Source: Flavipsychrobacter sp.
GTDB taxonomy: Bacteria > Bacteroidota > Bacteroidia > Chitinophagales > Chitinophagaceae
DNA length: 64,000 nucleotides
NCBI GenBank assembly: GCA_016786615.1
Contig: JAEUVX010000002.1
Location: 124,001 to 188,000, forward strand
Direction of reading: 5' to 3'
Positions within the stretch are counted from its first letter, which is position 1. The number at the start of each line of letters is the position of its first letter. The notes under the pieces were generated by a model. That model saw only the letters and a program-made list of their open reading frames with translations, ran no database searches and was not told where the DNA came from. Below are positions 1 to 64,000 of the stretch, piece by piece. The position numbers were made by a program, and so were the translations under genes.

Positions 1-238
1 CCAGCGGAGCAAACATTACTATCCAGCCAAGCATATTTAACCCACCTGTAGCTTCATTAACTAACGACAATAGCAATGATGGTGTTGTTGCAAAAGCGAA
101 TGCGCATATAGCAGATATTGCTAATGCAGCAAACATCCATAAGAATACATTTGCCATAAATTTCTTAGCAATCGTGCGTTTGCCACTACCAACTACTGTA
201 TAGTCTGCAAAATTGATAGGTGTGTTACGTTCTTCCAT
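1..238 (-). CDS. Bax inhibitor-1/YccA family membrane protein (partial, N-terminal part)
   Basis: Only the first 79 codons lie in the window; the gene runs off the left edge. The start is the ATG whose complement lies at 236-238. The protein begins MEERNTPINF and, after a basic stretch (GSGKRTIAKKF), enters a first membrane helix with the sequence NVFLWMFAALAISAICAF. This F/Y-L-W-M-F-x-A-L-x-I pattern is typical of the first helix of bacterial BI-1/YccA (YbhL-type) integral membrane proteins, which have about seven helices and are linked to Ca2+ leak or quality control of membrane proteins. A second helix begins before the window edge. The family call is fairly firm but rests on the N-terminus only. 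Confidence 0.75.
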   Translation of the reverse strand, partial: MEERNTPINFADYTVVGSGKRTIAKKFMANVFLWMFAALAISAICAFAFATTPSLLLSLVNEATGGLNMLGWIVMFAPL

Positions 239-286
239 TATTCACTTTTTGATTATACTGTAAAGTAACACAAAAATCAGTTAACA

Positions 287-294
287 CAAATGTA
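287..294 (-). promoter_or_regulatory. Bacteroidota -7 promoter box for the Bax-inhibitor-like gene
   Basis: On the minus strand this reads TACATTTG, a match to the Bacteroidota -7 consensus TAnnTTTG. It lies about 50 bp upstream of the ATG at 238, giving a short leader. No clear -33 TTTG was seen. Confidence 0.5.
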
Positions 295-317
295 AAAGCC
301 GATGCTTTCGCATCGGC
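294..317 (-). terminator. Rho-independent terminator of the SCO1-family gene
   Basis: Perfect 8-bp stem GCCGATGC (298-305) / GCATCGGC (310-317) with a TTTC loop. On the minus strand it is followed by TTTTA, as expected for the end of the leftward transcript whose last gene stops at 352. Confidence 0.75.
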
Positions 318-351
318 GGTACGCTTAGTAATACAATACCCCCCTACCATA

Positions 352-996
352 TTATTCATTCAATAATTTGCTTACATCTTCCTTCAAACGCTCCATTTCA
401 AGCTGTATCGTACCATTATATATTCCTCTCAAATGTCTTTCTTTATCTACCAACAATACATGTTCTGTGTGCAAAAACTCAGTAGAATCTGCATTTAACC
501 CTATTTCTTCTTCTGCAAAATAAGACCTGCGTGCAAGCGTGTATATAGCCGTCTTATCTCCAGTCAGAAATTGCCATTGCTTACCATCAATCCCATTATG
601 CCCCGCATACTCTCTAAGTTTAGCAACACTATCTATCTCAGGTGTTACTGAATGTGACAATATAACAATACCACTATTACCCTTAAATGCATCTGCCACC
701 TGTTTCAGATTCTTTGTCATAGCTGGGCATACTTTAGGACATTTAGTGAAAAAGAAGTTTGACACCCATATTTTCCCACTCAAAGACTTATCGGATACAA
801 TTTCTCCATCCTGATTAACAAAACTGAAACCTGCTATTTTATGCAAAGTATCTTTCCCATTGCTATACCATATAGGCGAGAAGTCCGGCGTATGATAATA
901 TGGTACTTCTACTTTTTTATCTGCACATCCTGCATGGCTAATGCCCAACACTATCAGCCCAAACAGAAACACAGTTTTTAACACCTGTAAGTCCAT
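352..996 (-). CDS. SCO1/SenC family copper chaperone-like lipoprotein
   Basis: 214 aa. An N-terminal hydrophobic segment ends in a plausible lipobox (SHAGC), so it is probably anchored in the inner membrane facing the periplasm. The SCO1 fold is shown by GFSFVNQDGEIV, then the CxxxC copper-binding pair in FTKCPKVCPAM and the distal ligand histidine in LHTEHVLLVD. SCO proteins deliver copper to cytochrome oxidase or act as thiol:disulfide oxidoreductases. All three predicted metal ligands are present, so it is likely active. It overlaps the preceding MORN-repeat gene by 59 bp and is the last gene of a run that includes a YHYH protein, a common companion of SCO proteins in this phylum. The MDLQVL start is the only reasonable one that keeps the signal sequence. 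Confidence 0.85.
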   Translation of the reverse strand: MDLQVLKTVFLFGLIVLGISHAGCADKKVEVPYYHTPDFSPIWYSNGKDTLHKIAGFSFVNQDGEIVSDKSLSGKIWVSNFFFTKCPKVCPAMTKNLKQVADAFKGNSGIVILSHSVTPEIDSVAKLREYAGHNGIDGKQWQFLTGDKTAIYTLARRSYFAEEEIGLNADSTEFLHTEHVLLVDKERHLRGIYNGTIQLEMERLKEDVSKLLNE

Positions 997-1516
997 ATTT
1001 TCTACCGTTAATAAATTGATAGTTCATTCTTATTTTACCATTATCCCAATACATGCGTTGCCAACCATCTTCTTGTCCGTTCTTATAATTAAAATCTTTG
1101 CATATCCCCCCGGTTGCAAACCATTCTTTTACGTTGCCTTCGTACACATCATTTTCAAAATGGTATATAAATTTAGGTAGTCCATTCTCAAACCAACCTT
1201 TGTGTATGCCTACCTTTCTATTTTGTTTATAAAACCTTATTTCTTTTTGTTTCCCGTTTGAATACCATTCCTTACTTATGCCATCCTGTCTGCCATCTTT
1301 GTAACCAGAAGTGTACATAGTATCTCCTGACGGGTATAAATCATACACGATACCACTCACCACTTTACCATCGCAATAAGTAACACCAGCCTTTGTGTTA
1401 ATCCGGGAATTACCTGCATCAACATATACTGTCGGCACATTTTCATTATACCTGCATGCAATCAGTAATAAACTACTGAGTAACAGTACCTGCCGTACCA
1501 TAGAAACCATCACCAT
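938..1516 (-). CDS. MORN-repeat (YwqK-like) lipoprotein
   Basis: 192 aa. The N-terminus has a lipoprotein signal (LLLIAC). The body consists of about five repeats of the pattern Y-x-x-G-x-x-x-x-x-x-x-W/Y-x-x-x-G, for example YKDGRQDGISKEWYSNGKQ, WFENGLPKF and YWDNGKIRM, which is the MORN-variant repeat of YwqK-like proteins. Such proteins are often labelled antitoxin components by annotation pipelines, but nothing here supports a toxin partner. The start overlaps the end of the YHYH gene; three in-frame ATGs (1516, 1510, 1501) are possible, and MVRQVLLLSS at 1501 gives the most compact signal peptide. The 3' end overlaps the SCO1-family gene, implying translational coupling. Its function is unknown. 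Confidence 0.7.
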   Translation of the reverse strand: MVMVSMVRQVLLLSSLLLIACRYNENVPTVYVDAGNSRINTKAGVTYCDGKVVSGIVYDLYPSGDTMYTSGYKDGRQDGISKEWYSNGKQKEIRFYKQNRKVGIHKGWFENGLPKFIYHFENDVYEGNVKEWFATGGICKDFNYKNGQEDGWQRMYWDNGKIRMNYQFINGRKYGLTGVKNCVSVWADSVGH

Positions 1517-2240
1517 TCAGATAGGGGTTTTCTGTAGTGAAATGATAGTGGTAAATACCATCCGGATAATCTGCTGTTGCAGTTGTATGTCCATGATATA
1601 CATCCAAATCTGCATTAGTTATAGTCTTACCATTTTCAATTGGTCCATATACAGGGAACCCATCCAGCAAAAATCCTATCAGTGCATCTTTACCTTTATT
1701 CGCAGTCAGGTACGTTGGCTCTATATGATAGTGATACTGTCCTTGTTGTTGAGGGTGACCGTTATATTGGTCAAAACTGTTTATTTCATTCGTTAATGGT
1801 GCTTGCATAGCAGCATACTGATTAAAAAGCGGCACCCCATTAAGGCTTACACCAATCGGCCCTCCGGGAGTGGCAGCATGATTACCCGCAACTTTTGGAT
1901 TCTTAGGGATGCGAAATGTAAGATTGGATTGAGCAATACGATTAGGGTTCAGATTAAAACTTCCGTTAGTACCATTATACGCCTCATATTTTTCACTGGC
2001 CCAAGTAGTACCAAGATAATACGGAGATTTATGATCAGGCAAGCTGTTTACCTTTATCACAACGTAATCGCCATCTATATACATATCTGTTGCACCGTAT
2101 ATCTTTTTATATACAGAGGGTATTCCCGATGGATCGGTGGTTGTATTATTATTAGTAGTACTTGGTGTAGTATCTTCCTTTTTGCACCCTGTAACAAGGG
2201 CTACTGCCAGTACAGAAATAATAACGAATGTCTTTTTCAT
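1473..2240 (-). CDS. YHYH-domain lipoprotein
   Basis: 255 aa from MKKTFVIISV (ATG complement at 2238-2240; an upstream ATG three codons earlier is less likely). The signal ends in the lipobox VTGC, followed by a Thr/Asn-rich linker of low complexity (about residues 22-40). The domain-defining YHYH motif is seen twice, in QGQYHYHIEP and in GIYHYHFTTE, together with FLLDGFPVYGP, which is typical of the YHYH family. These proteins are secreted, of unknown biochemical function, and frequently sit near SCO1 and cytochrome or copper genes, as here. The gene lies between a Spy-like protein (93 bp upstream) and the MORN lipoprotein (overlapping). Confidence 0.85.
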   Translation of the reverse strand: MKKTFVIISVLAVALVTGCKKEDTTPSTTNNNTTTDPSGIPSVYKKIYGATDMYIDGDYVVIKVNSLPDHKSPYYLGTTWASEKYEAYNGTNGSFNLNPNRIAQSNLTFRIPKNPKVAGNHAATPGGPIGVSLNGVPLFNQYAAMQAPLTNEINSFDQYNGHPQQQGQYHYHIEPTYLTANKGKDALIGFLLDGFPVYGPIENGKTITNADLDVYHGHTTATADYPDGIYHYHFTTENPYLNGDGFYGTAGTVTQ

Positions 2241-2342
2241 ATAGTACATTTTAGTTGTTCTGTATCATTAGACGCTGATTTCAAAAAAATCCTTCGCAGC
2301 TACAATAAAAAAATCAGGTCGCATCACAAGATAAAGATGAAT

Positions 2343-2807
2343 TTAATGACGCAGCGGCGGCGGTCCAAAACGTTGCGCAATTGCTTCTATAAACTCATCA
2401 TATAGTTTATGCTGCTCAGGTTTTAGTATAGTTTTCAAATCGCGAAAATGATTGAAATTTACTATTTCACGTTGTTTCGCATTTGCTACTATCAAATGCA
2501 TAAAGCTGTCAACCAATACACTATCAACTGTTTGTTTATGCAGCTGCTTATACAAAGCGTCATGCAGATTTTTACTTTCTTCCCTTATGATACGGGTATC
2601 TTGCTGATGCCGATGCTTTAATTCTTCAAACTTGATCTGTTGTTCGTCATCAAGCTGCAGGCTTTTTATGATGAAGTCTGCAGGTTCCTTTCTTCTTTCA
2701 TGTTCTCCCTCGATTTCTTTTTTACCAATCCATAAATAACCCAGCGTACAGAAATTCAATAATAGCAGTGTTATAATAATTACCTTATAGAATATATCTT
2801 TTCTCAT
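2343..2807 (-). CDS. Spy/CpxP-like periplasmic protein with one N-terminal membrane anchor
   Basis: 154 aa. Residues 8-26 form a single hydrophobic helix, and the rest is a highly charged, Gln/Lys/Glu-rich helical domain. The segment SLQLDDEQQIKFEELKHRHQQD and the later LKPEQHKLYDEF correspond to the two LTxxQ-like repeats of the Spy/CpxP/heavy-metal-sensor superfamily, in slightly altered form. Such proteins act as periplasmic chaperones or sensors that dampen envelope-stress or metal responses. The gene overlaps the preceding anti-sigma-like gene by 4 bp (2804-2807), so it is translationally coupled to the sigma-factor operon. A metal ligand set is not obvious; a role in stress sensing is inferred from context. 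Confidence 0.65.
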   Translation of the reverse strand: MRKDIFYKVIIITLLLLNFCTLGYLWIGKKEIEGEHERRKEPADFIIKSLQLDDEQQIKFEELKHRHQQDTRIIREESKNLHDALYKQLHKQTVDSVLVDSFMHLIVANAKQREIVNFNHFRDLKTILKPEQHKLYDEFIEAIAQRFGPPPLRH

Positions 2808-3106
2808 AACCCAAGCCCGTTTTTTTCGTTAGTAATATCATAGTACTGTACAATAGAAGATAACGCATCCTGATGCCGCCACCTTATATCCTTTATTAAT
2901 GCTATCACATTTACTATAACCAACAACACTATACTGGCAGCTGCTGCAGAGAATGTAGATAGCGGGATAGTACGCCCTTTCGTAAAAGGCACTTCTATCC
3001 TCCGCTCTATTTTCTGATAAAGACTATCAACAGGGTACGCTCTGCCTGCCTCATCCATACTGTTGAGTATATCTTCAACCCATTTGTTTTCGTCATTCTG
3101 CTTCAT
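2804..3106 (-). CDS. Small single-pass membrane protein, probable anti-sigma factor
   Basis: 100 aa. The cytoplasmic N-terminal part (about residues 1-45) is charged and contains WVEDILNSMDEAGRAYPVDSLYQKIERR, which resembles the short N-terminal region of Bacteroidota membrane proteins encoded behind ECF sigma factors. One transmembrane helix follows at about residues 50-70 (STFSAAAASIVLLVIVNVIA). It sits 28 bp behind the sigma-factor gene and overlaps the Spy-like gene by 4 bp. No zinc-binding anti-sigma motif (HxxxCxxC) is present. The anti-sigma role is inferred from position and topology alone. Confidence 0.55.
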   Translation of the reverse strand: MKQNDENKWVEDILNSMDEAGRAYPVDSLYQKIERRIEVPFTKGRTIPLSTFSAAAASIVLLVIVNVIALIKDIRWRHQDALSSIVQYYDITNEKNGLGL

Positions 3107-3134
3107 AATCAGTATATTTTAGACGTTTTCTAGT

Positions 3135-3716
3135 TTAGAATCCTTCTTTTGAATTGTAATAATTTGATAAAATCTTTCGCAAATTGGTTTTAGCCCGTTG
3201 CATCAGCGACTCTACGGCCTTTTCGCCTATATCCATTATCTGCGCTATTTCCCGTTGGCTCAAGCCTTCTATCTGTTTCAAAATAAAAGCCGTTTGTTGA
3301 TTTTCAGGTAATTGCCTGATAGTGCTGAACAATATTGCAGCACGTTCTCTGTTTTCAGCCACTGCTCCGGGATGCTCAAAATGCGGTTTGTCATGTATCA
3401 TCCCACCGGTATCTCTGCTAAATATGCTCGAGATAAATGAAAAACGCTTCTGCCTGTTGTTATACCTGATTCTGTCAAGGCACTTGTTAACTGTTATGCG
3501 ATATATCCAAGTCGATACGCTTGCTTCACCTTTGTAATTTCGTGCAGCATAATGTACTTCAACAAACACATCTTGTGTTATTTCTTCTGCATCGCTTGCT
3601 TGTTGCAGATAAGATATGCAAGTATTGTAAACCCGGTCCTTAAACATTACATACAGTTGTCTGAAAGCGTTTTTATCGCCATCAGACACCAGTTGCATTA
3701 TTTCTTCTGCCTGCAT
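3135..3716 (-). CDS. ECF-type RNA polymerase sigma factor
   Basis: 193 aa. Sigma-70 region 2 is visible at about residues 20-90 (ASDAEEITQDVFVEVHYAARNY, then STWIYRITVNKCLDRIR), and region 4 at about 130-185 (LPENQQTAFILKQIEGLSQREIAQIMDIGEKAVESLMQRA). There is no region 1.1 or 3, which defines the extracytoplasmic-function group. It is the first gene of a leftward cluster with an anti-sigma-like membrane protein and a Spy-like periplasmic protein, so it probably controls an envelope-stress or metal response through those partners. It is divergent from the DUF922 gene across a 94-bp spacer. Confidence 0.9.
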   Translation of the reverse strand: MQAEEIMQLVSDGDKNAFRQLYVMFKDRVYNTCISYLQQASDAEEITQDVFVEVHYAARNYKGEASVSTWIYRITVNKCLDRIRYNNRQKRFSFISSIFSRDTGGMIHDKPHFEHPGAVAENRERAAILFSTIRQLPENQQTAFILKQIEGLSQREIAQIMDIGEKAVESLMQRAKTNLRKILSNYYNSKEGF

Positions 3717-3810
3717 GTTTTAGTATAAATTTTACAATATATAAAATACTGTTTCAAACATAGAAACGCAGGAATAAGTATTTTCGTTTGTAAATCTTAA
3801 GAATAACATT

Positions 3811-4857
3811 GTGATAAAGAGAATATTTCAGACATTAATATTGATAACCTTTGCCCTGCAATTATCAGCGCAGGATGCGCGCATCATCAAACTAAGGCCC
3901 AACAAAAAGCTATACAAACCGCATAATTATTATATCACTGCTATAATAGATGACAGAGATGGAAAAAACAATATCGGGACCATGCGGGCAGGGCTTACTA
4001 ACAAGACTGTTTCAATTAATCTGGACGGAGGAGCCGCTAAAGCAATAGAAACTTTTATTAACAATAGCATCGAACAAAACATACAACTTGATGCGCTGGA
4101 AATGCATATCACACAACTTCAGGTTTCCGAAAAAAACGTTGGCACACTACAACAGGCAGACCTGACATATGGTGTTGCATTTTACCAAAACGGCAACAAG
4201 CTAATTGAATACACAGGCTCCGGTTATATACAAACAGGTTTTGATGCAAGTGCTTATATTGAAAAACTGATAAAAAACAATATAGAACGCAGCCTCAGGG
4301 ATTTTGACAACTGGTATACCAAAACTGAAGGTGATGCAGGTGTACAATCAACTGTGCGTTTTTCTCAATCCGGCGATGATAAAGACCTTATTTATTATAA
4401 TAAAAACAAGAAACTACAACTAAGTGACTTTGAAAGCGAGCCGGATGATATGAGCAAAGGTGCTGCGGCAACATATAGTGGAATCAGTATGAAATACTCT
4501 CATGAAAGAAAGGGCCGAACCATAAAACTGGATGTAATGCTGTACGTGTATTTCGACAAGTCGAAGTCTTGGTGTAAAGAGGCAGGTAAATCTGCCAAAA
4601 CACTCAACCACGAACAACTACACTTTGATATTACTGCATTAAATGCATGTCGTCTTGCAGAAAAGATAATGTCATACAATTTCAACACAGAAAATTATAC
4701 TTCAGAATTGGAAGCATTATTGAAAGAAACTGATAAAGAAGGAGCTGCATTACAAAATAAATATGACAAAGAAACCAATCATGGTATCAAACAAGACATC
4801 CAGAAACAATGGAACGATACTATAAGGGATGAATTGAATACCGTAAACTGTTACTAA
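3811..4857 (+). CDS. Secreted DUF922-type protein with HExxH motif (putative zinc protease)
   Basis: 348 aa beginning at a GTG codon, with a signal peptide ending near LQLSAQD. The C-terminal half contains KSAKTLNHEQLHFDITALNACRL, where HEQLH fits the zinc-binding HExxH motif of the DUF922 family, whose members are predicted secreted metalloproteases. Before it lies the conserved-looking region with a hydrophobic strand (KLDVMLYVYFDKSKSWC). The N-terminal about 170 residues are unassigned. The gene stands alone between divergent and convergent neighbours. Protease activity is inferred from the motif; no substrate can be named. Confidence 0.7.
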   Translation: MIKRIFQTLILITFALQLSAQDARIIKLRPNKKLYKPHNYYITAIIDDRDGKNNIGTMRAGLTNKTVSINLDGGAAKAIETFINNSIEQNIQLDALEMHITQLQVSEKNVGTLQQADLTYGVAFYQNGNKLIEYTGSGYIQTGFDASAYIEKLIKNNIERSLRDFDNWYTKTEGDAGVQSTVRFSQSGDDKDLIYYNKNKKLQLSDFESEPDDMSKGAAATYSGISMKYSHERKGRTIKLDVMLYVYFDKSKSWCKEAGKSAKTLNHEQLHFDITALNACRLAEKIMSYNFNTENYTSELEALLKETDKEGAALQNKYDKETNHGIKQDIQKQWNDTIRDELNTVNCY

Positions 4858-4905
4858 ACACCCCGATTTAACAGAGCTTTATATATTATATATTTATTAA
4901 CCCCA

Positions 4906-4913
4906 TAGCTTTG
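4906..4913 (+). promoter_or_regulatory. -7 promoter box of the AIM24-family gene
   Basis: TAGCTTTG matches TAnnTTTG and lies 21 bp before the ATG at 4935, giving a leader of about 15 nt. Confidence 0.5.
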
Positions 4914-4934
4914 ATTTGTTAATAATACAATACT

Positions 4935-5726
4935 ATGCGCAACAACCACGAAATTGATTACCGCATCTTTGGCGAAGAGATGCAATACGTTGAAGTAGAA
5001 CTTGATCCTCAGGAAACAGCTGTTGCAGAAGCAGGCAGTTTTATGATGATGGATGATGGTGTACAAATGGAGACCATCTTCGGTGATGGCAATCAGCAAA
5101 ACCAGGGGCTGATGGGCAAACTCTTTTCTGCCGGCAAACGCTTGCTGACAGGAGAAAGCCTGTTTATGACCACATACACAAATATCGGGCAAGGGAAAAA
5201 AAGGGTTTCATTCGCTTCGCCCTATCCCGGCAAGATTATACCGCTTGATTTGCAAGCACTTGGGGGTAAGGTTACGTGTCAGAAGGACGCATTTCTTTGC
5301 GCTGCAAAGGGGGTAGCTATAGGCATCGAGTTTCAGAAAAAATTGGGTACAGGCTTATTCGGCGGCGAGGGCTTTATCATGCAAAAACTTGAAGGCGATG
5401 GCATGGCGTTTGTACATGCCGGAGGCCACGTTATGCAACGCGAACTGCAACCCGGTGAGGTTTTGAAAATAGATACAGGTTGTGTAGTTGCTTTCACGCG
5501 CAGTATAGATTATGATATACAGTTTGTAGGTGGTATCAAAAACACATTGTTTGGCGGCGAAGGTGTTTTCTTCGCTACACTACGAGGGCCCGGCACAGTA
5601 TGGATACAAACACTACCAATTAGCAGATTGGCTGGCCGCATACTTGCATATGGCACTTACAAACGCAAAGAAGAAGGCAGTATCCTCGGTGGCATTGGCA
5701 ATATGATAGATGGCGATGGTTGGTAA
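4935..5726 (+). CDS. TIGR00266/AIM24 family protein
   Basis: 263 aa, no signal peptide or membrane helix. The start [27 protein letters not shown] and the later [16 protein letters not shown] are typical of the TIGR00266 family, whose fold is a set of beta-barrels related to mitochondrial AIM24. Gly-rich strands such as [38 protein letters not shown] and [23 protein letters not shown] are the usual signature. Length is normal for the family. Function is unknown (the yeast homologue supports inner mitochondrial membrane organisation). The gene is monocistronic and ends at a strong bidirectional terminator. Confidence 0.85.
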
Positions 5727-5749
5727 TACACGATATATTCTGTAAAAAC

Positions 5750-5780
5750 AAAGCAGCATAATAATGCTGCTTTATTTTTA
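5750..5780. terminator. Bidirectional rho-independent terminator
   Basis: Perfect 10-bp stem AAAGCAGCAT (5750-5759) / ATGCTGCTTT (5764-5773), loop AATA, followed by TTTATTTTT on the plus strand and by TTTGTTTTT on the minus strand. It serves the convergent genes ending at 5726 and 5778. Confidence 0.85.
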
Positions 5781-6188
5781 TCCCAAAGCAGCTACTTGCG
5801 TTGCATCCCGGTGTTTCTTCTTTATCGATTCTCCGATAGGAGTAGGATTACCATCATCATCTATGCGTACGAAAGTGATAGATGTTGTACACACTACAGT
5901 TTCTTCGCTACTATACAGATTATACTTACGCACATCAATATTCAGCGTGATAGATGTGCTGCCTAAATGAGCTACCTCTCCATATACACGTATGTGGTTA
6001 CCTGTCTTAATTGGTTTTTTAAATAGCAACTCCCCTACCCGCAAAGTCACCATATTAGGTGTGTGACAATACTCTGTAGCAAACGCTGCAGCGGCCTCAT
6101 CTATCCATGCCATTAATATACCGCCAAACATATTGCCGTGTATCCCAATATCTTTGCCCATGCATATCTTTTTGTTTATCAGTTTCAT
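5778..6188 (-). CDS. Acyl-CoA thioesterase (hotdog fold)
   Basis: 136 aa, single hotdog domain. The pattern N(M)FGGILMAWIDEAAAAFA with the GG-x-x-[ML]-x-W-[IM]-D-x-A-A core is the active-site region of YciA/Acot-type acyl-CoA thioesterases, and the later GSTSITLNIDVRKYNL and VCTTSITFVRID strands complete the fold. It hydrolyses acyl-CoA in the cytoplasm; chain-length preference cannot be told. The gene is alone between two terminators. Confidence 0.85.
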   Translation of the reverse strand: MKLINKKICMGKDIGIHGNMFGGILMAWIDEAAAAFATEYCHTPNMVTLRVGELLFKKPIKTGNHIRVYGEVAHLGSTSITLNIDVRKYNLYSSEETVVCTTSITFVRIDDDGNPTPIGESIKKKHRDATQVAALG

Positions 6189-6214
6189 TGTCCTTTGTTT
6201 TAGTATATAGCCAT

Positions 6215-6243
6215 AAAAAAGCCCCTCGGGGTACCGAAGGGCT
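6215..6243 (-). terminator. Rho-independent terminator of the acyltransferase transcript
   Basis: Stem AGCCCCTCGG (6220-6229) / CCGAAGGGCT (6234-6243) with one mismatch and a GGTA loop; on the minus strand it is followed by a run of T (complement of 6215-6220). It lies 150 bp past the stop of the acyltransferase gene. Confidence 0.7.
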
Positions 6244-6395
6244 ATATGATAAATATTATAATGCTGTTTGATTACAATAATGCATACACACCCTTCCCGT
6301 TATTCGGTTTACACCAATGGTTGGTATGTTTATACATCATTTTCATTATGCAATATTACAATGATTTACACCACATCAACAAAACAATTTTCAAC

Positions 6396-7400
6396 TCATA
6401 TATTCAACCCATTGATTTTTCTGCGCAGCGGTTGTTCCAGATATGTATAGCATATCGTCGAAACAATAATTAATACAACAAAAAAGAACCAGAAAAATGC
6501 CCCACCCTCTAAATGAAAATATTTCGCATTCAGCTTTGCTGTAAAATAGTTTACAGGCATTTGCAGTATATATATACCATAGCTTATTTCACCCAACCAA
6601 ACTAATGGCCTAGCGTTTAGTACCGTTTTGCTTTTAACCGCAATTCCTATTATCAGTAATAAAAACAATGGCGATAATAAACCATTATGCTTACTATACG
6701 GCAAATACAGGAGGCTTAGAATTATCAATACCAGTACACCCAACACATGAAGATTGATATTTCTTGCAACAATAAGATTCATAAAATAACACCCTGTCAT
6801 GCCAAGTACAAACGCATTCAAATGTCCGATTGGATTATAGTAAATCAATTCATGCCACCACATATCGCCGCTTATATTTCTGTCGACAAGGAAAAGATGT
6901 ATTGTTTGCGACAACACAAAAAACAAAACGGAACCGAATACAAACCTTCTTTGATTTATTTTATACAACCACAATAAAAACGGGAACAAAAGATAAAAGC
7001 AAAACTCAACAGACAACGACCAACCGGGACTGTTTACAGACAATGTAAATCCCGGAAAATATGCTTGTAAAAAAAACAGGTTGAGTATCAGTTTCATGGT
7101 CAATCCCGTTTCCTGCAATGCTATAGGAATTGATAACAGTATTGCAAGCCAATACAATGGACCGATTCTCGCCAATCTTCTTTTCACAAAATCAACATAT
7201 AGTATTTGCTGATTGAAATACGTATAACACATGATAAATCCCGATAGTGTAAAGAAGTAACTTACCGCCATATTCCCTTTTGCAAAAAAAGGCTGCAATT
7301 CGCTGAACGGGAATACATTTAAACCGAAGTGAAATATTACAATCATCAACGCGGCAAAGCCGCGCGTCGCAGTGAGACCATTCAGGTGCTTTTCATTCAT
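6396..7400 (-). CDS. Acyltransferase 3 family membrane protein (OafA/YrhL-like)
   Basis: 334 aa, about ten predicted membrane helices. The N-terminus LTATRGFAALMIVIFHFG has the family's conserved R-G-x-A-A-x-x-V-x-x-F/x-H, containing the catalytic-type Arg and His, and YFFTLSGFIMCY and RLARIGPLYWLA follow as in the acyltransferase-3 domain. Such proteins acetylate or otherwise acylate surface carbohydrates at the inner membrane. No extra SGNH domain is present. The ATG at 7400 lies 5 bp after the stop of the TonB-dependent receptor gene, so the two are co-transcribed. The substrate is unknown. Confidence 0.85.
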   Translation of the reverse strand: MNEKHLNGLTATRGFAALMIVIFHFGLNVFPFSELQPFFAKGNMAVSYFFTLSGFIMCYTYFNQQILYVDFVKRRLARIGPLYWLAILLSIPIALQETGLTMKLILNLFFLQAYFPGFTLSVNSPGWSLSVEFCFYLLFPFLLWLYKINQRRFVFGSVLFFVLSQTIHLFLVDRNISGDMWWHELIYYNPIGHLNAFVLGMTGCYFMNLIVARNINLHVLGVLVLIILSLLYLPYSKHNGLLSPLFLLLIIGIAVKSKTVLNARPLVWLGEISYGIYILQMPVNYFTAKLNAKYFHLEGGAFFWFFFVVLIIVSTICYTYLEQPLRRKINGLNI

Positions 7401-7405
7401 CTATG

Positions 7406-9808
7406 TTATTTGTTTTTGCCGCTGCCAAAATCTATACGGTAGTAAAATAACGGCAAAAAGCCCAATTGATAGTTTTTTACAAATGGATAAGCCCCCTGTG
7501 CGGCAAGGTCAGCGTTATACGTAAGCGACAATATGTTCTTAATCCCAAAGATATTTACAAGGTCAACAGCCAGCTCATGTGTAAATTTTTGAGCATTAAT
7601 ACGAATACCGAACTTCATATCTGCCCTGAAGTAATCAGGGAATTTCAAGGTATTCCGTTGAGATTCTATTACAACCAAATCGCCCAAGGCATTAGATGCA
7701 GTGATATCAGGAGGGGAATACAGCCTGCCTCCGGCGTATGTAACTTTCACACCTGTAAGCAACACACTATTCTTCCCTATTCTGGGCTCATAGCCTGCAA
7801 GCAGATTTGATGCAAACCGGGTATTATAATCAGTATTACGATATACACCATCATTACCTATTGCCTTAGAATCAAATACAGAACCCGTAACCAATACATA
7901 AAAATTCTTGTCAAAACTCTTCTCAATCGTTAGTTCGATGCCATAGTTATAGCCTGCACCGTTATTGACTAAAGCCCCCGGAAAGACACGAGAAAAAGAT
8001 GCGCCTTGATTCAATCCTGAAAATGAAGACCCTGTTATGTTTTCAATAGGCACGTTAAAAAGATATTGATAATACAATTCTGTACGCACCCTCATCACTT
8101 TCGAAAATATGTGTTCATACCCTGCAACCATATGATGGCTACGGGTAAACCCTACATTATAGTTGTGCATTGTATTCCGGGTATTTTGCGGCAGGTGTGC
8201 ATAGTACTGATACAGTTGCTGTATCTGACTATGCAATCCATACCCCGCTGTCAATACACCTGACGAAGACACCCTCCATCGCATACCAATACGGGGTTCA
8301 ATTACACCATCTTGATTATGTGTCAGGTATTGTCCGTGTACTCCCGCAATTAATGTTAGGGCATCTGTAGGCCGGTACTTGTACTGCAGGTAAGCCTGCA
8401 TCAGGTCAGTTCCTCCTTTATAGTTTATCCTGTGCTGCCAGTCTTGCCTTGTTGGCGGATACTGGCGGCTGCTATCAACCATATTTACCTGATAGTAATT
8501 ATTAACGATACCGATTTTAAGTACAGACCTTGCAGAGAGTTTTTTATTAAGATACCAATGTGCAGTTGTAGTTTTTGTATTAAATGTGTAGCCCAATACA
8601 TGTTTCAATGAATCTACCTTATGATCGGCATTCCGAAACACCTTATCATGATGCGAACCAATTTCATTCACACTTTGTGCCACAACTATTTTTGTATACG
8701 TGCTTTTATTTATCAGGTGGTGAAATGAAACGCCTGCAATACCTGTGTTTGAGTAAAAATATTGGTCCCTGTCACTCTCCCCATACAACTCTTCAGGCTG
8801 TTCTGTCAGCTTACTAACTATGAGGTCTATTTTGCTGAGCCCGCCAATTCCAAACAATGACAGATTGGACTTCTTCCCTATCGGGAAGTTCAATTTCAAT
8901 GCAGCATCCTGATAGTTGGGTACTGAGTTGGTACCGATTTTTATATTCAGCCCCTCAAAAAGCTTAAGTGTAGAATATCTGTAGGTAAATAAATAAGATG
9001 CCCCCGATTTTTTAGACAAGGGGCCTTCGGCCGCCAACTCAGTACCTAAAAAGCCTATCTGTCCTGTCAGTTCATGTCGTTTATTATTACCATTACGCAT
9101 CTTCAGGTCAAAAACACCTGCAGTAGAATTGCCATATTCTGCAGGAAAAGCACCTGTAAAAAAATCGCTGTTTGCCAATGTTTTATTATTCAGCATACTC
9201 ACCGGGCCACCGGTAGTACCCGGTACCGCAAAGTGATTGGGGTTAGGTATATCAACATCTTCCAACCTCCAAAGTACACCTTGCGGAGAGTTTCCCCTGA
9301 TAATAATATCATTCCTTGAATCATCAGCGCCCTGTACGCCTGCAAAGTTCGATGCCATACGTGCAGGGTCTGCCCTGCTTCCCGCATATCTTTCTGTTTC
9401 TTGTACATCAAATGTCTTGGCGCTTACTATTGCCATCTCATTGACACGTTCTTTTCTTGCTTTCACTTCTACCTCCTGCATGTTAGATGCAGACTCCTCC
9501 ATTTCGATATTCAGCAACACCTCCTTAGCAGAAGTAATCAATATATTAGTTAATGTTACCGGCTGATAACCAACATTATTGATAACTATCGTATGTTTCC
9601 CTGCCGGTACATTCGTCAGTATATAATTACCACTCTCATCCGATACTGTGCCGATTGCCGGATTTAAACTACTTACTGATACCACTGCATTAATCAAAGG
9701 ATTTTTTGTTTCCTTGTCAACTATTACCCCTCTTACAGATTGGGTGTATTGTGCATCCGCACTGGCAAACAAACACATTAATAACAATATGGCATATAGT
9801 TTATTCAT
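7406..9808 (-). CDS. TonB-dependent receptor with carboxypeptidase-regulatory-like domain
   Basis: 800 aa from MNKLYAILLL (ATG at 9808; 13 codons upstream are unlikely to be used because MNKLY starts a clean signal peptide ending ADAQY). Residues about 25-110 form a CarboxypepD_reg-like beta-sandwich (GVIVDKETKNPLINAVV, ESGNYILTNVPAGKHTI). The plug follows (DIIIRGNSPQGVLWRLEDVDIPNPNHF), then a long 22-strand-type outer-membrane barrel. The plug has no SusC-type signature and no SusD partner is adjacent, so polysaccharide uptake is not indicated; the substrate may be a siderophore, metal complex or peptide. Co-transcribed with the downstream acyltransferase. Confidence 0.9.
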   Translation of the reverse strand: MNKLYAILLLMCLFASADAQYTQSVRGVIVDKETKNPLINAVVSVSSLNPAIGTVSDESGNYILTNVPAGKHTIVINNVGYQPVTLTNILITSAKEVLLNIEMEESASNMQEVEVKARKERVNEMAIVSAKTFDVQETERYAGSRADPARMASNFAGVQGADDSRNDIIIRGNSPQGVLWRLEDVDIPNPNHFAVPGTTGGPVSMLNNKTLANSDFFTGAFPAEYGNSTAGVFDLKMRNGNNKRHELTGQIGFLGTELAAEGPLSKKSGASYLFTYRYSTLKLFEGLNIKIGTNSVPNYQDAALKLNFPIGKKSNLSLFGIGGLSKIDLIVSKLTEQPEELYGESDRDQYFYSNTGIAGVSFHHLINKSTYTKIVVAQSVNEIGSHHDKVFRNADHKVDSLKHVLGYTFNTKTTTAHWYLNKKLSARSVLKIGIVNNYYQVNMVDSSRQYPPTRQDWQHRINYKGGTDLMQAYLQYKYRPTDALTLIAGVHGQYLTHNQDGVIEPRIGMRWRVSSSGVLTAGYGLHSQIQQLYQYYAHLPQNTRNTMHNYNVGFTRSHHMVAGYEHIFSKVMRVRTELYYQYLFNVPIENITGSSFSGLNQGASFSRVFPGALVNNGAGYNYGIELTIEKSFDKNFYVLVTGSVFDSKAIGNDGVYRNTDYNTRFASNLLAGYEPRIGKNSVLLTGVKVTYAGGRLYSPPDITASNALGDLVVIESQRNTLKFPDYFRADMKFGIRINAQKFTHELAVDLVNIFGIKNILSLTYNADLAAQGAYPFVKNYQLGFLPLFYYRIDFGSGKNK

Positions 9809-9990
9809 AATATAATGTCTAAAACAAGATACTAATATAAGAATCACATTACAACAGCGTACTTAACATAATGATAATCAAAGAGATTAAAATTTGATAA
9901 ACACACATGTATATTCGAAAAATAATTTTAACTTTTCATTAAACCATTTGGTTAGTAATCAGTCAATTAAACAAATAAAACATTACGGTT

Positions 9991-11700
9991 ATGGGAAAAG
10001 TAAACCGTCGCGAATTTTTAGAAGACGTAATTGCTAAACGTGAAGAACAAACTGTAGGAAATACAAGAGACTTAGCATACGAGAAATACGCGAACAAGGA
10101 AATACCAAAAGGGTTACAAAAAACAACATCAACCCTATCTCCCTATACAGGCCCTTGGACAGAAGCTCATGCCATACACCTGCTCCGCCGTACCACATTT
10201 GGCGTAAAACCAGCTGAAGTACAAACACTTATGGGGATGACTATGAGCCAGGCTGTTGATACACTATTAAACATATCAACCACAGCGCCCGCTCCGCCTG
10301 TTAATAATTACCAGGCAGTAGTTCCCGACCCTACCGTTCCGTTAGGACAACCATGGGTAACAGCGCCGTATGATAGCAATACAGTCGGGCAACGTTATTA
10401 TTCATTCAAATCCTGGTGGACAAGCCTGATGATTAATCAGGACATGAGTATTCTTGAAAAAATGACCCTGTTCTGGCACAACCACTTTGCTACAGAAGTA
10501 TTGACAGTTGGAGATGCAAGGAAATCATATAAACTGAATGCCATGTTTCGTGCAAATGCACTCGGCAATTTCAAGACTTTGGTGAAAAATGTGACATTAG
10601 ACCCATCAATGCTGGTGTATCTGAACGGATACCTGAATACAAAAACAGCCCCCGATGAAAACTATGGCAGAGAACTACAGGAATTATTTACTATAGGCAA
10701 AGGCTTTACTCCGATATATGACGAGGATGACATCAAAGCAGCTGCAAAAGCCCTTACAGGATGGAGAGTTAACAATACTACAATAACCAGTTATTTTGAT
10801 TCTACAAGGCATGATACGACTAACAAGGTATTCACTTCATTCTATAATAATTATGTAGTTGTAGGCAAATCAGGAGCAAGCGGTGCTACAGAAGTAGATG
10901 ACCTGATTTACATGATATTTAATAAGCAGGAAACAGCACTGCATATATGCCGTAAACTCTACCGTTATTTTGTTTATTACATTATAGATAGCACCACAGA
11001 GGCTAATATTATCGTACCAATGGCTCAGACATTGGTTGCTAATAATTACGATATCAAACCTGTGCTTAAAGAGCTGCTTAAGAGCGACCATTTTTACGAT
11101 GTAAATAGTATGTCATGCTATATCCGTACTCCGCTCGACTACTTGATAGGCATGTTCAGAACCATGAAAATTGATATTCCTGCCACATTATCTGTAGATA
11201 AAAAGTACGCTATCTGGAATTACGTCCGTAGCTACGGTAGTTCATTAGCTATGGACTTGGGCGACCCGCCAAATGTTTCCGGTTGGCCGGCTTATTATCA
11301 GGAACCTGATTATTATGAAACATGGATTAACTCAAATACACTGCCGAAGCGAATGTCATTTGCCGACATGATGCTAAATTCCGGATTTTCTGCCGGTACC
11401 GGTACAGTTATTAAAATCAATCCGATAGAGTTTGCTAAGCTATGTCCGAATGTAGGAGACCCAAATGCCCTGATTGATTTTTGTGTGCAACATTTGCTGG
11501 GCCTAGGTTTAACCACCAGTACCAAAAATGCGATTAAAGTTGCGGAACTGCTCAGCGGACAAACTTCAGATTATTATTGGACGACTGCATGGACAAACTA
11601 TGTGTCGAACCCCAATACGACCAATACCAATACTGTAACTACCCGGCTGAAAAGTATGCTGTCAGAACTATTACGTTTACCTGAGCACCATTTGTGTTAA
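9991..11700 (+). CDS. DUF1800 domain-containing protein
   Basis: 569 aa. The DUF1800 signature is clear: HLLRRTTFGVKPAEV near residue 65, MTLFWHNHFATE near 160 and DENYGRELQELFTIG near 225, plus the C-terminal DLGDPPNVSGWPAY. The first about 55 residues are hydrophilic and no signal peptide is seen, although the partner DUF1501 protein has one; the opening KVNRREFL loosely recalls a twin-arginine context but lacks the hydrophobic core. DUF1800/DUF1501 pairs are widespread in Bacteroidota and Planctomycetes and of unknown function. The DUF1501 gene follows after 33 bp in the same orientation. Confidence 0.9.
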   Translation: MGKVNRREFLEDVIAKREEQTVGNTRDLAYEKYANKEIPKGLQKTTSTLSPYTGPWTEAHAIHLLRRTTFGVKPAEVQTLMGMTMSQAVDTLLNISTTAPAPPVNNYQAVVPDPTVPLGQPWVTAPYDSNTVGQRYYSFKSWWTSLMINQDMSILEKMTLFWHNHFATEVLTVGDARKSYKLNAMFRANALGNFKTLVKNVTLDPSMLVYLNGYLNTKTAPDENYGRELQELFTIGKGFTPIYDEDDIKAAAKALTGWRVNNTTITSYFDSTRHDTTNKVFTSFYNNYVVVGKSGASGATEVDDLIYMIFNKQETALHICRKLYRYFVYYIIDSTTEANIIVPMAQTLVANNYDIKPVLKELLKSDHFYDVNSMSCYIRTPLDYLIGMFRTMKIDIPATLSVDKKYAIWNYVRSYGSSLAMDLGDPPNVSGWPAYYQEPDYYETWINSNTLPKRMSFADMMLNSGFSAGTGTVIKINPIEFAKLCPNVGDPNALIDFCVQHLLGLGLTTSTKNAIKVAELLSGQTSDYYWTTAWTNYVSNPNTTNTNTVTTRLKSMLSELLRLPEHHLC

Positions 11701-11733
11701 TCAACAATTCTAACAATTAAAAAAACTGCAAAC

Positions 11734-13308
11734 ATGAAGCGCAGAGATTTTTTAAAAGCTACTCCGGCCGCCAGCCTGGCGTTTATGATAAACGGGTTAC
11801 CAATCAGTACGTATGCAAGCCATCCGTTATTGGAAGCTCTTGCAAAACAAACTGCTGTTACCGGCAGGGTATTGGTGATGATACAACTGAATGGTGGTAA
11901 TGACGGGCTTAACATGGTAATACCAATAGATAAGTATAGTGAATTATCTAACGCCCGTTCTAATGTGATGATACCTCAAAACAAGGTATTGTCGCTTGCG
12001 AATACAAACCTTACAGGCTTACACCCATCTATGACCGGCATCAAGGATTTGTATGCCAATAACATGGTCAATATTACACAAGCTGTAAGTTATCCCAATC
12101 CGAACTTTTCTCACTTCAGGGCTACGGATATCTGGTTCAGTGGTTCAGACGCTAATCAATATGTAAATACAGGTTGGATAGGCCGTTATCTGGATCATGA
12201 ATACCCCGGCTACCCGAATGGCTACCCAAGCTCTGGTATGCCCGATCCTTTGGCTATACAAATCGGTTCCGGTGTGTCAATGGTATTGCAGGGAGATAAT
12301 GTAAATATGGGGATGGCCATATCAAATATCAATAGCTTCTACAATATCGTAAACAGTTATGTTGATCCTGCGCCGGCTACACCGGCAGGACACGAGCTTA
12401 CATTCATTCGCTATATAGTACAACAAACTGAAACGTATAATAAAGTGATAAAAGACGCCGCTGCCAAAGCAACCAATCTTTCATCGCTATACCCTACTAA
12501 CAATTCACTGGCAGACCAGTTGAAAATTGTAGCCCGCTTAATTGCAGGTGGATTAAAAACCCCTATATACATAGTAAGCCTTGGTGGATTCGACACCCAC
12601 TCCGACCAGGTAGATGCAAGTGACCATACAATTGGCTCTCATGCTACACTTATGCAAAAACTGTCTGAGGCTGTCTATGCATTCTTTGATGATGCAAAGC
12701 TTCTGGATATTCAAAGCCGTGTAGCTGCAATGACAATGAGCGAATTCGGACGACGCATCAAATCAAATGCAAGCGGCGGTACCGATCACGGTTCGGCAGC
12801 ACCTGTAATGGTTTTCAGCCCGCATGTAAACCCGGGGTTGATTGGTACTAACCCTGTACTGCCTGCAAATGCAAATGTGGGCGATAATATTCCGATGCAA
12901 AACGACTACAGGTCTGTATATGCAGCGGTACTGGCAGACTGGTTCCAGTTAGATATCAACGATGTTAACAGCATCCTGATGGATACATTCCCTGTATTGC
13001 CAATATTCAGAAACACCAATAATATTAAGAATACTGAAGAGCAAGGAAGCATTGATATATTGGAACAGAACTATCCTAACCCATTCAGCAATACAACATC
13101 CTTCAGGTTCAATTCCGACGGAGGCGATGTGCGTATCCAGATATTTGATGCTACAGGGCGTGTGGTACGAACAGTTACCAATCAACAATACGACCGTGGC
13201 GCACATGAAATTACTATTGAGCGTGGCAGCTTAGCACCGGGCCAGTACTTCCTTACTCTAGTAAACGGCAACAACAAAGCAACAAGAAGAATGACTATCA
13301 TAAACTGA
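11734..13308 (+). CDS. DUF1501 family secreted protein with T9SS type A sorting domain
   Basis: 524 aa. The N-terminus MKRRDFLKATPAASLAFMING is a twin-arginine-like signal. DUF1501 motifs follow: MIQLNGGNDGLNMVIP, NFSHFRATDIWF, SLGGFDTHSDQ and MTMSEFGRRI with the TDHGSAAP stretch, all typical of this sulfatase-like/alkaline-phosphatase-superfamily relative. The last about 80 residues form a type A T9SS sorting domain (LEQNYPNPFSNTTSFRF ... GQYFLTL ... RRMTIIN), so the protein is exported across the outer membrane and probably kept on the surface. It forms a two-gene operon with the DUF1800 gene and ends at a strong terminator. Enzymatic activity is not known. Confidence 0.9.
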   Translation: MKRRDFLKATPAASLAFMINGLPISTYASHPLLEALAKQTAVTGRVLVMIQLNGGNDGLNMVIPIDKYSELSNARSNVMIPQNKVLSLANTNLTGLHPSMTGIKDLYANNMVNITQAVSYPNPNFSHFRATDIWFSGSDANQYVNTGWIGRYLDHEYPGYPNGYPSSGMPDPLAIQIGSGVSMVLQGDNVNMGMAISNINSFYNIVNSYVDPAPATPAGHELTFIRYIVQQTETYNKVIKDAAAKATNLSSLYPTNNSLADQLKIVARLIAGGLKTPIYIVSLGGFDTHSDQVDASDHTIGSHATLMQKLSEAVYAFFDDAKLLDIQSRVAAMTMSEFGRRIKSNASGGTDHGSAAPVMVFSPHVNPGLIGTNPVLPANANVGDNIPMQNDYRSVYAAVLADWFQLDINDVNSILMDTFPVLPIFRNTNNIKNTEEQGSIDILEQNYPNPFSNTTSFRFNSDGGDVRIQIFDATGRVVRTVTNQQYDRGAHEITIERGSLAPGQYFLTLVNGNNKATRRMTIIN

Positions 13309-13329
13309 TAGCTTCAAAAAGACAAATAA

Positions 13330-13360
13330 AAAAAGACACCTTGCATAGGTGTCTTTTTTT
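13330..13360 (+). terminator. Rho-independent terminator after the DUF1501 gene
   Basis: Stem AAAGACACC / GGTGTCTTT with the 7-nt loop TTGCATA, followed by TTTT on the plus strand; A-rich on the left, so it can also serve the convergent beta-lactamase gene. Confidence 0.85.
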
Positions 13361-13378
13361 ATTTGTACCATTCAATAT

Positions 13379-14302
13379 TTATTTACCGTCGCCTATTATA
13401 GTACTGTTGTAAATTACTTTTGCAACTTCAGCTATTATACCTTCCCCATATTCCATATCACCAGTTATATCATGCACGTACACAGCCAATGCAATATGCT
13501 GTCCATTAGGTAGCGTTACAATACCAATATCGTTAACAGCAAGTGTTTTACCATCTACCGTATTGCTGCTGCCTGTTTTATGCGCCACAACTGTACCTTC
13601 AGGCAATAATCCCTTAATGCGCTTTGTACCACCTGTAGTACGTTCCATGATACTACGCAATGTATCTGTAGATGTTTTGCTCATCAGCTCTCCCTTATAA
13701 AACTTCACCATCAGTTTTGCCATGTCCTGTGGTGTGCACCATGTTCCATTCATGTTGTTGAAATCAACATACGGGCGTCCTTCCATAGGAGTAACACTGA
13801 TATCATTGAGGCCTGTACTTTTTATGTACACTTCTATTTGTTTTGCACCTCCTAAATGCCTTGTAAAACCACAGAAGCTGATATTATCACTCACATGCGT
13901 CATATACTCCAACAGCTTATGCACACTCATGCTTGTTGCACCATGCAGGTCTTTCACCAATGTACTATTAGTACCAATTGTAAGTTCATCTTTTAAAAGT
14001 GTAAAGGGTTTATTCAATGCCATCTTACCACTATCCACCTGCTTCATGATCATGATAGCAACCGGAAACTTAATGGTACTCTGCGGAGGCACATGGTCTG
14101 TTGCATTGTAGTAAAATGTATCACCTGTTTCTACACTGATACTCGCCACTGCAATCTTTGCTTTTACAGACTTTGCAATGCTATCTAAGGCTTTTCTTAG
14201 CATTATCTTTTTATCTGCAATATTTGAGCTTTCTTCTTTTGATGTTTGTTGGTCTGCACAACCAATACAGAACAATAAGAGTACAGTAATTAACTTACGC
14301 AT
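13379..14302 (-). CDS. Class A beta-lactamase (CepA/PER-like subgroup A2), lipoprotein
   Basis: 307 aa. Signal LLLFCIGC gives a lipobox, so it is predicted to be membrane-anchored on the periplasmic side. All active-site elements are readable: the SxxK motif in PPQSTIKFPVA, SDN in THVSDNISF, a Glu in TPMEGRPYVD at the place of the omega-loop Glu166, and KTG in VAHKTGSS. The Cys in FCGFTRHLGG and the form of the omega loop point to the Bacteroidota A2 branch (CepA, CfxA, PER, VEB relatives). It should hydrolyse beta-lactams, mainly cephalosporins in that branch, but the spectrum cannot be read from sequence. It is monocistronic, not next to mobile elements, and looks chromosomal. Confidence 0.88.
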   Translation of the reverse strand: MRKLITVLLLFCIGCADQQTSKEESSNIADKKIMLRKALDSIAKSVKAKIAVASISVETGDTFYYNATDHVPPQSTIKFPVAIMIMKQVDSGKMALNKPFTLLKDELTIGTNSTLVKDLHGATSMSVHKLLEYMTHVSDNISFCGFTRHLGGAKQIEVYIKSTGLNDISVTPMEGRPYVDFNNMNGTWCTPQDMAKLMVKFYKGELMSKTSTDTLRSIMERTTGGTKRIKGLLPEGTVVAHKTGSSNTVDGKTLAVNDIGIVTLPNGQHIALAVYVHDITGDMEYGEGIIAEVAKVIYNSTIIGDGK

Positions 14303-14412
14303 AAGGCGTTTTTTATTCTATAAAACTATTAAAGTGAGACCAGATATTCTATTCTTATATTTACCTGATATATTGGTTACCCCATATTGTAACCCATTCA
14401 TTAATAAAGAAC

Positions 14413-14937
14413 ATGCTTAGAATTGTAGAGAAACTATTACTTATTACTACTGTCATTACACTGTTAGTCAGAAACTATTCTGAAGCAGATAGCATGTATT
14501 TCACTCTTTCCTTACTTACACTTTGTTGTTTATATGGATGGTTGGGGTTTCTAATATTTACTGGAGTCCGTCTTCGTTCGGTTTTTAAACAAGTAGCCTA
14601 TTCGCATCTAAAAACAGCTGATATTATAATTGCAGCTATTGCAGGTGTATCAATCAGCATGTTAATAATCGGAATATTATTCAAAGCCCAGTATTGGCCG
14701 GGAGCTACACCCAATCTTGCCGGTGGCATTACATGTGTTACTGCTATTACAATTATCTCGATAATACGTCTAAAATCAAATAAAGTAATATACACAGCTA
14801 TATTAACTCGCACTATACCTATGATTGCACTAGCAGTCATATTATATAATATGCCTTTAAGTATGCGTATGAATTTATTCAAAGTACACAACACAAAAGT
14901 CAAAGTATCAATCTTAAATGATACCACATTAAAATAA
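14413..14937 (+). CDS. Four-helix membrane protein, GldL-like, uncharacterised
   Basis: 174 aa. Four hydrophobic segments are visible at about residues 5-20, 30-52, 74-94 and 103-120, with a further one near 130-148. The phrase ILFKAQYWPGA recalls the LFK-x-x-x-WPGA stretch of the first helix of the gliding/T9SS motor protein GldL and related small membrane proteins of this phylum. There is no GldM or GldK neighbour and no long cytoplasmic tail, so it is not the motor GldL itself. The C-terminus (KVHNTKVKVSILND) is short and polar. Function is unknown. Confidence 0.6.
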   Translation: MLRIVEKLLLITTVITLLVRNYSEADSMYFTLSLLTLCCLYGWLGFLIFTGVRLRSVFKQVAYSHLKTADIIIAAIAGVSISMLIIGILFKAQYWPGATPNLAGGITCVTAITIISIIRLKSNKVIYTAILTRTIPMIALAVILYNMPLSMRMNLFKVHNTKVKVSILNDTTLK

Positions 14938-14970
14938 AGAAGGCTCCTTTGGAGGAGCCTTCTTTATTTT
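14931..14970. terminator. Bidirectional rho-independent terminator
   Basis: Long perfect stem of about 16 bp built around AAGAAGGCTCC / GGAGCCTTCTT with a short loop, T-rich on both outgoing strands. It separates the convergent membrane-protein gene (ends 14937) and lpdA (ends 14985). Confidence 0.9.
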
Positions 14971-14984
14971 ATAATTAACACTCA

Positions 14985-16391
14985 TTATAAGTGTATCGCC
15001 TCACCAAGTGCTACTTCAATAGCATCTTTTACAGCTTCGCTCATTGTTGGGTGAGGGAAGATAGTATCCAGTTGCTCAGCCCATGTAGTTTCCAGCTTGC
15101 GTGCTGTAACTGTTTCAGCTATTATTTCTGTCACGTTAGCACCTATCATGTGTGTACCCAGCCATTCGCCGTATTTCGCGTCGAATACTACTTTCACAAA
15201 ACCTTCATTAGCACCTGCAGCACTTGCTTTGCCCGATGCTGAGAATGGGAATTTACCCACTTTCACTTCGTAGCCTGCTTCTTTAGCCTGTTTTTCTGTC
15301 ATACCAACAGAAGCAATTTCAGGAGAGCAGTATGTACAACCCGGTACGTTACCGTAATCCAGTGGTTCCGGTACGTGGTGGTATTTACCTTCTTTATTTG
15401 CGATGGCTTCTATGCATATTACTGCTTCTTTCATCGCAACGTGTGCCAGTGCCTGCCCCGGAACGATATCACCGATAGCATATACACCCGCAACATTTGT
15501 GTTATAGTATTTATCTACAGTTACTTTATCTTTTTCTGTTTTGATGCCCAGTGTTTCCAAACCGATGTTTTCTATGTTTGATGAAACACCTACAGCGCTC
15601 AGTACTACATCTGCTTCCAGTTGCACAGTACCATCGGCTGTTTTTACGGTAGCTACCACACCTGCACCTTTAGCTTCTACTTTTTCTACAGAAGCATTGG
15701 TCATAATGGTCATACCTTTCTTCTTGTACACTTTTTCCAGTTCTTTAGATATATCTTCATCTTCAACCGGTACTATGCGAGGCATAAACTCTACAATCGT
15801 CACTTTTGTGCCAAGGCTGTTATATACATAAGCAAACTCAACACCAATAGCGCCGCTACCTACAACTATCATAGATTTTGGTTGTGTTGGCATGTTCATT
15901 GCTTCGCGATAGCCAATTATTTTTTTACCATCTATCGGCAGGTTTGGCAGTTGGCGTGCACGGCCACCTGTAGCCAGTATCACATGCTTAGCTGCGTATG
16001 CTGTTGTTTTACCATCTGCACCTGTTACTTCTACTTCTTTCTTAGCATTCAGTTTGCCCATTCCCATCAGTACCTCTATCTTGTTCTTCTTCATCAGAAA
16101 CTGGATACCCTTGCTCATTTTATCAGCAACACCACGGCTACGCTTGATAACGGCATTAAAGTCTGCTTTAGATTCACCCGCTATTATACCATAATCCTGT
16201 GCATGGCTGATATATTCTAATACCTGCGCAGACTTAATCAAAGCCTTTGTAGGTATACAACCCCAGTTCAGGCATATACCACCCAAACTTTCTTTTTCAA
16301 CGATTGCAGTTTTATAACCTAATTGAGAGGCACGGATTGCGGCTACATAACCACCTGGACCACTACCTACTACTATTACATCATACGCCAT
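14985..16391 (-). CDS. lpdA: Dihydrolipoyl dehydrogenase (E3)
   Basis: 468 aa, full family length. N-terminal FAD-binding GSGPGGYVAAIRASQLG, the redox-active disulfide in GGICLNWGCIPTKA, the NAD-binding GSGAIGVEFAYVYNSLG, the second FAD site YAIGDI, and the C-terminal catalytic FPHPTMSEA with the active-site His-Glu pair are all present. It reoxidises the lipoyl groups of 2-oxo acid dehydrogenase complexes and the glycine cleavage system. No E1 or E2 genes are adjacent, so it is a stand-alone, shared E3. LipB, needed for lipoylation of E2 partners, is encoded about 3.5 kb away. Confidence 0.95.
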   Translation of the reverse strand: MAYDVIVVGSGPGGYVAAIRASQLGYKTAIVEKESLGGICLNWGCIPTKALIKSAQVLEYISHAQDYGIIAGESKADFNAVIKRSRGVADKMSKGIQFLMKKNKIEVLMGMGKLNAKKEVEVTGADGKTTAYAAKHVILATGGRARQLPNLPIDGKKIIGYREAMNMPTQPKSMIVVGSGAIGVEFAYVYNSLGTKVTIVEFMPRIVPVEDEDISKELEKVYKKKGMTIMTNASVEKVEAKGAGVVATVKTADGTVQLEADVVLSAVGVSSNIENIGLETLGIKTEKDKVTVDKYYNTNVAGVYAIGDIVPGQALAHVAMKEAVICIEAIANKEGKYHHVPEPLDYGNVPGCTYCSPEIASVGMTEKQAKEAGYEVKVGKFPFSASGKASAAGANEGFVKVVFDAKYGEWLGTHMIGANVTEIIAETVTARKLETTWAEQLDTIFPHPTMSEAVKDAIEVALGEAIHL

Positions 16392-16439
16392 AAAGCAAAT
16401 ATTTTAAAATATTAAAATGTATTCAGGAAATTGAACGGA

Positions 16440-16447
16440 CAAATGTA
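16440..16447 (-). promoter_or_regulatory. -7 promoter box of lpdA
   Basis: Minus strand TACATTTG, matching TAnnTTTG, 48 bp upstream of the lpdA ATG (16391). Confidence 0.5.
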
Positions 16448-16568
16448 GGTAATTAATGGTATAGTTAAAAGGGAAAAGGCATCAGCACAACATATATGTA
16501 CTATGATTGTATTTATAACTACAGCATACTACCGAAGCGGCAATTGGCAACTATACTTAGTAATACGG

Positions 16569-16603
16569 AAACAGGTACTTCGTATTAATGAAGCACCTGT
16601 TTT
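16569..16603 (-). terminator. Probable terminator of the amino-acid permease gene
   Basis: Stem AAACAGGTACTTC / GAAGCACCTGTTT with one mismatch, 26 bp past the permease stop. The T-tract on the minus strand is short, so it is a weaker terminator than others in the window. Confidence 0.55.
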
Positions 16604-16629
16604 GAAGTAATATTCGGATTAAAAAACTA

Positions 16630-18279
16630 TTACGCTTCTTTTTTCTTACCATTACCCATTGTATATATATACAATAAAGTATGTATTGCAGCAAAACCCA
16701 AAGAGAAGTAATACAATCCTGTATCGTCAACCGCAGGATCATTATGATGCAAAATGGCAACAATTATCAAAGTAGCTACCATACCCAACCCGGTAAATGA
16801 TACTGTTTTGTAACTGCGGTTGGTAAACACCCCTTTGTTCAGGTGGCTATTTTTCATACCATAAAACAAGTACATATCAAAACCTACCATCATCCATGCT
16901 ACCAATCGTATCCACGTATCTAATGGCAGGAATACCATCATGAATAAACATGTTGCAATACCCAGAATAGGTACTAACGGTACCAGCGGAGTACGGAAAG
17001 CACGAGGCGCTTCCGGCATTTTCTTACGCATCACTATTACCCCGATACATACCAGTATAAATGCGAATAAAGTACCGATGCTTGTCATCTCTCCAACTAC
17101 ATTAGCAGGCACAAATGCCGCAAAAATGCTGACAAACAACATGAACAGGAAGTTGTTGCGCGCCGGTGTACGGAATTTAGGGTGTACTTCCGAAAACACT
17201 TTAGGTATCAAACCATCGCGGCTCATTGAGAAGAAGACACGAGATTGTCCCATCAACATTACCATAATAACAGATGAATACCCTGCTAATATTGCCACAA
17301 TGATTGCTTTGTTCAACCATGGATAATCCGGTTTAACAATACCATCCGATCCGGCAGTACCCATATGGTCTATTGCAACCGCTACAGGTGCAATACCATC
17401 CTTACCTGCAAACTCAGTATAATTAGCCACACCCGTCATTACATGCGCAAAGAGTATGTATAATATCGTACAGATAAATAATGATAACAAAATACCTATC
17501 GGCATATCTCGCTTAGGATTCTTCGACTCCTGGGCGGCAGTAGATACCGCGTCAAAACCAATGTAAGCAAAAAACACAATAGCCGCAGCACGTACGATAC
17601 CACTGAAACCAAATTCGCCGAACGTACCTGTATTATCAGGTATATATGGTGTATAATTTTCCGGGTGGATATATTGCCAGCCGAGTGCTATAAAGATTAA
17701 AACAACCGCTACTTTAAGTGTTACTATCAGTCCATTAAAAAAAGCAGATTCTTTAGTACCCCTCATCAGCAATAGCGACATCAGTATAATAATAAATACA
17801 GCAGGTACATTCATTATTCCTCCTTCAAAAGGAGAAGATGTGAATTCAGGCCCAAGGTTTATGCCAAAATATTGAAGGAATTTCACCAGATACCGAGACC
17901 AACTGATAGCTACAGTGGCAGAGCCTACTGCGTATTCCAATACAAGGTCCCAACCTATTATCCAGGCAAGGAACTCTCCCATTGTCGCATAGCTGTAAGT
18001 ATAAGCACTACCGGCAATTGGTATCATAGAAGCAAACTCAGCATAACACAAACCTGCGAAAGCACAACCCAATGCAGCAACGATGAATGAAATGGTAATA
18101 GCCGGCCCTGCATTAGTTGCCGCCGCACCACCGGTAATTGAAAACAACCCCGCACCAATGATAGCACCGATACCTAAAGCCACCAATGCAGGTGCTGTTA
18201 ATGTTTTCTTCAGGCCCTTTTCCGATTCTGATGCTTCGGCAAGTAGCTGGTTGAATGGTTTTCTTATAAATAAACCCAT
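16630..18279 (-). CDS. APC-family amino acid permease (cationic amino acid transporter type)
   Basis: 549 aa from MGLFIRKPFNQLL (ATG at 18279). This start is chosen because a full promoter with -33 and -7 elements ends just upstream, inside the longer open frame. Helix 1 carries GIGAIIGAGLFSITG, the substrate-binding glycine signature of the APC superfamily, followed by AGLCYAEFASMIP and IGFDAVSTAAQESKNPKRDMP, which is characteristic of CAT/YfnA-type permeases. About 12-14 helices are predicted. It imports amino acids, probably cationic or broad range. It is monocistronic and divergent from the secreted-protein gene at 18431. Confidence 0.88.
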   Translation of the reverse strand: MGLFIRKPFNQLLAEASESEKGLKKTLTAPALVALGIGAIIGAGLFSITGGAAATNAGPAITISFIVAALGCAFAGLCYAEFASMIPIAGSAYTYSYATMGEFLAWIIGWDLVLEYAVGSATVAISWSRYLVKFLQYFGINLGPEFTSSPFEGGIMNVPAVFIIILMSLLLMRGTKESAFFNGLIVTLKVAVVLIFIALGWQYIHPENYTPYIPDNTGTFGEFGFSGIVRAAAIVFFAYIGFDAVSTAAQESKNPKRDMPIGILLSLFICTILYILFAHVMTGVANYTEFAGKDGIAPVAVAIDHMGTAGSDGIVKPDYPWLNKAIIVAILAGYSSVIMVMLMGQSRVFFSMSRDGLIPKVFSEVHPKFRTPARNNFLFMLFVSIFAAFVPANVVGEMTSIGTLFAFILVCIGVIVMRKKMPEAPRAFRTPLVPLVPILGIATCLFMMVFLPLDTWIRLVAWMMVGFDMYLFYGMKNSHLNKGVFTNRSYKTVSFTGLGMVATLIIVAILHHNDPAVDDTGLYYFSLGFAAIHTLLYIYTMGNGKKKEA

Positions 18280-18299
18280 AATATAGTCAGATATGCTTT

Positions 18300-18331
18300 C
18301 AAACCTATAAAGAAAATGTTGTTTGTACAAA
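18300..18331 (-). promoter_or_regulatory. Complete Bacteroidota promoter of the amino-acid permease
   Basis: On the minus strand: -33 TTTG (18328-18331), 20-bp spacer, -7 TAGGTTTG (18300-18307). This fits the consensus TTTG-N19-22-TAnnTTTG and predicts transcription starting near 18293, 14 bp before the ATG. It is the clearest standard promoter seen in the window. Confidence 0.75.
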
Positions 18332-18407
18332 TGCAGCGCCTTAATATGGAACAATTATGATAAATGTTATAGAAAATTAAATCTTGCTGTGTAGTTTTTA
18401 TCAAAGC

Positions 18408-18415
18408 TAATTTTG
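18408..18415 (+). promoter_or_regulatory. -7 promoter box of the secreted protein gene at 18431
   Basis: TAATTTTG, consensus TAnnTTTG, 15 bp before the ATG; a TTTTT stretch about 16 bp further upstream may act as the -33 element. Confidence 0.5.
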
Positions 18416-18430
18416 CAGTAGGTTTGAAGG

Positions 18431-19210
18431 ATGTTTCGGTTTATTGCTACTGCCTGTATATTATTTATTTATTCCAATAGCTGGGCTCAGCCTACACTAC
18501 CCGATTTAGCAGGTTCTACTTCAAAGGGTATTAATATTATCAGTTGGAATTGCCAGTACGATGGCATTAAATCAATTGCTGTACAACGCTCTTCAGATAG
18601 TGTCTATAATTTTGTAACACTTGGTTTGGTAAAAAACCTGAAGAAAGGGCCACAAGCATATATTGATGGCCACCCTAAACCAGGCAGAAACTGGTATCGC
18701 CTGTACATTGTATTCAATTCAGACCTGACATGGTACAGCAACCGTTTCAAGTTAGATGTTGATAGCATGGACATCATCAATGCGAAAGTGATTGCACCTA
18801 ATGATTCACTGCAAAAGCTCACGGCAAACATTAAAATACAGGAAGAAAGCCCGAAACAAACAACCGATGCTACTACAGAACAAACACAAGCACCTGCTCC
18901 AACAGTTCATCATATAACACTTGATATACCTGATGATGCAACCGAACAGGGAATATCATATATAAAGTCTCAGTACATTTATACCAACCCGTTCACGGGT
19001 CATATAAACATAGACATACCTGAATACAGAAGACATTTATACTCTATCAATTTTCTTAACACTGAGGATAAACGGGTACTGGAGATAGAGCGGGTAACAG
19101 AACCTATGATTATCATAGATAAAAGAAACTTTCAGAAAAAAGGTATCTATAAGTTTGAACTGATGCAGGACCGTAAAATACTGGAAACAGGATTCATTAC
19201 TATTTATTAA
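18431..19210 (+). CDS. Secreted protein of unknown function, Bacteroidota-specific type
   Basis: 259 aa with a signal peptide ending SNSWAQP. Residues about 25-115 look like a beta-sandwich of fibronectin type III character (GINIISWNCQYDGIKSIAVQRSSDS ... NWYRLYIVF). A Thr/Gln-rich linker lies at about 130-165, and the C-terminal part (YTNPFTGHINIDIPEYR ... GIYKFELMQDRKILETGFITIY) resembles a second small beta domain, somewhat like a T9SS sorting domain in layout but without the PNP motif. I do not recognise a family. It overlaps the convergent gene at 19207 by 4 bp at the stop codons. Confidence 0.55.
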   Translation: MFRFIATACILFIYSNSWAQPTLPDLAGSTSKGINIISWNCQYDGIKSIAVQRSSDSVYNFVTLGLVKNLKKGPQAYIDGHPKPGRNWYRLYIVFNSDLTWYSNRFKLDVDSMDIINAKVIAPNDSLQKLTANIKIQEESPKQTTDATTEQTQAPAPTVHHITLDIPDDATEQGISYIKSQYIYTNPFTGHINIDIPEYRRHLYSINFLNTEDKRVLEIERVTEPMIIIDKRNFQKKGIYKFELMQDRKILETGFITIY

Positions 19211-19842
19211 CCCTCATCTTCCATATCATAATGAGATGACTGTTGCGCCATACGGGTCCATTCAGGCCCCAGACGCAGGTTATTACCCATATATATCTTC
19301 ATCATACTCACCATTTCTTCTGCATCCCATGAATATACACCTATAGCAAAACGTACTGCATACCCCTGATAATTAAAATACAGATTCCCTTCATCGTGAA
19401 TATTCTGTATTAATTGTTCCTGGGTTTCAAAACCAAAATAATCATAACATTGCCCTTTCAGCGGATGGTCTGTTTTTTGCATCTTGCCTGCATAGTGTAT
19501 CGCTCCCATATCCTGCCATTCGTACCTTCTTATTTTTCGTTTGAATGGTGTTGCATTGACAATCATCAGGTATTCCTCATCAAGCCATACTTCTTCCCTG
19601 AAGAACATCCTTGAGAAAAAACGATATGCTGCCAAAGCATATAAAAATGCAGACCCGATACCTGCAATCAGATGCAGCACACTATGCATTATAGGAAGAG
19701 ATTGTATGAGGAAGACAGTAGCCATACCTGATGTGAGCAGAAACTCACCCCAATACAATGCTTTGATACGAGGTGCTGCCCTGTCTCCCAGCACTACATG
19801 CAGGTGGTCACTTCCCCAGTTATATTGTATTTTGTCGGGCAT
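19207..19842 (-). CDS. Two-helix membrane protein with PH-like domain, uncharacterised
   Basis: 211 aa. Two close hydrophobic segments lie at about residues 31-72, separated by a short turn (IQSLPIMHSVLHL). A mainly beta domain follows (EVWLDEEYLMIVNATPFKRKIRRYEWQDMGAIHYAG), which resembles the bacterial PH-like YcxB/YdbT arrangement, where a strand pair after two helices reads out membrane context. No catalytic motif is present. Its stop overlaps that of the convergent secreted-protein gene. Function is unknown. Confidence 0.5.
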   Translation of the reverse strand: MPDKIQYNWGSDHLHVVLGDRAAPRIKALYWGEFLLTSGMATVFLIQSLPIMHSVLHLIAGIGSAFLYALAAYRFFSRMFFREEVWLDEEYLMIVNATPFKRKIRRYEWQDMGAIHYAGKMQKTDHPLKGQCYDYFGFETQEQLIQNIHDEGNLYFNYQGYAVRFAIGVYSWDAEEMVSMMKIYMGNNLRLGPEWTRMAQQSSHYDMEDEG

Positions 19843-19894
19843 GGTATCTATTCTATAAAAAACAGATAACTAATTTAATGAATTTTAATGACAC

Positions 19895-20620
19895 TTACAT
19901 TACTATATCATTAACTATTTCACATTCAAAGACAGATGCAAAAGCTTCCAGTAGTTTTCTTTTTACATCTGCTTCATCTACGTTGCCACCAAGTTCTTTT
20001 TGCATAGATGTCACTTGTTTATCGCTAATACCACAAGGAACGATATAATCAAAGAAACGCAAATCCGTATTCACATTCAGCGCAAAGCCGTGCATGGTTA
20101 TCCATCTGCTGCTACGCACTCCCATTGCACATATTTTCCTCGCTTTTGCCGGGTTATCCGGTTCTATCCATACACCAGTAGCACCGGGCAATCTATCTGC
20201 TACAATGCCGTAGTGTGCAATCGTACGGATAATTACCTCCTCAAGGTTGCGCATGTACTTCCCTAAATCTGTATAAAACTGTTCAAGATCCAGTATCGGA
20301 TACCCTACTATCTGTCCCGGGCCATGGTAAGTAATATCTCCTCCCCTGTTTGTCTTATAAAACGTTGCGCCGAGCTGCGCCAGCCTGCTATCATTTACCA
20401 GCAGGTTTTCTATATGGCCACTTTTACCCAATGTATATACATGAGGGTGCGTACAAAAAAGTAAATAGTTCTTTATTCCGATGTCGGCAGGGCGTTCAGC
20501 ATCAGGTGTATTATACCATGCCGCTTTGATATCAAGGCCTTCTTTCATCAGTACTTCCTGTTCCTGCCAGGCCTGTTCGTACCCTATCACGCCTTTCTCT
20601 GCAAAGTATATTTTCTTCAT
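19895..20620 (-). CDS. lipB: Lipoyl(octanoyl) transferase
   Basis: 241 aa from MKKIYFAEKGVIGYEQAW (ATG at 20620; a longer frame to 20689 adds a basic stretch absent from the family). LipB motifs are complete: GGDITYHGPGQIVGYPILDL, the catalytic-region lysine in ARKICAMGVRSSRWITMHGFALNVN, and the nucleophilic cysteine in IVPCGISDKQVTS. It moves octanoate from acyl carrier protein to lipoyl domains of 2-oxo acid dehydrogenases and GcvH. It links functionally with lpdA upstream, although the two are not in one operon. Confidence 0.93.
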   Translation of the reverse strand: MKKIYFAEKGVIGYEQAWQEQEVLMKEGLDIKAAWYNTPDAERPADIGIKNYLLFCTHPHVYTLGKSGHIENLLVNDSRLAQLGATFYKTNRGGDITYHGPGQIVGYPILDLEQFYTDLGKYMRNLEEVIIRTIAHYGIVADRLPGATGVWIEPDNPAKARKICAMGVRSSRWITMHGFALNVNTDLRFFDYIVPCGISDKQVTSMQKELGGNVDEADVKRKLLEAFASVFECEIVNDIVM

Positions 20621-20720
20621 ATAAACAATCGGCTGCAATTTACGTTTTAACAGGATAAATCCCCCACATAATGCCCTGTATACCAGCATTTCATTAGCTT
20701 TTTATTAACGCCAAATCAGT

Positions 20721-20728
20721 TACATTTG
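20721..20728 (+). promoter_or_regulatory. -7 promoter box of the processing protease gene
   Basis: TACATTTG, matching TAnnTTTG, 28 bp before the ATG at 20757. Confidence 0.5.
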
Positions 20729-20756
20729 TTATAATAGCTTAATTTAACTGAGGATT

Positions 20757-22934
20757 ATGTTACGTTTCATGAAGAATAAGATTTTAATACCCCTTTTAGT
20801 GATGTCGGCCCTGGCAGCGTTTTTTTCATTCAGGTACACGGGCGATGCAAATAGCGTAGATGACAAAAGGAAGCTTGTTATTAAAACCGTATTGAAGGCG
20901 ATATCCCAAAACCACTACTCACCCAGGCAAATGGATGATTCGTTTTCATCTGCAGCATTCAATAAAATATTGAATGCTATGGACTACGACAAGCGTGTAC
21001 TTACACAAAACGACATTAACAGCTTTAAAAAATACGAATTCATCTTAGATGACGGAGAGGGAGAAAATGTGGTTTCGTTTTTCAACGATTTCAATACCAT
21101 TTACAAAAAACGTATTGACGAAGCAGAGGCATACTATAACAATGCCTTAAAAAAACCGGTAAACTTCAATACTGAAGAAACTATCAACCTCAACGGAGAA
21201 AAAATACCTTTTGCAACAGATGCAAACGAGCTGCAAAGACGTTGGGACACTTACATCAAATACCGTATGCTTGCCAAGTATGTAGAAATTAAAGATGATC
21301 AGAAAAAGCGTATCGAAAAGAAAGACACTACCTTAAAGATGGTTTATACAAACCAGCAAATAGATTCTGTTTCACGTGTTTCAATTAAAAAGAATCTGGA
21401 TTTCTATTTCAAAAGAATGCGTAAGCTGAAAGATGATGACCGCTTTACATTCTTTGTAAATAGCATGGCAGGCACACATGACCCGCATACAGACTTCTTT
21501 CCACCGGTTGATAAAGCATTATTTGACGAACAAATGTCGGGTACATTTTTCGGTATTGGTGCACAACTTCGCGATGAAGATAGCAAAGTAAAAATCGTAC
21601 AGATAATCCCCGGCAGCCCTTGCTGGAAACAAGGAGAACTGAAAGCAGGTGACGAGATTTTGAAAGTAGCTCAAGGCACAGCCGAACCTGTTGATGTGCA
21701 AGGTTATGACATAGATGATGTTGTAAAAATCATACGTGGGCCACGAGGCACTGAAGTGCGCCTGACTGTAAGGCAGGTAAGCGGCGCGATAAAAGTTATC
21801 CCAATTATACGCGGCATAGTAGAAAAAGAAGAAACATTTGCCAAATCTGCCATCATCAATAGCGGCAAAGACAAAATAGGATATATATACCTTCCGGAGT
21901 TTTATGCTGATTTCCAACAGATAAACGGACGCAGATGTGCCGAAGATGTTGCAATAGAAGTTGCAAAACTTAAAAATGCAGATGTCAACGCTATAATATT
22001 AGACCTTCGCGGCAACGGTGGCGGCTCTTTGAATGATGTGGTTAGTATGGGTGGATTATTTATTGACAAAGGGCCGATTGTACAAGTAAAAACAAATGGC
22101 AATAATGCTACTCAGTTAGATGACCCGCAGTCAGGCACACTATATGATGGGCCTCTGGCTATAATGGTAAATGTTGCAAGTGCTTCTGCATCAGAAATAC
22201 TCGCTGCTGCAATGCAAGACTACAAACGTGCGGTAATCGTTGGCTCGACAACATTTGGTAAAGGCACCGTTCAAAAAGTCATCTCAATGGACGAATACAA
22301 TAGTTGGCTGGCGAGCATAGCAGCCGGCAAACGTATTGTTTCGCCCGACACAATAGGCTCTTTGAAGCTGACAATCCAAAAGTTCTATCGTATCAATGGT
22401 GGCTCAACACAGCTGAAAGGTGTAACACCTGACATTATACTTCCTGATGCCTATGAACATATTGACATTGGTGAACGTCGCGACAAAGCTGCAATGAAAT
22501 GGGATGAAATACCTGCTGTAAAATATAACGTCTCTGAGAATCCGCTGAATATTAAAGAACTCGCAGCCCGCAGTAAAAAACGTGTGGAAACAAATCCGTC
22601 GTTCGGATTAATAAAAGAAAGCGCTGAACGCATTAAAAAACTGGAAAGCGATAATATCGTTTCTTTGAATGAAACACAATATCGCAAAGAACAGGAAGAA
22701 GCTAATACCGTCAGTAAACGAATGGAGGAACTGGAAAAGAAATTGACAACACTTAATATCAGTAACCTGCAAGAAGATTTGGCTAAAATCAATATCGACA
22801 GTAGCAATATAAAGAAAAATGAAGATTGGCTGAAGGCATTGAAAAAAGATATCCATCTGTCAGAAACAGTAAATATCGTCAACGATATGATAAAATCTGA
22901 CATGAGGGTAAATCTTGGCACAGGCATGAGATAA
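20757..22934 (+). CDS. Carboxy-terminal (tail-specific) processing protease, S41A family
   Basis: 725 aa. An N-terminal membrane anchor/signal (ILIPLLVMSALAAFF) is followed by a long N-terminal helical domain typical of Prc-type proteases. The PDZ domain lies at about 265-345 (FFGIGAQL, VKIVQIIPGSPCWKQGELKAGDEI). The catalytic S41 domain has NAIILDLRGNGGGSLNDVV, the serine in NVASASASEILAAAMQD and the lysine in STTFGKGTVQKV, i.e. the Ser-Lys dyad is intact. A C-terminal DUF3340-type coiled-coil region rich in Lys/Glu follows. Length and layout match Prc of Gram-negative bacteria, which trims periplasmic proteins at their C-termini. It ends at a strong terminator. Confidence 0.92.
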   Translation: MLRFMKNKILIPLLVMSALAAFFSFRYTGDANSVDDKRKLVIKTVLKAISQNHYSPRQMDDSFSSAAFNKILNAMDYDKRVLTQNDINSFKKYEFILDDGEGENVVSFFNDFNTIYKKRIDEAEAYYNNALKKPVNFNTEETINLNGEKIPFATDANELQRRWDTYIKYRMLAKYVEIKDDQKKRIEKKDTTLKMVYTNQQIDSVSRVSIKKNLDFYFKRMRKLKDDDRFTFFVNSMAGTHDPHTDFFPPVDKALFDEQMSGTFFGIGAQLRDEDSKVKIVQIIPGSPCWKQGELKAGDEILKVAQGTAEPVDVQGYDIDDVVKIIRGPRGTEVRLTVRQVSGAIKVIPIIRGIVEKEETFAKSAIINSGKDKIGYIYLPEFYADFQQINGRRCAEDVAIEVAKLKNADVNAIILDLRGNGGGSLNDVVSMGGLFIDKGPIVQVKTNGNNATQLDDPQSGTLYDGPLAIMVNVASASASEILAAAMQDYKRAVIVGSTTFGKGTVQKVISMDEYNSWLASIAAGKRIVSPDTIGSLKLTIQKFYRINGGSTQLKGVTPDIILPDAYEHIDIGERRDKAAMKWDEIPAVKYNVSENPLNIKELAARSKKRVETNPSFGLIKESAERIKKLESDNIVSLNETQYRKEQEEANTVSKRMEELEKKLTTLNISNLQEDLAKINIDSSNIKKNEDWLKALKKDIHLSETVNIVNDMIKSDMRVNLGTGMR

Positions 22935-22954
22935 TCTCTCTTTCAACCAATAAT

Positions 22955-22990
22955 AAAAAGAGGCTACACTACAGGAGTAGCCTCTTTTTA
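22955..22990 (+). terminator. Rho-independent terminator of the processing protease gene
   Basis: Perfect 13-bp stem AAAAAGAGGCTAC / GTAGCCTCTTTTT with the 9-nt loop ACTACAGGA, followed by TTA. Because it lies immediately upstream, it rules out the TTG at 22997 as start of the next gene. Confidence 0.9.
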
Positions 22991-23020
22991 TTAACTTTGA
23001 GGCGTTTTAAAAATTACATA

Positions 23021-23659
23021 GTGTCTGTTTACATCCCTAAATACTTATTAACGATGTGCATTACCCTGTTGATATACACAACCGGCTACACACAATCCGT
23101 AACAGATACCCTCAACAAAGACTATGTAAAAACTGACAGTACATTCGCAGTAGTTGACCCCATTGCAAAAACCGACACAACAAATACTGAAGTAAAAAAA
23201 CTGAAAAAGAAATTTGAACCCAACCCCAAAAAATCGGGCATGTATTCTGCTATACTACCTGGTAGCGGGCAGTTTTATAATCGCCAATACTGGAAGATAC
23301 CTGTGATATATGCAGGCGTAGCAGCTACAGGTTACTTTCTAAGTTTTAATATCAGTAACTATCAGAAATACCGCAACGCCTATTATGCGCGTATAGATAA
23401 TGACCCCAATACGATAGATACCGATAACGATACTAAAAGATACACAACCGAAAACCTGAAAACACTGAAAGATGAATACCGTAAATGGGCAGATATGACG
23501 GTATTATTGGCCTCACTTGGTTACACAATACAGGTAATAGATGCAATAGCTGCCGCTCACCTCAAAAACTTCGATATATCACGCGATATATCATTGCGTT
23601 TTCAGCCGATAGCACAACCAAACTATATAGGTATGGGACTCGCTGTCAACTTTAAATAA
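23021..23659 (+). CDS. DUF5683 family secreted/membrane protein
   Basis: 212 aa from a GTG at 23021 (MSVYIPKYLLT); an ATG at 23054 is an alternative, while the frame's first possible codon lies inside the terminator region. A signal segment (LLTMCITLLIYTTGYTQS) precedes a charged linker. The DUF5683 core is clear: KSGMYSAILPGSGQFYNRQYWKIPVIYAGVAATGYF, then two hydrophobic segments around the NPNTIDTDND insert and ending AHLKNFDIS. DUF5683 proteins are Bacteroidota-specific, predicted envelope proteins of unknown function. Confidence 0.8.
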   Translation: MSVYIPKYLLTMCITLLIYTTGYTQSVTDTLNKDYVKTDSTFAVVDPIAKTDTTNTEVKKLKKKFEPNPKKSGMYSAILPGSGQFYNRQYWKIPVIYAGVAATGYFLSFNISNYQKYRNAYYARIDNDPNTIDTDNDTKRYTTENLKTLKDEYRKWADMTVLLASLGYTIQVIDAIAAAHLKNFDISRDISLRFQPIAQPNYIGMGLAVNFK

Positions 23660-23712
23660 GCACTTATACAGAGTTTCGGAATCTGCAAGTTTTATTTACC
23701 ATCCTACTCGCG

Positions 23713-23720
23713 TAACTTTG
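23713..23720 (+). promoter_or_regulatory. -7 promoter box directly abutting pcm
   Basis: TAACTTTG matches TAnnTTTG and ends only 4 bp before the pcm ATG at 23725. Transcription would start at or next to the start codon, suggesting a leaderless or near-leaderless mRNA. Confidence 0.5.
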
Positions 23721-23724
23721 CAGT

Positions 23725-24390
23725 ATGCTGCACAGCAAACCGAAAGACGATAATTATTTACATAAAGGATTACGCAGAGATTTAGTTCAGATACTCCGCG
23801 ACAAAGGCATTACTGACGAACGAGTATTGGAAGCTATAAACAGCATACCACGCCATTTCTTCCTCGACCCTGCTTTTGAACGCATTGCTTACGAAGACCG
23901 TGCATTCCCGATTACTGCCAATCAGACAATATCGCAACCATACACAGTAGCCTATCAATCGCAACTGCTGGAAATAAAGAAGTTTGACAAAGTATTAGAG
24001 ATTGGTACAGGCAGTGCTTATCAGGCATGTGTACTGGCAGAAATGGGTGCAATGGTGTATAGCATTGAACGCCAGAAAGCACTCTACGATTTTGTAGGTG
24101 GTTTCTTTTTCATCAAAAACTATCCGAACATCAAACGCTTTTACGGCGATGGTTTTCAGGGCTTGCCTACTTATGGTCCTTTCGATAAAGTGATAGTAAC
24201 GGCAGCAGCACCTTTTATACCACCCAAGCTGATAGAACAATTAAAACCGGGCGGTATTGCAGTAATACCTGTTGGCGATGATAACGGGCAAAAGATGATG
24301 CGCATATCCAAAGACGCAGCAGGTAATGTAAAAGAAGAAACACTTGGCGACTTTAGCTTTGTACCAATGTTGGAGGGGAAGAATAAATGA
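23725..24390 (+). CDS. pcm: Protein-L-isoaspartate O-methyltransferase
   Basis: 221 aa, full length. Family features in order: IPRHFFLDPAFERIAYEDRAFPI, the conserved TISQPYTVAYQSQLL, the SAM-binding motif I VLEIGTGSAYQACVLAEMGA, and KVIVTAAAPFIPPKLIEQLKPGGIAVIPVG. It repairs isoaspartyl residues in aged proteins in the cytoplasm. The 3' end is close to a gene of unknown function in the same orientation. Confidence 0.93.
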   Translation: MLHSKPKDDNYLHKGLRRDLVQILRDKGITDERVLEAINSIPRHFFLDPAFERIAYEDRAFPITANQTISQPYTVAYQSQLLEIKKFDKVLEIGTGSAYQACVLAEMGAMVYSIERQKALYDFVGGFFFIKNYPNIKRFYGDGFQGLPTYGPFDKVIVTAAAPFIPPKLIEQLKPGGIAVIPVGDDNGQKMMRISKDAAGNVKEETLGDFSFVPMLEGKNK

Positions 24391-24403
24391 GTTAGTATTC
24401 AGA

Positions 24404-24979
24404 ATGCCACACTATAAATCATATGAAATCCTTGAACATCTCCCTACTTACGGGCCGATGCATGTTTCGATTACTGATTCCAATGAACCATTTTATTCGG
24501 CAGGGTTTGCAGTTCGCTTTTTCAAAAGTGATGGCACTGATTGGGTAGGTAATTTTAAAGAAGGTTGGGGAAAACTAAGGACTGTAATTGAACTACCCGA
24601 CAGCAATAACTTATTTGTAATTGCGTGTGGAATATGCTATGTAATGAACCCAAATGAAACTACCCCAATTGACACATTTGGCGTTGGGTTCAATAACCTA
24701 TTATTTATTCCCAATAGAGGACTGGTATTATATGATGATAATTGTCTTGAAGTACTATACAACAATGGAACAAGAGCACCTATAAGCAGTAATTATTGGG
24801 ATGGAATAAAAGACGTTGTAATAGATGGGAATATTTTAAAAGGAACAACCTGCGACTATACAGATGTGTGGACACCTTTTGAATATAATATTGACACAAA
24901 TGAACTGAAGACCATCGGAGGAGTATGGCATTACCCAAACAACGTAAAACCAAAATTTTGCTGGAAATTCTGGAAATAA
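24404..24979 (+). CDS. Hypothetical protein, unrecognised, probably cytoplasmic beta-rich
   Basis: 191 aa from the ATG at 24404 (MPHYKSYEILEHL), 13 bp after the pcm stop; an in-frame TTG inside pcm is less likely. There is no signal peptide or membrane helix. The sequence is rich in aromatic residues and beta-strand-like segments (FAVRFFKSDGTDWVGNFKEGWG, NNLLFIPNRGLVLYDDN), reminiscent of a small propeller or WD-like read-out protein, and ends with an unusual FCWKFWK. It is convergent with queG, the two ends meeting without a spacer. No family could be assigned. Confidence 0.55.
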   Translation: MPHYKSYEILEHLPTYGPMHVSITDSNEPFYSAGFAVRFFKSDGTDWVGNFKEGWGKLRTVIELPDSNNLFVIACGICYVMNPNETTPIDTFGVGFNNLLFIPNRGLVLYDDNCLEVLYNNGTRAPISSNYWDGIKDVVIDGNILKGTTCDYTDVWTPFEYNIDTNELKTIGGVWHYPNNVKPKFCWKFWK

Positions 24980-25909
24980 CTACAAGCCTCTCACAGCTTT
25001 CAGATTCCGCTGCACCCCACTCCATTTACTACGCTTCATGGGCGAGTTTTTAAATGCTTTCTTAAAAGCATCTTCGCTCATAGTTTCCCATTCAGCAAGC
25101 GATAAATTCAGTACTTCGGGTATGGGTTTGAAATGTGCTTCTGTACTAGGTTTCGAGAATCTGTTCCATGGGCATACATCCTGGCATACATCACATCCAA
25201 ACATCCACCCATCCATCTTGCCTTCAAATCCTTGCGGCATAAGTGCATCTTTCAATTCTATAGTCAAGTAAGAAATACACTTACTGCCGTCTACAATAGT
25301 CGGCGATACAATCGCTTCCGTCGGGCAGGCATCTATACACTTTCTGCAAGTACCACAATAGTCTGTACTGAATGGTGCATCTGGTTCTAAATCTAAATCA
25401 GTAATAAGCGTAGCTATAAAAAAGAAAGAGCCCGAATGTTTCGTAAGCAGATTGCCATTCTTGCCAACCCAGCCAAGCCCACTGCGTACCGCCCAACTAC
25501 GTTCCAACACAGGCGCACTGTCTACAAAACCACGGCCATCTACATCGCCAATATTTGCTTTTATAAACGCAAGCAGGTTGTTCAGCTTCTCCCGTATCAC
25601 ATAGTGGTAGTCTGTGCCATATGCATACTTCGCAATCTTTGGTGCATCGGCCTGTTGTTGCTGTTCAGGAAAATAATTGAGTAATAAAGTAATCACAGAC
25701 TTTGCACCCGGCACCAGTTTGCGTGGGTCGGTCCGCAGGTCAAAATGATTTCCCATGTACTGCATCGTACCATGAAAGCCATTTTTCAGCCAGCTTTCAA
25801 GCCTGCGTGCATCATCATCCAATTGCACAGCCATAGCCATACCACAGGCATCAAAACCTAACCTGCGGGCTTCTTCTTTTATCAGAATGCTATGTTGTGC
25901 CGATTGCAT
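24980..25909 (-). CDS. queG: Epoxyqueuosine reductase
   Basis: 309 aa. The cobalamin-binding N-terminal domain is followed by [12 protein letters not shown] and two [4Fe-4S] cluster sets: [15 protein letters not shown] near residue 186 and [12 protein letters not shown] near 240. This is the layout of QueG without the extra C-terminal HEAT-repeat domain present in some homologues. It reduces epoxyqueuosine to queuosine in tRNA (wobble position of Asn, Asp, His and Tyr tRNAs). It is the last gene of the ribD-eamA-yigZ-queG run and shares one base with the yigZ stop. Confidence 0.92.
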
Positions 25910-26514
25910 TAATTGCTTTTTACCTCTACACCTCTAATTTCCGAAAGCTTTGCGATATATGCATCTGCGTGTGGCTTAGGTATGCCTGCGTGCACCACAC
26001 AAAACAGTTGCAGGTCTTGCATATACACTGTTGCCTCACACTGACGCAGCAGGTACATTACCTCTCCCATTACAGGATAGTCAAACTGTATCTCTACGCG
26101 CTGCTCTATCCATTTCTCAATCAGCACCGCCTGTTGCAGTGCATCTTGTGTAGCTGTTTTGTAGGCGTTTATCAAGCCAGGCACGCCCAATAGCGTACCG
26201 CCAAAATAACGAACCACTACCACCAACACATTGGTAATACCCGCACTATCTATCTGCCCCAGTATGGGCTTGCCTGCACTGCCCGATGGCTCACCATCAT
26301 CGTTGGCACGGTATTGCAACCCGTCTGTACCTATCCTGTATGCATAGCAATGATGCACTGCCTTAGGGTGCTCCTTCTTCAGTAATTGCAGCTTTGCCTT
26401 TACATCTTCAGCACTGCTTACAGGATATGCATATGCCAGAAACTTACTACCCCTGTCTTTAAACTCGGCAGTAGTAGCTCCTACAGGTGTTTTGTATTTA
26501 AAATTATCAGCCAT
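25909..26514 (-). CDS. YigZ/IMPACT family protein (UPF0029)
   Basis: 201 aa. The N-terminal UPF0029 domain shows [15 protein letters not shown], then [30 protein letters not shown] and [21 protein letters not shown], the classic IMPACT/YigZ signature; a C-terminal DUF1949-like domain follows. YigZ proteins are cytoplasmic, of uncertain role, perhaps linked to translation or tRNA. The gene overlaps both neighbours (8 bp with the transporter, 1 bp with queG). Confidence 0.88.
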
Positions 26515-27376
26515 TAACCCAAGCTATCAATACTATAGACACAATAGCAAGCAGCAAACCTATGATGCGTTGCTTTGTCAGTTTCTCTTTCAAAAATAAT
26601 AATGCTGCCAATGTACTCAGCAATACAATACCAATATTATTCAGTGCAATAGCAATACTGCTCTGCATGCTTTTATCATTCAACATACGTATCAGGTAGT
26701 AAATGGAAAAATAATTGGGCACACCCAATACAATACCAGCTACAATATTCCTGTAGTGCAGTTGTATCTTTTTCATCGCTGCAAGTATGATTACCAGCAC
26801 CACCCCAATGCTTGCTGCAACAGCGAATACGTGTATGGGGAATACTGCCTGTTGCCTCACATCCTGCAGGTGATGATGCTCCACATATTTTGTGATTGAA
26901 TCCAGCGTACCGCTAAACAGGAATAGCAATGCAGGTAGCAACATGCCATGCTTAGCACTGTGCTCATCCTTATTATTAACAGACAAATACACCGCAGGAA
27001 AAGCCAATGCTATACCTACAATATTAATAACACTCAATCGCTCTCCATACAACACAACTGCAGCCACCACAGGTATCACCAGCGATAACTTATTAGCTAC
27101 CGAAGCAGTAGCCACACCATAGTTGCGTGTGCAGTATGCTATAAAATTAAAGAGGCTGATGTACATCACACCCATTGCCAATGCCCATCCAAACCACGGC
27201 TGCGTAGCACTTTCAGCTACTACAGGAAACTCTCCAAGAAACAGGCTACCCGTCACGACACACGTAATATAATTGACCACGATAGCCTGCAGTGTATCAA
27301 CTTTGTATTTCGGAAAAAGCTTAAAGAGAATAAACAGTGCTGCATTCAGCAGTACTGTCAACAAGAGAAACATCAT
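26507..27376 (-). CDS. EamA-like (DMT superfamily) membrane transporter
   Basis: 289 aa with ten hydrophobic helices arranged as two halves of five, as in the drug/metabolite transporter superfamily. The second-half motif VLLSTLAALLFLKEKLTKQRIIGLLLAIVSIVLIAW is characteristic of EamA domains (a Lys/Glu after the helix, then the terminal G-x-x-L-x-x-x-x-x-L). The substrate is unknown. Given overlaps with ribD and yigZ it is part of the same transcript; an exporter of a flavin-related metabolite is possible but unsupported. Confidence 0.8.
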   Translation of the reverse strand: MMFLLLTVLLNAALFILFKLFPKYKVDTLQAIVVNYITCVVTGSLFLGEFPVVAESATQPWFGWALAMGVMYISLFNFIAYCTRNYGVATASVANKLSLVIPVVAAVVLYGERLSVINIVGIALAFPAVYLSVNNKDEHSAKHGMLLPALLFLFSGTLDSITKYVEHHHLQDVRQQAVFPIHVFAVAASIGVVLVIILAAMKKIQLHYRNIVAGIVLGVPNYFSIYYLIRMLNDKSMQSSIAIALNNIGIVLLSTLAALLFLKEKLTKQRIIGLLLAIVSIVLIAWVNG

Positions 27377-28446
27377 AATCCCATACCCTCCGCATAAGGA
27401 TATTTGCTATCGCTGTTTACATATACGTGCAGCATATCTTCTGCAAGAGAGGTTTCAAATGCTTCCGCTGTATTGGTAAGCACAGGCGCAGCAATACCAT
27501 GTTCTATTACTTTATCACCTATTATCACTCTTGCTTCATCCCACAGTCCTTTTGCAATAAATGTATGCAGCAATTTCGCACCACCCTCTACTATCAGCGA
27601 TTGCACTTTAGCATCATACAATCGTTGCAGTATATTTTCTAGTAGATGCTCATCAAATTCCAGCTTTATGTATTGCAGGTTATCGCCCTGCTCATCTTTC
27701 TTATCATTCACCACCCATGTATCTGTTTCCCTTTTAAAGAGTTTCAGATTAGTTGGCAATATCAGCGAACGGTCAATAACAATGCGTAGGGGGTTCTTCC
27801 CTTCCCACAATCTCGATGTCAGTTGCGGGTCATCGGCCAATGCAGTATTCGTACCCACGATAATAGCATCTTCTTCCGTACGCCATTTATGTACTATACT
27901 GCTGCTATATACATTACTTATCTGGTAACGCCTGTTGCCATACGGTGCAAATATGCCGTTGGCAGACCGTGCCCATTTCAGGATAATATATGGGCGCTTA
28001 TGTTCCTGCACACAGAAGAACCTGCGGTTCAGCCATCTCCCTTCTTTGTCCAATATACCTGTAGTGGTTGCAATATTATTATCGTGCAGTATCTGCATAC
28101 CACGTCCGCCTACTTTTTCAAACGGGTCTGGGTTACATACTATCACTTCTTTTACACGCTCTTTCACCAGCCTCTCTGCACATGGTGGTGTTTTGCCATG
28201 ATGCGCACATGGCTCCAGGCTCACATACATCATGCTTTCGGGTATCAGTTGTTTATCTATATCTGCTACGCTTTCTATACAGTTCACTTCAGCATGTGCC
28301 TTACCATATTCCTTATGCCACCCCTCACCTATTATGCGCCCATTATGCACCAATACAGCACCTACCATCGGGTTTGGCGACACATAGCCTTTACCCAGTT
28401 GAGCAAGCTCTAAACAGCGGCGTATGTATTGCTCATGCATCATCAT
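27373..28446 (-). CDS. ribD: Bifunctional riboflavin biosynthesis deaminase/reductase
   Basis: 357 aa. The N-terminal cytidine-deaminase-like domain has the zinc motif HAEVNC and LEPCAHHGKTPPCAERLV (His, Cys, Cys ligands). The C-terminal reductase domain has KWARSANGIFAP, EEDAIIVGTNTALADDPQLTSR and SLIVEGGAKLLHTFI. Together these carry out the second and third steps of riboflavin synthesis (deamination and side-chain reduction of the pyrimidine). Three successive ATGs occur at 28446, 28443 and 28440. It is the first gene of the leftward operon and divergent from prmC across about 50 bp. Confidence 0.95.
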   Translation of the reverse strand: MMMHEQYIRRCLELAQLGKGYVSPNPMVGAVLVHNGRIIGEGWHKEYGKAHAEVNCIESVADIDKQLIPESMMYVSLEPCAHHGKTPPCAERLVKERVKEVIVCNPDPFEKVGGRGMQILHDNNIATTTGILDKEGRWLNRRFFCVQEHKRPYIILKWARSANGIFAPYGNRRYQISNVYSSSIVHKWRTEEDAIIVGTNTALADDPQLTSRLWEGKNPLRIVIDRSLILPTNLKLFKRETDTWVVNDKKDEQGDNLQYIKLEFDEHLLENILQRLYDAKVQSLIVEGGAKLLHTFIAKGLWDEARVIIGDKVIEHGIAAPVLTNTAEAFETSLAEDMLHVYVNSDSKYPYAEGMGL

Positions 28447-28484
28447 GCAAATATATCAAATTAGTTGCCCTTTAGGGTTTCGGT

Positions 28485-28492
28485 TATCTTTG
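28485..28492 (+). promoter_or_regulatory. -7 promoter box abutting prmC
   Basis: TATCTTTG matches TAnnTTTG and ends 4 bp before the prmC ATG (28497); predicts a leaderless or nearly leaderless transcript, as for pcm. Confidence 0.5.
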
Positions 28493-28496
28493 CAGG

Positions 28497-29354
28497 ATGT
28501 TTACATACAGCACGGCTTATTACGATTTGAAGAATGCATTGCAACCACTGTACGAAGAAGGAGAAGCCACTGCTATTGCACATGCTATATTAGAACATAT
28601 AACCGGTGCAGACAAACTTGAAAGACTTACGGAAAAAGACAAACCCCTGACTGCCATACAACAACAACAGTATATAATTACCAAAGAGCTGCTGCTGAAA
28701 GCAACCCCCGTACAATATATTATTGGCAAGACTTGGTTTCTCGGACGAGAGTTTATGGTAAACGATAGCGTACTGATACCACGCCCTGAAACAGAAGAAC
28801 TGGTTGATTGGATTGTAAAAGATAATGCAGGCAAATCTCCTTCAATCATTGATATTGGTACAGGTAGCGGCTGCATTGCAGTTTCGCTGAAATTGGACCT
28901 GCCACAAGCAACCGTAACAGCCTGCGATGTAAGCAGTGGTGCATTACTGGTTGCTCGTATGAATGCAAGCAATCTGGATGCTGATCTGGAAGTAAAACAT
29001 ATCGACTTTCTCAACCCGGAGCAGGTGGATACTTTAGGCAGGTACGATATCATAGCATCCAATCCGCCCTACATACCCGAATCAGATAAAAGCACTATAC
29101 ATGCCAATGTGCTGGAACATGAACCCCATGTTGCGCTTTTCGTCCCTACAGATGATGCCTTATTATTTTACCGCATTATAGCAGACTTCGGGCTTACAAA
29201 CCTGAATGACAACGGACTGGTGTATTGCGAACTTGACAGGGATTATGCACTGCAAACAAAAGACTTGTTCGAGTCAAAAGGATATATTAACGTAGAAGTA
29301 AGAAACGACATGGCAGGCAATACCCGTATGCTGAAGGCTCTGCTCAAAAAATAA
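28497..29354 (+). CDS. prmC: Release factor glutamine methyltransferase
   Basis: 285 aa. The N-terminal helical domain is followed by PVQYIIGKTWFLGREFMV, then LIPRPETEELVDWI, the SAM motif IIDIGTGSGCIAVSLKL, and the catalytic NPPY in IIASNPPYIPESD, which binds the glutamine side chain of the GGQ motif. It methylates release factors RF1 and RF2. It is monocistronic and divergent from ribD. Confidence 0.95.
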   Translation: MFTYSTAYYDLKNALQPLYEEGEATAIAHAILEHITGADKLERLTEKDKPLTAIQQQQYIITKELLLKATPVQYIIGKTWFLGREFMVNDSVLIPRPETEELVDWIVKDNAGKSPSIIDIGTGSGCIAVSLKLDLPQATVTACDVSSGALLVARMNASNLDADLEVKHIDFLNPEQVDTLGRYDIIASNPPYIPESDKSTIHANVLEHEPHVALFVPTDDALLFYRIIADFGLTNLNDNGLVYCELDRDYALQTKDLFESKGYINVEVRNDMAGNTRMLKALLKK

Positions 29355-29376
29355 GTCCTGCCACGAGGGCAGGACT
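29354..29376 (+). terminator. Terminator-like hairpin after prmC
   Basis: Perfect 9-bp GC-rich stem AGTCCTGCC / GGCAGGACT with the loop ACGAG, starting at the last base of the prmC stop codon. The following sequence is not T-rich, so intrinsic termination would be weak; it also faces the convergent PhaE-like gene. Confidence 0.5.
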
Positions 29377-29408
29377 CAGTTATTAAACACTACAACAAAC
29401 TATTTTAA

Positions 29409-30908
29409 TTAAGCTTTCTTGCTTTTGCTTTTTGTTTTCTCTTCACCTTCTTCAGCAACTTCTGTTAAATCCAGCATTTTTTCCAACTGGCGAACTTGCT
29501 TCTTCAGGTCATAGATAGTTTTGTACATTTCATCCATTTCGCTACGTGTAGCTACAGGGATAGCAACCATCATTTTTTCCATTTGTGCTTCTACGTCTTT
29601 GCGAAGTTTCATTTGCATCGCGCTAACTTCTGCCATCAGCTTGCTATACTCTTCGCTTTCAAACAAAGAAACATATACTTTATCGCTGATGTTCAACCAC
29701 TCTTGGTATACAGCCATCATGTTGCTGATCTCTTCACCTTTCTCAACTTTAGCAGCAATGTTTTCAGCCAGGCTATCCATTACTTTCACACCCTGGTTGT
29801 ATATCAGGTATTGCATTTCTGCATTCTTGATATTATAAACCATCATGCGGTTTGCGATGTCATTCCATTCCATCATAGATTTAGTATGTTGGTTAGGAGT
29901 CATCATTTTAGTGATAGGCGACATAGCATTGTTCAGGTTGCTGTACATAGTATTGTAACCATTCAGCATACCGCTGAACAAATCAGATGTGTTAGGCATC
30001 ATATTGTTTATCATGCCACGCACTTGCTGATAGTTGCCCATACCCATTTGGTTCATCTGGCCCATACCTTTCTGCATCATGTCAGTCATGTTCTGCATGT
30101 ACTGGCGGCTTTGCTCAGGCATAAAACCAAAATATTTATCCATCAGGTCTTTATACATAGCAGGGTTCATATACTGCTTGTACATTTCTGTATTGAATGT
30201 TTTTTCCTGGATAGACTTCATGAAAGGCATCCACATTTCAGCAAAACGACTGAAACCTTCTGTTACGTTTACCATATTGCGGTAAGCATCCTGTGTAGTA
30301 CCATTCTGCATGTTCTTTTGCATATCAGCAAAAGTATTGTTCAGCATACCATAATATTGGTTGAAAATAGAAGTCCAGTTTTCAGAAGCCTTCTTCATAC
30401 CGTCCATGCTGAATGGATTATTGTTCTGAAACTGATTTTGAAACTGGTTCATTGTATTGTTCCAGTTGTTCATCATGTTCATACCGTTCATCCAGTTGTT
30501 CCAGTTTGCAGTTTGTGAGTTCCATATGTTGCTGAACTGTTCCATTGGGTTAGCAGCAGTAGCTTGTTGCTGTTGTGTGCTATTCTTCATGTAGTCCATG
30601 TTCATTTCCCACATTTGCTTAGCCCAGCCCATTTGTGTGTTGAACCAGTTTTGATAGAACTCGTTCATCTTAGCCATATTATCTTGTGCGTTAGCAGTAG
30701 CTGTGCTTGCTTTTTCTGTAGTTGTAGAAAAAACAGACTTCTGACCATCCAGCCAGTTTTTATACCACTCGCTACCTTTAGCCATTGTATCATTTACCAT
30801 TGCATTACCGTTGGCAAGCTTTTTCGTGTTTTCCACTACTGTGTCAACAGCTTGTTTCTGTGCGTCCAGTACGCTCTCTACAAAGTTTTTGCTGTCTTGG
30901 TTAGCCAT
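29409..30908 (-). CDS. PhaE-like polyhydroxyalkanoate synthase subunit
   Basis: 499 aa, no signal peptide. The N-terminal about 35 residues resemble a phasin (FVESVLDAQKQAVDTVVENTKKLANG). A long Met/Asn/Gln/Trp-rich middle follows (around residues 110-170 and 265-300). The C-terminal third, ending with VATRSEMDEMYKTIYDLKKQVRQLEK, is the recognisable PHA_synth_III_E signature, in which PhaE pairs with the catalytic PhaC in class III PHA synthases. No phaC is in the window. The PhaJ-like gene lies divergently next to it. Its length exceeds the usual 350-400 aa of PhaE because of the low-complexity middle. An acidic/lysine tail (EEGEEKTKSKSKKA) ends the protein. Confidence 0.7.
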   Translation of the reverse strand: MANQDSKNFVESVLDAQKQAVDTVVENTKKLANGNAMVNDTMAKGSEWYKNWLDGQKSVFSTTTEKASTATANAQDNMAKMNEFYQNWFNTQMGWAKQMWEMNMDYMKNSTQQQQATAANPMEQFSNIWNSQTANWNNWMNGMNMMNNWNNTMNQFQNQFQNNNPFSMDGMKKASENWTSIFNQYYGMLNNTFADMQKNMQNGTTQDAYRNMVNVTEGFSRFAEMWMPFMKSIQEKTFNTEMYKQYMNPAMYKDLMDKYFGFMPEQSRQYMQNMTDMMQKGMGQMNQMGMGNYQQVRGMINNMMPNTSDLFSGMLNGYNTMYSNLNNAMSPITKMMTPNQHTKSMMEWNDIANRMMVYNIKNAEMQYLIYNQGVKVMDSLAENIAAKVEKGEEISNMMAVYQEWLNISDKVYVSLFESEEYSKLMAEVSAMQMKLRKDVEAQMEKMMVAIPVATRSEMDEMYKTIYDLKKQVRQLEKMLDLTEVAEEGEEKTKSKSKKA

Positions 30909-31240
30909 AGTTTAAGTTTTATACTTATTTAAAATATTGTTTCGTAATTTATACTGCGCAAAAGAAAAACTCCTATATTAGCAATCCGTTACCTCATCAT
31001 TATTCTTTCTTCACCTTTTTTCCGGAGGTCCTTTTGGCGCCGCAAAGGTAGGCAATTCCTATTAAAAAAATGTACATTTCAGTGGAAAATATCCCCTGAA
31101 TTAATTCTACACGCTGTGGATTTCGTCCCAAATCAGCCACTCTAAAGGATATTGGCTAATTGTTAATATTTTATTTTTATTGAAATTATCACCCTTTTTT
31201 CAAATTTCTACTATCTTAAGAAGGTAAAAACGACATTATT
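30909..31240. other. Divergent intergenic region between phaE-like and phaJ-like genes
   Basis: 332 bp, no gene. It contains a minus-strand -7 box at 31043-31050 for the PhaE-like gene, leaving a 5' leader of about 130 nt, and a purine-rich ribosome-binding stretch (AAGAAGG) upstream of 31241. No repeat or hairpin of note was seen. Confidence 0.6.
31043..31050 (-). promoter_or_regulatory. -7 promoter box of the PhaE-like gene
   Basis: Minus strand TACCTTTG, matching TAnnTTTG, about 135 bp upstream of the ATG at 30908; implies a long untranslated leader. Confidence 0.5.
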
Positions 31241-31651
31241 ATGCTAAAAGTAGGAGACGAGTTCCGCCACAAGTTCAGTTACACACAAGACGATGTAGAT
31301 ACGTATGCACGCGTTAGCGGTGACGTAAATCCGCTGCACATTGATGCAGAAGCAGGCAAAGCAAGTATGTTTGGCCGCAACATTATACATGGATTCCTCG
31401 GTGCCAGTGTTTTCACGAAAATATTCGGTGCACTGTGGTATGCAGACGGACATGTTTATATGAGCCAGAGTATGAAGTGGATGAAACCAATGTTTGTAGA
31501 TACAGAATACGAAGCGGTAATAACTGTAAAAGAAATCTATGCAGATAAAAACCGCATACTGTACGACTGCGCCGTATATGAAGTAAGCACAGGTGACAAA
31601 ACCATAGCCGGTGAAGCGCTGCTGTTGAACAAGAAGCAGTATGTGTGGTAG
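31241..31651 (+). CDS. MaoC/PhaJ-like (R)-specific enoyl-CoA hydratase
   Basis: 136 aa, single hotdog domain. The hydratase-2 motif is present: VSGDVNPLHIDAEAGKASMFGRNIIHGFLGASVF, with the catalytic Asp and His in D-x-N-P-x-H. PhaJ-type enzymes turn trans-2-enoyl-CoA from beta-oxidation into (R)-3-hydroxyacyl-CoA, the substrate for polyhydroxyalkanoate synthesis. The divergent PhaE-like gene makes this role plausible here, although the same fold also serves other acyl-CoA or acyl-ACP pathways. The ATG follows a good Shine-Dalgarno-like AAGAAGG. Confidence 0.8.
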   Translation: MLKVGDEFRHKFSYTQDDVDTYARVSGDVNPLHIDAEAGKASMFGRNIIHGFLGASVFTKIFGALWYADGHVYMSQSMKWMKPMFVDTEYEAVITVKEIYADKNRILYDCAVYEVSTGDKTIAGEALLLNKKQYVW

Positions 31652-31687
31652 TTAGGCGTTAGGCGTAAGTCATAAGGCATTAGTATA

Positions 31688-31716
31688 AAGCACCTCAATT
31701 GGGGTGCTTTATTTAT
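31688..31716 (+). terminator. Rho-independent terminator of the PhaJ-like gene
   Basis: Stem AAAGCACC / GGTGCTTT extended by a TC/GG pair set with loop AATT, followed by ATTTATTT. Confidence 0.75.
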
Positions 31717-31758
31717 TTGAATTTATTACTTTTAATATACCTCTAAAAACGCATCAAT

Positions 31759-32328
31759 ATGAAAAAGATTACCCTATATCTATCGATTGTAATAGTACTT
31801 TTGTCATGTAGTCCGTACAAGAAAATTACTAACACAACACTCCCTGATCCTTTTAAGTTTACATTAGTTGATTCGATTCCCCAAACAAAGAACCAATTAT
31901 ATGTAAAAGCTAATTCCTGGATGGCAAAAACACTCAATTCAGCTAAAGAGGTCATTCAAATGCAGGATAAAGAAGCTGGGAAACTGATAGGCAAGGCTGT
32001 AATTCAAGTCAATGGCCCCATAAATGGATTCGGCCAACCATTAGGCTATGATTATGTATATTATACAATAAGTATTGATGTAAAAGATGGCAAATACAGG
32101 TGTGTTTTGTCTGATTTTTATCATGAGGGGGGCACTCATACCGAAGGTAAGGCAGTTAAACAATCAACGTCTTACGGTAGCCTTGACAATAAATCGGTTC
32201 CATCAGAAATAATGTTTAGTATGCCAAATAGGTGGGATGGAATTAAATCTACAGCAATGACAAGAAGTCAAAATCTACTTGAAGATTTTAAAAAGAAAAT
32301 GAAGGATAAAAATACTGATGATTTTTAA
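31759..32328 (+). CDS. DUF4468-type lipoprotein
   Basis: 189 aa. The signal ends in a lipobox (VLLSCSP). The body has the TBP-like DUF4468 pattern: SKNQLYVKANSWMAKTLNSAK-like start (here QTKNQLYVKANSWMAK), AGKLIGKAVIQVNG, then YYTISIDVKDGKYRCVLSDFYHEG. These proteins are common in Bacteroidota envelopes and of unknown function. It stands alone, flanked by terminators. Confidence 0.7.
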   Translation: MKKITLYLSIVIVLLSCSPYKKITNTTLPDPFKFTLVDSIPQTKNQLYVKANSWMAKTLNSAKEVIQMQDKEAGKLIGKAVIQVNGPINGFGQPLGYDYVYYTISIDVKDGKYRCVLSDFYHEGGTHTEGKAVKQSTSYGSLDNKSVPSEIMFSMPNRWDGIKSTAMTRSQNLLEDFKKKMKDKNTDDF

Positions 32329-32395
32329 TGCCTCCCGTTCAAGCATCCTCGCTTGGTTTCCCGTCATGTCTCCGGAACGGGATACGGCGTATATA

Positions 32396-32435
32396 AAAAC
32401 AACAAACTGCCGTGTCCTTTACAGAGACACGGCAG
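32396..32435 (-). terminator. Rho-independent terminator of fumC
   Basis: Perfect 10-bp stem CTGCCGTGTC (32407-32416) / GACACGGCAG (32426-32435); on the minus strand it is followed by TTTGTTGTTTTTA. It lies 25 bp past the fumC stop. Confidence 0.85.
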
Positions 32436-32459
32436 CAAAATAATTATTCAACCTACCAA

Positions 32460-33860
32460 TTATTTTATCTCACCCACCATATCTTCCGGCTTCACCCATT
32501 CGTCAAATTGTTCAGACGTTACATAACCCAGATCCATTGCTGTTTGTTTCAGCGTTTTACCTTGTTTGTGTGCAGTCTGTGCTATTTCAGCAGCTTTATA
32601 GTAGCCTATCTTTGTGTTCAGCGATGTTACCAGCATCAGCGAGTTGTGCAGGTTAGCATCAATGTTTGCCTGTATTGGTTCAATACCTTCCGCACATTTA
32701 TCGTTGAATGATACACAACCATCACCTATCAGGCGTGCACTGTGCAGGAAGTTGAATATCATAACAGGTTTGAACACGTTCAGTTCAAAATGACCGTTAG
32801 AACCACCAATGCTGATAGCAACATCATTGCCCATTACCTGTGCAGCAATCATTGTCAATGCTTCACACTGTGTAGGGTTTACTTTACCCGGCATGATAGA
32901 TGAACCCGGTTCGTTATCAGGAATAAATATTTCACCGATACCGCAACGTGGGCCGGAGCTCAGCATACGGATGTCGTTAGCTATTTTCATCAGACTAACG
33001 GCAACTGTTTTCAGTGCACCATGTGCTTCCACGATAGCATCGTGCGCAGCCAGGCTTTCAAATTTATTTTCAGCAGTAACGAAAGGCAGTCCCGTCAGTT
33101 TAGCAATATTACCTGCTACATGCTCCGCATATCCTTTTGGTGTGTTGATACCTGTACCAACTGCAGTACCACCCAGCGCCAGTTCGCTCAGGTGAGCAAG
33201 TGTATTATTGATAGCACGCAGACCGTGGTCCAGTTGCGATACATAGCCGCTTATTTCCTGTCCCAGTGTCAGCGGGGTTGCATCCATAAAGTGCGTACGG
33301 CCAATCTTTACGATGTGCATGAACTCTTTCGCTTTCCTGTCCAGTGTATCGCGCAGTTTTTTTATGCCCGGTATTGTTACATCTATCAGCATCTTGTATG
33401 CTGCAATGTGCATTGCTGTAGGGAAAGTATCGTTTGAAGATTGTGATTTATTTACATCATCGTTCGGGTGAACGAATTTGTCTTTATCTGTCAGTTGGCC
33501 ACCATTGATAACGTGCGCGCGGTAAGCTACTACTTCATTCACGTTCATGTTCGATTGTGTACCCGAACCTGTTTGCCATACTACCAGCGGAAACTCATTA
33601 TCCAGTTTACCTTCCAGTATTTCATCACACACCTGTCCTATCAGTGCAGATTTTTCTGCAGCCAGTACACCCAAATCTGTATTGGTAAGTGCCGCAGCTT
33701 TTTTCAGGTAGGCAAATGCACGGATGATTTCCTTTGGCATCTTGTTGATGTCCTGTGCAATTTTGAAATTGTCGATAGAACGCTGTGTTTGCGCGCCGAA
33801 ATAAGCATTAACGGGTACTTTTACTTCACCCATCGTGTCTTTCTCAATACGGTATTCCAT
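32460..33860 (-). CDS. fumC: Fumarate hydratase, class II
   Basis: 466 aa, full length. Family markers: [14 protein letters not shown], the [21 protein letters not shown] block, [20 protein letters not shown], and the mobile active-site loop with its serine in [16 protein letters not shown]. It interconverts fumarate and malate in the TCA cycle and is the oxygen-stable, iron-free type. Monocistronic, with its own promoter and terminator. Confidence 0.95.
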
Positions 33861-33903
33861 TATCTGAAGATATTTGTTAGAAGAATGATAATTATTTGCG
33901 GTG

Positions 33904-33911
33904 CAAAGGTA
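33904..33911 (-). promoter_or_regulatory. -7 promoter box of fumC
   Basis: Minus strand TACCTTTG, matching TAnnTTTG, 43 bp upstream of the fumC ATG (33860). A CTTTCC stretch about 19 bp upstream may supply the -33 element. Confidence 0.5.
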
Positions 33912-33950
33912 TTAAATGCATAGTTATAGGAAAGTGCATATTATTTATTT

Positions 33951-33958
33951 TAATTTTG
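33951..33958 (+). promoter_or_regulatory. -7 promoter box abutting the di-haem peroxidase gene
   Basis: TAATTTTG, matching TAnnTTTG, 6 bp before the GTG at 33965. It lies inside the longer open frame and so argues for the GTG as the real start. Confidence 0.5.
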
Positions 33959-33964
33959 CACATC

Positions 33965-34909
33965 GTGAAGCAAGGTATCATCATAGCTACATTAGCATTA
34001 GCCGTAATATTAGGGTTCTCTTTCAGCAAAACACCGCAGAAGATTACCAAAGAACGCCTCGGCGAAATGCTGTTTTTCGACCCCATCCTGTCTGAAGACA
34101 GCAGCATCAGTTGTGCATCCTGCCACAAACCTGCATTTGCATTCGCAGACACATCCGCTTTCAGCAAAGGTGTACATGGCCGCCTTGGCAACCGTAACAC
34201 ACCAAGCGCCATGAATGTCAGCGCCCGCGATTTCTTGTTCTGGGACGGTCGCGCATCCTCTTTAGAACAACAGGCACTGGGGCCTATCGAAAACCCGGTA
34301 GAGATGAACCTGAAACTCACAGAAGCTATCAAGCGCTTGAATCGCAGCAAAAAATACCGACACCTGTTTTACAGTATTTATAAAACTGCTCCTACAACCA
34401 AAACACTGGCAGCTGCTATTGCAGCCTACGAACGTACACTGGAAACATCTGCCACGCCCAACGACCGCTGGATGAATGACGAGCCCAATGGCATGACGGA
34501 ACAACAAGTGCGTGGCAGGGATTTGTTTCGTGTAAAAGCCAAATGTTTTGAATGCCACTTCTCCCCCGATTTCACAGGCGATGAGTTCCGCAGTATTGGA
34601 TTATTCAATGGTACTACGCACAAAGATTCGGGTAGGTATAATGTAACCAAAAACACTGCCGACATCGGCAAGATGAAAGTACCCGGCCTGCGCAACGTAG
34701 CTATGACAGCACCGTATATGCACGATGGTAGCTTCAAGACACTGCGGGAGGTGATAGACTATTACGACAACCCGCATGCCACAATGCCCGATGGCATTAA
34801 CAGAGATTCTGTACTCAGCCAGCCGCTGGGGCTAACAGAACAGGACAAGCAAGACCTTGAAGCCTTCCTGCATGCACTTACCGACGACAGGTTTACTAAA
34901 AAGAAATAA
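33965..34909 (+). CDS. Di-haem cytochrome c peroxidase (CcpA/MauG family)
   Basis: 314 aa from the GTG at 33965 (VKQGIIIATLALAVILG signal); the frame is open to 33896 but a promoter box lies in that extension. Two haem c sites are visible: CASCHKPAFAF near residue 51 and CFECHFSPDF near 193, with RLGEMLFFDPILS before the first and the MHDGSFKTLREVIDYYD block with a likely Met ligand near the C-terminus. It reduces hydrogen peroxide in the periplasm or belongs to the MauG-like oxidase branch. Divergent from fumC. A second member of the family is encoded at 56559. Confidence 0.88.
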   Translation: MKQGIIIATLALAVILGFSFSKTPQKITKERLGEMLFFDPILSEDSSISCASCHKPAFAFADTSAFSKGVHGRLGNRNTPSAMNVSARDFLFWDGRASSLEQQALGPIENPVEMNLKLTEAIKRLNRSKKYRHLFYSIYKTAPTTKTLAAAIAAYERTLETSATPNDRWMNDEPNGMTEQQVRGRDLFRVKAKCFECHFSPDFTGDEFRSIGLFNGTTHKDSGRYNVTKNTADIGKMKVPGLRNVAMTAPYMHDGSFKTLREVIDYYDNPHATMPDGINRDSVLSQPLGLTEQDKQDLEAFLHALTDDRFTKKK

Positions 34910-34955
34910 GAACTGATATTCGCAAACAAGAAGTTCCTGCAGGGGATTTAGGGGT

Positions 34956-35285
34956 TTAATGACTTGACACAAACTTCAATCCTATTATAGATGCTATCAG
35001 TGTGAATATGAAAAACAACCGCCAGAATGTTGCGGGCTCTTTAAAGAATACAATCCCCATAATTACAGTACCTACCGCACCAATACCCGTCCACACTGCA
35101 TAGGCAGTACCCATTGGCAATGTTTGGGTAGCCTTGTACAGCAAATACATGCTCAGGCTCAGCGATACAAAGAAGCCAACTATCCACATAGTAGCATCAC
35201 TACCGGTAGCTTCTTTTGCTTTGCTCAGGCAAAAAGTAAACCCTACTTCAAACAAACCTGCAATAATCAGTATCAGCCAGTTCAT
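34956..35285 (-). CDS. Small multidrug resistance family exporter, Gdx/SugE type
   Basis: 109 aa, four membrane helices. The N-terminus MNWLILIIAGLFEVGFTF carries the essential Glu13 of SMR proteins, and LPMGTAYAVWTGIGAVGTVIMGIVFFKE is the conserved helix 3. The WLILIIAGLFEV start and GIGLK-type ending (IIGLKFVSSH) fit the Gdx (SugE) branch, which exports guanidinium, better than the EmrE multidrug branch. No guanidine riboswitch could be recognised in the 32 bp before the gene. Confidence 0.85.
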   Translation of the reverse strand: MNWLILIIAGLFEVGFTFCLSKAKEATGSDATMWIVGFFVSLSLSMYLLYKATQTLPMGTAYAVWTGIGAVGTVIMGIVFFKEPATFWRLFFIFTLIASIIGLKFVSSH

Positions 35286-35316
35286 ATTTGTCAGTTTTCA
35301 AAATCAAAGTTGATAT

Positions 35317-36027
35317 TTATTCCTGTAGCAACAAATCCAAAAACCAGAAACCTGTATTCCATTTATCTGCATCGTTTTGTGCAGGTGTATAATCTTTATA
35401 TACTGTCTCTCCTTTTTGTATAGCTATCGGCGCTTTAAAATAAGGTGCGTTATATACATAAGTATGAAACTCCCCATTCTCCCCGCAAGGGTCTACCCCA
35501 TCCGGCAGGTCGTTCAGGAAACTGTTATCTATAGTTCTTCCCAAAAACTCTTTTCCCAGAAACTTTTCATTCACGCATATCACCATTGCCTGTATGCCCG
35601 TTTGTTCCAATACAGCAATCATCTTGCGCGTGTCTTGCTTCCATAGTGGGAAGACAGCATCGAAACCTACAGTAGCCAATTGCTGCTCACGATATTGCTT
35701 CAGGTCTTCCAGAAATATATCGCCGAATGCAGCCGTAATAATGCCTTCTTCTTTAAGCTCAGTAAGCGTTTGCTGCATAGCATTCTTATAGGTACTGTCA
35801 TCAGGTGCGGCAGGCAGGTATATCTTTCTGCTCTTCACTCCCATAGCCTGCGCCTGTGCATCCAGCAATTGTTCGCGGACGCCATGCATTACTATCCTGT
35901 CGTGTTCATTATTCACGGTAGTAAGCAGGCAATCTACATGGTAGATGCCTCCCTGTTGCAATACATGGTAGGCAAGCGCAGCATCTTTGCCGCTGCTCCA
36001 GTTCAGTACTGTTTTTATCTTATCCAT
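35317..36027 (-). CDS. PP-loop ATPase, Dph6-like (diphthine-ammonia ligase fold)
   Basis: 236 aa. The PP-loop ATP-pyrophosphatase motif is at the N-terminus (LNWSSGKDAALAYHVL). Further family blocks are MHGVREQLLDAQAQAMG, AAFGDIFLEDLKQYREQ and GVDPCGENGEFHTYVYN, the last being typical of the Dph6/MJ0570 family. In eukaryotes and archaea this fold amidates diphthine on EF-2; bacteria lack diphthamide, so the bacterial substrate is unknown. It is 31 bp upstream of the SMR gene in the same orientation and may be co-transcribed. Confidence 0.82.
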   Translation of the reverse strand: MDKIKTVLNWSSGKDAALAYHVLQQGGIYHVDCLLTTVNNEHDRIVMHGVREQLLDAQAQAMGVKSRKIYLPAAPDDSTYKNAMQQTLTELKEEGIITAAFGDIFLEDLKQYREQQLATVGFDAVFPLWKQDTRKMIAVLEQTGIQAMVICVNEKFLGKEFLGRTIDNSFLNDLPDGVDPCGENGEFHTYVYNAPYFKAPIAIQKGETVYKDYTPAQNDADKWNTGFWFLDLLLQE

Positions 36028-36071
36028 TTCTGCGCAAATGAACGTATTTTACACACAAGAAAAAACAAATA

Positions 36072-36776
36072 ATGCCATACGCAGTTATAACAGGTGCTAC
36101 ACAAGGTATTGGCAAAGCCATTGCCGATAAGTTTCTATCTCATGGTTTTGATATTGCTATATGCGCAAGAAGCACTGCCGACCTTGATGTCGTAACGAAA
36201 GCATGGTCGGTACAGTACCCCGATAGAAAAGTACTGGCTATTACTGCCAACCTTGCAGACAAAACCGCTTGTCTTGATTTTGCGGCACAGCTACTAAACA
36301 ATACCTCTTCAATAGACGCACTGATAAATAATGCCGGCACTTACTTTCCCGGCACTTTGGCTGATGAGCCAGACGGACAATTGGAACAATTAATGAACCT
36401 GAATCTTTACAGTGCTTATCACATCACCCGTAGGTTATTACCTTGCATGAAAAAACAAAGCAGTGGCCATATATTCAATATGTGCTCTGTTGCCAGCCAC
36501 AAAGCATACCCTAATGGTGGCGCTTACAGCATCACCAAGTATGCTATGCTGGGGTTTTCAGAAAACCTACGTGAAGAGCTTAAAACCTCAAATATTAAAG
36601 TAACATCAATATCTCCGGGAGCCGTTTACAGCCGTTCCTGGGAAGGGAGCGGTGTTCCGGAAAGCCGCATTATGAAAGCTACAGACGTTGCCGATATGAT
36701 ATGGGCCGCTTATAATCTATCAGTTGCTGCCTGTGTTGAAACCATCATTGTACGTCCGCAACTCGGCGATTTATAA
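36072..36776 (+). CDS. Short-chain dehydrogenase/reductase
   Basis: 234 aa, classical SDR. NAD(P)-binding GATQGIGKAIADKF, the NNAG motif in ALINNAGTYFPG, catalytic Ser in NMCSVASHKAY, and YSITKYAMLGF (Y-x-x-x-K) are all present. The Arg/Ser pattern after the first strand (ICARSTADL) suggests NADPH preference. Substrate unknown. It lies 75 bp upstream of batD in the same orientation but batD has its own -7 box. Confidence 0.9.
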   Translation: MPYAVITGATQGIGKAIADKFLSHGFDIAICARSTADLDVVTKAWSVQYPDRKVLAITANLADKTACLDFAAQLLNNTSSIDALINNAGTYFPGTLADEPDGQLEQLMNLNLYSAYHITRRLLPCMKKQSSGHIFNMCSVASHKAYPNGGAYSITKYAMLGFSENLREELKTSNIKVTSISPGAVYSRSWEGSGVPESRIMKATDVADMIWAAYNLSVAACVETIIVRPQLGDL

Positions 36777-36832
36777 CGGTATTTTAACAGTGCTTTCACA
36801 GTTTCTTATAACCGACAAGAGGGGCTAACCTA

Positions 36833-36840
36833 TATTTTTG
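36833..36840 (+). promoter_or_regulatory. -7 promoter box of batD
   Basis: TATTTTTG, matching TAnnTTTG, 11 bp before the ATG at 36852. Confidence 0.45.
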
Positions 36841-36851
36841 TACTACCCCAA

Positions 36852-38849
36852 ATGATACGCATAAATAATATGTGGCGATACTGTATTCTTGGCTTACTGG
36901 CAATGGTAGGTTGCGATATTGCATTAGCACAAAATGTTGTTTTTACCGCGCAGGCAGCATCCGATAAAATTGGCACACAAGACCAGATGGAACTGCACTA
37001 CACCATTCAAAATGCAAATGATTTGCAAACCCTGATGCCACCTGCCAATCTCACTAAAGACTTTATTGTTACACAAGGGCCTTTTTCTTCAACATTCTCA
37101 AATACATCTATTGTCAACGGTAAGGCATCCAGCACACAGGGAATCAATGTTACGTATGTAATACAACCACGCAAAGCAGGAAACTATACTTTAGGCCCGG
37201 CAACTGCCAAAGACGCAGCAGGCCATACATACCAATCTAATAACGTAAGCATACAAGTGGTAAACGGTTCTGTGGCTCAAAGGCAACAACAAAGACAAGA
37301 CCCCTTTGGCGACGACTGGGACGACCCGTTTGCCGCCATGCATCGCCGCAGGCAACAACAAATGCAGGCACTCCGCCAGCAACAACAGCAACAGTCACAA
37401 CCTGCCGAAGATGCCAAAGTAAATCTTGATAAAGACCTCTTCATACGCGTTACGGTAGATAAAGAAAAAGTGCATGTCGGTGAGCAGATTACAGCCAGTT
37501 ACAAACTGTATTCTCGCATACCTATGAATTGTGCCATCTCCAAGCTGCCATCATTAAATGGATTTTGGACACAGGATTTTGAAATGCCCAAAGGCAACAT
37601 GAAACCCGAGGAAGAAATCATTGATGGTAAAAAGTATCAGGTTTTCACACTGAAAAAATCAGCACTCTTCCCTCAACAGGCAGGAACATTGGAATTAGAC
37701 CCTGCTGAAGCCGATGGTATTGCACGCATTGTTCAGCAAACAAGGCAACGCAATCCTTATGCAGGCATGTTCGACGACCCGTTTTTCCAGAACGCTTTCG
37801 GTAGCCTGATGATGGATGACCCTTTCTTTAATGACGATTTTTTTGGTGGCATGGCATATAAAGATGTGAAAGTGCATCTGAAAAGCAAGCCTGTTAAAAT
37901 AACTGTAAACCCGCTACCCGAAGCAGGCAAACCTGCTGACTATACAGGTGCTGTCGGCAAATTTACCATTACAAGCAATATTGATAAAACAAGCCTGACA
38001 ACAGATGATGTTGCCAATCTGAAGCTCACCATCACCGGTAGTGGCAACCTGAAGCTGATTGAAGCCCCAAAACTGAACCTGCCAAACGGGCTCTCTTATC
38101 TGGACCCTGTAACTATCGACACCATTACGGGCAGAACGACTACTATCAGTGGTTCTAAAATCATTACATACCCTATCACACCCAACAATGCAGGTGAATA
38201 TACAATACCGCCAACAGTATTCACATTCTACAATACTCAAACCGGCGAATATGTAACACTGAATACAGAAGCTATAAAGCTGAATGTGAAACAAGGAAAA
38301 AGCGGAGGCGCAAACACTAATATCGCCATATCAGACATACATAATATCAACACAAAACCACTCAACGATATCAGCTTCAATAGTAGCCCTTTGTTATTTA
38401 CAGCAGGCTACTGGTCGCTGTATGCTACTCCATTACTGGCATTTATAGGTATTGCATTCTGGCGCCGCAGAGAAGATGAATTGTCTAAAGACACAGTATT
38501 GCTGAAAAACAGGCGTGCTAACAAGATAGCCCTCAAGCGCCTTGCAACAGCACAAAAACATTTAGCATCAAAACAGGAAAAAGCTTTCTACGAAGAAATA
38601 TCAAAAGCGATATGGCTTTACCTCAGCGACAAACTGAATATTCCGCTTTCTGCTCTTTCTCATGAAATGGCAAACGAAGCCATGAGCCGCAAACATGTAC
38701 CTGCCGACCTCATGACGCGCACCCAACGCATTGTTACCGACTGCGAAACGGCCCTCTATGCAGGTTATAGTGGTATGCAGCAAATGAACAATACTTACAA
38801 CGAAGCAATAGATATTATCAGTAAATTGGAAGATTGTTTTAAGAAATGA
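36852..38849 (+). CDS. batD: BatD-family membrane protein
   Basis: 665 aa. Signal peptide ending LAQNV; beta-rich periplasmic domain with the BatD pattern (ATLGP-type NYTLGPATAKDAAG, DKDLFIRVTVDKEKVHVGEQITASYKLY, PLPEAGKPADYTGAVGKFTITSNID). A transmembrane helix lies near residue 530 (YWSLYATPLLAFIGIAFWRRR), followed by a cytoplasmic helical tail. A Gln/Arg-rich stretch (about 140-190) and four Asp-Asp-Pro-Phe-type motifs (WDDPFA, FDDPFFQ, MDDPFFN and an initial DPFGDD) stand out. BatD belongs to the Bacteroides aerotolerance complex with MoxR and BatA-C, E. Here batE follows with a 4-bp overlap. Confidence 0.88.
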   Translation: MIRINNMWRYCILGLLAMVGCDIALAQNVVFTAQAASDKIGTQDQMELHYTIQNANDLQTLMPPANLTKDFIVTQGPFSSTFSNTSIVNGKASSTQGINVTYVIQPRKAGNYTLGPATAKDAAGHTYQSNNVSIQVVNGSVAQRQQQRQDPFGDDWDDPFAAMHRRRQQQMQALRQQQQQQSQPAEDAKVNLDKDLFIRVTVDKEKVHVGEQITASYKLYSRIPMNCAISKLPSLNGFWTQDFEMPKGNMKPEEEIIDGKKYQVFTLKKSALFPQQAGTLELDPAEADGIARIVQQTRQRNPYAGMFDDPFFQNAFGSLMMDDPFFNDDFFGGMAYKDVKVHLKSKPVKITVNPLPEAGKPADYTGAVGKFTITSNIDKTSLTTDDVANLKLTITGSGNLKLIEAPKLNLPNGLSYLDPVTIDTITGRTTTISGSKIITYPITPNNAGEYTIPPTVFTFYNTQTGEYVTLNTEAIKLNVKQGKSGGANTNIAISDIHNINTKPLNDISFNSSPLLFTAGYWSLYATPLLAFIGIAFWRRREDELSKDTVLLKNRRANKIALKRLATAQKHLASKQEKAFYEEISKAIWLYLSDKLNIPLSALSHEMANEAMSRKHVPADLMTRTQRIVTDCETALYAGYSGMQQMNNTYNEAIDIISKLEDCFKK

Positions 38850-39595
38850 GATTTATAGTTATCCTTGTTTGTTTGCTACTATCATCTGCTGCTATCCGTG
38901 CGTCAGATAACTATGGGTTATATTGGCAAAAAGCCAATACTGCCTACAAGCAAAAAAACTACGACAGCGCTGCTCATTATTACGAGAAGATAGCCAATGC
39001 AAAAACTACCGACTATGAAGTGTACTACAACCTAGGCAATACATATTATAAGCTCAATCGGATAGGCTTCGCAATTCTTAATTATCAGAAAGCATTACAC
39101 CTGAACCCATCCGATAAAAACATACAAGACAACCTGCTGCTGGCTCAAAGCCGTATTCCCAACCGTATTACAGAGGTGCAGGATATATTCTTCGTCCGTT
39201 GGTGGAAGTCTGTAACAGCTGCATCTGTGTCAAACACATGGGCTATCGTCAGCCTCATATTATTCTTGCTTCTGATAGGCTATGCTATACTCAGCAGGCT
39301 GGGCAAAGCACCATTCCCGCTTCCGTTTCAAGCAAGAGCCGGTGGATGGTCAATACTTATACTGCTTGTTATTATATCATTTGTTGCAGCTATGCGCAAG
39401 GCCGATAGCAACATTGCGGTAGTAATGGGAAATACTAATATGATGGACAAACCCGGTTCGGGAAAATCACAAAACATCCCGGAGGGTACTACCATACACC
39501 TTACAGGCAACGATGCCAAAGGCAACTGGCATGAGGTGACACTACCCGATGGCAAAACCGGCTGGATGCAAAAAACTGACTTTATTGAAATCTGA
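38846..39595 (+). CDS. batE: BatE-like protein: tetratricopeptide repeats plus SH3-type domain
   Basis: 249 aa. Signal peptide (LLLSSAAIRAS), then two to three TPR units (YWQKANTAYKQKNYDSAAHYYEKI, YEVYYNLGNTYYKLNRIGFAILNYQKALHLNPSD), two membrane helices at about 130-148 and 165-185, and a C-terminal bacterial SH3 domain (IAVVMGNTNMMDKPGSG ... WHEVTLPDGKTGWMQKTDF). This is the standard BatE architecture. It overlaps batD by 4 bp and is thought to act with BatD in envelope maintenance. Confidence 0.85.
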   Translation: MRFIVILVCLLLSSAAIRASDNYGLYWQKANTAYKQKNYDSAAHYYEKIANAKTTDYEVYYNLGNTYYKLNRIGFAILNYQKALHLNPSDKNIQDNLLLAQSRIPNRITEVQDIFFVRWWKSVTAASVSNTWAIVSLILFLLLIGYAILSRLGKAPFPLPFQARAGGWSILILLVIISFVAAMRKADSNIAVVMGNTNMMDKPGSGKSQNIPEGTTIHLTGNDAKGNWHEVTLPDGKTGWMQKTDFIEI

Positions 39596-39630
39596 TACTA
39601 AAAACGGGCTTTTTTTCGTTGGTTTGTACT

Positions 39631-40266
39631 ATGGCTTATCTTATTAAAACGCCATGGTGGCTCAGCCGCTTTTTCTACTGTCATCTCAACTGGAAGATGC
39701 CGCAGGAAGCAAAGCCGTCTGTTTATCTCACTTTCGACGACGGTCCCCACCCAACCATTACACCCTTTGTACTGGAACAACTACAGCAGTACGACGCTAA
39801 AGCCACTTTCTTTTGCATAGGTAAAAACGTTGCTCAACATACTGATATATATAAACGTACAATAGCCGAAGGGCATACTGTTGGCAATCACACGCACAAC
39901 CACATGAACGGATGGTTTACGAAAACAGAAACTTATCTGCAAAATACAGAGCAGGCTGCCAAACTTATTAAAAGCAAACTGTTCCGCCCGCCATACGGGC
40001 GCATCAAAAGAAGCCAGGCAAACAGGCTGATGCGCCAAAAACCTTTTTACAATATATATATGTGGGATGTGCTAAGTGCTGACTTCGACACAACACTTGC
40101 CCCGGAACAATGCCTCGCCAATGTGCTGGGCAATATTGAACCTGGCTCTATTGTAGTATTTCACGATAGCGAAAAAGCATGGGACAGGATGAGCTTTGCC
40201 CTACCTAAGGTACTCGCATATTGCAAAGAAAAAGGCTGGGATATGAAGGCCTTGCCACAACAATAA
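39631..40266 (+). CDS. Polysaccharide deacetylase (NodB homology domain)
   Basis: 211 aa from MAYLIKTPWW (ATG at 39631). The NodB domain has the catalytic TFDDGPHPTI, the zinc ligand motif HTHNHMNG, RPPYGRIKRSQ and the final VVFHDSEKAW. No signal peptide or membrane helix is evident, so it may act in the cytoplasm or be anchored by other means. It removes N- or O-acetyl groups from carbohydrate, possibly peptidoglycan. It lies 35 bp after batE and 7 bp before the TatD gene, so it is probably part of a four-gene transcript. Confidence 0.88.
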   Translation: MAYLIKTPWWLSRFFYCHLNWKMPQEAKPSVYLTFDDGPHPTITPFVLEQLQQYDAKATFFCIGKNVAQHTDIYKRTIAEGHTVGNHTHNHMNGWFTKTETYLQNTEQAAKLIKSKLFRPPYGRIKRSQANRLMRQKPFYNIYMWDVLSADFDTTLAPEQCLANVLGNIEPGSIVVFHDSEKAWDRMSFALPKVLAYCKEKGWDMKALPQQ

Positions 40267-40273
40267 TTATATC

Positions 40274-41038
40274 ATGTATATAGATACACATACACATCTT
40301 TATGAAGAGCAATTGAATATTGATGAACGGGAAATGATACAGCGTGCTATTGATGCAGGCGTTAGTAAAATGTATATGCCCAATTGCGATAGCACGACCA
40401 TTGATGCGATGATGCGTATTGCAGGCACATGGCCTGCAAACTGCTACCCCATGATGGGACTGCACCCATGTTATGTAAAAGATAATTACAAAGACGAACT
40501 GGCTATCGTTACAGACTGGTTAGCAAAAGAAAAATTTTATGCTATTGGAGAAATTGGGCTCGACTATTATTGGGACCTTACACATACCGCACAACAAAAA
40601 GAAGCATTTGCATACCAGATAGACCTTGCCCTGCAATACAACCTGCCGATTGTGATACACAGCCGCGAATCTACACAAGACTGTATAGACATGGTACGCA
40701 GCAAACAAAACGGCAAGCTGAATGGTATCTTCCACTGTTTCGGCGGCACCATTGAAGAGGCCAAACAAATCATTGACCTTGGTTTCTGCATGGGTATTGG
40801 CGGTGTAGTAACATTCAAGAAAAGCAATCTGCCCGATGTTATAAAAGAAGTGGGCCTCAGCAATATAGTGCTGGAAACAGATGCGCCATATCTTGCCCCC
40901 ATGCCATACCGTGGCAAGCGCAACGAGAGTGCTTATGTACCGCTGATAGCAGAAAAAATAGGTGATGCCATGCAGATTAGCAAAGAAGAAATAGCGCGCA
41001 TTACTACCGCCAACGCAGAAAAACTATTCGGTGTCTGA
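40274..41038 (+). CDS. TatD family metal-dependent hydrolase
   Basis: 254 aa. TatD signatures: IDTHTHLYEEQ with the HxH metal site, YAIGEIGLDYYWD, PIVIHSREST, GIFHCFGGTIEEA and LETDAPYLAPMPYRGKRNE. It is a cytoplasmic TIM-barrel nuclease/hydrolase, commonly a 3'-5' exonuclease or deacylase for D-aminoacyl species. It follows the deacetylase gene by 7 bp and precedes the tRNA-Ser gene. Confidence 0.92.
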   Translation: MYIDTHTHLYEEQLNIDEREMIQRAIDAGVSKMYMPNCDSTTIDAMMRIAGTWPANCYPMMGLHPCYVKDNYKDELAIVTDWLAKEKFYAIGEIGLDYYWDLTHTAQQKEAFAYQIDLALQYNLPIVIHSRESTQDCIDMVRSKQNGKLNGIFHCFGGTIEEAKQIIDLGFCMGIGGVVTFKKSNLPDVIKEVGLSNIVLETDAPYLAPMPYRGKRNESAYVPLIAEKIGDAMQISKEEIARITTANAEKLFGV

Positions 41039-41046
41039 TTTTTAGT

Positions 41047-41054
41047 TAGATTTG
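41047..41054 (+). promoter_or_regulatory. -7 promoter box of tRNA-Ser
   Basis: TAGATTTG matches TAnnTTTG and ends 10 bp before the first base of the tRNA, giving a start a few bases upstream of the mature 5' end. Confidence 0.6.
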
Positions 41055-41064
41055 CAGCCCTTAC

Positions 41065-41153
41065 GGAGAGATGCTCGAGTGGTTTAAGAGGCACGCCTGG
41101 AAAGTGTGTGTACCTGTCAAAGGGTACCGAGGGTTCGAATCCCTCTTTCTCCG
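41065..41153 (+). tRNA. tRNA-Ser (anticodon GGA)
   Basis: 89 nt including the discriminator G, no encoded CCA. Acceptor stem GGAGAGA pairs with TTTCTCC, the D-arm has CTCGAGTGGTTTAAGAGGC, the anticodon loop reads CTGGAAA with GGA, a long variable arm (TACCTGTCAAAGGGTA) identifies serine, and the T-arm is GAGGGTTCGAATCCCTC. It has its own -7 box and terminator. Its 3' side borders the truncated integrase and the copper island, so it is the likely insertion site. Confidence 0.95.
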
Positions 41154-41176
41154 CATCTTGGTATTCAAAATTGTTT

Positions 41177-41210
41177 AAAAGCCTTCAAATGTACTGTTTG
41201 AAGGCTTTTT
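41177..41210 (+). terminator. Rho-independent terminator of tRNA-Ser
   Basis: Perfect 13-bp stem AAAAGCCTTCAAA / TTTGAAGGCTTTT with the loop TGTACTG, followed by T. Confidence 0.85.
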
Positions 41211-41254
41211 CATTTTTTAAAATGAGCCATTTTATTCATAAACACTCATATTCT

Positions 41255-41301
41255 CAGTGAGTTTTTAGTGAGTAAATGGTTTCCCTGAAATTTACTCACT
41301 G
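41255..41301. repeat. Inverted and direct repeats upstream of the integrase gene
   Basis: AGTGAGT occurs twice on the plus strand (41256-41262 and 41267-41273) and once inverted (41294-41300). AGTGAGTAAA (41267-41276) and TTTACTCACT (41291-41300) form a perfect 10-bp inverted repeat with a 14-bp loop. Such repeats beside an integrase gene may be arm-type recombinase binding sites or an autoregulatory operator; this is inference. Confidence 0.4.
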
Positions 41302-41403
41302 AACATACTGTAAAACACTCATTATCAACATGTTCGAATTTCGAACATCTTGTTTTGAAAGAACTGCATCAGGAACTTTGTTAACCTTTTAAATGCAGTA
41401 TTT

Positions 41404-42204
41404 ATGCTGAAATCAAATCTGAATGTTTTGTTCTACCTGAAAAAGCCAAAAGGCTACCGATCAGGTACTTTGCCTATCTATGTACTGATAGGTGTTGATA
41501 GCATATCCAAAGAAATCTCTACGAAATGGAATTGTGAACCTAAAAAATGGCATACACAATTTCAAAAAGCAATGGGCTCGTCCGAAGATGTTCGAACGTT
41601 AAATACTGATATTGCCAAACTGCTCAGTAAGATATACGCAGCCGAAGAAGCACTTCGAAAAAATGATGCTATCGTTACTGCGGATGCCATTAAGCAAATA
41701 ATCTCAGGAAAATCTCCTGCCAATCACTTGCTCTTGGGCATTTTCAAAAAGCATAATGAAAATATGTTTGCGCTAATCGGGAAAGACTACGCCAAAGGTA
41801 CGTTTGAACGCTATGAGACGTCACTGCAACACACCAGGGCTTTTATTAAATACAAATATGGTACTGACGATATTGATATCAAAAAACTCAATTTCGACTT
41901 TATCTCCGGTTACGAGTTCTGGTTAAAAACGGTAAGAAACTGCAATCACAATACTACCATGAAATATCTCGCCAATTTTCGGAAAATTATAAACAGTTGT
42001 ATCAGGCATGGATGGTTATCCAAAGACCCTTTTGTAGGTTTTAAGATGACTAAAAAAGAGGTGATAAAAGTCATTCTTACTGATGAAGAACTAAAAACAA
42101 TTCGGGGAAAATCTTTCTGCACACCAAGATTAAATCATGTGCGGGATATATTTATCTTCTGCTATATAAACCTGTTTGTTCTTCTTTCAAAACTCATCAC
42201 TTAA
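41404..42204 (+). pseudogene. Truncated tyrosine recombinase (Bacteroidota-type integrase), catalytic domain lost
   Basis: 266 aa. The N-terminal arm-binding region (LKKPKGYRSGTLPIYVLIGVD ... CEPKKWHTQFQKAMG) and the core-binding SAM-like domain (YAKGTFERYETSLQHTRAFIKYKYG ... NFRKIINSCIRHGWLSKDPFVGFK) are intact and typical of Bacteroidota transposon/phage integrases. The catalytic domain only begins (LTDEELKTIRGK ... RLNHVRDIFIFC) and then diverges into YINLFVLLSKLIT and a stop, just before the usual TGL(R/A) block. The Arg-His-Arg-Tyr catalytic residues are therefore absent and recombinase activity is lost. No continuation was recognised in the other frames downstream. Confidence 0.8.
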
Positions 42205-42487
42205 TATGTTTACATTCCTTTAATATCGTATCACCTCTGTCTCAAAAAACGTCGGCAATCTCAGCTGTGTGGTAATTTATAATAAAAGCGGTAGTATAGT
42301 GTTAAACAAATTCTTTCATCATCTTCGTTGGTTACTCAAGCTGCAGATAATTATTCAGTTTGACAATATCTTTTTTGAAAACAAAAAACTCATTCTCGTT
42401 CAAGTATGTGGGGCATTACATACCTATATTTGTCTCAATAATACCTCTTAGAGTTTACTAAGTTCACGATTTACAACTAAACCGTTA
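42205..42487. other. Non-coding gap after the integrase remnant
   Basis: About 280 bp of AT-rich sequence between two degraded mobile genes. No gene, hairpin or promoter of note is visible; probably decayed mobile-element DNA. Confidence 0.4.
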
Positions 42488-42835
42488 TCATTTTATACAA
42501 TCTATATAACTTACTGAATTCAACCAATACTGTTTCTTCAATATTCTCTTCAGAAACATCCGAATCATTAGGATGATAAAGTAGTCAGTGTAATTATCTT
42601 TTAGAATAATATCCACAAAACCATCTAAAGTACTCGTATTAATATCACTTTGAGGAATCTTGTTTAGGCTTATCCAATAAGAATCCCCTAATTCTAAAAA
42701 GTATTCATAGAACAACAAACGATATCTTTCATCTGTTAGATGAGAACGCCCAACTTTATCATTATGTTGAGGAGTTCTAGCTTTGATATAATGATGCTCC
42801 ATTCCAAAATCTTCGACATGCCAGTGAAACTTTAC
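42488..42835 (-). pseudogene. Fragment of an IS481/IS3-type transposase (DDE integrase core)
   Basis: The segment MEHHYIKARTPQHNDKVGRSH followed by LTDERY is unmistakably close to the HNGKVERSHRTDEERF stretch of the rve integrase core of IS481-family transposases; the codons just upstream (VKFHWHVEDFG, to about 42835) continue the same frame. Conserved residues are altered (N-D-K-V-G for N-G-K-V-E), the catalytic Asp residues upstream are lost, and the C-terminal 60 residues no longer resemble a transposase. It is a remnant, not an active element. Confidence 0.65.
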
Positions 42836-42967
42836 CTGGAACTAATGGTCTCTGTCAGTACGAATTCATTTTACCTGAATGGGGACACTATCTAAAGTTA
42901 GACCCTTTTCAGTCCACATAACGCTGACTATTTACAAGAATAGTTGCAAAAAAGTATCAAAATCACG

Positions 42968-42998
42968 AGCAAATTCTTATATAGAATAATATTACACC
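42968..42998 (+). promoter_or_regulatory. Bipartite operator, site 1 (before HMA-AraC regulator 1)
   Basis: The right half ATAATATTACACC (42986-42998) matches 9 of 13 bases of site 2, and the 9-bp spacer TTATATAGA matches 7 of 9; the left half AGCAAATTC is weaker (5 of 9). It ends 18 bp before the -7 box at 43017, the same distance as in the other three sites, and so replaces the -33 element. Confidence 0.55.
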
Positions 42999-43016
42999 AC
43001 ACCGATTTACTTTGTA

Positions 43017-43024
43017 TATTTTTG
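43017..43024 (+). promoter_or_regulatory. -7 promoter box of HMA-AraC regulator 1
   Basis: TATTTTTG, matching TAnnTTTG, 46 bp before the ATG at 43071. The leader contains three tandem CCTAT units at 43036-43050. Confidence 0.55.
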
Positions 43025-43070
43025 CATCATACCATCCTATCCTATCCTATTTATACAAGAAATAGAAACT

Positions 43071-43640
43071 ATGGGTCAAAAAATCTTCATCAAAAATATG
43101 GTCTGCGATCGCTGCAAGCAGGCTGTGACGACACAGATCAGCAAATCGGGTATTAAAGTACTTGATGTGGATTTGGGCTATGCAGAAGTAGAGCCCGTTG
43201 AAATTGACCCGGTTGTCTTTGATGAAATTAGTGCCAATCTCAAATCAATTGGCTTTGAGCTGATAGACGATAAGAAACAAAAGACAGTAGAGCGGATTAA
43301 GAATGTAATCGTCGATATGGTCCATTATATGGATGAGCCGCTAGCAATCAAGCAAAGTGAGTACATTTCGTCAAAACTCAGTTATGACTATAACTACCTC
43401 AGTAAATTATTTTCTGAACTAGAAAATATTACAATCGAGCAATACATTATCAATCAAAAAATTGAGCGTGTTAAGGAGCTACTGACGTACGGCGAATTGA
43501 ATATAAATGAAATCGCCTTTAAACTAGGCTATAGTAGTGTGCAGCACCTATCTCAGCAATTCAAAAAAATCACAGGCTTGACACCTTCAGGTTATAAGCA
43601 GCAAAATGCTCATCCGAGAAAGCCTCTTGACCGCATCTGA
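43071..43640 (+). CDS. HMA-AraC fusion regulator 1 (putative copper-responsive activator)
   Basis: 189 aa, two domains. Residues 1-70 form a heavy-metal-associated (HMA) ferredoxin-like domain with the metal-binding Cys12-x-x-Cys15 in KNMVCDRCKQAV. Residues about 85-182 form a complete AraC-type DNA-binding domain with two helix-turn-helix units (SEYISSKLSYDYNYLSKLF and INEIAFKLGYSSVQHLSQQFKKITGLTPSGYK). This combination suggests direct sensing of Cu(I) or a similar soft metal and control of nearby genes. It has a paralogue 85 bp downstream, followed by the copper ATPase. Its own promoter carries the proposed operator, so autoregulation is likely. Metal identity and activator role are inferred. 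Confidence 0.8.
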   Translation: MGQKIFIKNMVCDRCKQAVTTQISKSGIKVLDVDLGYAEVEPVEIDPVVFDEISANLKSIGFELIDDKKQKTVERIKNVIVDMVHYMDEPLAIKQSEYISSKLSYDYNYLSKLFSELENITIEQYIINQKIERVKELLTYGELNINEIAFKLGYSSVQHLSQQFKKITGLTPSGYKQQNAHPRKPLDRI

Positions 43641-43647
43641 TATAATA

Positions 43648-43678
43648 ATATAAATCTTATTCAGAATAATGTAACAAG
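43648..43678 (+). promoter_or_regulatory. Bipartite operator, site 2 (before HMA-AraC regulator 2 and copA)
   Basis: ATATAAATC (43648-43656), 9-bp spacer, ATAATGTAACAAG (43666-43678). The -7 box GACATTTG (43697-43704) begins 18 bp later, the same distance as at the other sites. Confidence 0.65.
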
Positions 43679-43725
43679 CCTACATACTGTTTGTTGGACA
43701 TTTGCTCTTACAAAACAGTAAGTGT

Positions 43726-44283
43726 ATGGAGGTGACATATAACATAAAAGGGATGGTTTGTGACCGTTGTATCTCTGCCGTACAACAAGCACTCTTCGCC
43801 ATTGGTCATCAGGTAACCAGAATATACTTAGGAGAAGTTTCAATAAAAACCGAAGGAGTACAGCCTGATACTTCCACAATAGAGTCTGCGCTCAGCTCTT
43901 TGGGGCTAAGTATACTAGAAGATAAACAAGCCAAGATTATCAAACAGGTAAAAGACGTTGTTGCCAACGTTTATAGTGGAGATTTTGACTTTCCATACAC
44001 ATTCAGGCTATCTGCCTTATTGCAAGAACAATTGCGTAAAGATTACGATGCTATCAGTGCTATGTTCTCTGCTGCAGAAGGAATTACGTTGGAAAGCTAC
44101 GCTATCAACTATCGCATGAATAAGGTCAAAGAGTTTTTAGAACACACAGATAGTACACTCAGCGACATTGCTTTCAGACTAGGGTTTAATAGTGCTGCTC
44201 ATTTGTCGAAACAGTTTAAAGATATGACAGGCTTAACTACAGGTCACTATAAACTCATCAAACAAAAGAAGGTGTACGCTTAA
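43726..44283 (+). CDS. HMA-AraC fusion regulator 2 (putative copper-responsive activator)
   Basis: 185 aa from [15 protein letters not shown] (ATG at 43726; an in-frame TTG at 43702 lies at the -7 box and is excluded). Same architecture as regulator 1: an HMA domain with Cys12-x-x-Cys15, then an AraC-type double helix-turn-helix ([24 protein letters not shown] and [27 protein letters not shown]). The two proteins are clearly paralogous yet well diverged, consistent with an old duplication and possibly different metal thresholds. copA starts only 5 bp after the stop, so the two are co-transcribed from the promoter with operator site 2. Confidence 0.8.
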
Positions 44284-44288
44284 TAAAA

Positions 44289-46529
44289 ATGCCAAAAATA
44301 CCAGACATGAATAATGATAAAATAATTAAAGCGACATTCCCGGTGTTGGACATGACATGTGCAGCTTGTGCTGTAAGTGTAGAGTCAATGTTGACATCTC
44401 TGGATGGTGTAACAAAAGCTAGTGTGAATTTTGCCAATCAGGATGCTTTGGTTGAGTATGATACAACAAAAGTAACTCCTGAAGCACTGCGCAAAACCGT
44501 TCAGTCGATAGGCTACGATTTGATTATAGACATATCGAATCAGGACGTATTGAAAGAAGAGGCTTACAACAAACATTACAGTGCGCTAAAGCATCGCACC
44601 ATTTGGGCAACAATACTATCGTTTCCGATAGTTGTGATAGGCATGTTTTTTATGGATATGCCATATGCAAACTGGATAATGATGGTGTTGGCTACGCCGG
44701 TAATATTCTATTTTGGCAGGAGCTTTTTTATAAATGCAGTAAAACAGGCAAAAAACGGAAAGGCTAATATGGATACACTGGTGGCATTAAGCACAGGTAT
44801 TGCATATGTTTTTAGTTTATTCAACACATTGTTTCCTGAATTCTGGCATAGGCAAGGATTACATGCGCACGTTTATTTTGAAGCAGCCGCTGTAGTTATT
44901 GCTTTTATTTCTTTGGGAAAGCTGCTGGAAGAAAAGGCTAAATCCAATACATCATCTGCAATTAAGAAACTAATTGGACTGCAACCAAAAACAGTAAGGA
45001 TGCTGGTGAATAATGTTGAAGTAGAAAAGCCAATCTCTGATGTTGTTGTGGGAGATATTGTCATAGTAAGGCCTGGAGAAAAAATACCTGTTGACGGAAA
45101 GGTTATGAATGGCCACTCTTATGTAGATGAAAGCATGATAAGTGGAGAATCTATTCCTGTACAAAAGAAACAGGATGATAAGGTATATACAGGTACTATA
45201 AATCAAAAAGGTAGTTTTCAGTTTGTAGCAGAAAAAATAGGCTCGGATACATTATTGTCTCAGATCATTAAAATGGTGCAAGAGGCACAAGGCAGCAAAG
45301 CTCCTGTGCAAAAAGTTGTAGATAAAGTAGCTGGTATATTTGTCCCTGTTGTCATTGGCATATCTATCCTCACATTTATTGTATGGATGTTATTTGGTGG
45401 TGATGCAGCATTTACTCATGCACTGCTGACATCTGTTACTGTATTGGTAATAGCCTGTCCTTGTGCACTTGGTTTAGCCACTCCCACTGCAATAATGGTA
45501 GGCATTGGTAAGGGAGCCGAATTAGGAATACTGATTAAGGATGCAGAAAGTCTTGAGATAGGACATAAGGTAAATGCCATAGTACTTGATAAGACAGGCA
45601 CAATAACGGAAGGTCATCCTGAAGTAACAGACATTCTATGGGCAGCCCGTGCAGACGATGAACAACTAAAGCAAGTGTTGTATGCTATGGAGGCTAAGTC
45701 TGAGCACCCACTTGCAGACGCTGTAGTGCGTTACTTCCAGTTGCAGAATACCACTAAAGCAGACATAGATACATTTGAAAGCATAACCGGCATGGGGGTA
45801 GTAGCAACACAAAGTGAAATGCGGTATTATGCAGGTAGCAGTAAAATGATGAAAGATGGCATAAAATCAATAGATGCCAAATTGCAAACGCAGGCAACAC
45901 AGTGGCAAGAAGAGGCGAAAACTGTTATTTGGTTTTGGAATGATGATGGAGCCTTGGCGATTGTTGCAATTGCCGATAAGGTGAAAGCAACATCTGCAGC
46001 TGCAGTAAAAAAGCTGCATAATCTGGGCATTGAAGTTTATATGCTTACCGGAGATAATAGTCAGACAGCAAAAGTGATAGCAGAACAGGTTGGAATCAAT
46101 CATTATCATGCAGAAACTTTGCCATCCGATAAAGCTGTTTTCATAAAGGAATTACAATCTAAGGGGAAAATAGTAGCCATGGTAGGTGATGGAATTAATG
46201 ATAGCCATGCACTGGCACAAGCTGATATGAGCATAGCTATGGGTAAAGGATCTGACATTGCAATAGATGTTGCGAAGATGACATTAATACATTCTGATCT
46301 CAGTACAATACCCGCAGCACTAAATCTATCCAGAAAAACAGTAAATACCATAAGACAGAATTTGTTTTGGGCATTTATCTATAACCTGATTGGTATTCCT
46401 ATTGCTGCAGGCGTGCTGTATCCCATTAACGAATTTTTGCTAGACCCAATGATAGCGGGTGCTGCAATGGCGCTCAGTTCGGTCAGCGTAGTAAGTAATA
46501 GCCTGAGGCTAAAATTAGCCCGATTGTAG
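44289..46529 (+). CDS. copA: Copper-exporting P-type ATPase (P1B)
   Basis: 746 aa. One N-terminal HMA domain with Cys24-A-A-Cys27 ([13 protein letters not shown]), then eight membrane helices, the actuator loop with SGES (ISGESIPVQ), the ion-site Cys390-Pro-Cys392 in [14 protein letters not shown], the phosphorylation site DKTGT at Asp434, the SEHPLA nucleotide-binding histidine, and [23 protein letters not shown] plus HMA defines the Cu(I)-exporting P1B-1 type. The [14 protein letters not shown] form (S in place of the usual A/P) is a minor variant. It pumps Cu(I) from cytoplasm to periplasm, where the multicopper oxidase encoded downstream can oxidise it. Co-transcribed with HMA-AraC regulator 2. 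Confidence 0.93.
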
Positions 46530-46559
46530 AAAAATGCCTTACATATGTAAGGCATTTTT
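46530..46559 (+). terminator. Rho-independent terminator of the regulator 2-copA operon
   Basis: Perfect stem AAAAATGCCTTAC / GTAAGGCATTTTT with loop ATAT, beginning right at the copA stop codon. Confidence 0.9.
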
Positions 46560-46572
46560 GTTTGCCAACATT

Positions 46573-46603
46573 ATATAAATCACAGCCGCTATAATGTAAT
46601 AAG
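46573..46603 (+). promoter_or_regulatory. Bipartite operator, site 3 (before the MFS exporter)
   Basis: ATATAAATC (46573-46581), 9-bp spacer, ATAATGTAATAAG (46591-46603). The left half is identical to site 2 and the right half differs in one base. The -7 box begins 18 bp later. Confidence 0.7.
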
Positions 46604-46621
46604 AAGAGGTAACTGTGCAGA

Positions 46622-46629
46622 TACTTTTG
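46622..46629 (+). promoter_or_regulatory. -7 promoter box of the MFS exporter
   Basis: TACTTTTG, matching TAnnTTTG, 19 bp before the ATG at 46649; no -33 TTTG, its place is taken by operator site 3. Confidence 0.6.
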
Positions 46630-46648
46630 TGCCTATAAAAATAGTATT

Positions 46649-48067
46649 ATGCACTCAAACAATTTAACTAGCAACACAGCGTACCGAAACAGGTGGAAGG
46701 CATTACTGCTACTATGTACCGCACAATTTATGGTAATCATGGATACGTCAATTATTGGCGTAGCACTACCGGCAATCAAATCTGCGCTTGGTTACAGCCA
46801 AGCCGGCTTACAATGGATCTTTAATGCGTATGTAATATTCCTTGGTGGTTTATTGCTCTTAGGGGGTAAACTCTCCGATCTTTTCGGCCCCAGGAAGATT
46901 TTCATGACAGGTTTTATGCTGCTTACAGGCGCATCCCTACTTGCAGGCATGGCTTGGTCTGAAGGAGCGTTAAATACAGGTAGAGCATTGCAGGGAATGG
47001 GCTCTGCATTGATTGCACCTGCAGCCCTGACACTTGTAATGACGATGTTTACAGACCCTAAAGAGCTTGGAAAAGCTTTGGGTCTATGGGGCGCATCCGC
47101 TGCTGCAGGCGGTTCTGCCGGGGTGTTTCTTGGCGGCGTTATTACTGAATGGATGTCATGGAGATGGGTGTTTTTTATCAATATCCCTTTGGGCCTTGCA
47201 GTACTGATGTTTAGCAAAACCTATCTGTTGCAAGGAAGTACCAGAAAAGGTAAAGTCGATGTACTGGGCGCATTATTAATTACAGCTGCATTAGTACTGA
47301 TGGTATTTGCAATAGTAACTGCAGAAAACGGATTGCTAAATACTACAACAATTACTCAATTGGCTATTTCAGTAGGCTTGCTTGTTGCATTTTTGATAGT
47401 TCAAAAAAAACGAAATGAGCCACTGATCCCGTTGTCTGTATTTAAAGTGCCAAATCTATCGGCCGGCAATATTGTAATGGCCCTAATGGCAGCTGCATGG
47501 ATACCACTGTGGTTTTTCCTGAATCTCTACTTGCAACAGATTCTCCGGTTATCAGCATTTAAGAGCGGTCTTGCATTATTGCCAATGACAATTGTCATTA
47601 TGATACTTATGGTGGGCTTTACTGGTAAGCTGGTAGGCAAATTCGGATTTAAAAAGAATCTGATAACAGGTCTCACAGCTTTAGCTATATCCCTTTTTAT
47701 GTTTAGTCAGGCTCCGGTAAACGGTTCATTTACAGGCAATCTGTTGTTACCATCATTGTTGGCTGCTATTGGCATGTCACTGGCATATATTCCCGGCACT
47801 ATCGCTTCAATGTCTGGTGCAAAGCCAGAGGAAACAGGGCTCGCTTCAGGCTTAGTAAATACAAGTTATCAGATTGGTTCCGCATTGGGACTGGCCATCA
47901 TTGTAGCAGTATCTAGTGCAAAGACAAAACAGGCGATGCTGGACGGAGCACAAGAGATAGTTGCGCTAAACAATGGGTTTCAGTCTGCATTTGTAGCATC
48001 TACGTTTGTGGCTATACTTTCTGCTGTACTGGCTGCAATTTTCATAAAAACGCCTCAACAGCAATAA
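46649..48067 (+). CDS. MFS exporter, DHA2 (EmrB/QacA) family
   Basis: 472 aa with 14 hydrophobic helices. Helix 1 and the following loop read QFMVIMDTSIIGVALPAIKSALG and WIFNAYVIFLGGLLLLGGKLSDLFGPRKIF, the motif D1 and motif A of the 14-helix DHA2 drug:H+ antiporters; motif C-like GAAAGGSAGVFLGGVI follows in helix 5. Substrates of this family are mostly lipophilic cations or drugs. Its place between copA and other metal genes, and the shared operator, indicate that it is induced with the copper system. Whether it exports a metal chelate, a metallophore or something else is unknown. Confidence 0.88.
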   Translation: MHSNNLTSNTAYRNRWKALLLLCTAQFMVIMDTSIIGVALPAIKSALGYSQAGLQWIFNAYVIFLGGLLLLGGKLSDLFGPRKIFMTGFMLLTGASLLAGMAWSEGALNTGRALQGMGSALIAPAALTLVMTMFTDPKELGKALGLWGASAAAGGSAGVFLGGVITEWMSWRWVFFINIPLGLAVLMFSKTYLLQGSTRKGKVDVLGALLITAALVLMVFAIVTAENGLLNTTTITQLAISVGLLVAFLIVQKKRNEPLIPLSVFKVPNLSAGNIVMALMAAAWIPLWFFLNLYLQQILRLSAFKSGLALLPMTIVIMILMVGFTGKLVGKFGFKKNLITGLTALAISLFMFSQAPVNGSFTGNLLLPSLLAAIGMSLAYIPGTIASMSGAKPEETGLASGLVNTSYQIGSALGLAIIVAVSSAKTKQAMLDGAQEIVALNNGFQSAFVASTFVAILSAVLAAIFIKTPQQQ

Positions 48068-48125
48068 TCCCCTGTTATTAGTGTGCAAGCGCCTTATTGT
48101 ATGCAGATTACGATAACGCAAAATA

Positions 48126-48156
48126 ATATAAATCAAAGTCCGCATTATATAACAAT
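48126..48156 (+). promoter_or_regulatory. Bipartite operator, site 4 (before the double-HMA protein)
   Basis: ATATAAATC (48126-48134), 9-bp spacer, ATTATATAACAAT (48144-48156). The left half is identical to sites 2 and 3. The -7 box begins 18 bp later. Confidence 0.65.
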
Positions 48157-48174
48157 ACACATGTGGGTAGCTTG

Positions 48175-48182
48175 TAGTTTTG
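48175..48182 (+). promoter_or_regulatory. -7 promoter box of the double-HMA gene
   Basis: TAGTTTTG, matching TAnnTTTG, 22 bp before the ATG at 48205. Confidence 0.6.
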
Positions 48183-48204
48183 TATTGTAAATAATGGCTA
48201 ATAG

Positions 48205-48657
48205 ATGAGTCTGGTTGTATTGCATATCCCCAAGTTGAAATCGGGCAATTGTGTATCTGTTATTGCAAATAGTATTAGCAATATAAAAGGCATCAGTTTG
48301 ATATCTATTATACCAATGCTCGTAGTTGTTAAAGAACCGGCAATGCCTGAAGGATTAGAAAAGTTGCGATACACAATAGAACGCTTGGGTTACAGCATTC
48401 TGAAAATTGAAAAAGTAAACAGTTTAATAAATATTATAAACAAAATGGAAAAGGTAAAATTTAAAACGAACATTAAGTGCATTGGATGTGTTGCGCAGGT
48501 AAGCGCTAATATGAACGAATTATTAGGCGAAAATAATTGGGAAGTCGATGTTGCCAGCGCAGAAAAGACGCTGACTGTCATACAGCAAGATGGCATAACA
48601 AATGAAGATGTTGTCTCAGCTGTAGTTGCTGCAGGGTTTAAAGCAGAGAAAGTGTAA
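48205..48657 (+). CDS. Small protein with two HMA-like domains (putative copper chaperone)
   Basis: 150 aa. The C-terminal 70 residues, from MEKVKFKTNIKCIGCVAQVS, form an HMA domain with an intact C-x-x-C, like CopZ-type metallochaperones; an internal start at 48445 would yield this domain alone. The first 80 residues also have HMA spacing but keep only one cysteine (LKSGNCVSVIANSI) and end with ERLGYSILKIEKVNSLINIINK, closely resembling the HMA-to-HTH linker of the regulators ([19 protein letters not shown]). The protein thus looks like a regulator sensor domain whose DNA-binding part has been replaced by a second HMA domain. Predicted cytoplasmic. Its promoter carries operator site 4. Confidence 0.7.
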   Translation: MSLVVLHIPKLKSGNCVSVIANSISNIKGISLISIIPMLVVVKEPAMPEGLEKLRYTIERLGYSILKIEKVNSLINIINKMEKVKFKTNIKCIGCVAQVSANMNELLGENNWEVDVASAEKTLTVIQQDGITNEDVVSAVVAAGFKAEKV

Positions 48658-48734
48658 GATGAAGAAGTTCGTTCGATTGGTTAAGTTGCTTTTTTTGAAA
48701 AAATGTTGCGTTGAGCAATGATTGGTAGACAAAT

Positions 48735-48769
48735 GAGTATGTGAAAGCCGAAGGGCAAGTAACATACTC
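48735..48769. repeat. Inverted repeat upstream of the DUF3347-multicopper oxidase operon
   Basis: GAGTATGT (48735-48742) and ACATACTC (48762-48769) are perfect inverted copies with a 19-bp spacer, 16 bp before the ATG at 48785. It could be an operator or a weak leader hairpin. The four-site operator is not found here, so this operon may be controlled differently or by read-through. Confidence 0.4.
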
Positions 48770-48784
48770 TTAATAACAAACGAA

Positions 48785-49231
48785 ATGAAAAAGATATTCT
48801 TACTGGCATTTTCTGCATTGATAGGTTTTCAAGCGAATGCCCAAACAAAAGAAGAGCTTACATCTTCTTTGCACAAGTATTATAGCATAAAGGATGCTTT
48901 GATTAGCGATAATGCGAAAGAAGCATCTAAACAAGCCGAAATATTCAGTACGTATCTACGTAGCAATCCGTATACGGGTAGCGCAGACCTGCTTACACAG
49001 GTGCAAAAAATTGGTTCAGCTAAAGACATTGCCAAACAAAGGGAGTTTTTCGCACTGTTATCTGCACAAATGATAGCATTGCTTGACAAACAGACTATTG
49101 GTGAGCTTGGTTATATTCAGTTTTGCCCAATGAAAAAGGCAGAATGGATTAGCAACGACAAGAATATTAAAAACCCATACTATGGAAAAAGTATGCTAAC
49201 ATGTGGTAAGACAACCGACAGCCTGAAGTAA
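48785..49231 (+). CDS. Periplasmic DUF3347 protein (copper-handling)
   Basis: 148 aa with signal peptide ending GFQANAQ. The helical body (LHKYYSIKDALISDNAKEASKQAEIF) and the C-terminal YIQFCPMKKAEWISNDKNIKNPYYGKSMLTCG are the DUF3347 hallmark, the same block found at the C-terminus of CusB-like adaptors, with Cys and Met residues fit for Cu(I). It probably binds periplasmic copper. It lies 18 bp upstream of the multicopper oxidase gene and is surely co-transcribed with it. Confidence 0.85.
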   Translation: MKKIFLLAFSALIGFQANAQTKEELTSSLHKYYSIKDALISDNAKEASKQAEIFSTYLRSNPYTGSADLLTQVQKIGSAKDIAKQREFFALLSAQMIALLDKQTIGELGYIQFCPMKKAEWISNDKNIKNPYYGKSMLTCGKTTDSLK

Positions 49232-49249
49232 TTAAATAAAATCGCCGTT

Positions 49250-51418
49250 ATGAAGAAGCACACTGCAGTATTCTTGATGTTAATTACCTTCTTTACGAGC
49301 TCTTTGTTTGCTCAAGAAGAGCCACGTGGCCAATTGGTTACAATAGGAACCAAAATAGTTTACCATCTGTATGTAAAAGATACAACTGTCAACTTTGGTA
49401 GTAAAAGATCTGATGCGATATCAATAAATGGAACTATACCTGCGCCCACGTTATACTTCACAATAGGAGATACTGCTGAAATACATGTTCACAACATGAT
49501 GCACATGGAGACATCTATCCACTGGCATGGATTGATACTACCTAATGAACAAGATGGTGTGCCTTATCTTACAACAGCGCCTATTAAAGGGCATACAACA
49601 CATGTATATAAGTTCCCTATAGTACAAACCGGTACATACTGGTACCATTCTCATACAATGCTACAGGAGCAAAGCGGTATGTACGGTGCTATCGTGATAA
49701 AAAAACGACTACCCGCTACGATGCAAGAACACGTTGTACTTCTCAGCGACTGGACTAATGAATCACCTGCACAAGTAGAGCGATCTTTACACTATGCCAC
49801 AGATTGGTATGCGATTAAGAAAGGCGCTACACAAGATTATTGGCAATCTGTCAGAGAAGGCAAACTTGGCACAAAGCTATTGAACGAGTGGAAACGAATG
49901 ACGGCTATGGATGTTAGCGATGTTTTCTATGACAACATGCTGATTAATGGCAAGTTAAAAGATAGTATCAATAACCTTCAAGCAGGAGACAGTATTAGGC
50001 TAAGGGTAATAAACGGAAGTTCTTCTACCTATTTCTGGCTGCAATATTCGGGAGGTAAAATAATAGTTGTTGCATCCGATGGCGCAGAGGTGCAGCCTGT
50101 TGAGGTAGATAGACTCATTGTTGGAGTATCAGAAACATACGATGTCATTATTGTCAGGCCAGACACGGGTAGCTACACATTCCTGGCAACAGCAGAAGAC
50201 AGAACTAAACATACATCTTTAGTGATAAGTAGTCATCAAAATAGTTCAGTGCAGCTAATGCCAAGACTCAAATACTTTGAAGGGATGAAAATGATGAATG
50301 GTATGATGCGCATGAACGGCTCGATGAATGATATGGGGATGGGCATGAGCCTTCAGCAGATGGACATGAATACAGTAATGTATCCGGAAGTAACAGATAG
50401 CAACAAAGCAATTACCACCCTGAACTATGCAATGCTGAGAGCCCGGAGTCCAACTACTTTACCAGATGGTATGTATCGAACTTTAAGGTTTGAATTGACA
50501 GGTAACATGAATCGCTATGTATGGACAATAGACAATAAAACAATATCGGAGTCAGATAAAATACTGATTAAAAAAGGTGAAAATATTCGTATCATATTAT
50601 ATAACAACTCTATGATGCGTCACCCGATGCATTTACATGGTCATTTTTTCAGAGTATTGAATGGGAGTGGAGACTATTCCCCATTGAAAACTGTCTTAGA
50701 CATAATGCCTATGGAAACTGATACTATAGAGTTTCATGCGTCTGAGGAATATGGAGACTGGTATTTCCATTGCCATATATTATATCATATGATGTCTGGC
50801 ATGGGTAGGATATTCAGGTATGAAAACACTCCTCCAAATCCACAACTGCCTGATGAAAGAAAGGCACAAAGGAAAGTATATCACGATGATCGACGCTTTT
50901 ATCTTGGGGCTCAGATTGGCATTGAAAGTAATGGTAGTGATGGAGAAGCTATGTTGTCGAACACAAGATGGCAGTTACAAACTGAATGGAGAATAGGATT
51001 GAACAATACAAAGGGATACGAGAGCGAGACTCATATTGGTAGGTTTATAGGTAGAAATCAACAGCTATACCCATACGTAGGTTTTGATTGGAGGTATAGA
51101 AAACAGTCTGTATCAGAAACAAACCTGTTTAATCAGATAAACTCAAAGGATGAGCGTGTTGTGACATGTTTTGGTATTCAGTATACCCTGCCAATGTTGT
51201 TGAAAGCCGATGTGAGGATTGATATGACAGGCAATCTGAGGGTGCAATTATTCAGAGAAGATATTCCACTTGCTAAAAGGTTGCGATTGAATCTGATGGC
51301 TAACTCTGATAAGGAATATATGTTAGGTCTTCGATACATCGCCACAAAGTACTTTTCTATTTCTACACACTATGATAGTGATATGGGGTATGGAGCCGGC
51401 ATTACTATTACCTATTAA
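49250..51418 (+). CDS. Multicopper oxidase (CopA/CueO-type) fused to a CopB-like outer-membrane domain
   Basis: 722 aa with signal peptide (FFTSSLFAQEE). Three cupredoxin domains occupy residues about 30-530. All copper ligands are visible: His91-W-His93-G, YWYHSH, His458-PM-His461-L-His463-G-His465 and His507-Cys508-His509 with His513 and axial Met518, i.e. type 1, 2 and 3 sites complete. A Met-rich segment at about 345-375 (MKMMNGMMRMNG and following) resembles the Met-rich region of CueO/PcoA that binds Cu(I). Residues about 550-722 are a beta-strand-rich tail (TEWRIGLNNTKGYESETHIGRFIGRNQQLYPYVGFDWRY) like the CopB/PcoB barrel. It should oxidise Cu(I) in the envelope. Confidence 0.9.
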   Translation: MKKHTAVFLMLITFFTSSLFAQEEPRGQLVTIGTKIVYHLYVKDTTVNFGSKRSDAISINGTIPAPTLYFTIGDTAEIHVHNMMHMETSIHWHGLILPNEQDGVPYLTTAPIKGHTTHVYKFPIVQTGTYWYHSHTMLQEQSGMYGAIVIKKRLPATMQEHVVLLSDWTNESPAQVERSLHYATDWYAIKKGATQDYWQSVREGKLGTKLLNEWKRMTAMDVSDVFYDNMLINGKLKDSINNLQAGDSIRLRVINGSSSTYFWLQYSGGKIIVVASDGAEVQPVEVDRLIVGVSETYDVIIVRPDTGSYTFLATAEDRTKHTSLVISSHQNSSVQLMPRLKYFEGMKMMNGMMRMNGSMNDMGMGMSLQQMDMNTVMYPEVTDSNKAITTLNYAMLRARSPTTLPDGMYRTLRFELTGNMNRYVWTIDNKTISESDKILIKKGENIRIILYNNSMMRHPMHLHGHFFRVLNGSGDYSPLKTVLDIMPMETDTIEFHASEEYGDWYFHCHILYHMMSGMGRIFRYENTPPNPQLPDERKAQRKVYHDDRRFYLGAQIGIESNGSDGEAMLSNTRWQLQTEWRIGLNNTKGYESETHIGRFIGRNQQLYPYVGFDWRYRKQSVSETNLFNQINSKDERVVTCFGIQYTLPMLLKADVRIDMTGNLRVQLFREDIPLAKRLRLNLMANSDKEYMLGLRYIATKYFSISTHYDSDMGYGAGITITY

Positions 51419-51437
51419 AATAGATGAAACAAATAAA

Positions 51438-51467
51438 AGCCTCTGAAAGTTAAACTCTCAGAGGCTT
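51438..51467 (-). terminator. Terminator-like hairpin next to repeat copy 1
   Basis: Perfect 10-bp stem AAGCCTCTGA / TCAGAGGCTT. On the minus strand it runs into TTTTATTTG, so its intrinsic orientation is leftward, although it can also end the multicopper oxidase transcript 19 bp upstream. Confidence 0.6.
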
Positions 51468-51471
51468 CTAT

Positions 51472-51506
51472 TCTGTGGAGTCTACGGAACGAGTATCGAA
51501 CCAATT
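51472..51506. repeat. Three-copy repeat, copy 1
   Basis: 35 bp beginning TCTGTGGAGTCTACGGAACG and ending TCGAACCAATT. Copy 2 (54507) is identical except for one base. Similarity stops after this copy. Confidence 0.75.
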
Positions 51507-51728
51507 TTCTTGGTTGCATATTAGCAGTGATTGGTAGTATTTATTGATAGTATTGTAGACAAACAGACTTAAGAATCAGATAATATTTGTCTATTAATTT
51601 CAAAAGGAAAATACTAGCCTGCTAACATTCCTCTGTTGAGTACACTAACAAATTATTCGTACTGGCAACCTGCTAAAAACAAGTTTCGACTTTCCACTAC
51701 TATTGCTACCATATATACAGTATTAATA

Positions 51729-53084
51729 CTACTGAATAGCCAATCTTTGTATTGCAGCACCATCTTTGCCAGATACCACAATCTGATAGATGCCCTTGGT
51801 ATAGTGCGAAACATCAATAGTATGAACTAACTCGCTTGTTGACCCACTATACACAATTCTCCCATTCATATCAGACATGGTTACAGCAAAAGGTTCTTTT
51901 GCCTGGCTATTTAGATTTAATGAAATCGTTTTGGTTGCAGGGTTAGGATAAACAGAAAAAGACAAGTCACTAACCACAGTCTCTTTCACACCAAGCACAT
52001 TCGAATTTTCTAACCTTATCACCTCTTTTGTTGTTCTATTCACAAACCAGATACGATTATCATTGTCTATTTTCACTCCCATTACTCCAGGTGCACCTGT
52101 ACTGATAGATCCTTTCAGTGTTGCAGGTGTTGTTGTCACATCATATATATACAGCTTACCATCGGCATTATCACTTACTACGATTCTGCCAGAACGATAA
52201 TCAATTCCGCAAGGTGAGGTAAGACCTGAAGCCACAATTGTTTCAGTTGTTGTATTAATAACAGATTCATAAACAGCTAATGGCTCGCCAGCAGTTACCG
52301 GCACAGTAAGACTACTGCCTTTCACGCCGCTGTTTGTTTTAAGCCGCATTATCTTTCCAGATCCGCCATCTACTATATAAAGCCAGTTGTTCTGCTTGTC
52401 CAGCGCTAGGTGGCTTGGCATATTAGGTTTTCTGGTTACTGTCACATCAGTATAACGATATATTCGTCCATCCGAGTGGTCATCTCCACCAATCACGTGG
52501 GGAGTAGCAAAATGGTACTTACAAATATTACCATTATGACCATCAAAATACCAATACACATTGCCGGTATCGTGTACTACCCCCATTCCAAAAGGACTTT
52601 GATGCAACATGTCTAGATGGCTACCTAATGGCTGTCCAGTCACCCAGTTATTCTGGTTAATTCTTGCAAAGATTGAGGTATCGCTCGACCAGAGAGCAGG
52701 CCCCATAAATGTTGAAGTCGGCGAGCTAGTATTCTTAATTTCCTGTGCAGAACAAAATGTGCCATTATTACCCATCGCAATAGCAACTGCATTAGCCATA
52801 AAATGGTCGTTGTGAGAGTCGCGACGGAATTGTGAAAACTGTGTTGGTTTTCCTGCATCAAAAAATATAACTACACTACCACCATTCAACTCTTTGTTGA
52901 GCACCCATAGCTCTCCTGGACGCTCAGGAACAAAATCCAAATCATGTGGCGCCGTCAGATTGCTTGAAGCATTGCCAATAACTTTAAAAGTGTTTGACCC
53001 TGTCAGGTATTTATCCAGTTCACTTTGTGCTAAGGCAGCAGAACTAATACAAGCCTGTAGCAATAGAAATAGTCCCTTTTTCAT
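51729..53084 (-). CDS. Secreted beta-propeller (NHL-like) protein with T9SS type A sorting domain
   Basis: 451 aa. Signal peptide ends SAALAQS. Residues about 30-350 contain repeated blade-like units (APHDLDFVPERPGELWVLNK, PSHLALDKQNNWLYIVDGGSGKIMRLK, CGIDYRSGRIVVSDNADGKLYIYD, GVKIDNDNRIWFVNRTTKEVIRLE), typical of NHL/SMP-30-like six-bladed propellers. The C-terminal about 85 residues form a type A sorting domain (FSVYPNPATKTISLNL ... TKGIYQIVVSGKDGAAIQRLAIQ). It is exported to the surface through T9SS. Catalytic function is not evident. It lies inside the copper island, convergent with the multicopper oxidase. Confidence 0.8.
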   Translation of the reverse strand: MKKGLFLLLQACISSAALAQSELDKYLTGSNTFKVIGNASSNLTAPHDLDFVPERPGELWVLNKELNGGSVVIFFDAGKPTQFSQFRRDSHNDHFMANAVAIAMGNNGTFCSAQEIKNTSSPTSTFMGPALWSSDTSIFARINQNNWVTGQPLGSHLDMLHQSPFGMGVVHDTGNVYWYFDGHNGNICKYHFATPHVIGGDDHSDGRIYRYTDVTVTRKPNMPSHLALDKQNNWLYIVDGGSGKIMRLKTNSGVKGSSLTVPVTAGEPLAVYESVINTTTETIVASGLTSPCGIDYRSGRIVVSDNADGKLYIYDVTTTPATLKGSISTGAPGVMGVKIDNDNRIWFVNRTTKEVIRLENSNVLGVKETVVSDLSFSVYPNPATKTISLNLNSQAKEPFAVTMSDMNGRIVYSGSTSELVHTIDVSHYTKGIYQIVVSGKDGAAIQRLAIQ

Positions 53085-53606
53085 ACTTTATTTTTTTTAG
53101 CAATTAGTTTTTGATAACAATAATGTATTGGATGTGGCATCTGTTCTGATTTTTAAGACACAAACTTCATTGAGCAGTTGACAACATACAATAGTAGCAT
53201 TGAATTGATTATTAGCAGCATGAACAGTATTGGTATACACCAACCAGCACATCAAGAGTTCATTCAATAACGAAACTATTGGTTGCACCTTCAACTTTCC
53301 ATACAACATTGGTTAGATCAGGATATACTTTTGATCGCTAATAAGACATTGCAGCTATTACGGACCATTCAATACATGCCGCAGAAAACTCACGACATAG
53401 ACTCTCATAGCATTTCGTATTTCAACCGCCATTAAACACTTACGCATGTTAGCACAAGCATCAAGTTGAGTAGACAATAATTTTGATAATACTATAAATA
53501 GTCGCGATATGAAATTTGATTACGGCAAGCCCATATGTCAAAATATATGCAAAGTACTTCCAGCCATGCACCTCAAAAGGTACGGCTATTACATACAGTC
53601 ACTTTA
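53085..53606. other. Gene-free AT-rich stretch
   Basis: About 520 bp between the propeller gene and the HYC_CC_PP gene. A short open frame at 53097-53309 shows no family features. No hairpin or promoter stands out. Confidence 0.4.
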
Positions 53607-53996
53607 TCAAATAAGGAAGACCTCATTCAGGATATAAAGAGGTGGGAGGCAAATATCTGGTGGAGAGTTGTTATGAATAGACTTTTCTACCTCTTGATTA
53701 ACTGCGGAAGAAAAATGAGGCGAATCACAGTAAGTTGGTAAATCTGCCAGTAGAATTGTTTGAAAATTCAGTTTGGGTCCCTTACCTATAAAATCACATC
53801 CATTCTTTTTAAACTTGATTTTATTTTCTTTGCAACACCCTGGAGGCATTACTTTTTTCTTACAACATTTTTTTTTGTGATTATCCTTAAATGTAATGTA
53901 CTTAAGATGTCCTCCACAGTGATGAAAGTTCATACTAATGCCAAACGCACAAAGCGTATAACTAACTAAAAGTAGTATGACTAAAAATCTCTTCAT
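53607..53996 (-). CDS. HYC_CC_PP family protein, copy 1
   Basis: 129 aa with a signal-anchor (MKRFLVILLLVSYTLCAFG). The family marks are present in order: FHHCGGHLKYI (the HYC-type motif), a Cys-pair region KKKCCKKKVMPPGCCKENK, and the late PPDICLPPLYIL. The Cys-rich, Lys-rich middle could bind copper or other soft metals. These proteins are Bacteroidota-specific and of unknown function, often beside copper or mercury genes. A second, diverged copy lies at 55078 on the opposite strand. Confidence 0.7.
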   Translation of the reverse strand: MKRFLVILLLVSYTLCAFGISMNFHHCGGHLKYITFKDNHKKKCCKKKVMPPGCCKENKIKFKKNGCDFIGKGPKLNFQTILLADLPTYCDSPHFSSAVNQEVEKSIHNNSPPDICLPPLYILNEVFLI

Positions 53997-54478
53997 CTAA
54001 AGCGATTATATCAAATCCATGTTAATATACAATAATCTCACGATATACATGTAAGCTTTAACAAAAATATGACAATCGAGCTCAGATGAAATATCATTGT
54101 TGTCTTAACCATAAGACATGTACATGATGATACTTTGTTGACTACCAATAAAATACTCAGATGCAGCCTTGATAGCAATACAGATTACTGGTTCTTATAC
54201 CATTTTTACTTATCTGGCTATAACCTCAGAATGGAGTCTATCAAAAACTAAAAAAACAATTTTATCATGATCATGCTATAATAACTGTATACAAGGCTGA
54301 AAAACGCAATTCAGCTTAAGAACTTAAAAAGAAATTTGAAGCTGTCTCTTTTCAGTTTTATTAATAAAAAACAATAAGATTACAGCTTTGTCTTGTTATC
54401 AAACAAGTCTAAATTAATGTTCAAGTTAAAAGGATAGTACCCACTTCTACGACTTACGGAAATGGGCTGAAAATATAG

Positions 54479-54503
54479 AAGCCTCTCAAAAATTGAGAGG
54501 CTT
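54479..54503. terminator. Terminator-like hairpin next to repeat copy 2
   Basis: Perfect 11-bp stem AAGCCTCTCAA / TTGAGAGGCTT with loop AAA, followed by TTTT on the plus strand. The same type of hairpin precedes repeat copy 1. Confidence 0.6.
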
Positions 54504-54506
54504 TTT

Positions 54507-54541
54507 TCTGTGGAGTCTACGGAACGAGTGTCGAACCAATT
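54507..54541. repeat. Three-copy repeat, copy 2
   Basis: 35 bp, one base different from copy 1. Weaker similarity with copy 3 continues for roughly another 110 bp (e.g. GAAGGATTT, ACAGTG-ACTTG-CTT, AGAAAACTG). Confidence 0.75.
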
Positions 54542-55077
54542 GAAGGATTTCCCCCCCCCAAAAAAACAGTGCAACTTGACTTCACTAGGTATTTATAAAG
54601 CTCACTTATAAAATCTAAAATATCAGAAAACTGGTTATTTTAAAATAATAGAGCTAATTAAAGAAAAGATAAAAGTGTCAATATGGTTCTTTTATATTTT
54701 CTAATGTACGCTATAGCTATCGTTAACTATAAATATAACTCTATATCTAGATGGCGCAGTACATACATTTTTCTTGCTTCCAAATTTGTCACATTTTACA
54801 CAAACTATTGAAAATAAAGAATATAGCTATCAAATTAAGTCACTCATTTGTTACAGGTTTGTAACAAAATTCTAGTAAATCTATTTACGGTCGAGAGACT
54901 AGTGCATTTTTCGTTATATCTAAAATGACTAATACAGAAGGATATGAACAATAATCTGCCGGACTTTACTTAACAAACTTCGAACTTGATTATAAGTAGT
55001 ATCTCTTTATTGTTTTTTAAAGGATGACCAAAATTTTGCTCTTCTTAACATATTTTTTTTATATTTACATACATACA

Positions 55078-55476
55078 ATGAGAAAAGTATTAGCCATATG
55101 CGTGTTTATAAGCTATATGCTTTCGGCATCTGGCGTTAGCATTTCTCTTCATCACTGTGCAGGAGAACTCAAATACATTTCGGTAGGTGAAGATGATGAC
55201 CATGAAGTTAAATGCTGTAAGGGAAAAACAGATATGCCCGATAGCTGCTGCAACAGCAATATTATCAGCTTTAAGAAAACCGAAGACAATAATCTTCAGC
55301 CTTTTTTCACTATAGAGAATATTCTATTTGACGATGTAATAATTCCTCATTTTGCATCTTTTGTAACATACCATATTGGGGGATTTTATGACAGGTCTGT
55401 AATATTATTCAGGCCTCCACCCAATCGAACGGGTACTCTCCCGCTATATATTTTCCATTCCGTCTTTCGTATTTGA
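55078..55476 (+). CDS. HYC_CC_PP family protein, copy 2
   Basis: 132 aa from MRKVLAICVFISYM (ATG at 55078; an earlier in-frame ATG at 55024 gives an unusual double hydrophobic start). Marks: LHHCAGELKYIS, then KCCKGKTDMPDSCCNSN and the RPPPNRTGTLPLYIF end. Compared with copy 1 the layout is the same, but the sequences are well diverged. An acidic GEDDDHE stretch precedes the Cys pair. Probably in the periplasm or anchored in the inner membrane. It lies upstream of the heavy-metal-binding lipoprotein operon. Confidence 0.72.
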   Translation: MRKVLAICVFISYMLSASGVSISLHHCAGELKYISVGEDDDHEVKCCKGKTDMPDSCCNSNIISFKKTEDNNLQPFFTIENILFDDVIIPHFASFVTYHIGGFYDRSVILFRPPPNRTGTLPLYIFHSVFRI

Positions 55477-55564
55477 TACAATCAATATCAAATAACCTGA
55501 TCAATAGATTGGGCTACAGGCGTTTAAAGCCTGCTATTATCTTTTATCTAAAAAACAATATTTT

Positions 55565-55747
55565 ATGCGTATTTCAATAAGGCGCAGCATCATATATATT
55601 GGGCTTATTGCGTCAACATCGTTTGTAGCTTGTACAGACAAGCAATACTCTAAGTATCAATGCCCGATGAAATGTGAGCAAGAAAAGACATACGACAAAC
55701 CTAGCAAATGCCCTGTTTGCGGTATGAATATAAAAGGAATTGAATAA
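55565..55747 (+). CDS. Small heavy-metal-binding-domain lipoprotein
   Basis: 60 aa. A basic start and signal ending in the lipobox SFVAC, then QCPMKCEQEKTY and KCPVCGMNIKG: this is the heavy-metal-binding domain (YHS-related, as found at the N-terminus of some CusB proteins and Cu ATPases) with two Cys-Pro motifs. Mature length is under 40 residues. It probably binds copper or another soft metal at the periplasmic membrane face. It begins an apparent operon with the thioredoxin-like and peroxidase genes. Confidence 0.75.
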   Translation: MRISIRRSIIYIGLIASTSFVACTDKQYSKYQCPMKCEQEKTYDKPSKCPVCGMNIKGIE

Positions 55748-55776
55748 TCATATAATCACAATAAAAAGATCTGACA

Positions 55777-56556
55777 ATGAAAAAAATAATAATGGCAGTA
55801 TCTCTGCTACTTACTGTAACCAGTGTATTGAATGCACAAACAACTGCTACAAATTTCACAGCGCAGGACTGTAGTTCTACAAACCGTACATTATTTACCG
55901 AACTGAACAATGGGAAAATAGTTGTACTCGTATGGGTTATGCCATGCGGCTCATGCATTAACGGAGCAAAAGCAGCATATAATGCAGCACAAAGCTTTGC
56001 AACATCTCACCCTGGAAAAGTACTATACTATATGGCTGATGATTTAGGAGATGCTACCTGTAGCGATTTATCTACATGGATAACATCAAACAGTATAGGC
56101 AACGTCAGCAATATGACACTTTTCAGCAATGCAGGAAACGTCATTAAAGAAAGCGACTTTGGCGGCACAGGCATGCCCCATGTTGTTGTAATAGGTGGAA
56201 CAGACCACAAAATATACTACAACAAAAAGAACAGTGCTACGAATGACTTATCCGGTATAACCACTGCTATTAACAGTGCTATAGCAGGCACTACAGGCAT
56301 TGCTGAAGTTGTTAATGAAATAAGTTTCGGCGTTTCTCCCAATCCTGCTCAGTCAACAATTACGATTACAAGTACGAATGCTATAAAGAAAGTGGTTGTT
56401 ATGTCAATGTCCGGACAGGTGATGAAAGAAGAAACCTATGCTAATGGTAAAATAAACCCTACAATCAGTCTATCAGCTTTAGCTACGGGTGTTTATAGTA
56501 TAAAGGTGACAGATATTACAAATAAATCTGCTGTTGAGAAAATAGTAAAAGAATAA
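55777..56556 (+). CDS. Thioredoxin-like secreted protein with T9SS type A sorting domain
   Basis: 259 aa with signal peptide ending VLNAQTT. The region KIVVLVWVMPCGSCINGAKAAYNAAQSF places a C-x-x-C (Cys-Gly-Ser-Cys) after a beta strand exactly as in thioredoxin folds, and GTGMPHVVVIGGTDHKIYY carries the cis-Pro-type strand. The C-terminal about 80 residues are a sorting domain (FGVSPNPAQSTITITS ... LATGVYSIKVTD). A redox-active protein on the cell surface, perhaps tied to the peroxidase encoded 2 bp downstream. Its substrate is unknown. Confidence 0.78.
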   Translation: MKKIIMAVSLLLTVTSVLNAQTTATNFTAQDCSSTNRTLFTELNNGKIVVLVWVMPCGSCINGAKAAYNAAQSFATSHPGKVLYYMADDLGDATCSDLSTWITSNSIGNVSNMTLFSNAGNVIKESDFGGTGMPHVVVIGGTDHKIYYNKKNSATNDLSGITTAINSAIAGTTGIAEVVNEISFGVSPNPAQSTITITSTNAIKKVVVMSMSGQVMKEETYANGKINPTISLSALATGVYSIKVTDITNKSAVEKIVKE

Positions 56557-56558
56557 TT

Positions 56559-57635
56559 ATGAGGAAAATCGCAATATTAGCATTTGTAGTTGTGTCTATC
56601 GTAACTACAAATGCTTGTCGTAAAGAGAAATCACAACAGCAAGATCAGGTTACCTACAATCCAACAGCTATGACTGTTGATGTGCCCGCATATGTTAAAA
56701 ACTATGTTGGTGACATGAAGCATCCTGATAATAACCCACTGACTGTTGAAGGTGTAGCATTAGGAAGAAAATTGTTCTATGAAAAGATGCTGAGCGATAA
56801 TATGACCATGAGTTGTGCAACATGCCATAAGCAGGAAAATGCGTTTGATGATCCGCGTGCCTTCAGCGAAGGTACTAATGGTGCATTGGGCGATAGAAAT
56901 GCAATGGCTATCATCAATCTTGCATGGAACACAGCATTCTTCTGGGATGGTAGACGTGCAACATTGGAAGAACAAGCACACGACCCTGTAACCAATCCTA
57001 TAGAAATGGCAAATACATGGCCAGAAGTTGTCAAAAGGTTGCAAAACACTAATACTTACCCTGATTTATTTTACAAAGCATTTGGCACTAAAACGATTGA
57101 TAGCAATCTTGTTGTAAAGGCGATTGCACAATTTGAAAGAACATTTGTGTCTTACAATTCACGCTTTGATAAATATTTTCACAAAGGAGATAGCACTGCT
57201 TTAACACAGCAGGAGAAAAACGGACTTGCTATTTTTAAAGGTAAGGGTATGTGTAATAATTGCCATCTGATGAATACGCAACTTTCTGACAATGTTTTCA
57301 GGAATAATGGCCTGGATGTAAACCCTAAAGATGCTGGTCTGATGAAGTTCACAGGGTTACAGTCTGATAGAGGAAAGTTTAAAGTACCAACGTTGCGCAA
57401 TATTGCAAAAACAGCTCCTTACATGCACGACAGCAGGTTTGCAACACTTGAAGAAGTAGTGGAGTTTTATAGCGAAAAAGTGCAGCAAAGCAGTCCGAAT
57501 ATTGATGAACATATGCCGGATTACGGTTCAGGATTAAAACTGGCCAAACAAGAAAAAACCGATTTGATAGCATTCCTGCATACGCTTACAGATCAGGATT
57601 TTCTGACAAACCTTGCATTTAGTGAACCGAAGTAA
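56559..57635 (+). CDS. Di-haem cytochrome c peroxidase (CcpA/MauG family), island copy
   Basis: 358 aa with a lipoprotein-like signal (IVTTNACRKEK). Two haem c motifs: CATCHKQENAF near residue 86 and CNNCHLMNTQ near 232. Other family blocks are LGRKLFYEKMLSDNMTMSC, GDRNAMAIINLAWNTAFFWDGR, EQAHDPVTNPIEM and PTLRNIAKTAPYMHDSRFATLEEVVEFY. It is longer than the core copy at 33965 and belongs to the same superfamily. Predicted periplasmic peroxidase or MauG-like oxidase. It is last in the operon with the thioredoxin-like protein (2-bp spacing). Confidence 0.9.
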   Translation: MRKIAILAFVVVSIVTTNACRKEKSQQQDQVTYNPTAMTVDVPAYVKNYVGDMKHPDNNPLTVEGVALGRKLFYEKMLSDNMTMSCATCHKQENAFDDPRAFSEGTNGALGDRNAMAIINLAWNTAFFWDGRRATLEEQAHDPVTNPIEMANTWPEVVKRLQNTNTYPDLFYKAFGTKTIDSNLVVKAIAQFERTFVSYNSRFDKYFHKGDSTALTQQEKNGLAIFKGKGMCNNCHLMNTQLSDNVFRNNGLDVNPKDAGLMKFTGLQSDRGKFKVPTLRNIAKTAPYMHDSRFATLEEVVEFYSEKVQQSSPNIDEHMPDYGSGLKLAKQEKTDLIAFLHTLTDQDFLTNLAFSEPK

Positions 57636-57745
57636 ACGAAATATGTACTGAAAATACTAAGGAGTACAACTTCTTTCCTTTTTCAGAAATCTTGTTGCTG
57701 GTAATATTGGCTGTAATCTACAGGATATACTGTATAATGGTAAGT

Positions 57746-57804
57746 ATATGAAAACCGATCCGCACATACAGTGTTATTGTCGTATGTACGGAAGGTTTTC
57801 ATAT
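57746..57804. repeat. Long imperfect inverted repeat
   Basis: ATATGAAAACC, GAT, CCG, C, ACATAC on the left (57746-57769) pairs with GTATGT, A, CGG, AA, GGTTTTCATAT on the right (57782-57804); about 20 of 23 positions pair, with a 12-nt loop. No T-tract follows on either strand, so it is not a usual terminator. Confidence 0.65.
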
Positions 57805-57825
57805 TGAAGCAAAAAAAAACATGAA

Positions 57826-57853
57826 AAAGTAACACGAACGAATATGTTACTTT
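57826..57853 (+). terminator. Weak terminator-like hairpin
   Basis: AAAGTAACA (57826-57834) / TGTTACTTT (57845-57853), 10-nt loop, followed by CTATAA. It may end the peroxidase operon, but the T-tract is poor. Confidence 0.35.
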
Positions 57854-58335
57854 CTATAATGAACGTCTTTGTAAAAAATAGTTTAGAACGTTACTACTTG
57901 TATTACAATCTGTTCAGACACAAACTATTGAAAGCATAGATAGTAAGTTAAGGCTGTTCCTTGTATCCAACAAGACTACATTAATATTGATGAGTCTCTG
58001 CAAATGAAGGATTTATTACTTATGAGATTTATACTACAGACGGATGTCAGGTTAACGAAAACAATATAGCGAGCATAGACAAACAAGTAAAAATCAGTAC
58101 AAATGGATTAATAGATTGTACTAATATTATTACAAATAAAAGGATTGAGTAAATATGATTTAGTATACAAAGAGATTAATTGTAGTAATACATTAATATT
58201 CAGTACTCCAAATTGAATAAAACCGATCTACATAATGTTGGTCAGTTTTATTTTCCAATCTCTACAGGAAGCTCGAACCGTAAATACATTGATTATCACA
58301 ATCATACAAATAATAAATTATGTAAAAAGTCGAAC

Positions 58336-58369
58336 CCCTGAAAAACCGCTACAGTAGAGACTTTCAGGG
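58336..58369. repeat. Hairpin next to repeat copy 3
   Basis: CCCTGAAA (58336-58343) / TTTCAGGG (58362-58369). It holds the position of the AAGCCTCT-type hairpins beside copies 1 and 2, but its sequence differs. Confidence 0.5.
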
Positions 58370-58388
58370 AGTTTAAAATTTTGGAGAG

Positions 58389-58420
58389 TGGGGTCTACGG
58401 AACGAGTGTCGAACCAACTG
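58389..58420. repeat. Three-copy repeat, copy 3
   Basis: GTGGGGTCTACGGAACGAG followed by TGTCGAACCAACTG; two differences from copy 2 over the shared core. Similarity with copy 2 continues to about 58545 in degraded form. Confidence 0.7.
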
Positions 58421-58569
58421 AAGGATTTTTTCTGGCGTATATATCCCTTAAAAGACAGTGTAGACTTGGCTTTAAGCGGTTTACATCGAGTCAATTATTC
58501 AAACTCGTTCAAAATATAATATTTTAGAAAACTGATGATTATTGATAATGTGAGCCTGCTTTAACCAAT

Positions 58570-58600
58570 AAAAAAGGAGCCATTGAAGGCTCCTTTTTTT
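58570..58600 (+). terminator. Strong rho-independent terminator without an obvious gene
   Basis: Perfect 12-bp stem AAAAAAGGAGCC / GGCTCCTTTTTT, loop ATTGAA. No plus-strand gene lies upstream for about 930 bp and on the minus strand it faces the end of the DoxX gene 250 bp away. It may be left over from a lost gene or end an unseen small RNA. Confidence 0.7.
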
Positions 58601-58684
58601 ATTTATATCGTATACTATTATGCTATTACAAACTATCAGCCTAAATCAGTAGCCAGACGGTGCCGTATTTCTTGTTCACTTCTG

Positions 58685-58774
58685 TGTAGCATTATGTAGC
58701 ATTTCATCTAAATCATTGAACATAAATAAGATAGATCGCAAATCTTGCGTTTTAATTGTAGCATTTTTGTAGCA
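58685..58774. repeat. Four TGTAGCA direct repeats in two pairs
   Basis: TGTAGCA at 58685-58691, 58695-58701, 58757-58763 and 58768-58774. Within each pair the starts are 10 or 11 bp apart, i.e. about one helical turn. Such spacing fits arm-type sites of a tyrosine recombinase or a transcription-factor array. Confidence 0.45.
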
Positions 58775-58848
58775 GGTATATAGTATAACCCTCACTATAT
58801 ATCTCTAGCTTAATAATACTATATAGTACTGTTATCTCGGATAATGGA

Positions 58849-59244
58849 TTATATATTTCTATTAAATATCCTTTCTATAATCTGGCTCTTATAAACCCAT
58901 AATAGTATAGCACAAGCTATCCATACAATAACAGCCATATAGAACAATTGTCCACCATCACCCATTACTTCAATTCCGAGTTTGGTTAAATGAAAGAAAA
59001 TAGCACCACTCATTGTGCCGATAGCAAGCAGCGCACCAAATGCTACGGTTCGTGGAACAATCAATAATATGGAGGCAATGAGCTCTGCGATACCAGAGGC
59101 ATAACGCCCCCATGGCTCCATGCCTACAGTTGTAAATATATATTTACTCTCCTCGCTTCCACCAAACTTATGGCCAAGTGTTTGTAATAGAATATACGCT
59201 GCGACGATACGCAGTATCCACATGAATATCTTTTTAGATTGCAT
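58849..59244 (-). CDS. DoxX-family small membrane protein
   Basis: 131 aa with four hydrophobic helices. LRIVAAYILLQTLGHKFGGSEESKYIFTTVGMEPWGRYASGIAELIASILLIVPRT has the DoxX/DoxD family form (helix 1 with a G-H-K-F after it, an interhelical loop, then G-x-x-E-L/I in helix 2). Members are often linked to thiol and oxidative homeostasis, but the activity is not established. It is 55 bp downstream of the Crp-type regulator gene in the same orientation and may be its target. Confidence 0.75.
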   Translation of the reverse strand: MQSKKIFMWILRIVAAYILLQTLGHKFGGSEESKYIFTTVGMEPWGRYASGIAELIASILLIVPRTVAFGALLAIGTMSGAIFFHLTKLGIEVMGDGGQLFYMAVIVWIACAILLWVYKSQIIERIFNRNI

Positions 59245-59299
59245 TACAATATCTTTTTATAATGCAATACTAAGTTTCACCAGAATATTAATTTGTCGT

Positions 59300-59998
59300 T
59301 TAGCCGACGTGCGCTTCTCTTTGTAGCAATTTAACATCTGTGAAAGAGATATACTTTCTATCAACCTCCAGCAATCCATCCTGTGCAAACTGATTAATCA
59401 TTGTAGTAACAGTCTGTCTGCTGGTGCCAGTAAGACGAGCAATATCTTCGTGGGTAAAATAGTTTTCAATTCTACAGCTATTACTTTCATTGGATAGTTT
59501 GTGTTGTAGAATTGTCCAAAAGAAATATAGAATCCGGGTTCTTGCATCTCTTTGCAGCAGGTTGATAAGACGATGGTCTATGCGACGAAGTTGTTGACCT
59601 ACTTTCTTGGAGAACACAATACCTAAATCTGGCCTCCGCATGAGGAGTTTTTCAAAATCACTGATAGTAAATGCACACAAGACAGTGTCAACTTTATAGG
59701 CTTGTGCAAATTCTCCTCGCATATTATTACGCTCCAGCGTTATTTGCCCGAAAACATCGCCTGGTTGCAGAATATCTTTAATAATCTCGTTTCCCTCGTC
59801 ATCGATATTTCCAATTTTTACATAGCCTTCTTTTACGAAATAGAGCTTGTTATGACATTGAGCATCAAAGTATATGTATGCACTTCTGTCGGCAATAATG
59901 AAGTTGTGGCAAATATTAAGATCCAGATAGTCATCATCAGACAACTGAGCAAGAAAATCATTTTTTCGAATAATCAATAATGTATCATCAATACTCAT
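59300..59998 (-). CDS. Crp/Fnr family transcriptional regulator
   Basis: 232 aa. The N-terminal cyclic-nucleotide-binding-like beta-roll spans about residues 20-130 (KLYFVKEGYVKIGNIDDEGNEIIKDILQPGDVFGQ). The Arg-Ser pair that binds cAMP in CRP is not seen, nor is an FNR-type Fe-S cysteine set. The C-terminal winged helix has YFTHEDIARLTGTSRQTVTTMINQFAQDGLLEVDRKYISFTD, a clear recognition helix. The ligand is unknown. It lies 9 bp after the LysE-type gene and probably ends or follows that operon. Confidence 0.9.
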   Translation of the reverse strand: MSIDDTLLIIRKNDFLAQLSDDDYLDLNICHNFIIADRSAYIYFDAQCHNKLYFVKEGYVKIGNIDDEGNEIIKDILQPGDVFGQITLERNNMRGEFAQAYKVDTVLCAFTISDFEKLLMRRPDLGIVFSKKVGQQLRRIDHRLINLLQRDARTRILYFFWTILQHKLSNESNSCRIENYFTHEDIARLTGTSRQTVTTMINQFAQDGLLEVDRKYISFTDVKLLQREAHVG

Positions 59999-60007
59999 AA
60001 GCTAAAA

Positions 60008-60631
60008 TTAAGCATTCGTACACAAGCTCCAAACCTGATAAATTGCCAATAACAGAAATAACACTCCTATCAACAAATTAATCCTTTGGGTATTCGCTTT
60101 TATATATTTCGAAAGTCTTGCACCAAACAGAATGAAAATAAATAGAGCCAAAAACGTTCCCACGCCTGCAGATAGTGCAAAAATATTGTAGGCCATGTTC
60201 CCTTCAGCCAATATATCAGCACTTATCAAGTATACTGCCCAGCCTGCCCAAAAAGGTATTTGCAGCGGATTAATAGCACTAAGAATAAGACCCAATAATA
60301 ATGGGTTTGTTGTTTGGATGACAGGTTGATGTTCCTTATTCTTATTGGTAGCAAAAAAGCTATTCAACGCCAGTAATATTAATAACAGGACAACAACCCA
60401 TTGCAGTATATCAAAAAGACCTTTATGTTCCATAATCCAACCGATAAATAATAACGAGACCCGTAGATACATAACCTCTACCAATACCACCCCGAGCGCA
60501 AAATAGCCTGCATCATTGACGCCCTTTCTTGCTGCCATATACATTGCTGTTATATTTAAGTTGCCCAATGGCAAACTGCCAATGAGACTAATACCAACAG
60601 CAGCAACTGACGAAAGAAAAATTGAGTTCAT
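60008..60631 (-). CDS. LysE family exporter
   Basis: 207 aa with about six hydrophobic helices. The LysE/RhtB mark PLGNLNITAMYMAARKGVNDAGYFALGVVLVE near residue 20 is evident, with SAINPLQIPFWAGW in the middle as in the family's NP-x-x-x-x-F block. It exports amino acids or related small molecules. The gene ends 9 bp before the Crp-type gene and starts 2 bp after the ATP-grasp gene, so the genes are co-transcribed. The substrate may be a product of the ATP-grasp enzyme, but this is only suggested by context. Confidence 0.78.
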   Translation of the reverse strand: MNSIFLSSVAAVGISLIGSLPLGNLNITAMYMAARKGVNDAGYFALGVVLVEVMYLRVSLLFIGWIMEHKGLFDILQWVVVLLLILLALNSFFATNKNKEHQPVIQTTNPLLLGLILSAINPLQIPFWAGWAVYLISADILAEGNMAYNIFALSAGVGTFLALFIFILFGARLSKYIKANTQRINLLIGVLFLLLAIYQVWSLCTNA

Positions 60632-60633
60632 GG

Positions 60634-61689
60634 CTATAAATTTGCTGATATTAATTGTGCCTCAATTTCTTTAAACGCAGCTATTTCCTTTCTGCCTTGC
60701 TGTAGCGTCAGATATGCTGTTCCTTTTTGATTATTCGCTTTGCAAATTCTAAAAAGAATATTCCAATGACGTACTATTTCATTCCAGGCAAACAGAATAG
60801 AATGTGACGGATCGTATATATGTGTTGGCTCGCTACCACTACCATTTAACTCTATTATCGAATAGTTTTTACCTGCTTGAAAATCTTCCCAGGAATTAAA
60901 CTTAATATCCAATCTACCAAAATAAAAGCCGTCAATATTTCTACAAATATTGTCAATTGTTGCCGTGAGTTGCGTTGTTATTTTATCCGAAACGTCGGTA
61001 AACTTTGACCCACGGGAATGATTACCATATGGAACCAGCACAACCCTTTCACCGTTAACAGGTATATCGTATAATCTCTCTTTATGCAGCTTGTATATCT
61101 GTTTCCACTGCAGTAAATAACGTGCATTTTGTTTCACCAACTGCGCCATGGTATGTATGCCATCTCCAATTATTACTACTGGTTCTTTATTAACGATACC
61201 TGAGATAAATCCTGATTTCTCATCTGGCATTCGGCAATAGAACAAGCCAATTTCATTTTCCCATTCTATATATTCTTGTACTAAAAATGGTACTGGTATA
61301 TGTGAAAGATATGTTTCTAGTTCGTCCAAGCTATTTATTTTCTTAACGCCTATTCCCCTTTCCCCATAGTCTGGCTTGGCAATCACAGGAAAAGTTATAC
61401 AAATTTCATTCATCAACTCTAAAACTTCATTTATCCCTATACCTTGATTGCAATAACATGTTGCAGGATATAACCCTTGTGGTAGTAATTTGTAAACATC
61501 TTTCTTGCTTTCCATGATAAATCCACCATTTCGAATTGATGGATTTGCTGCTGTAAGAAAGAAAAACGAACGAGCTCTGATACTGAGCCAAAGCCAGTAA
61601 GGGTATAATGGAAGATATACTAAAGTACTATTCCAATATTCCCAGTTAAACAAGCGTATAAAAAACGGATGGTGAAATATGCGTCTCAT
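60634..61689 (-). CDS. ATP-grasp ligase-like protein (D-Ala-D-Ala ligase fold)
   Basis: 351 aa. ATP-grasp elements: FPVIAKPDYGERGIGVKKINSLDELETYL (Lys and Gly-rich loop that bind ATP), PFLVQEYIEWENEIGLFY, GRLDIKFNSW and SIIELNGSGSEPTHIYDPSHS (the metal-binding Glu-x-Asn). The N-terminal about 60 residues include an aromatic hydrophobic stretch (STLVYLPLYPYWLWLSIRARSFFFL) that may associate with the membrane. It forms a peptide-like or amide bond using ATP; the substrates are unknown. It is neither a canonical Ddl nor a glutathione synthase. In operon with LysE (2-bp gap) and NRDE (6-bp gap). Confidence 0.75.
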   Translation of the reverse strand: MRRIFHHPFFIRLFNWEYWNSTLVYLPLYPYWLWLSIRARSFFFLTAANPSIRNGGFIMESKKDVYKLLPQGLYPATCYCNQGIGINEVLELMNEICITFPVIAKPDYGERGIGVKKINSLDELETYLSHIPVPFLVQEYIEWENEIGLFYCRMPDEKSGFISGIVNKEPVVIIGDGIHTMAQLVKQNARYLLQWKQIYKLHKERLYDIPVNGERVVLVPYGNHSRGSKFTDVSDKITTQLTATIDNICRNIDGFYFGRLDIKFNSWEDFQAGKNYSIIELNGSGSEPTHIYDPSHSILFAWNEIVRHWNILFRICKANNQKGTAYLTLQQGRKEIAAFKEIEAQLISANL

Positions 61690-61695
61690 AACAAC

Positions 61696-62412
61696 CTAGC
61701 TATTTGCAAACAACCATTCGTTTACAGATTCAACTCCGGTAAGCATATCATTGTAATACATAACTGATTTTTCAGGTGTCAACTCAATGCCGGTAATACT
61801 TACTGTTTTCAGTAAGCCGTTTCTGTTCATTCTCAAATCAATTTGCTCATTACCTTCACCACCAAACCGATGAAAATCAAGAATTGATTCTATTGTCATG
61901 CTACTGCGTTCTGCTAACCAAGTATTGAACCATTCTTCTCGTTTTTCTATTACTTCCTTATCGTATAATGTTACCGAAGACCAGATGTGAGGTACTCTAT
62001 GGTCTATTTCTTCGATAAACGCATCACTACCATTCCACCTTGCCTCAAAAAGCTGATTATTATCCCATATCATCAGTGAAAATGGTTCTATATCCTGCAA
62101 ATCTGTTTTTAGGAACTCCCTGCTTGGAAATGCAGTATCGAAAACATCAAGGAATACCAAACCTCTGCTTTTTTTATACGGCGGCTTATAATGGTGTTTT
62201 TCTGTTGCACCATTAAGCAACACCATAGCATTACCGTTGTTGTGCAGTGCTATCCATGTGCCACCTGCTTTTCCATCTTTAGGATACAATATTTTCCCGG
62301 TCGACATTTTTTCAATTACAGGTGCAAACGCAGCAGGCCTTTGTACCTGTTCATCCCTATTTGAAGTAAGGAATATCTTATCTCTGTATGGCAAAAATGT
62401 TACTGTACACAT
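61696..62412 (-). CDS. NRDE (TANGO2-like) family protein
   Basis: 238 aa beginning MCTVTFLPYRDKIFLTSNRDEQVQRPAAFAP, which carries the defining N-R-D-E motif after a C-T-V start, as in the TANGO2/NRDE family (an Ntn-hydrolase-like fold). Other matches are GKILYPKDGKAGGTWIALHNNGNAMVLLNGA. The family has been linked to haem trafficking and lipid homeostasis in eukaryotes; the bacterial role is unclear. It overlaps the DinB gene by 13 bp upstream and lies 6 bp before the ATP-grasp gene. Confidence 0.88.
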   Translation of the reverse strand: MCTVTFLPYRDKIFLTSNRDEQVQRPAAFAPVIEKMSTGKILYPKDGKAGGTWIALHNNGNAMVLLNGATEKHHYKPPYKKSRGLVFLDVFDTAFPSREFLKTDLQDIEPFSLMIWDNNQLFEARWNGSDAFIEEIDHRVPHIWSSVTLYDKEVIEKREEWFNTWLAERSSMTIESILDFHRFGGEGNEQIDLRMNRNGLLKTVSITGIELTPEKSVMYYNDMLTGVESVNEWLFANS

Positions 62413-62894
62413 TTTCTTCTATATTCAATTGTTGAAGGAGCTACACCGAATTTTTCTGATAGGGAAATTGAAGTTAATTCATGGATGCCTACGCGTATTA
62501 ATGCCATATGGTGAATGGTATGTTCCAGATTATATATCAATTCCCTATTGTAAGAGCTATTAACGCTTATCATGGTCGTACCACCAAATTCAGCCTCCAA
62601 TACCACAGGTTTGTCTTCTTTGTAAATGTTGGATGATATTCCCTCAATGCAAATAATAGCTATATCTCTATCAGTTTCAATCCGTATATCGCGTTTTCTA
62701 TTTTCATAATTGACCGTACCTACGTAATATCCGTCATGCAAACATTGAAACAGTTCAATTATATGACGCGTATGCTGGCCGATTGTAGCACCAGAGAGAT
62801 GTAAAGAGCACTTAGTGTATTCTTCATTACTCATTTGTGCTATTACATCTGCCAGTTCATTTAAAACATTGCCGATAATTGCTGATTGTTGCAT
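62400..62894 (-). CDS. DinB-family putative metalloenzyme
   Basis: 164 aa, four-helix bundle type. The expected metal-binding histidines are in GATIGQHTRHIIELFQCL and YNLEHTIHHMALIRVGI, matching the three-His pattern of DinB/YfiT-like proteins. Members include thiol-dependent S-transferases (bacillithiol and mycothiol users) and many of unknown role. First gene of the leftward DinB-NRDE-ATP-grasp-LysE run, overlapping NRDE by 13 bp. Confidence 0.8.
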   Translation of the reverse strand: MQQSAIIGNVLNELADVIAQMSNEEYTKCSLHLSGATIGQHTRHIIELFQCLHDGYYVGTVNYENRKRDIRIETDRDIAIICIEGISSNIYKEDKPVVLEAEFGGTTMISVNSSYNRELIYNLEHTIHHMALIRVGIHELTSISLSEKFGVAPSTIEYRRKCVQ

Positions 62895-62927
62895 ACTTAG
62901 TAATACGAATTGGTGGATGTAACGGAT

Positions 62928-63380
62928 TTATTTGAATTTTGACCAGTTCGCATCGGCCTTGCCTTTAAGCTTTGCTTCATCTTTGTTCCAACTCTTCAGT
63001 GTGTTATTGAAGTACTTATTATAAAACAGGTACAGCTTCTTATCTATAATTTTGAATGTTTCGGGGTCTACTTCCACTGTTTCTCCTTTAGCACCCATTG
63101 CATAAGCACACCAACCTCCATACTGTGGCTCATAACTTGCAGGGCTTTTCTTGAACAGTTCAAGATTAGCAGCATTTTTAAAGTAGTATACCACCCCTTG
63201 ATATTGAAATGCATATGTTTTATCACCTTCAAGCGGCTTACCTTCAAAATAGCTAACAGGGTCGTATCCTTGTATTGCCAACCCATTTTCGAGATTGAAT
63301 TTTTTTTGCCTTTGTTGCATAGATTGTGCATATACAATTCCAAAATTGCATAGCAACACTACCACAATTAGAGATCTCAT
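62928..63380 (-). CDS. Secreted YHS-domain protein
   Basis: 150 aa from MRSLIVVVLLCNFG (ATG at 63380), signal peptide ending IVYAQSM. The YHS domain is recognised by LAIQGYDPVSYFEGKPLEGDKTYAFQYQGVVYYFKNAANLELFKKSPASYEPQYGGWCAYAMG. This YHS version lacks the classic two-Cys set and keeps GYDPVxYF. It is a periplasmic protein of unknown role; related proteins are suggested to bind metals. A lysine-rich tail (ADANWSKFK) ends it. Confidence 0.82.
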   Translation of the reverse strand: MRSLIVVVLLCNFGIVYAQSMQQRQKKFNLENGLAIQGYDPVSYFEGKPLEGDKTYAFQYQGVVYYFKNAANLELFKKSPASYEPQYGGWCAYAMGAKGETVEVDPETFKIIDKKLYLFYNKYFNNTLKSWNKDEAKLKGKADANWSKFK

Positions 63381-63444
63381 ATTTTTTAATTTGAACAAAT
63401 TTCTGATTATTATAAGCTGTACTTTGTCAGCTACAAGACAAATA

Positions 63445-64000
63445 CTATTCTTTAAGAATATTCTTATAATACACTCCTGCCCTATCGGTTATCCTAATTC
63501 TATAAACACCTGTAGGAAGAAAATCTAAATTGTAAGTTGCCGACAGACTATTCTGCTTAATAGTTTTCATTAGTTTCCCGATAGCGTCATATACCAGTAC
63601 CGTTGAAGGTTCTTTTACATTGACAGTAATTACGCCTTTAGTCGGATTAGGATAAATAACCCCTTCTGTTGATTGATTTGCAGCAGCTATGCTTGTTGCA
63701 CCTTGCAGGTTTGCAGACTTAGTAACCTGTACTATTTGCTTACTGGCATCTTGCAGCATCGCAACGATATTCATCCTGTTTGCTATCCATGCAGAATTCA
63801 GGGCTATAGTTTGAGTATATACAATTGAGTCTCCGATGTTTGAGGGCACAGTGATATTCATCGGTGCACCCCATACAGATTTTCTGAACACATCATAGTG
63901 TTTCGTCTCCCCATTTGCAGCGTTGAAGAACAATGTATCTTCGGTGAGCGCTGCATACAATTGGAGTGATGACAACGAACTGGATGACACCTTTTTTAGT
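63445..64000 (-). CDS. Omp28-like secreted protein with T9SS type A sorting domain (partial, C-terminal part)
   Basis: The reading frame stays open to the right edge, so only the last about 185 residues are seen. The part LQLYAALTEDTLFFNAANGETKHYDVFRKSVWG is like the C-terminal half of Omp28-related outer-membrane lipoproteins, which have such Y-x-V-x-R block after an E-D segment. From about IYPNPTKGVITVNV to GVYRIRITDRAGVYYKNILKE it is a standard type A sorting domain. It is exported by T9SS. The Omp28 assignment is tentative, since the N-terminus is outside the window. Confidence 0.65.
   Translation of the reverse strand, partial: LKKVSSSSLSSLQLYAALTEDTLFFNAANGETKHYDVFRKSVWGAPMNITVPSNIGDSIVYTQTIALNSAWIANRMNIVAMLQDASKQIVQVTKSANLQGATSIAAANQSTEGVIYPNPTKGVITVNVKEPSTVLVYDAIGKLMKTIKQNSLSATYNLDFLPTGVYRIRITDRAGVYYKNILKE

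Follow-up and report, generated by a model that had tools for sequence, protein, structure and literature searches.

Which regulator controls the copper gene cluster found in the window (the whole 64,000-nt stretch of Flavipsychrobacter sp. DNA analyzed here), and through which DNA sites does it act? Regulators of the CueR (MerR), CsoR, CopY, and CusRS types act on copA and on genes encoding chaperones, efflux systems, and multicopper oxidases. The same kinds of target genes are present in this cluster, although the two regulators encoded in it, R1 and R2, possess other DNA-binding folds: no MerR, CsoR, CopY, or CusR DNA-binding domains were found in either protein, for which Pfam gave AraC families only. 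Cytosolic copper sensing in Bacteroidota seems unsettled. In a 2024 study of Bizionia argentinensis, the MerR and CopY homologs lacked copper sites, ArsR-type proteins could only be suggested, and the term “AraC” was absent from the main text (PMC11213822); AraC is not mentioned in the consulted passages of PMC6316836. Among titles and abstract openings surveyed in the open-licence literature, preprints excluded, no copper regulator combining HMA and AraC domains was named. The cluster comprises the following genes:

43071..43640, plus strand: R1, HMA-AraC regulator 1 (189 aa; metal motif MVCDRC; AraC double-HTH; Pfam HTH_18/HTH_AraC)
43726..44283, plus strand: R2, HMA-AraC regulator 2 (185 aa; MVCDRC; Pfam AraC families)
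44289..46529, plus strand: copA, PIB-1-type Cu-exporting ATPase with an N-terminal HMA domain (TIGR01511, 607 bits, cut-off 397)
46649..48067, plus strand: DHA2-like MFS exporter (TIGR00711, 228 bits, just below the cut-off of 230.2)
48205..48657, plus strand: double-HMA protein, a probable copper chaperone (150 aa; PF00403, 26.9 bits, cut-off 24.8; the CopZ match to its second half is weak)
48785..49231, plus strand: DUF3347 protein (Pfam)
49250..51418, plus strand: multicopper oxidase related to copper-resistance CopA/PcoA (TIGR01480, 369 bits, below the cut-off of 479)

The R1 and R2 proteins consist of a CopZ-like HMA domain with a CxxC motif and an AraC domain, as established by profile, model, and alignment. 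The C-terminal domain of about 100 residues contains two HTH motifs, as in the AraC/XylS family (HTH_18, 66.3 and 54.3 bits for R1 and R2, cut-off 33.6), and this part matched the structures 3lsg, 6swi, and AraC 2k9s in PDB profile and Foldseek searches. A profile of R1, R2, and their relatives matched structures of both CopZ and AraC domains, with E values of 1.1e-4 to 2e-4 for single-domain CopZ and 1.8e-7 for multi-HMA copper ATPases, the latter summed over repeats. In the predicted R1 model (pLDDT 89.7), the HMA part adopts the beta-alpha-beta-beta-alpha-beta order (E3-8, H13-24, E29-34, E37-41, H47-58, E63-65), and its Foldseek matches to HMA proteins are weak (E 0.15-0.25). Since the Pfam HMA family PF00403 did not match R1 or R2 at E 1e-3, the domain is called HMA-like by fold and profile. 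The fold and the CxxC motif in the first loop are shared with CopZ/Atx1 metallochaperones and the HMA domains of copper ATPases, from which R1 and R2 differ in the fusion to a DNA-binding domain, in falling below Pfam HMA detection, and in the motif itself, MVCxRC instead of the MTCxxC of CopZ/Atx1-type HMA domains. In an alignment of 128 sequences, Cys15 is present in all and Cys12 in 88%, and MVCxRC was found in 111 of 126 relatives.

The initial annotation had described four promoters with a common bipartite operator at a fixed distance from the -7 box, and the letters and coordinates that it gave for them are correct. The sites extend as follows:

42986..43024, plus strand: site 1, right half only, ATAATATTACACC, then 18 bp, then TATTTTTG (-7 box at 43017); precedes R1
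43645..43704, plus strand: site 2, repeat ATAATATAA / ATAATGTAA, with GACATTTG (43697) 18 bp past the right half; precedes R2-copA
46570..46629, plus strand: site 3, repeat ATTATATAA / ATAATGTAA, then TACTTTTG (46622); precedes the MFS gene
48123..48182, plus strand: site 4, repeat ATAATATAA / ATTATATAA, then TAGTTTTG (48175); precedes the double-HMA gene

In sites 2-4, the operator is a direct repeat of two ATWATRTAA half-sites in 21-bp phase, followed by 18 bp and the -7 box; as described earlier, exactly 18 bp separate the end of the 13-bp right half from the -7 box in all four sites. The direct-repeat anatomy is an addition to the initial annotation. The repeat is seen in sites 2-4 and in relatives, with the reservation that the 21-bp self-similarity is partly built into the search pattern, the left flank AAAT being the portion that does not derive from it. 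The exact pattern has three matches in the 2.96-Mb genome of the organism, compared to none for the reversed control, and all three lie inside the copper cluster. When up to three mismatches were allowed, five extra matches, all lacking a -7 box at 18 bp, appeared (6 in the control); once the -7 T's were added to the pattern, sites 2-4 and one match with three mismatches were recovered (1 in the control). Scored with a weight matrix from which the window and the sister genome had been excluded, sites 2-4 were the top three positions of the window (39.7, 41.6, and 45.7), with site 1 at -2.6 and the next best position after it at -5.5. Site 2 is conserved in the sister genome G007, and MFS homologs with a site of their own were found in G007 (90%) and G198 (66%).

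Site 1 was rejected as a full operator. Its left half is mismatched at four of nine positions and is missing in the window and the sister genome alike, and its geometry of a right half plus a -7 box is at background level genome-wide (13 matches, sites 1-4 included, versus 10 in the control). A 17-bp block at this site, TATAGAATAATATTACA, is shared with the sister genome. Thus, the proposal of shared operators, together with the argument that their common geometry speaks against chance, stands for the sites at 43648, 46573, and 48126 and falls for the one at 42968.

The initial annotation had suggested a scan of this and related genomes. Across 394 genomes from the family to which this organism belongs, the pattern including the -7 T's gave 292 matches versus 22 for the reversed pattern, and it was found in 63 of the 101 genera sampled. 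Matches occurred in 145 of the 289 genomes with a detected HMA-AraC gene (the other 144 having none at this stringency) and in 23 of the 105 genomes without one (Fisher p 3e-7). These 23 genomes carry 26 matches, versus 4 for the reversed control across all 105; as detection scored eight candidates per genome, such absences of HMA-AraC are soft, and a profile search of the 23 recovered the regulator, whole or in fragments, in only three. Matches also cluster near HMA-AraC genes: among the 150 of 292 matches listed, after leaving out 60 in genomes for which no regulator position was listed or no regulator was detected, 55 of 90 lie within 12 kb of such a gene and 34 of 90 within 500 bp, where 1.05 and 0.07 would be expected for a 5-Mb genome.

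Beyond the family, the operator was found in Bacteroidales and in Flavobacteriaceae, there mostly before copA; in Bizionia echini, a relative of B. argentinensis that has an HMA-AraC gene, the operator sits some 80 bp upstream of a copA-type gene, and Arenibacter certesii, an environmental relative, also carries the site. In 79 loci from the species scan, 37 sites with up to three mismatches were detected, compared to none for the reversed pattern and a mean of 0.8 for permuted patterns; single permuted patterns at three mismatches gave at most 9 matches in the second group. Matrix sites scoring above 10 are present in 93 of 117 HMA-AraC loci, 12 of which (L189-L200) had been fetched for carrying the pattern, and in none of the 117 reversed sequences. 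Among 50 proteins encoded behind matrix sites, 21 gave matches to HMA domains, 11 to E1-E2 ATPases, 4 to RND adaptors, and 4 to AraC-type HTH domains.

The distance to the promoter was analyzed in 75 sites picked irrespective of the -7 box. Since 45 of the 75 come from loci fetched for the motif and many of the Flavobacteriaceae loci nearly duplicate one another, the counts here and above are not independent. TAnnTTTG occurs at 18 bp in 29 sites, at 17 bp in 4, and nowhere else within 0-59 bp; the -7 box was found at 18 bp in 46 sites, at 17 bp in 5, and elsewhere in 2, with 24 sites having none at 17-18 bp. The 46 and 5 sites thus have the position typical of class II activators, over the -33/-35 element and in fixed phase to the -7/-10 box. 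The lack of a TTTG at -33, noted previously, holds for sites 2-4 and for all 48 related sites tested, these three among them.

Self-activation of both regulators had also been proposed. A site at the own promoter is present for R2 (site 2), which belongs to a separate clade (7 rows, support 100/100) with sites upstream of 5 of 6 genes, a fraction biased upward by loci mostly fetched for carrying the motif. For R1, there is a half-site in the window and an upstream site in 1 of 105 Cys-type (R1-type) genes among relatives, and general auto-activation of R1 was rejected on this ground.

Taken together, these comparative data make an HMA-AraC copper regulon, as suggested by the initial annotation, well supported, because the operator recurs alongside HMA-AraC genes and copper genes, has the direct-repeat anatomy expected for an AraC dimer, and keeps a fixed distance to the -7 box, while the proteins combine the two domains. 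We assign a probability of roughly 0.8 to the following reading, in which a one-component copper regulator of the HMA-AraC type acts through sites 2-4 as an activator. Its HMA domain (MVCxRC), located in the cytosol, would bind Cu(I), and a dimer of R1, R2, or both would occupy the two same-orientation half-sites, two helical turns apart, with the proximal half at about -43 to -32 in place of the -33 element. The fixed 18 bp to TAnnTTTG would allow the regulator to contact RNA polymerase, and transcription would start. The predicted targets are R2-copA, the gene for the MFS exporter, and the double-HMA gene, the last possibly in one operon with the DUF3347 and multicopper oxidase genes behind it, which adjoin each other in some relatives. 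The direct repeat in 21-bp phase fits a dimer of the AraC family, being the geometry of araI1-I2. In the C-terminal double HTH, the phase of the half-sites, and the proximal half at the upstream promoter element, the system resembles AraC/XylS class II activators (AraC at araBAD, MarA, SoxS, Rob), from which it differs in a sensor with an HMA copper-binding-type fold, rather than a sugar cupin or none, and in promoters of the Bacteroidota -7 type.

The same regulators and operator could work in the opposite sense, HMA-AraC repressing without copper and copper relieving the repression. Several metal sensors act by derepression, and all computed results are compatible with this scheme; it appears unlikely, as the sites that have a -7 box precede it with constant phasing, like that of polymerase-contacting activators. 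The missing TTTG at -33 points the same way, with less weight because the -33 box may be dispensable in Bacteroidota. Somewhat less likely still is binding of the motif by another copper-linked factor, such as a CusR-type response regulator, with the HMA-AraC gene as a mere neighbor: the match-bearing genomes without a detected HMA-AraC gene, 20 of them even after the profile search, would fit this explanation, which is opposed by the close proximity of 34 of the 90 listed sites to such genes, by sites within 300 bp downstream of 54 of 105 Cys-type regulator genes, by the AraC-like direct repeat, and by similar sites that accompany Ser-type paralogs without copA nearby. Chance or recent duplication in AT-rich DNA, to which the background-level geometry of site 1 lends itself, is refuted for sites 2-4, and its likelihood is negligible, given the genome controls, the differences among the three sites in spacer and flanking sequence, and the recurrence across family genera and other orders.

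The high information of the operator, its near-exact spacing, and hundreds of instances make the regulator, the signal, and the contact with the Bacteroidota promoter directly testable. The near-identical spacing beside HMA-AraC genes in many Bacteroidota suggests a possible copper-defense switch, and genomes of this phylum could be searched for copper regulons with the operator as a signature.

A paralogous clade with a Cys-to-Ser replacement apparently employs this operator at non-copper genes. A broader reading, whose odds we regard as even, is that HMA-AraC proteins are the unrecognized main copper sensors of Bacteroidota, that a single operator grammar (21-bp direct repeat, 18 bp, TAnnTTTG) has been conserved across Chitinophagales, Bacteroidales, and Flavobacteriales, and that the MVSxRC clade redeployed this grammar to non-copper genes; if so, this clade without the first cysteine would represent a metal sensor that came to respond to a different signal. 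In genomes with a Ser-type paralog, similar sites are located before non-copper genes; in one genome (G413), where the sole HMA-AraC protein detected is of the Ser type, they precede genes for a class-I aldolase and rubrerythrin. The sites linked to Ser-type proteins are often flanked by GAATT and followed by CACCTTTR as the -7 box.

A two-part operator, built as a direct repeat and set at a fixed distance from the -7 box, is present at three promoters of the copper cluster and is associated with HMA-AraC regulator genes. On re-reading of the sequence, the motif letters, positions and 18-bp distances of the initial annotation were correct. Of the four promoters for which it had claimed a shared operator, sites 2-4 carry the full motif, whereas site 1 has the right half and the -7 box, with the left half missing.

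HMA-AraC genes and promoter sites (repeat units where present, each pair in 21-bp phase)
42968, site 1, before R1
43071..43640, + strand, HMA-AraC regulator 1 (R1), metal motif MVCDRC
43648, site 2, before R2-copA, repeat ATAATATAA/ATAATGTAA
43726..44283, + strand, HMA-AraC regulator 2 (R2), metal motif MVCDRC
46573, site 3, before the MFS gene, repeat ATTATATAA/ATAATGTAA
48126, site 4, before the double-HMA gene, repeat ATAATATAA/ATTATATAA

The direct repeat, read from the sequence of sites 2-4, lies inside the two halves described initially. The consensus, AAATTATATAAATC-N9-ATTGTATAACANN-N18-TAnnTTTG, comes from 48 sites whose -7 box stands at 18 bp; 31 of these sites lie in loci chosen because of the motif. 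Operator self-similarity is maximal at a 21-bp shift (0.63, against 0.21-0.46 at the other shifts between 8 and 33 bp), a peak that the search pattern partly builds in; AAAT, the left flank, is outside that pattern, yet resembles the right half. In the araI1-I2 geometry, an AraC-family dimer occupies same-orientation half-sites two helical turns apart. The half-sites described here, also in one orientation and two helical turns apart, fit such a dimer.

Spacing was assessed in 75 distinct sites from the fetched loci and the window, found with at most two mismatches and picked regardless of the -7 box (reversed pattern, 3). TAnnTTTG stands at 18 bp in 29 and at 17 bp in 4 of the 75 sites, and was seen nowhere else between 0 and 59 bp; a looser -7 box is found at 18 bp in 46, at 17 bp in 5 and elsewhere in 2. 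The 24 sites with no such box at 17-18 bp include some in loci without any copper gene sought (L209-L212, L214-L218) and others that narrowly miss it, e.g. with TTACTTTG at 18 bp (L118, L121, L124). The claimed lack of a -33 TTTG extends to the wider set: between 17 and 21 bp ahead of the -7 box, TTTG is absent from all 48 sites. In Flavobacterium johnsoniae, however, no -33 element was identifiable either (PMC7366714).

The exact pattern has 3 matches in the 2.96-Mb genome (reversed control, 0). Allowing up to three mismatches adds 5 matches, compared with 6 in the control, and the -7 box at 18 bp was found at 0 of these 5. Once the -7 T's are part of the pattern, the whole genome yields a single 3-mismatch match besides the three sites (control, 1), and the full operator thus appears restricted to the copper cluster of the window. 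A weight matrix trained without the window and the sister genome (G007) scored site 1 at -2.6 and sites 2-4 at 39.7, 41.6 and 45.7; elsewhere in the window, the highest score was -5.5. Site 1 has a good -7 box and a right half with one mismatch; it is among the three of 64 TAnnTTTG boxes in the window with a right half at the exact distance (at most one mismatch), and the genome has 13 instances of a right half with a -7 box, versus 10 in the control. G007 shares the 17-bp block TATAGAATAATATTACA of site 1 and likewise has no left half there. Site 1 is possibly a weak operator, possibly a one-sided one, or else no more than the R1 core promoter.

The motif scan of related genomes that had been suggested gave 292 matches versus 22 for the reversed pattern in 394 Chitinophagaceae genomes. 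The pattern with the -7 T's (at most two mismatches) is present in 168 of the 394, and HMA-AraC genes were detected in 289 (E up to 1e-25). The motif occurs in 145/289 genomes with HMA-AraC genes versus 23/105 without (p 3e-7), the match totals being 266 (control 18) and 26 (control 4), respectively. A profile recheck of these 23 genomes recovered the regulator, or else fragments of its HMA part, in 3, AraC-domain matches alone in 16 and nothing in 4. Among the matches listed (150 places), 90 fall in genomes with a known HMA-AraC gene position, all outside the own and sister genomes; 55 of the 90 lie within 12 kb of such a gene (1.05 expected) and 34 within 500 bp (0.07 expected). With a shorter pattern, 21 of 54 places lie within 12 kb, 7 of these 21 in the own and sister genomes.

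Across 84,980 species, a scan gave 148 encoded relatives; the best 80 were taken, and leaving out the sister locus L109 gave 79 loci. The operator with its spacing occurs 37 times in them at up to three mismatches (reversed, 0; mean of 40 permuted patterns, 0.8), counts that are non-independent because of near copies, three overlaps with L040, L041 and L044, and further Chitinophagaceae; one Chlorobiota contig is also included. A matrix site above 10 was found in 93/117 loci (reversed sequences, 0/117) and in 70/94 loci outside matrix training. In Flavobacteriaceae, the operator lies mostly 55-85 bp upstream of a copA relative; the gene downstream of the operator is a ~420-aa permease-like one in Draconibacterium (L118, L121) and Marinilabiliaceae N1Y90 (L124). 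The Bacteroidales-type contigs, these three and L129, have the operator before such a gene, not copA. L177 carries an HMA-AraC gene (47% identity) on a contig assigned to Chlorobiota, i.e. outside Bacteroidota.

Family matches of 50 proteins encoded downstream of sites whose -7 box lies at 17-18 bp comprise 21 HMA, 11 E1-E2 ATPase (part of these 11 also with HMA), 4 HlyD_D23, 4 HTH_18, 4 MauE and 3 MFS, other families occurring singly; ArsP_1 was matched by one of the 50, probably that of L129. G007 keeps the site-2 and site-3 promoters, and its MFS and HMA genes each have their own site; in G337 (L189) and G101 (L191), as in the window, regulator 1 is followed by a site and then by regulator 2. 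In G007 (L039, L201), the kept promoter after copA precedes a predicted RND-type adaptor, not the MFS gene. The window's double-HMA ORF (48205-48657, 150 aa) has as its counterpart in the sister genome a separate 69-aa HMA ORF (L201 8751-8960; longer leader).

Pfam assigns R1 and R2 to the AraC family and makes no HMA call for either. In a 62-sequence profile, residues 2-67 matched both single-domain CopZ, at E 1.1e-4 to 2e-4, and copper ATPases with several HMA domains (1.8e-7 as a sum over the repeats), and the remaining residues matched AraC domains (7e-13). In the R1 model (pLDDT 89.7, pTM 0.73), an HMA-type fold leads through a linker helix into an AraC domain; with it, Foldseek retrieved AraC domains at E 4e-5 and HMA proteins, these weakly, at E 0.15-0.25. 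MVCxRC is found in 111/126 relatives, the first Cys being replaced by Ser or Thr in 15. Further HMA-AraC-like regulators in L261, L264, L265, L269 and L272 are without MVxxRC (e.g. MACESC, or no CxxC there), which indicates that the sensor part has diversified further.

In a tree of 128 regulators, which carried long-branch and unsettled-bootstrap warnings, R2 belongs to one clade of 7 rows (100/100), and 14 Ser-type rows (MVSxRC) group together (98/86). Loci with Cys-type regulators (MVCxRC) contain a copA relative in 46/104 and any copper gene sought in 67/104; for loci with the Ser-type alone, the counts are 0/13 and 1/13. Genus g70 is rich in sites flanked by (T/G)GAAT(T), whose -7 box often reads CACCTTTR; the genes after them encode class-I aldolase, rubrerythrin and SHOCT proteins, among others. 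G413 (88% complete) has 6 matches, and its sole HMA-AraC at E 1e-25 is Ser-type; G318, G346, G123 and G371 have the Ser-type alongside other HMA-AraC variants, some without MVxxRC, and the site-regulator assignment is ambiguous there. A 2-hydroxyacid dehydrogenase site in L195 lies 5.8 kb from a Ser-type gene and has a poor -7 box. L195, L200, L221-L247 and L249-L265 (g70 and others) combine Ser-type HMA-AraC with many GAATT-flank sites upstream of non-copper genes.

The commonest layout is regulator, operator, target; a site lies within 300 bp downstream of the regulator gene in 54/105 Cys-type, 2/6 R2-clade, 4/14 Ser-type and 0/1 Thr-type cases. Upstream sites were found for 1/14 Ser-type and 0/1 Thr-type genes. 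Control of both regulators from their own promoters, as initially proposed, agrees with the upstream site at 5/6 R2-clade genes, a proportion biased because R2 rows were noticed in loci mostly fetched for the motif, but not with the 1/105 for the Cys-type, to which R1 belongs. Site 2 probably provides positive feedback on R2, and R1 probably stands outside it.

The comparisons establish that the operator is present, how it is built and spaced, and which genes it goes with; binding, a copper signal and activation we infer. Most likely, a Cu(I)-loaded HMA-AraC dimer sits on the repeat and contacts the polymerase: Cu(I) would load the HMA domain, the loaded dimer would bind the direct repeat and, owing to the fixed distance, would touch the polymerase. 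No HMA-AraC copper regulator is named in the titles or abstract openings of the open-licence literature searched; a copper study of Bizionia argentinensis, in the excerpt available, proposes proteins of the ArsR type for cytosolic regulation and mentions no regulator of the AraC type (PMC11213822). We rate as new here the joining of an HMA sensor to already known AraC-type control, together with a promoter grammar that is conserved.

The copper cluster possibly constitutes a tRNA-associated genomic island. At 41065-42204, tRNA-Ser(gga) is followed by an ORF with tyrosine-recombinase arm-binding and SAM-like domains and no catalytic-domain match. A small secreted-looking His/Cys-rich ORF at 53607-53996, with no Pfam match, is similar by eye to proteins that L226 and L232 encode downstream of operator-like sites.
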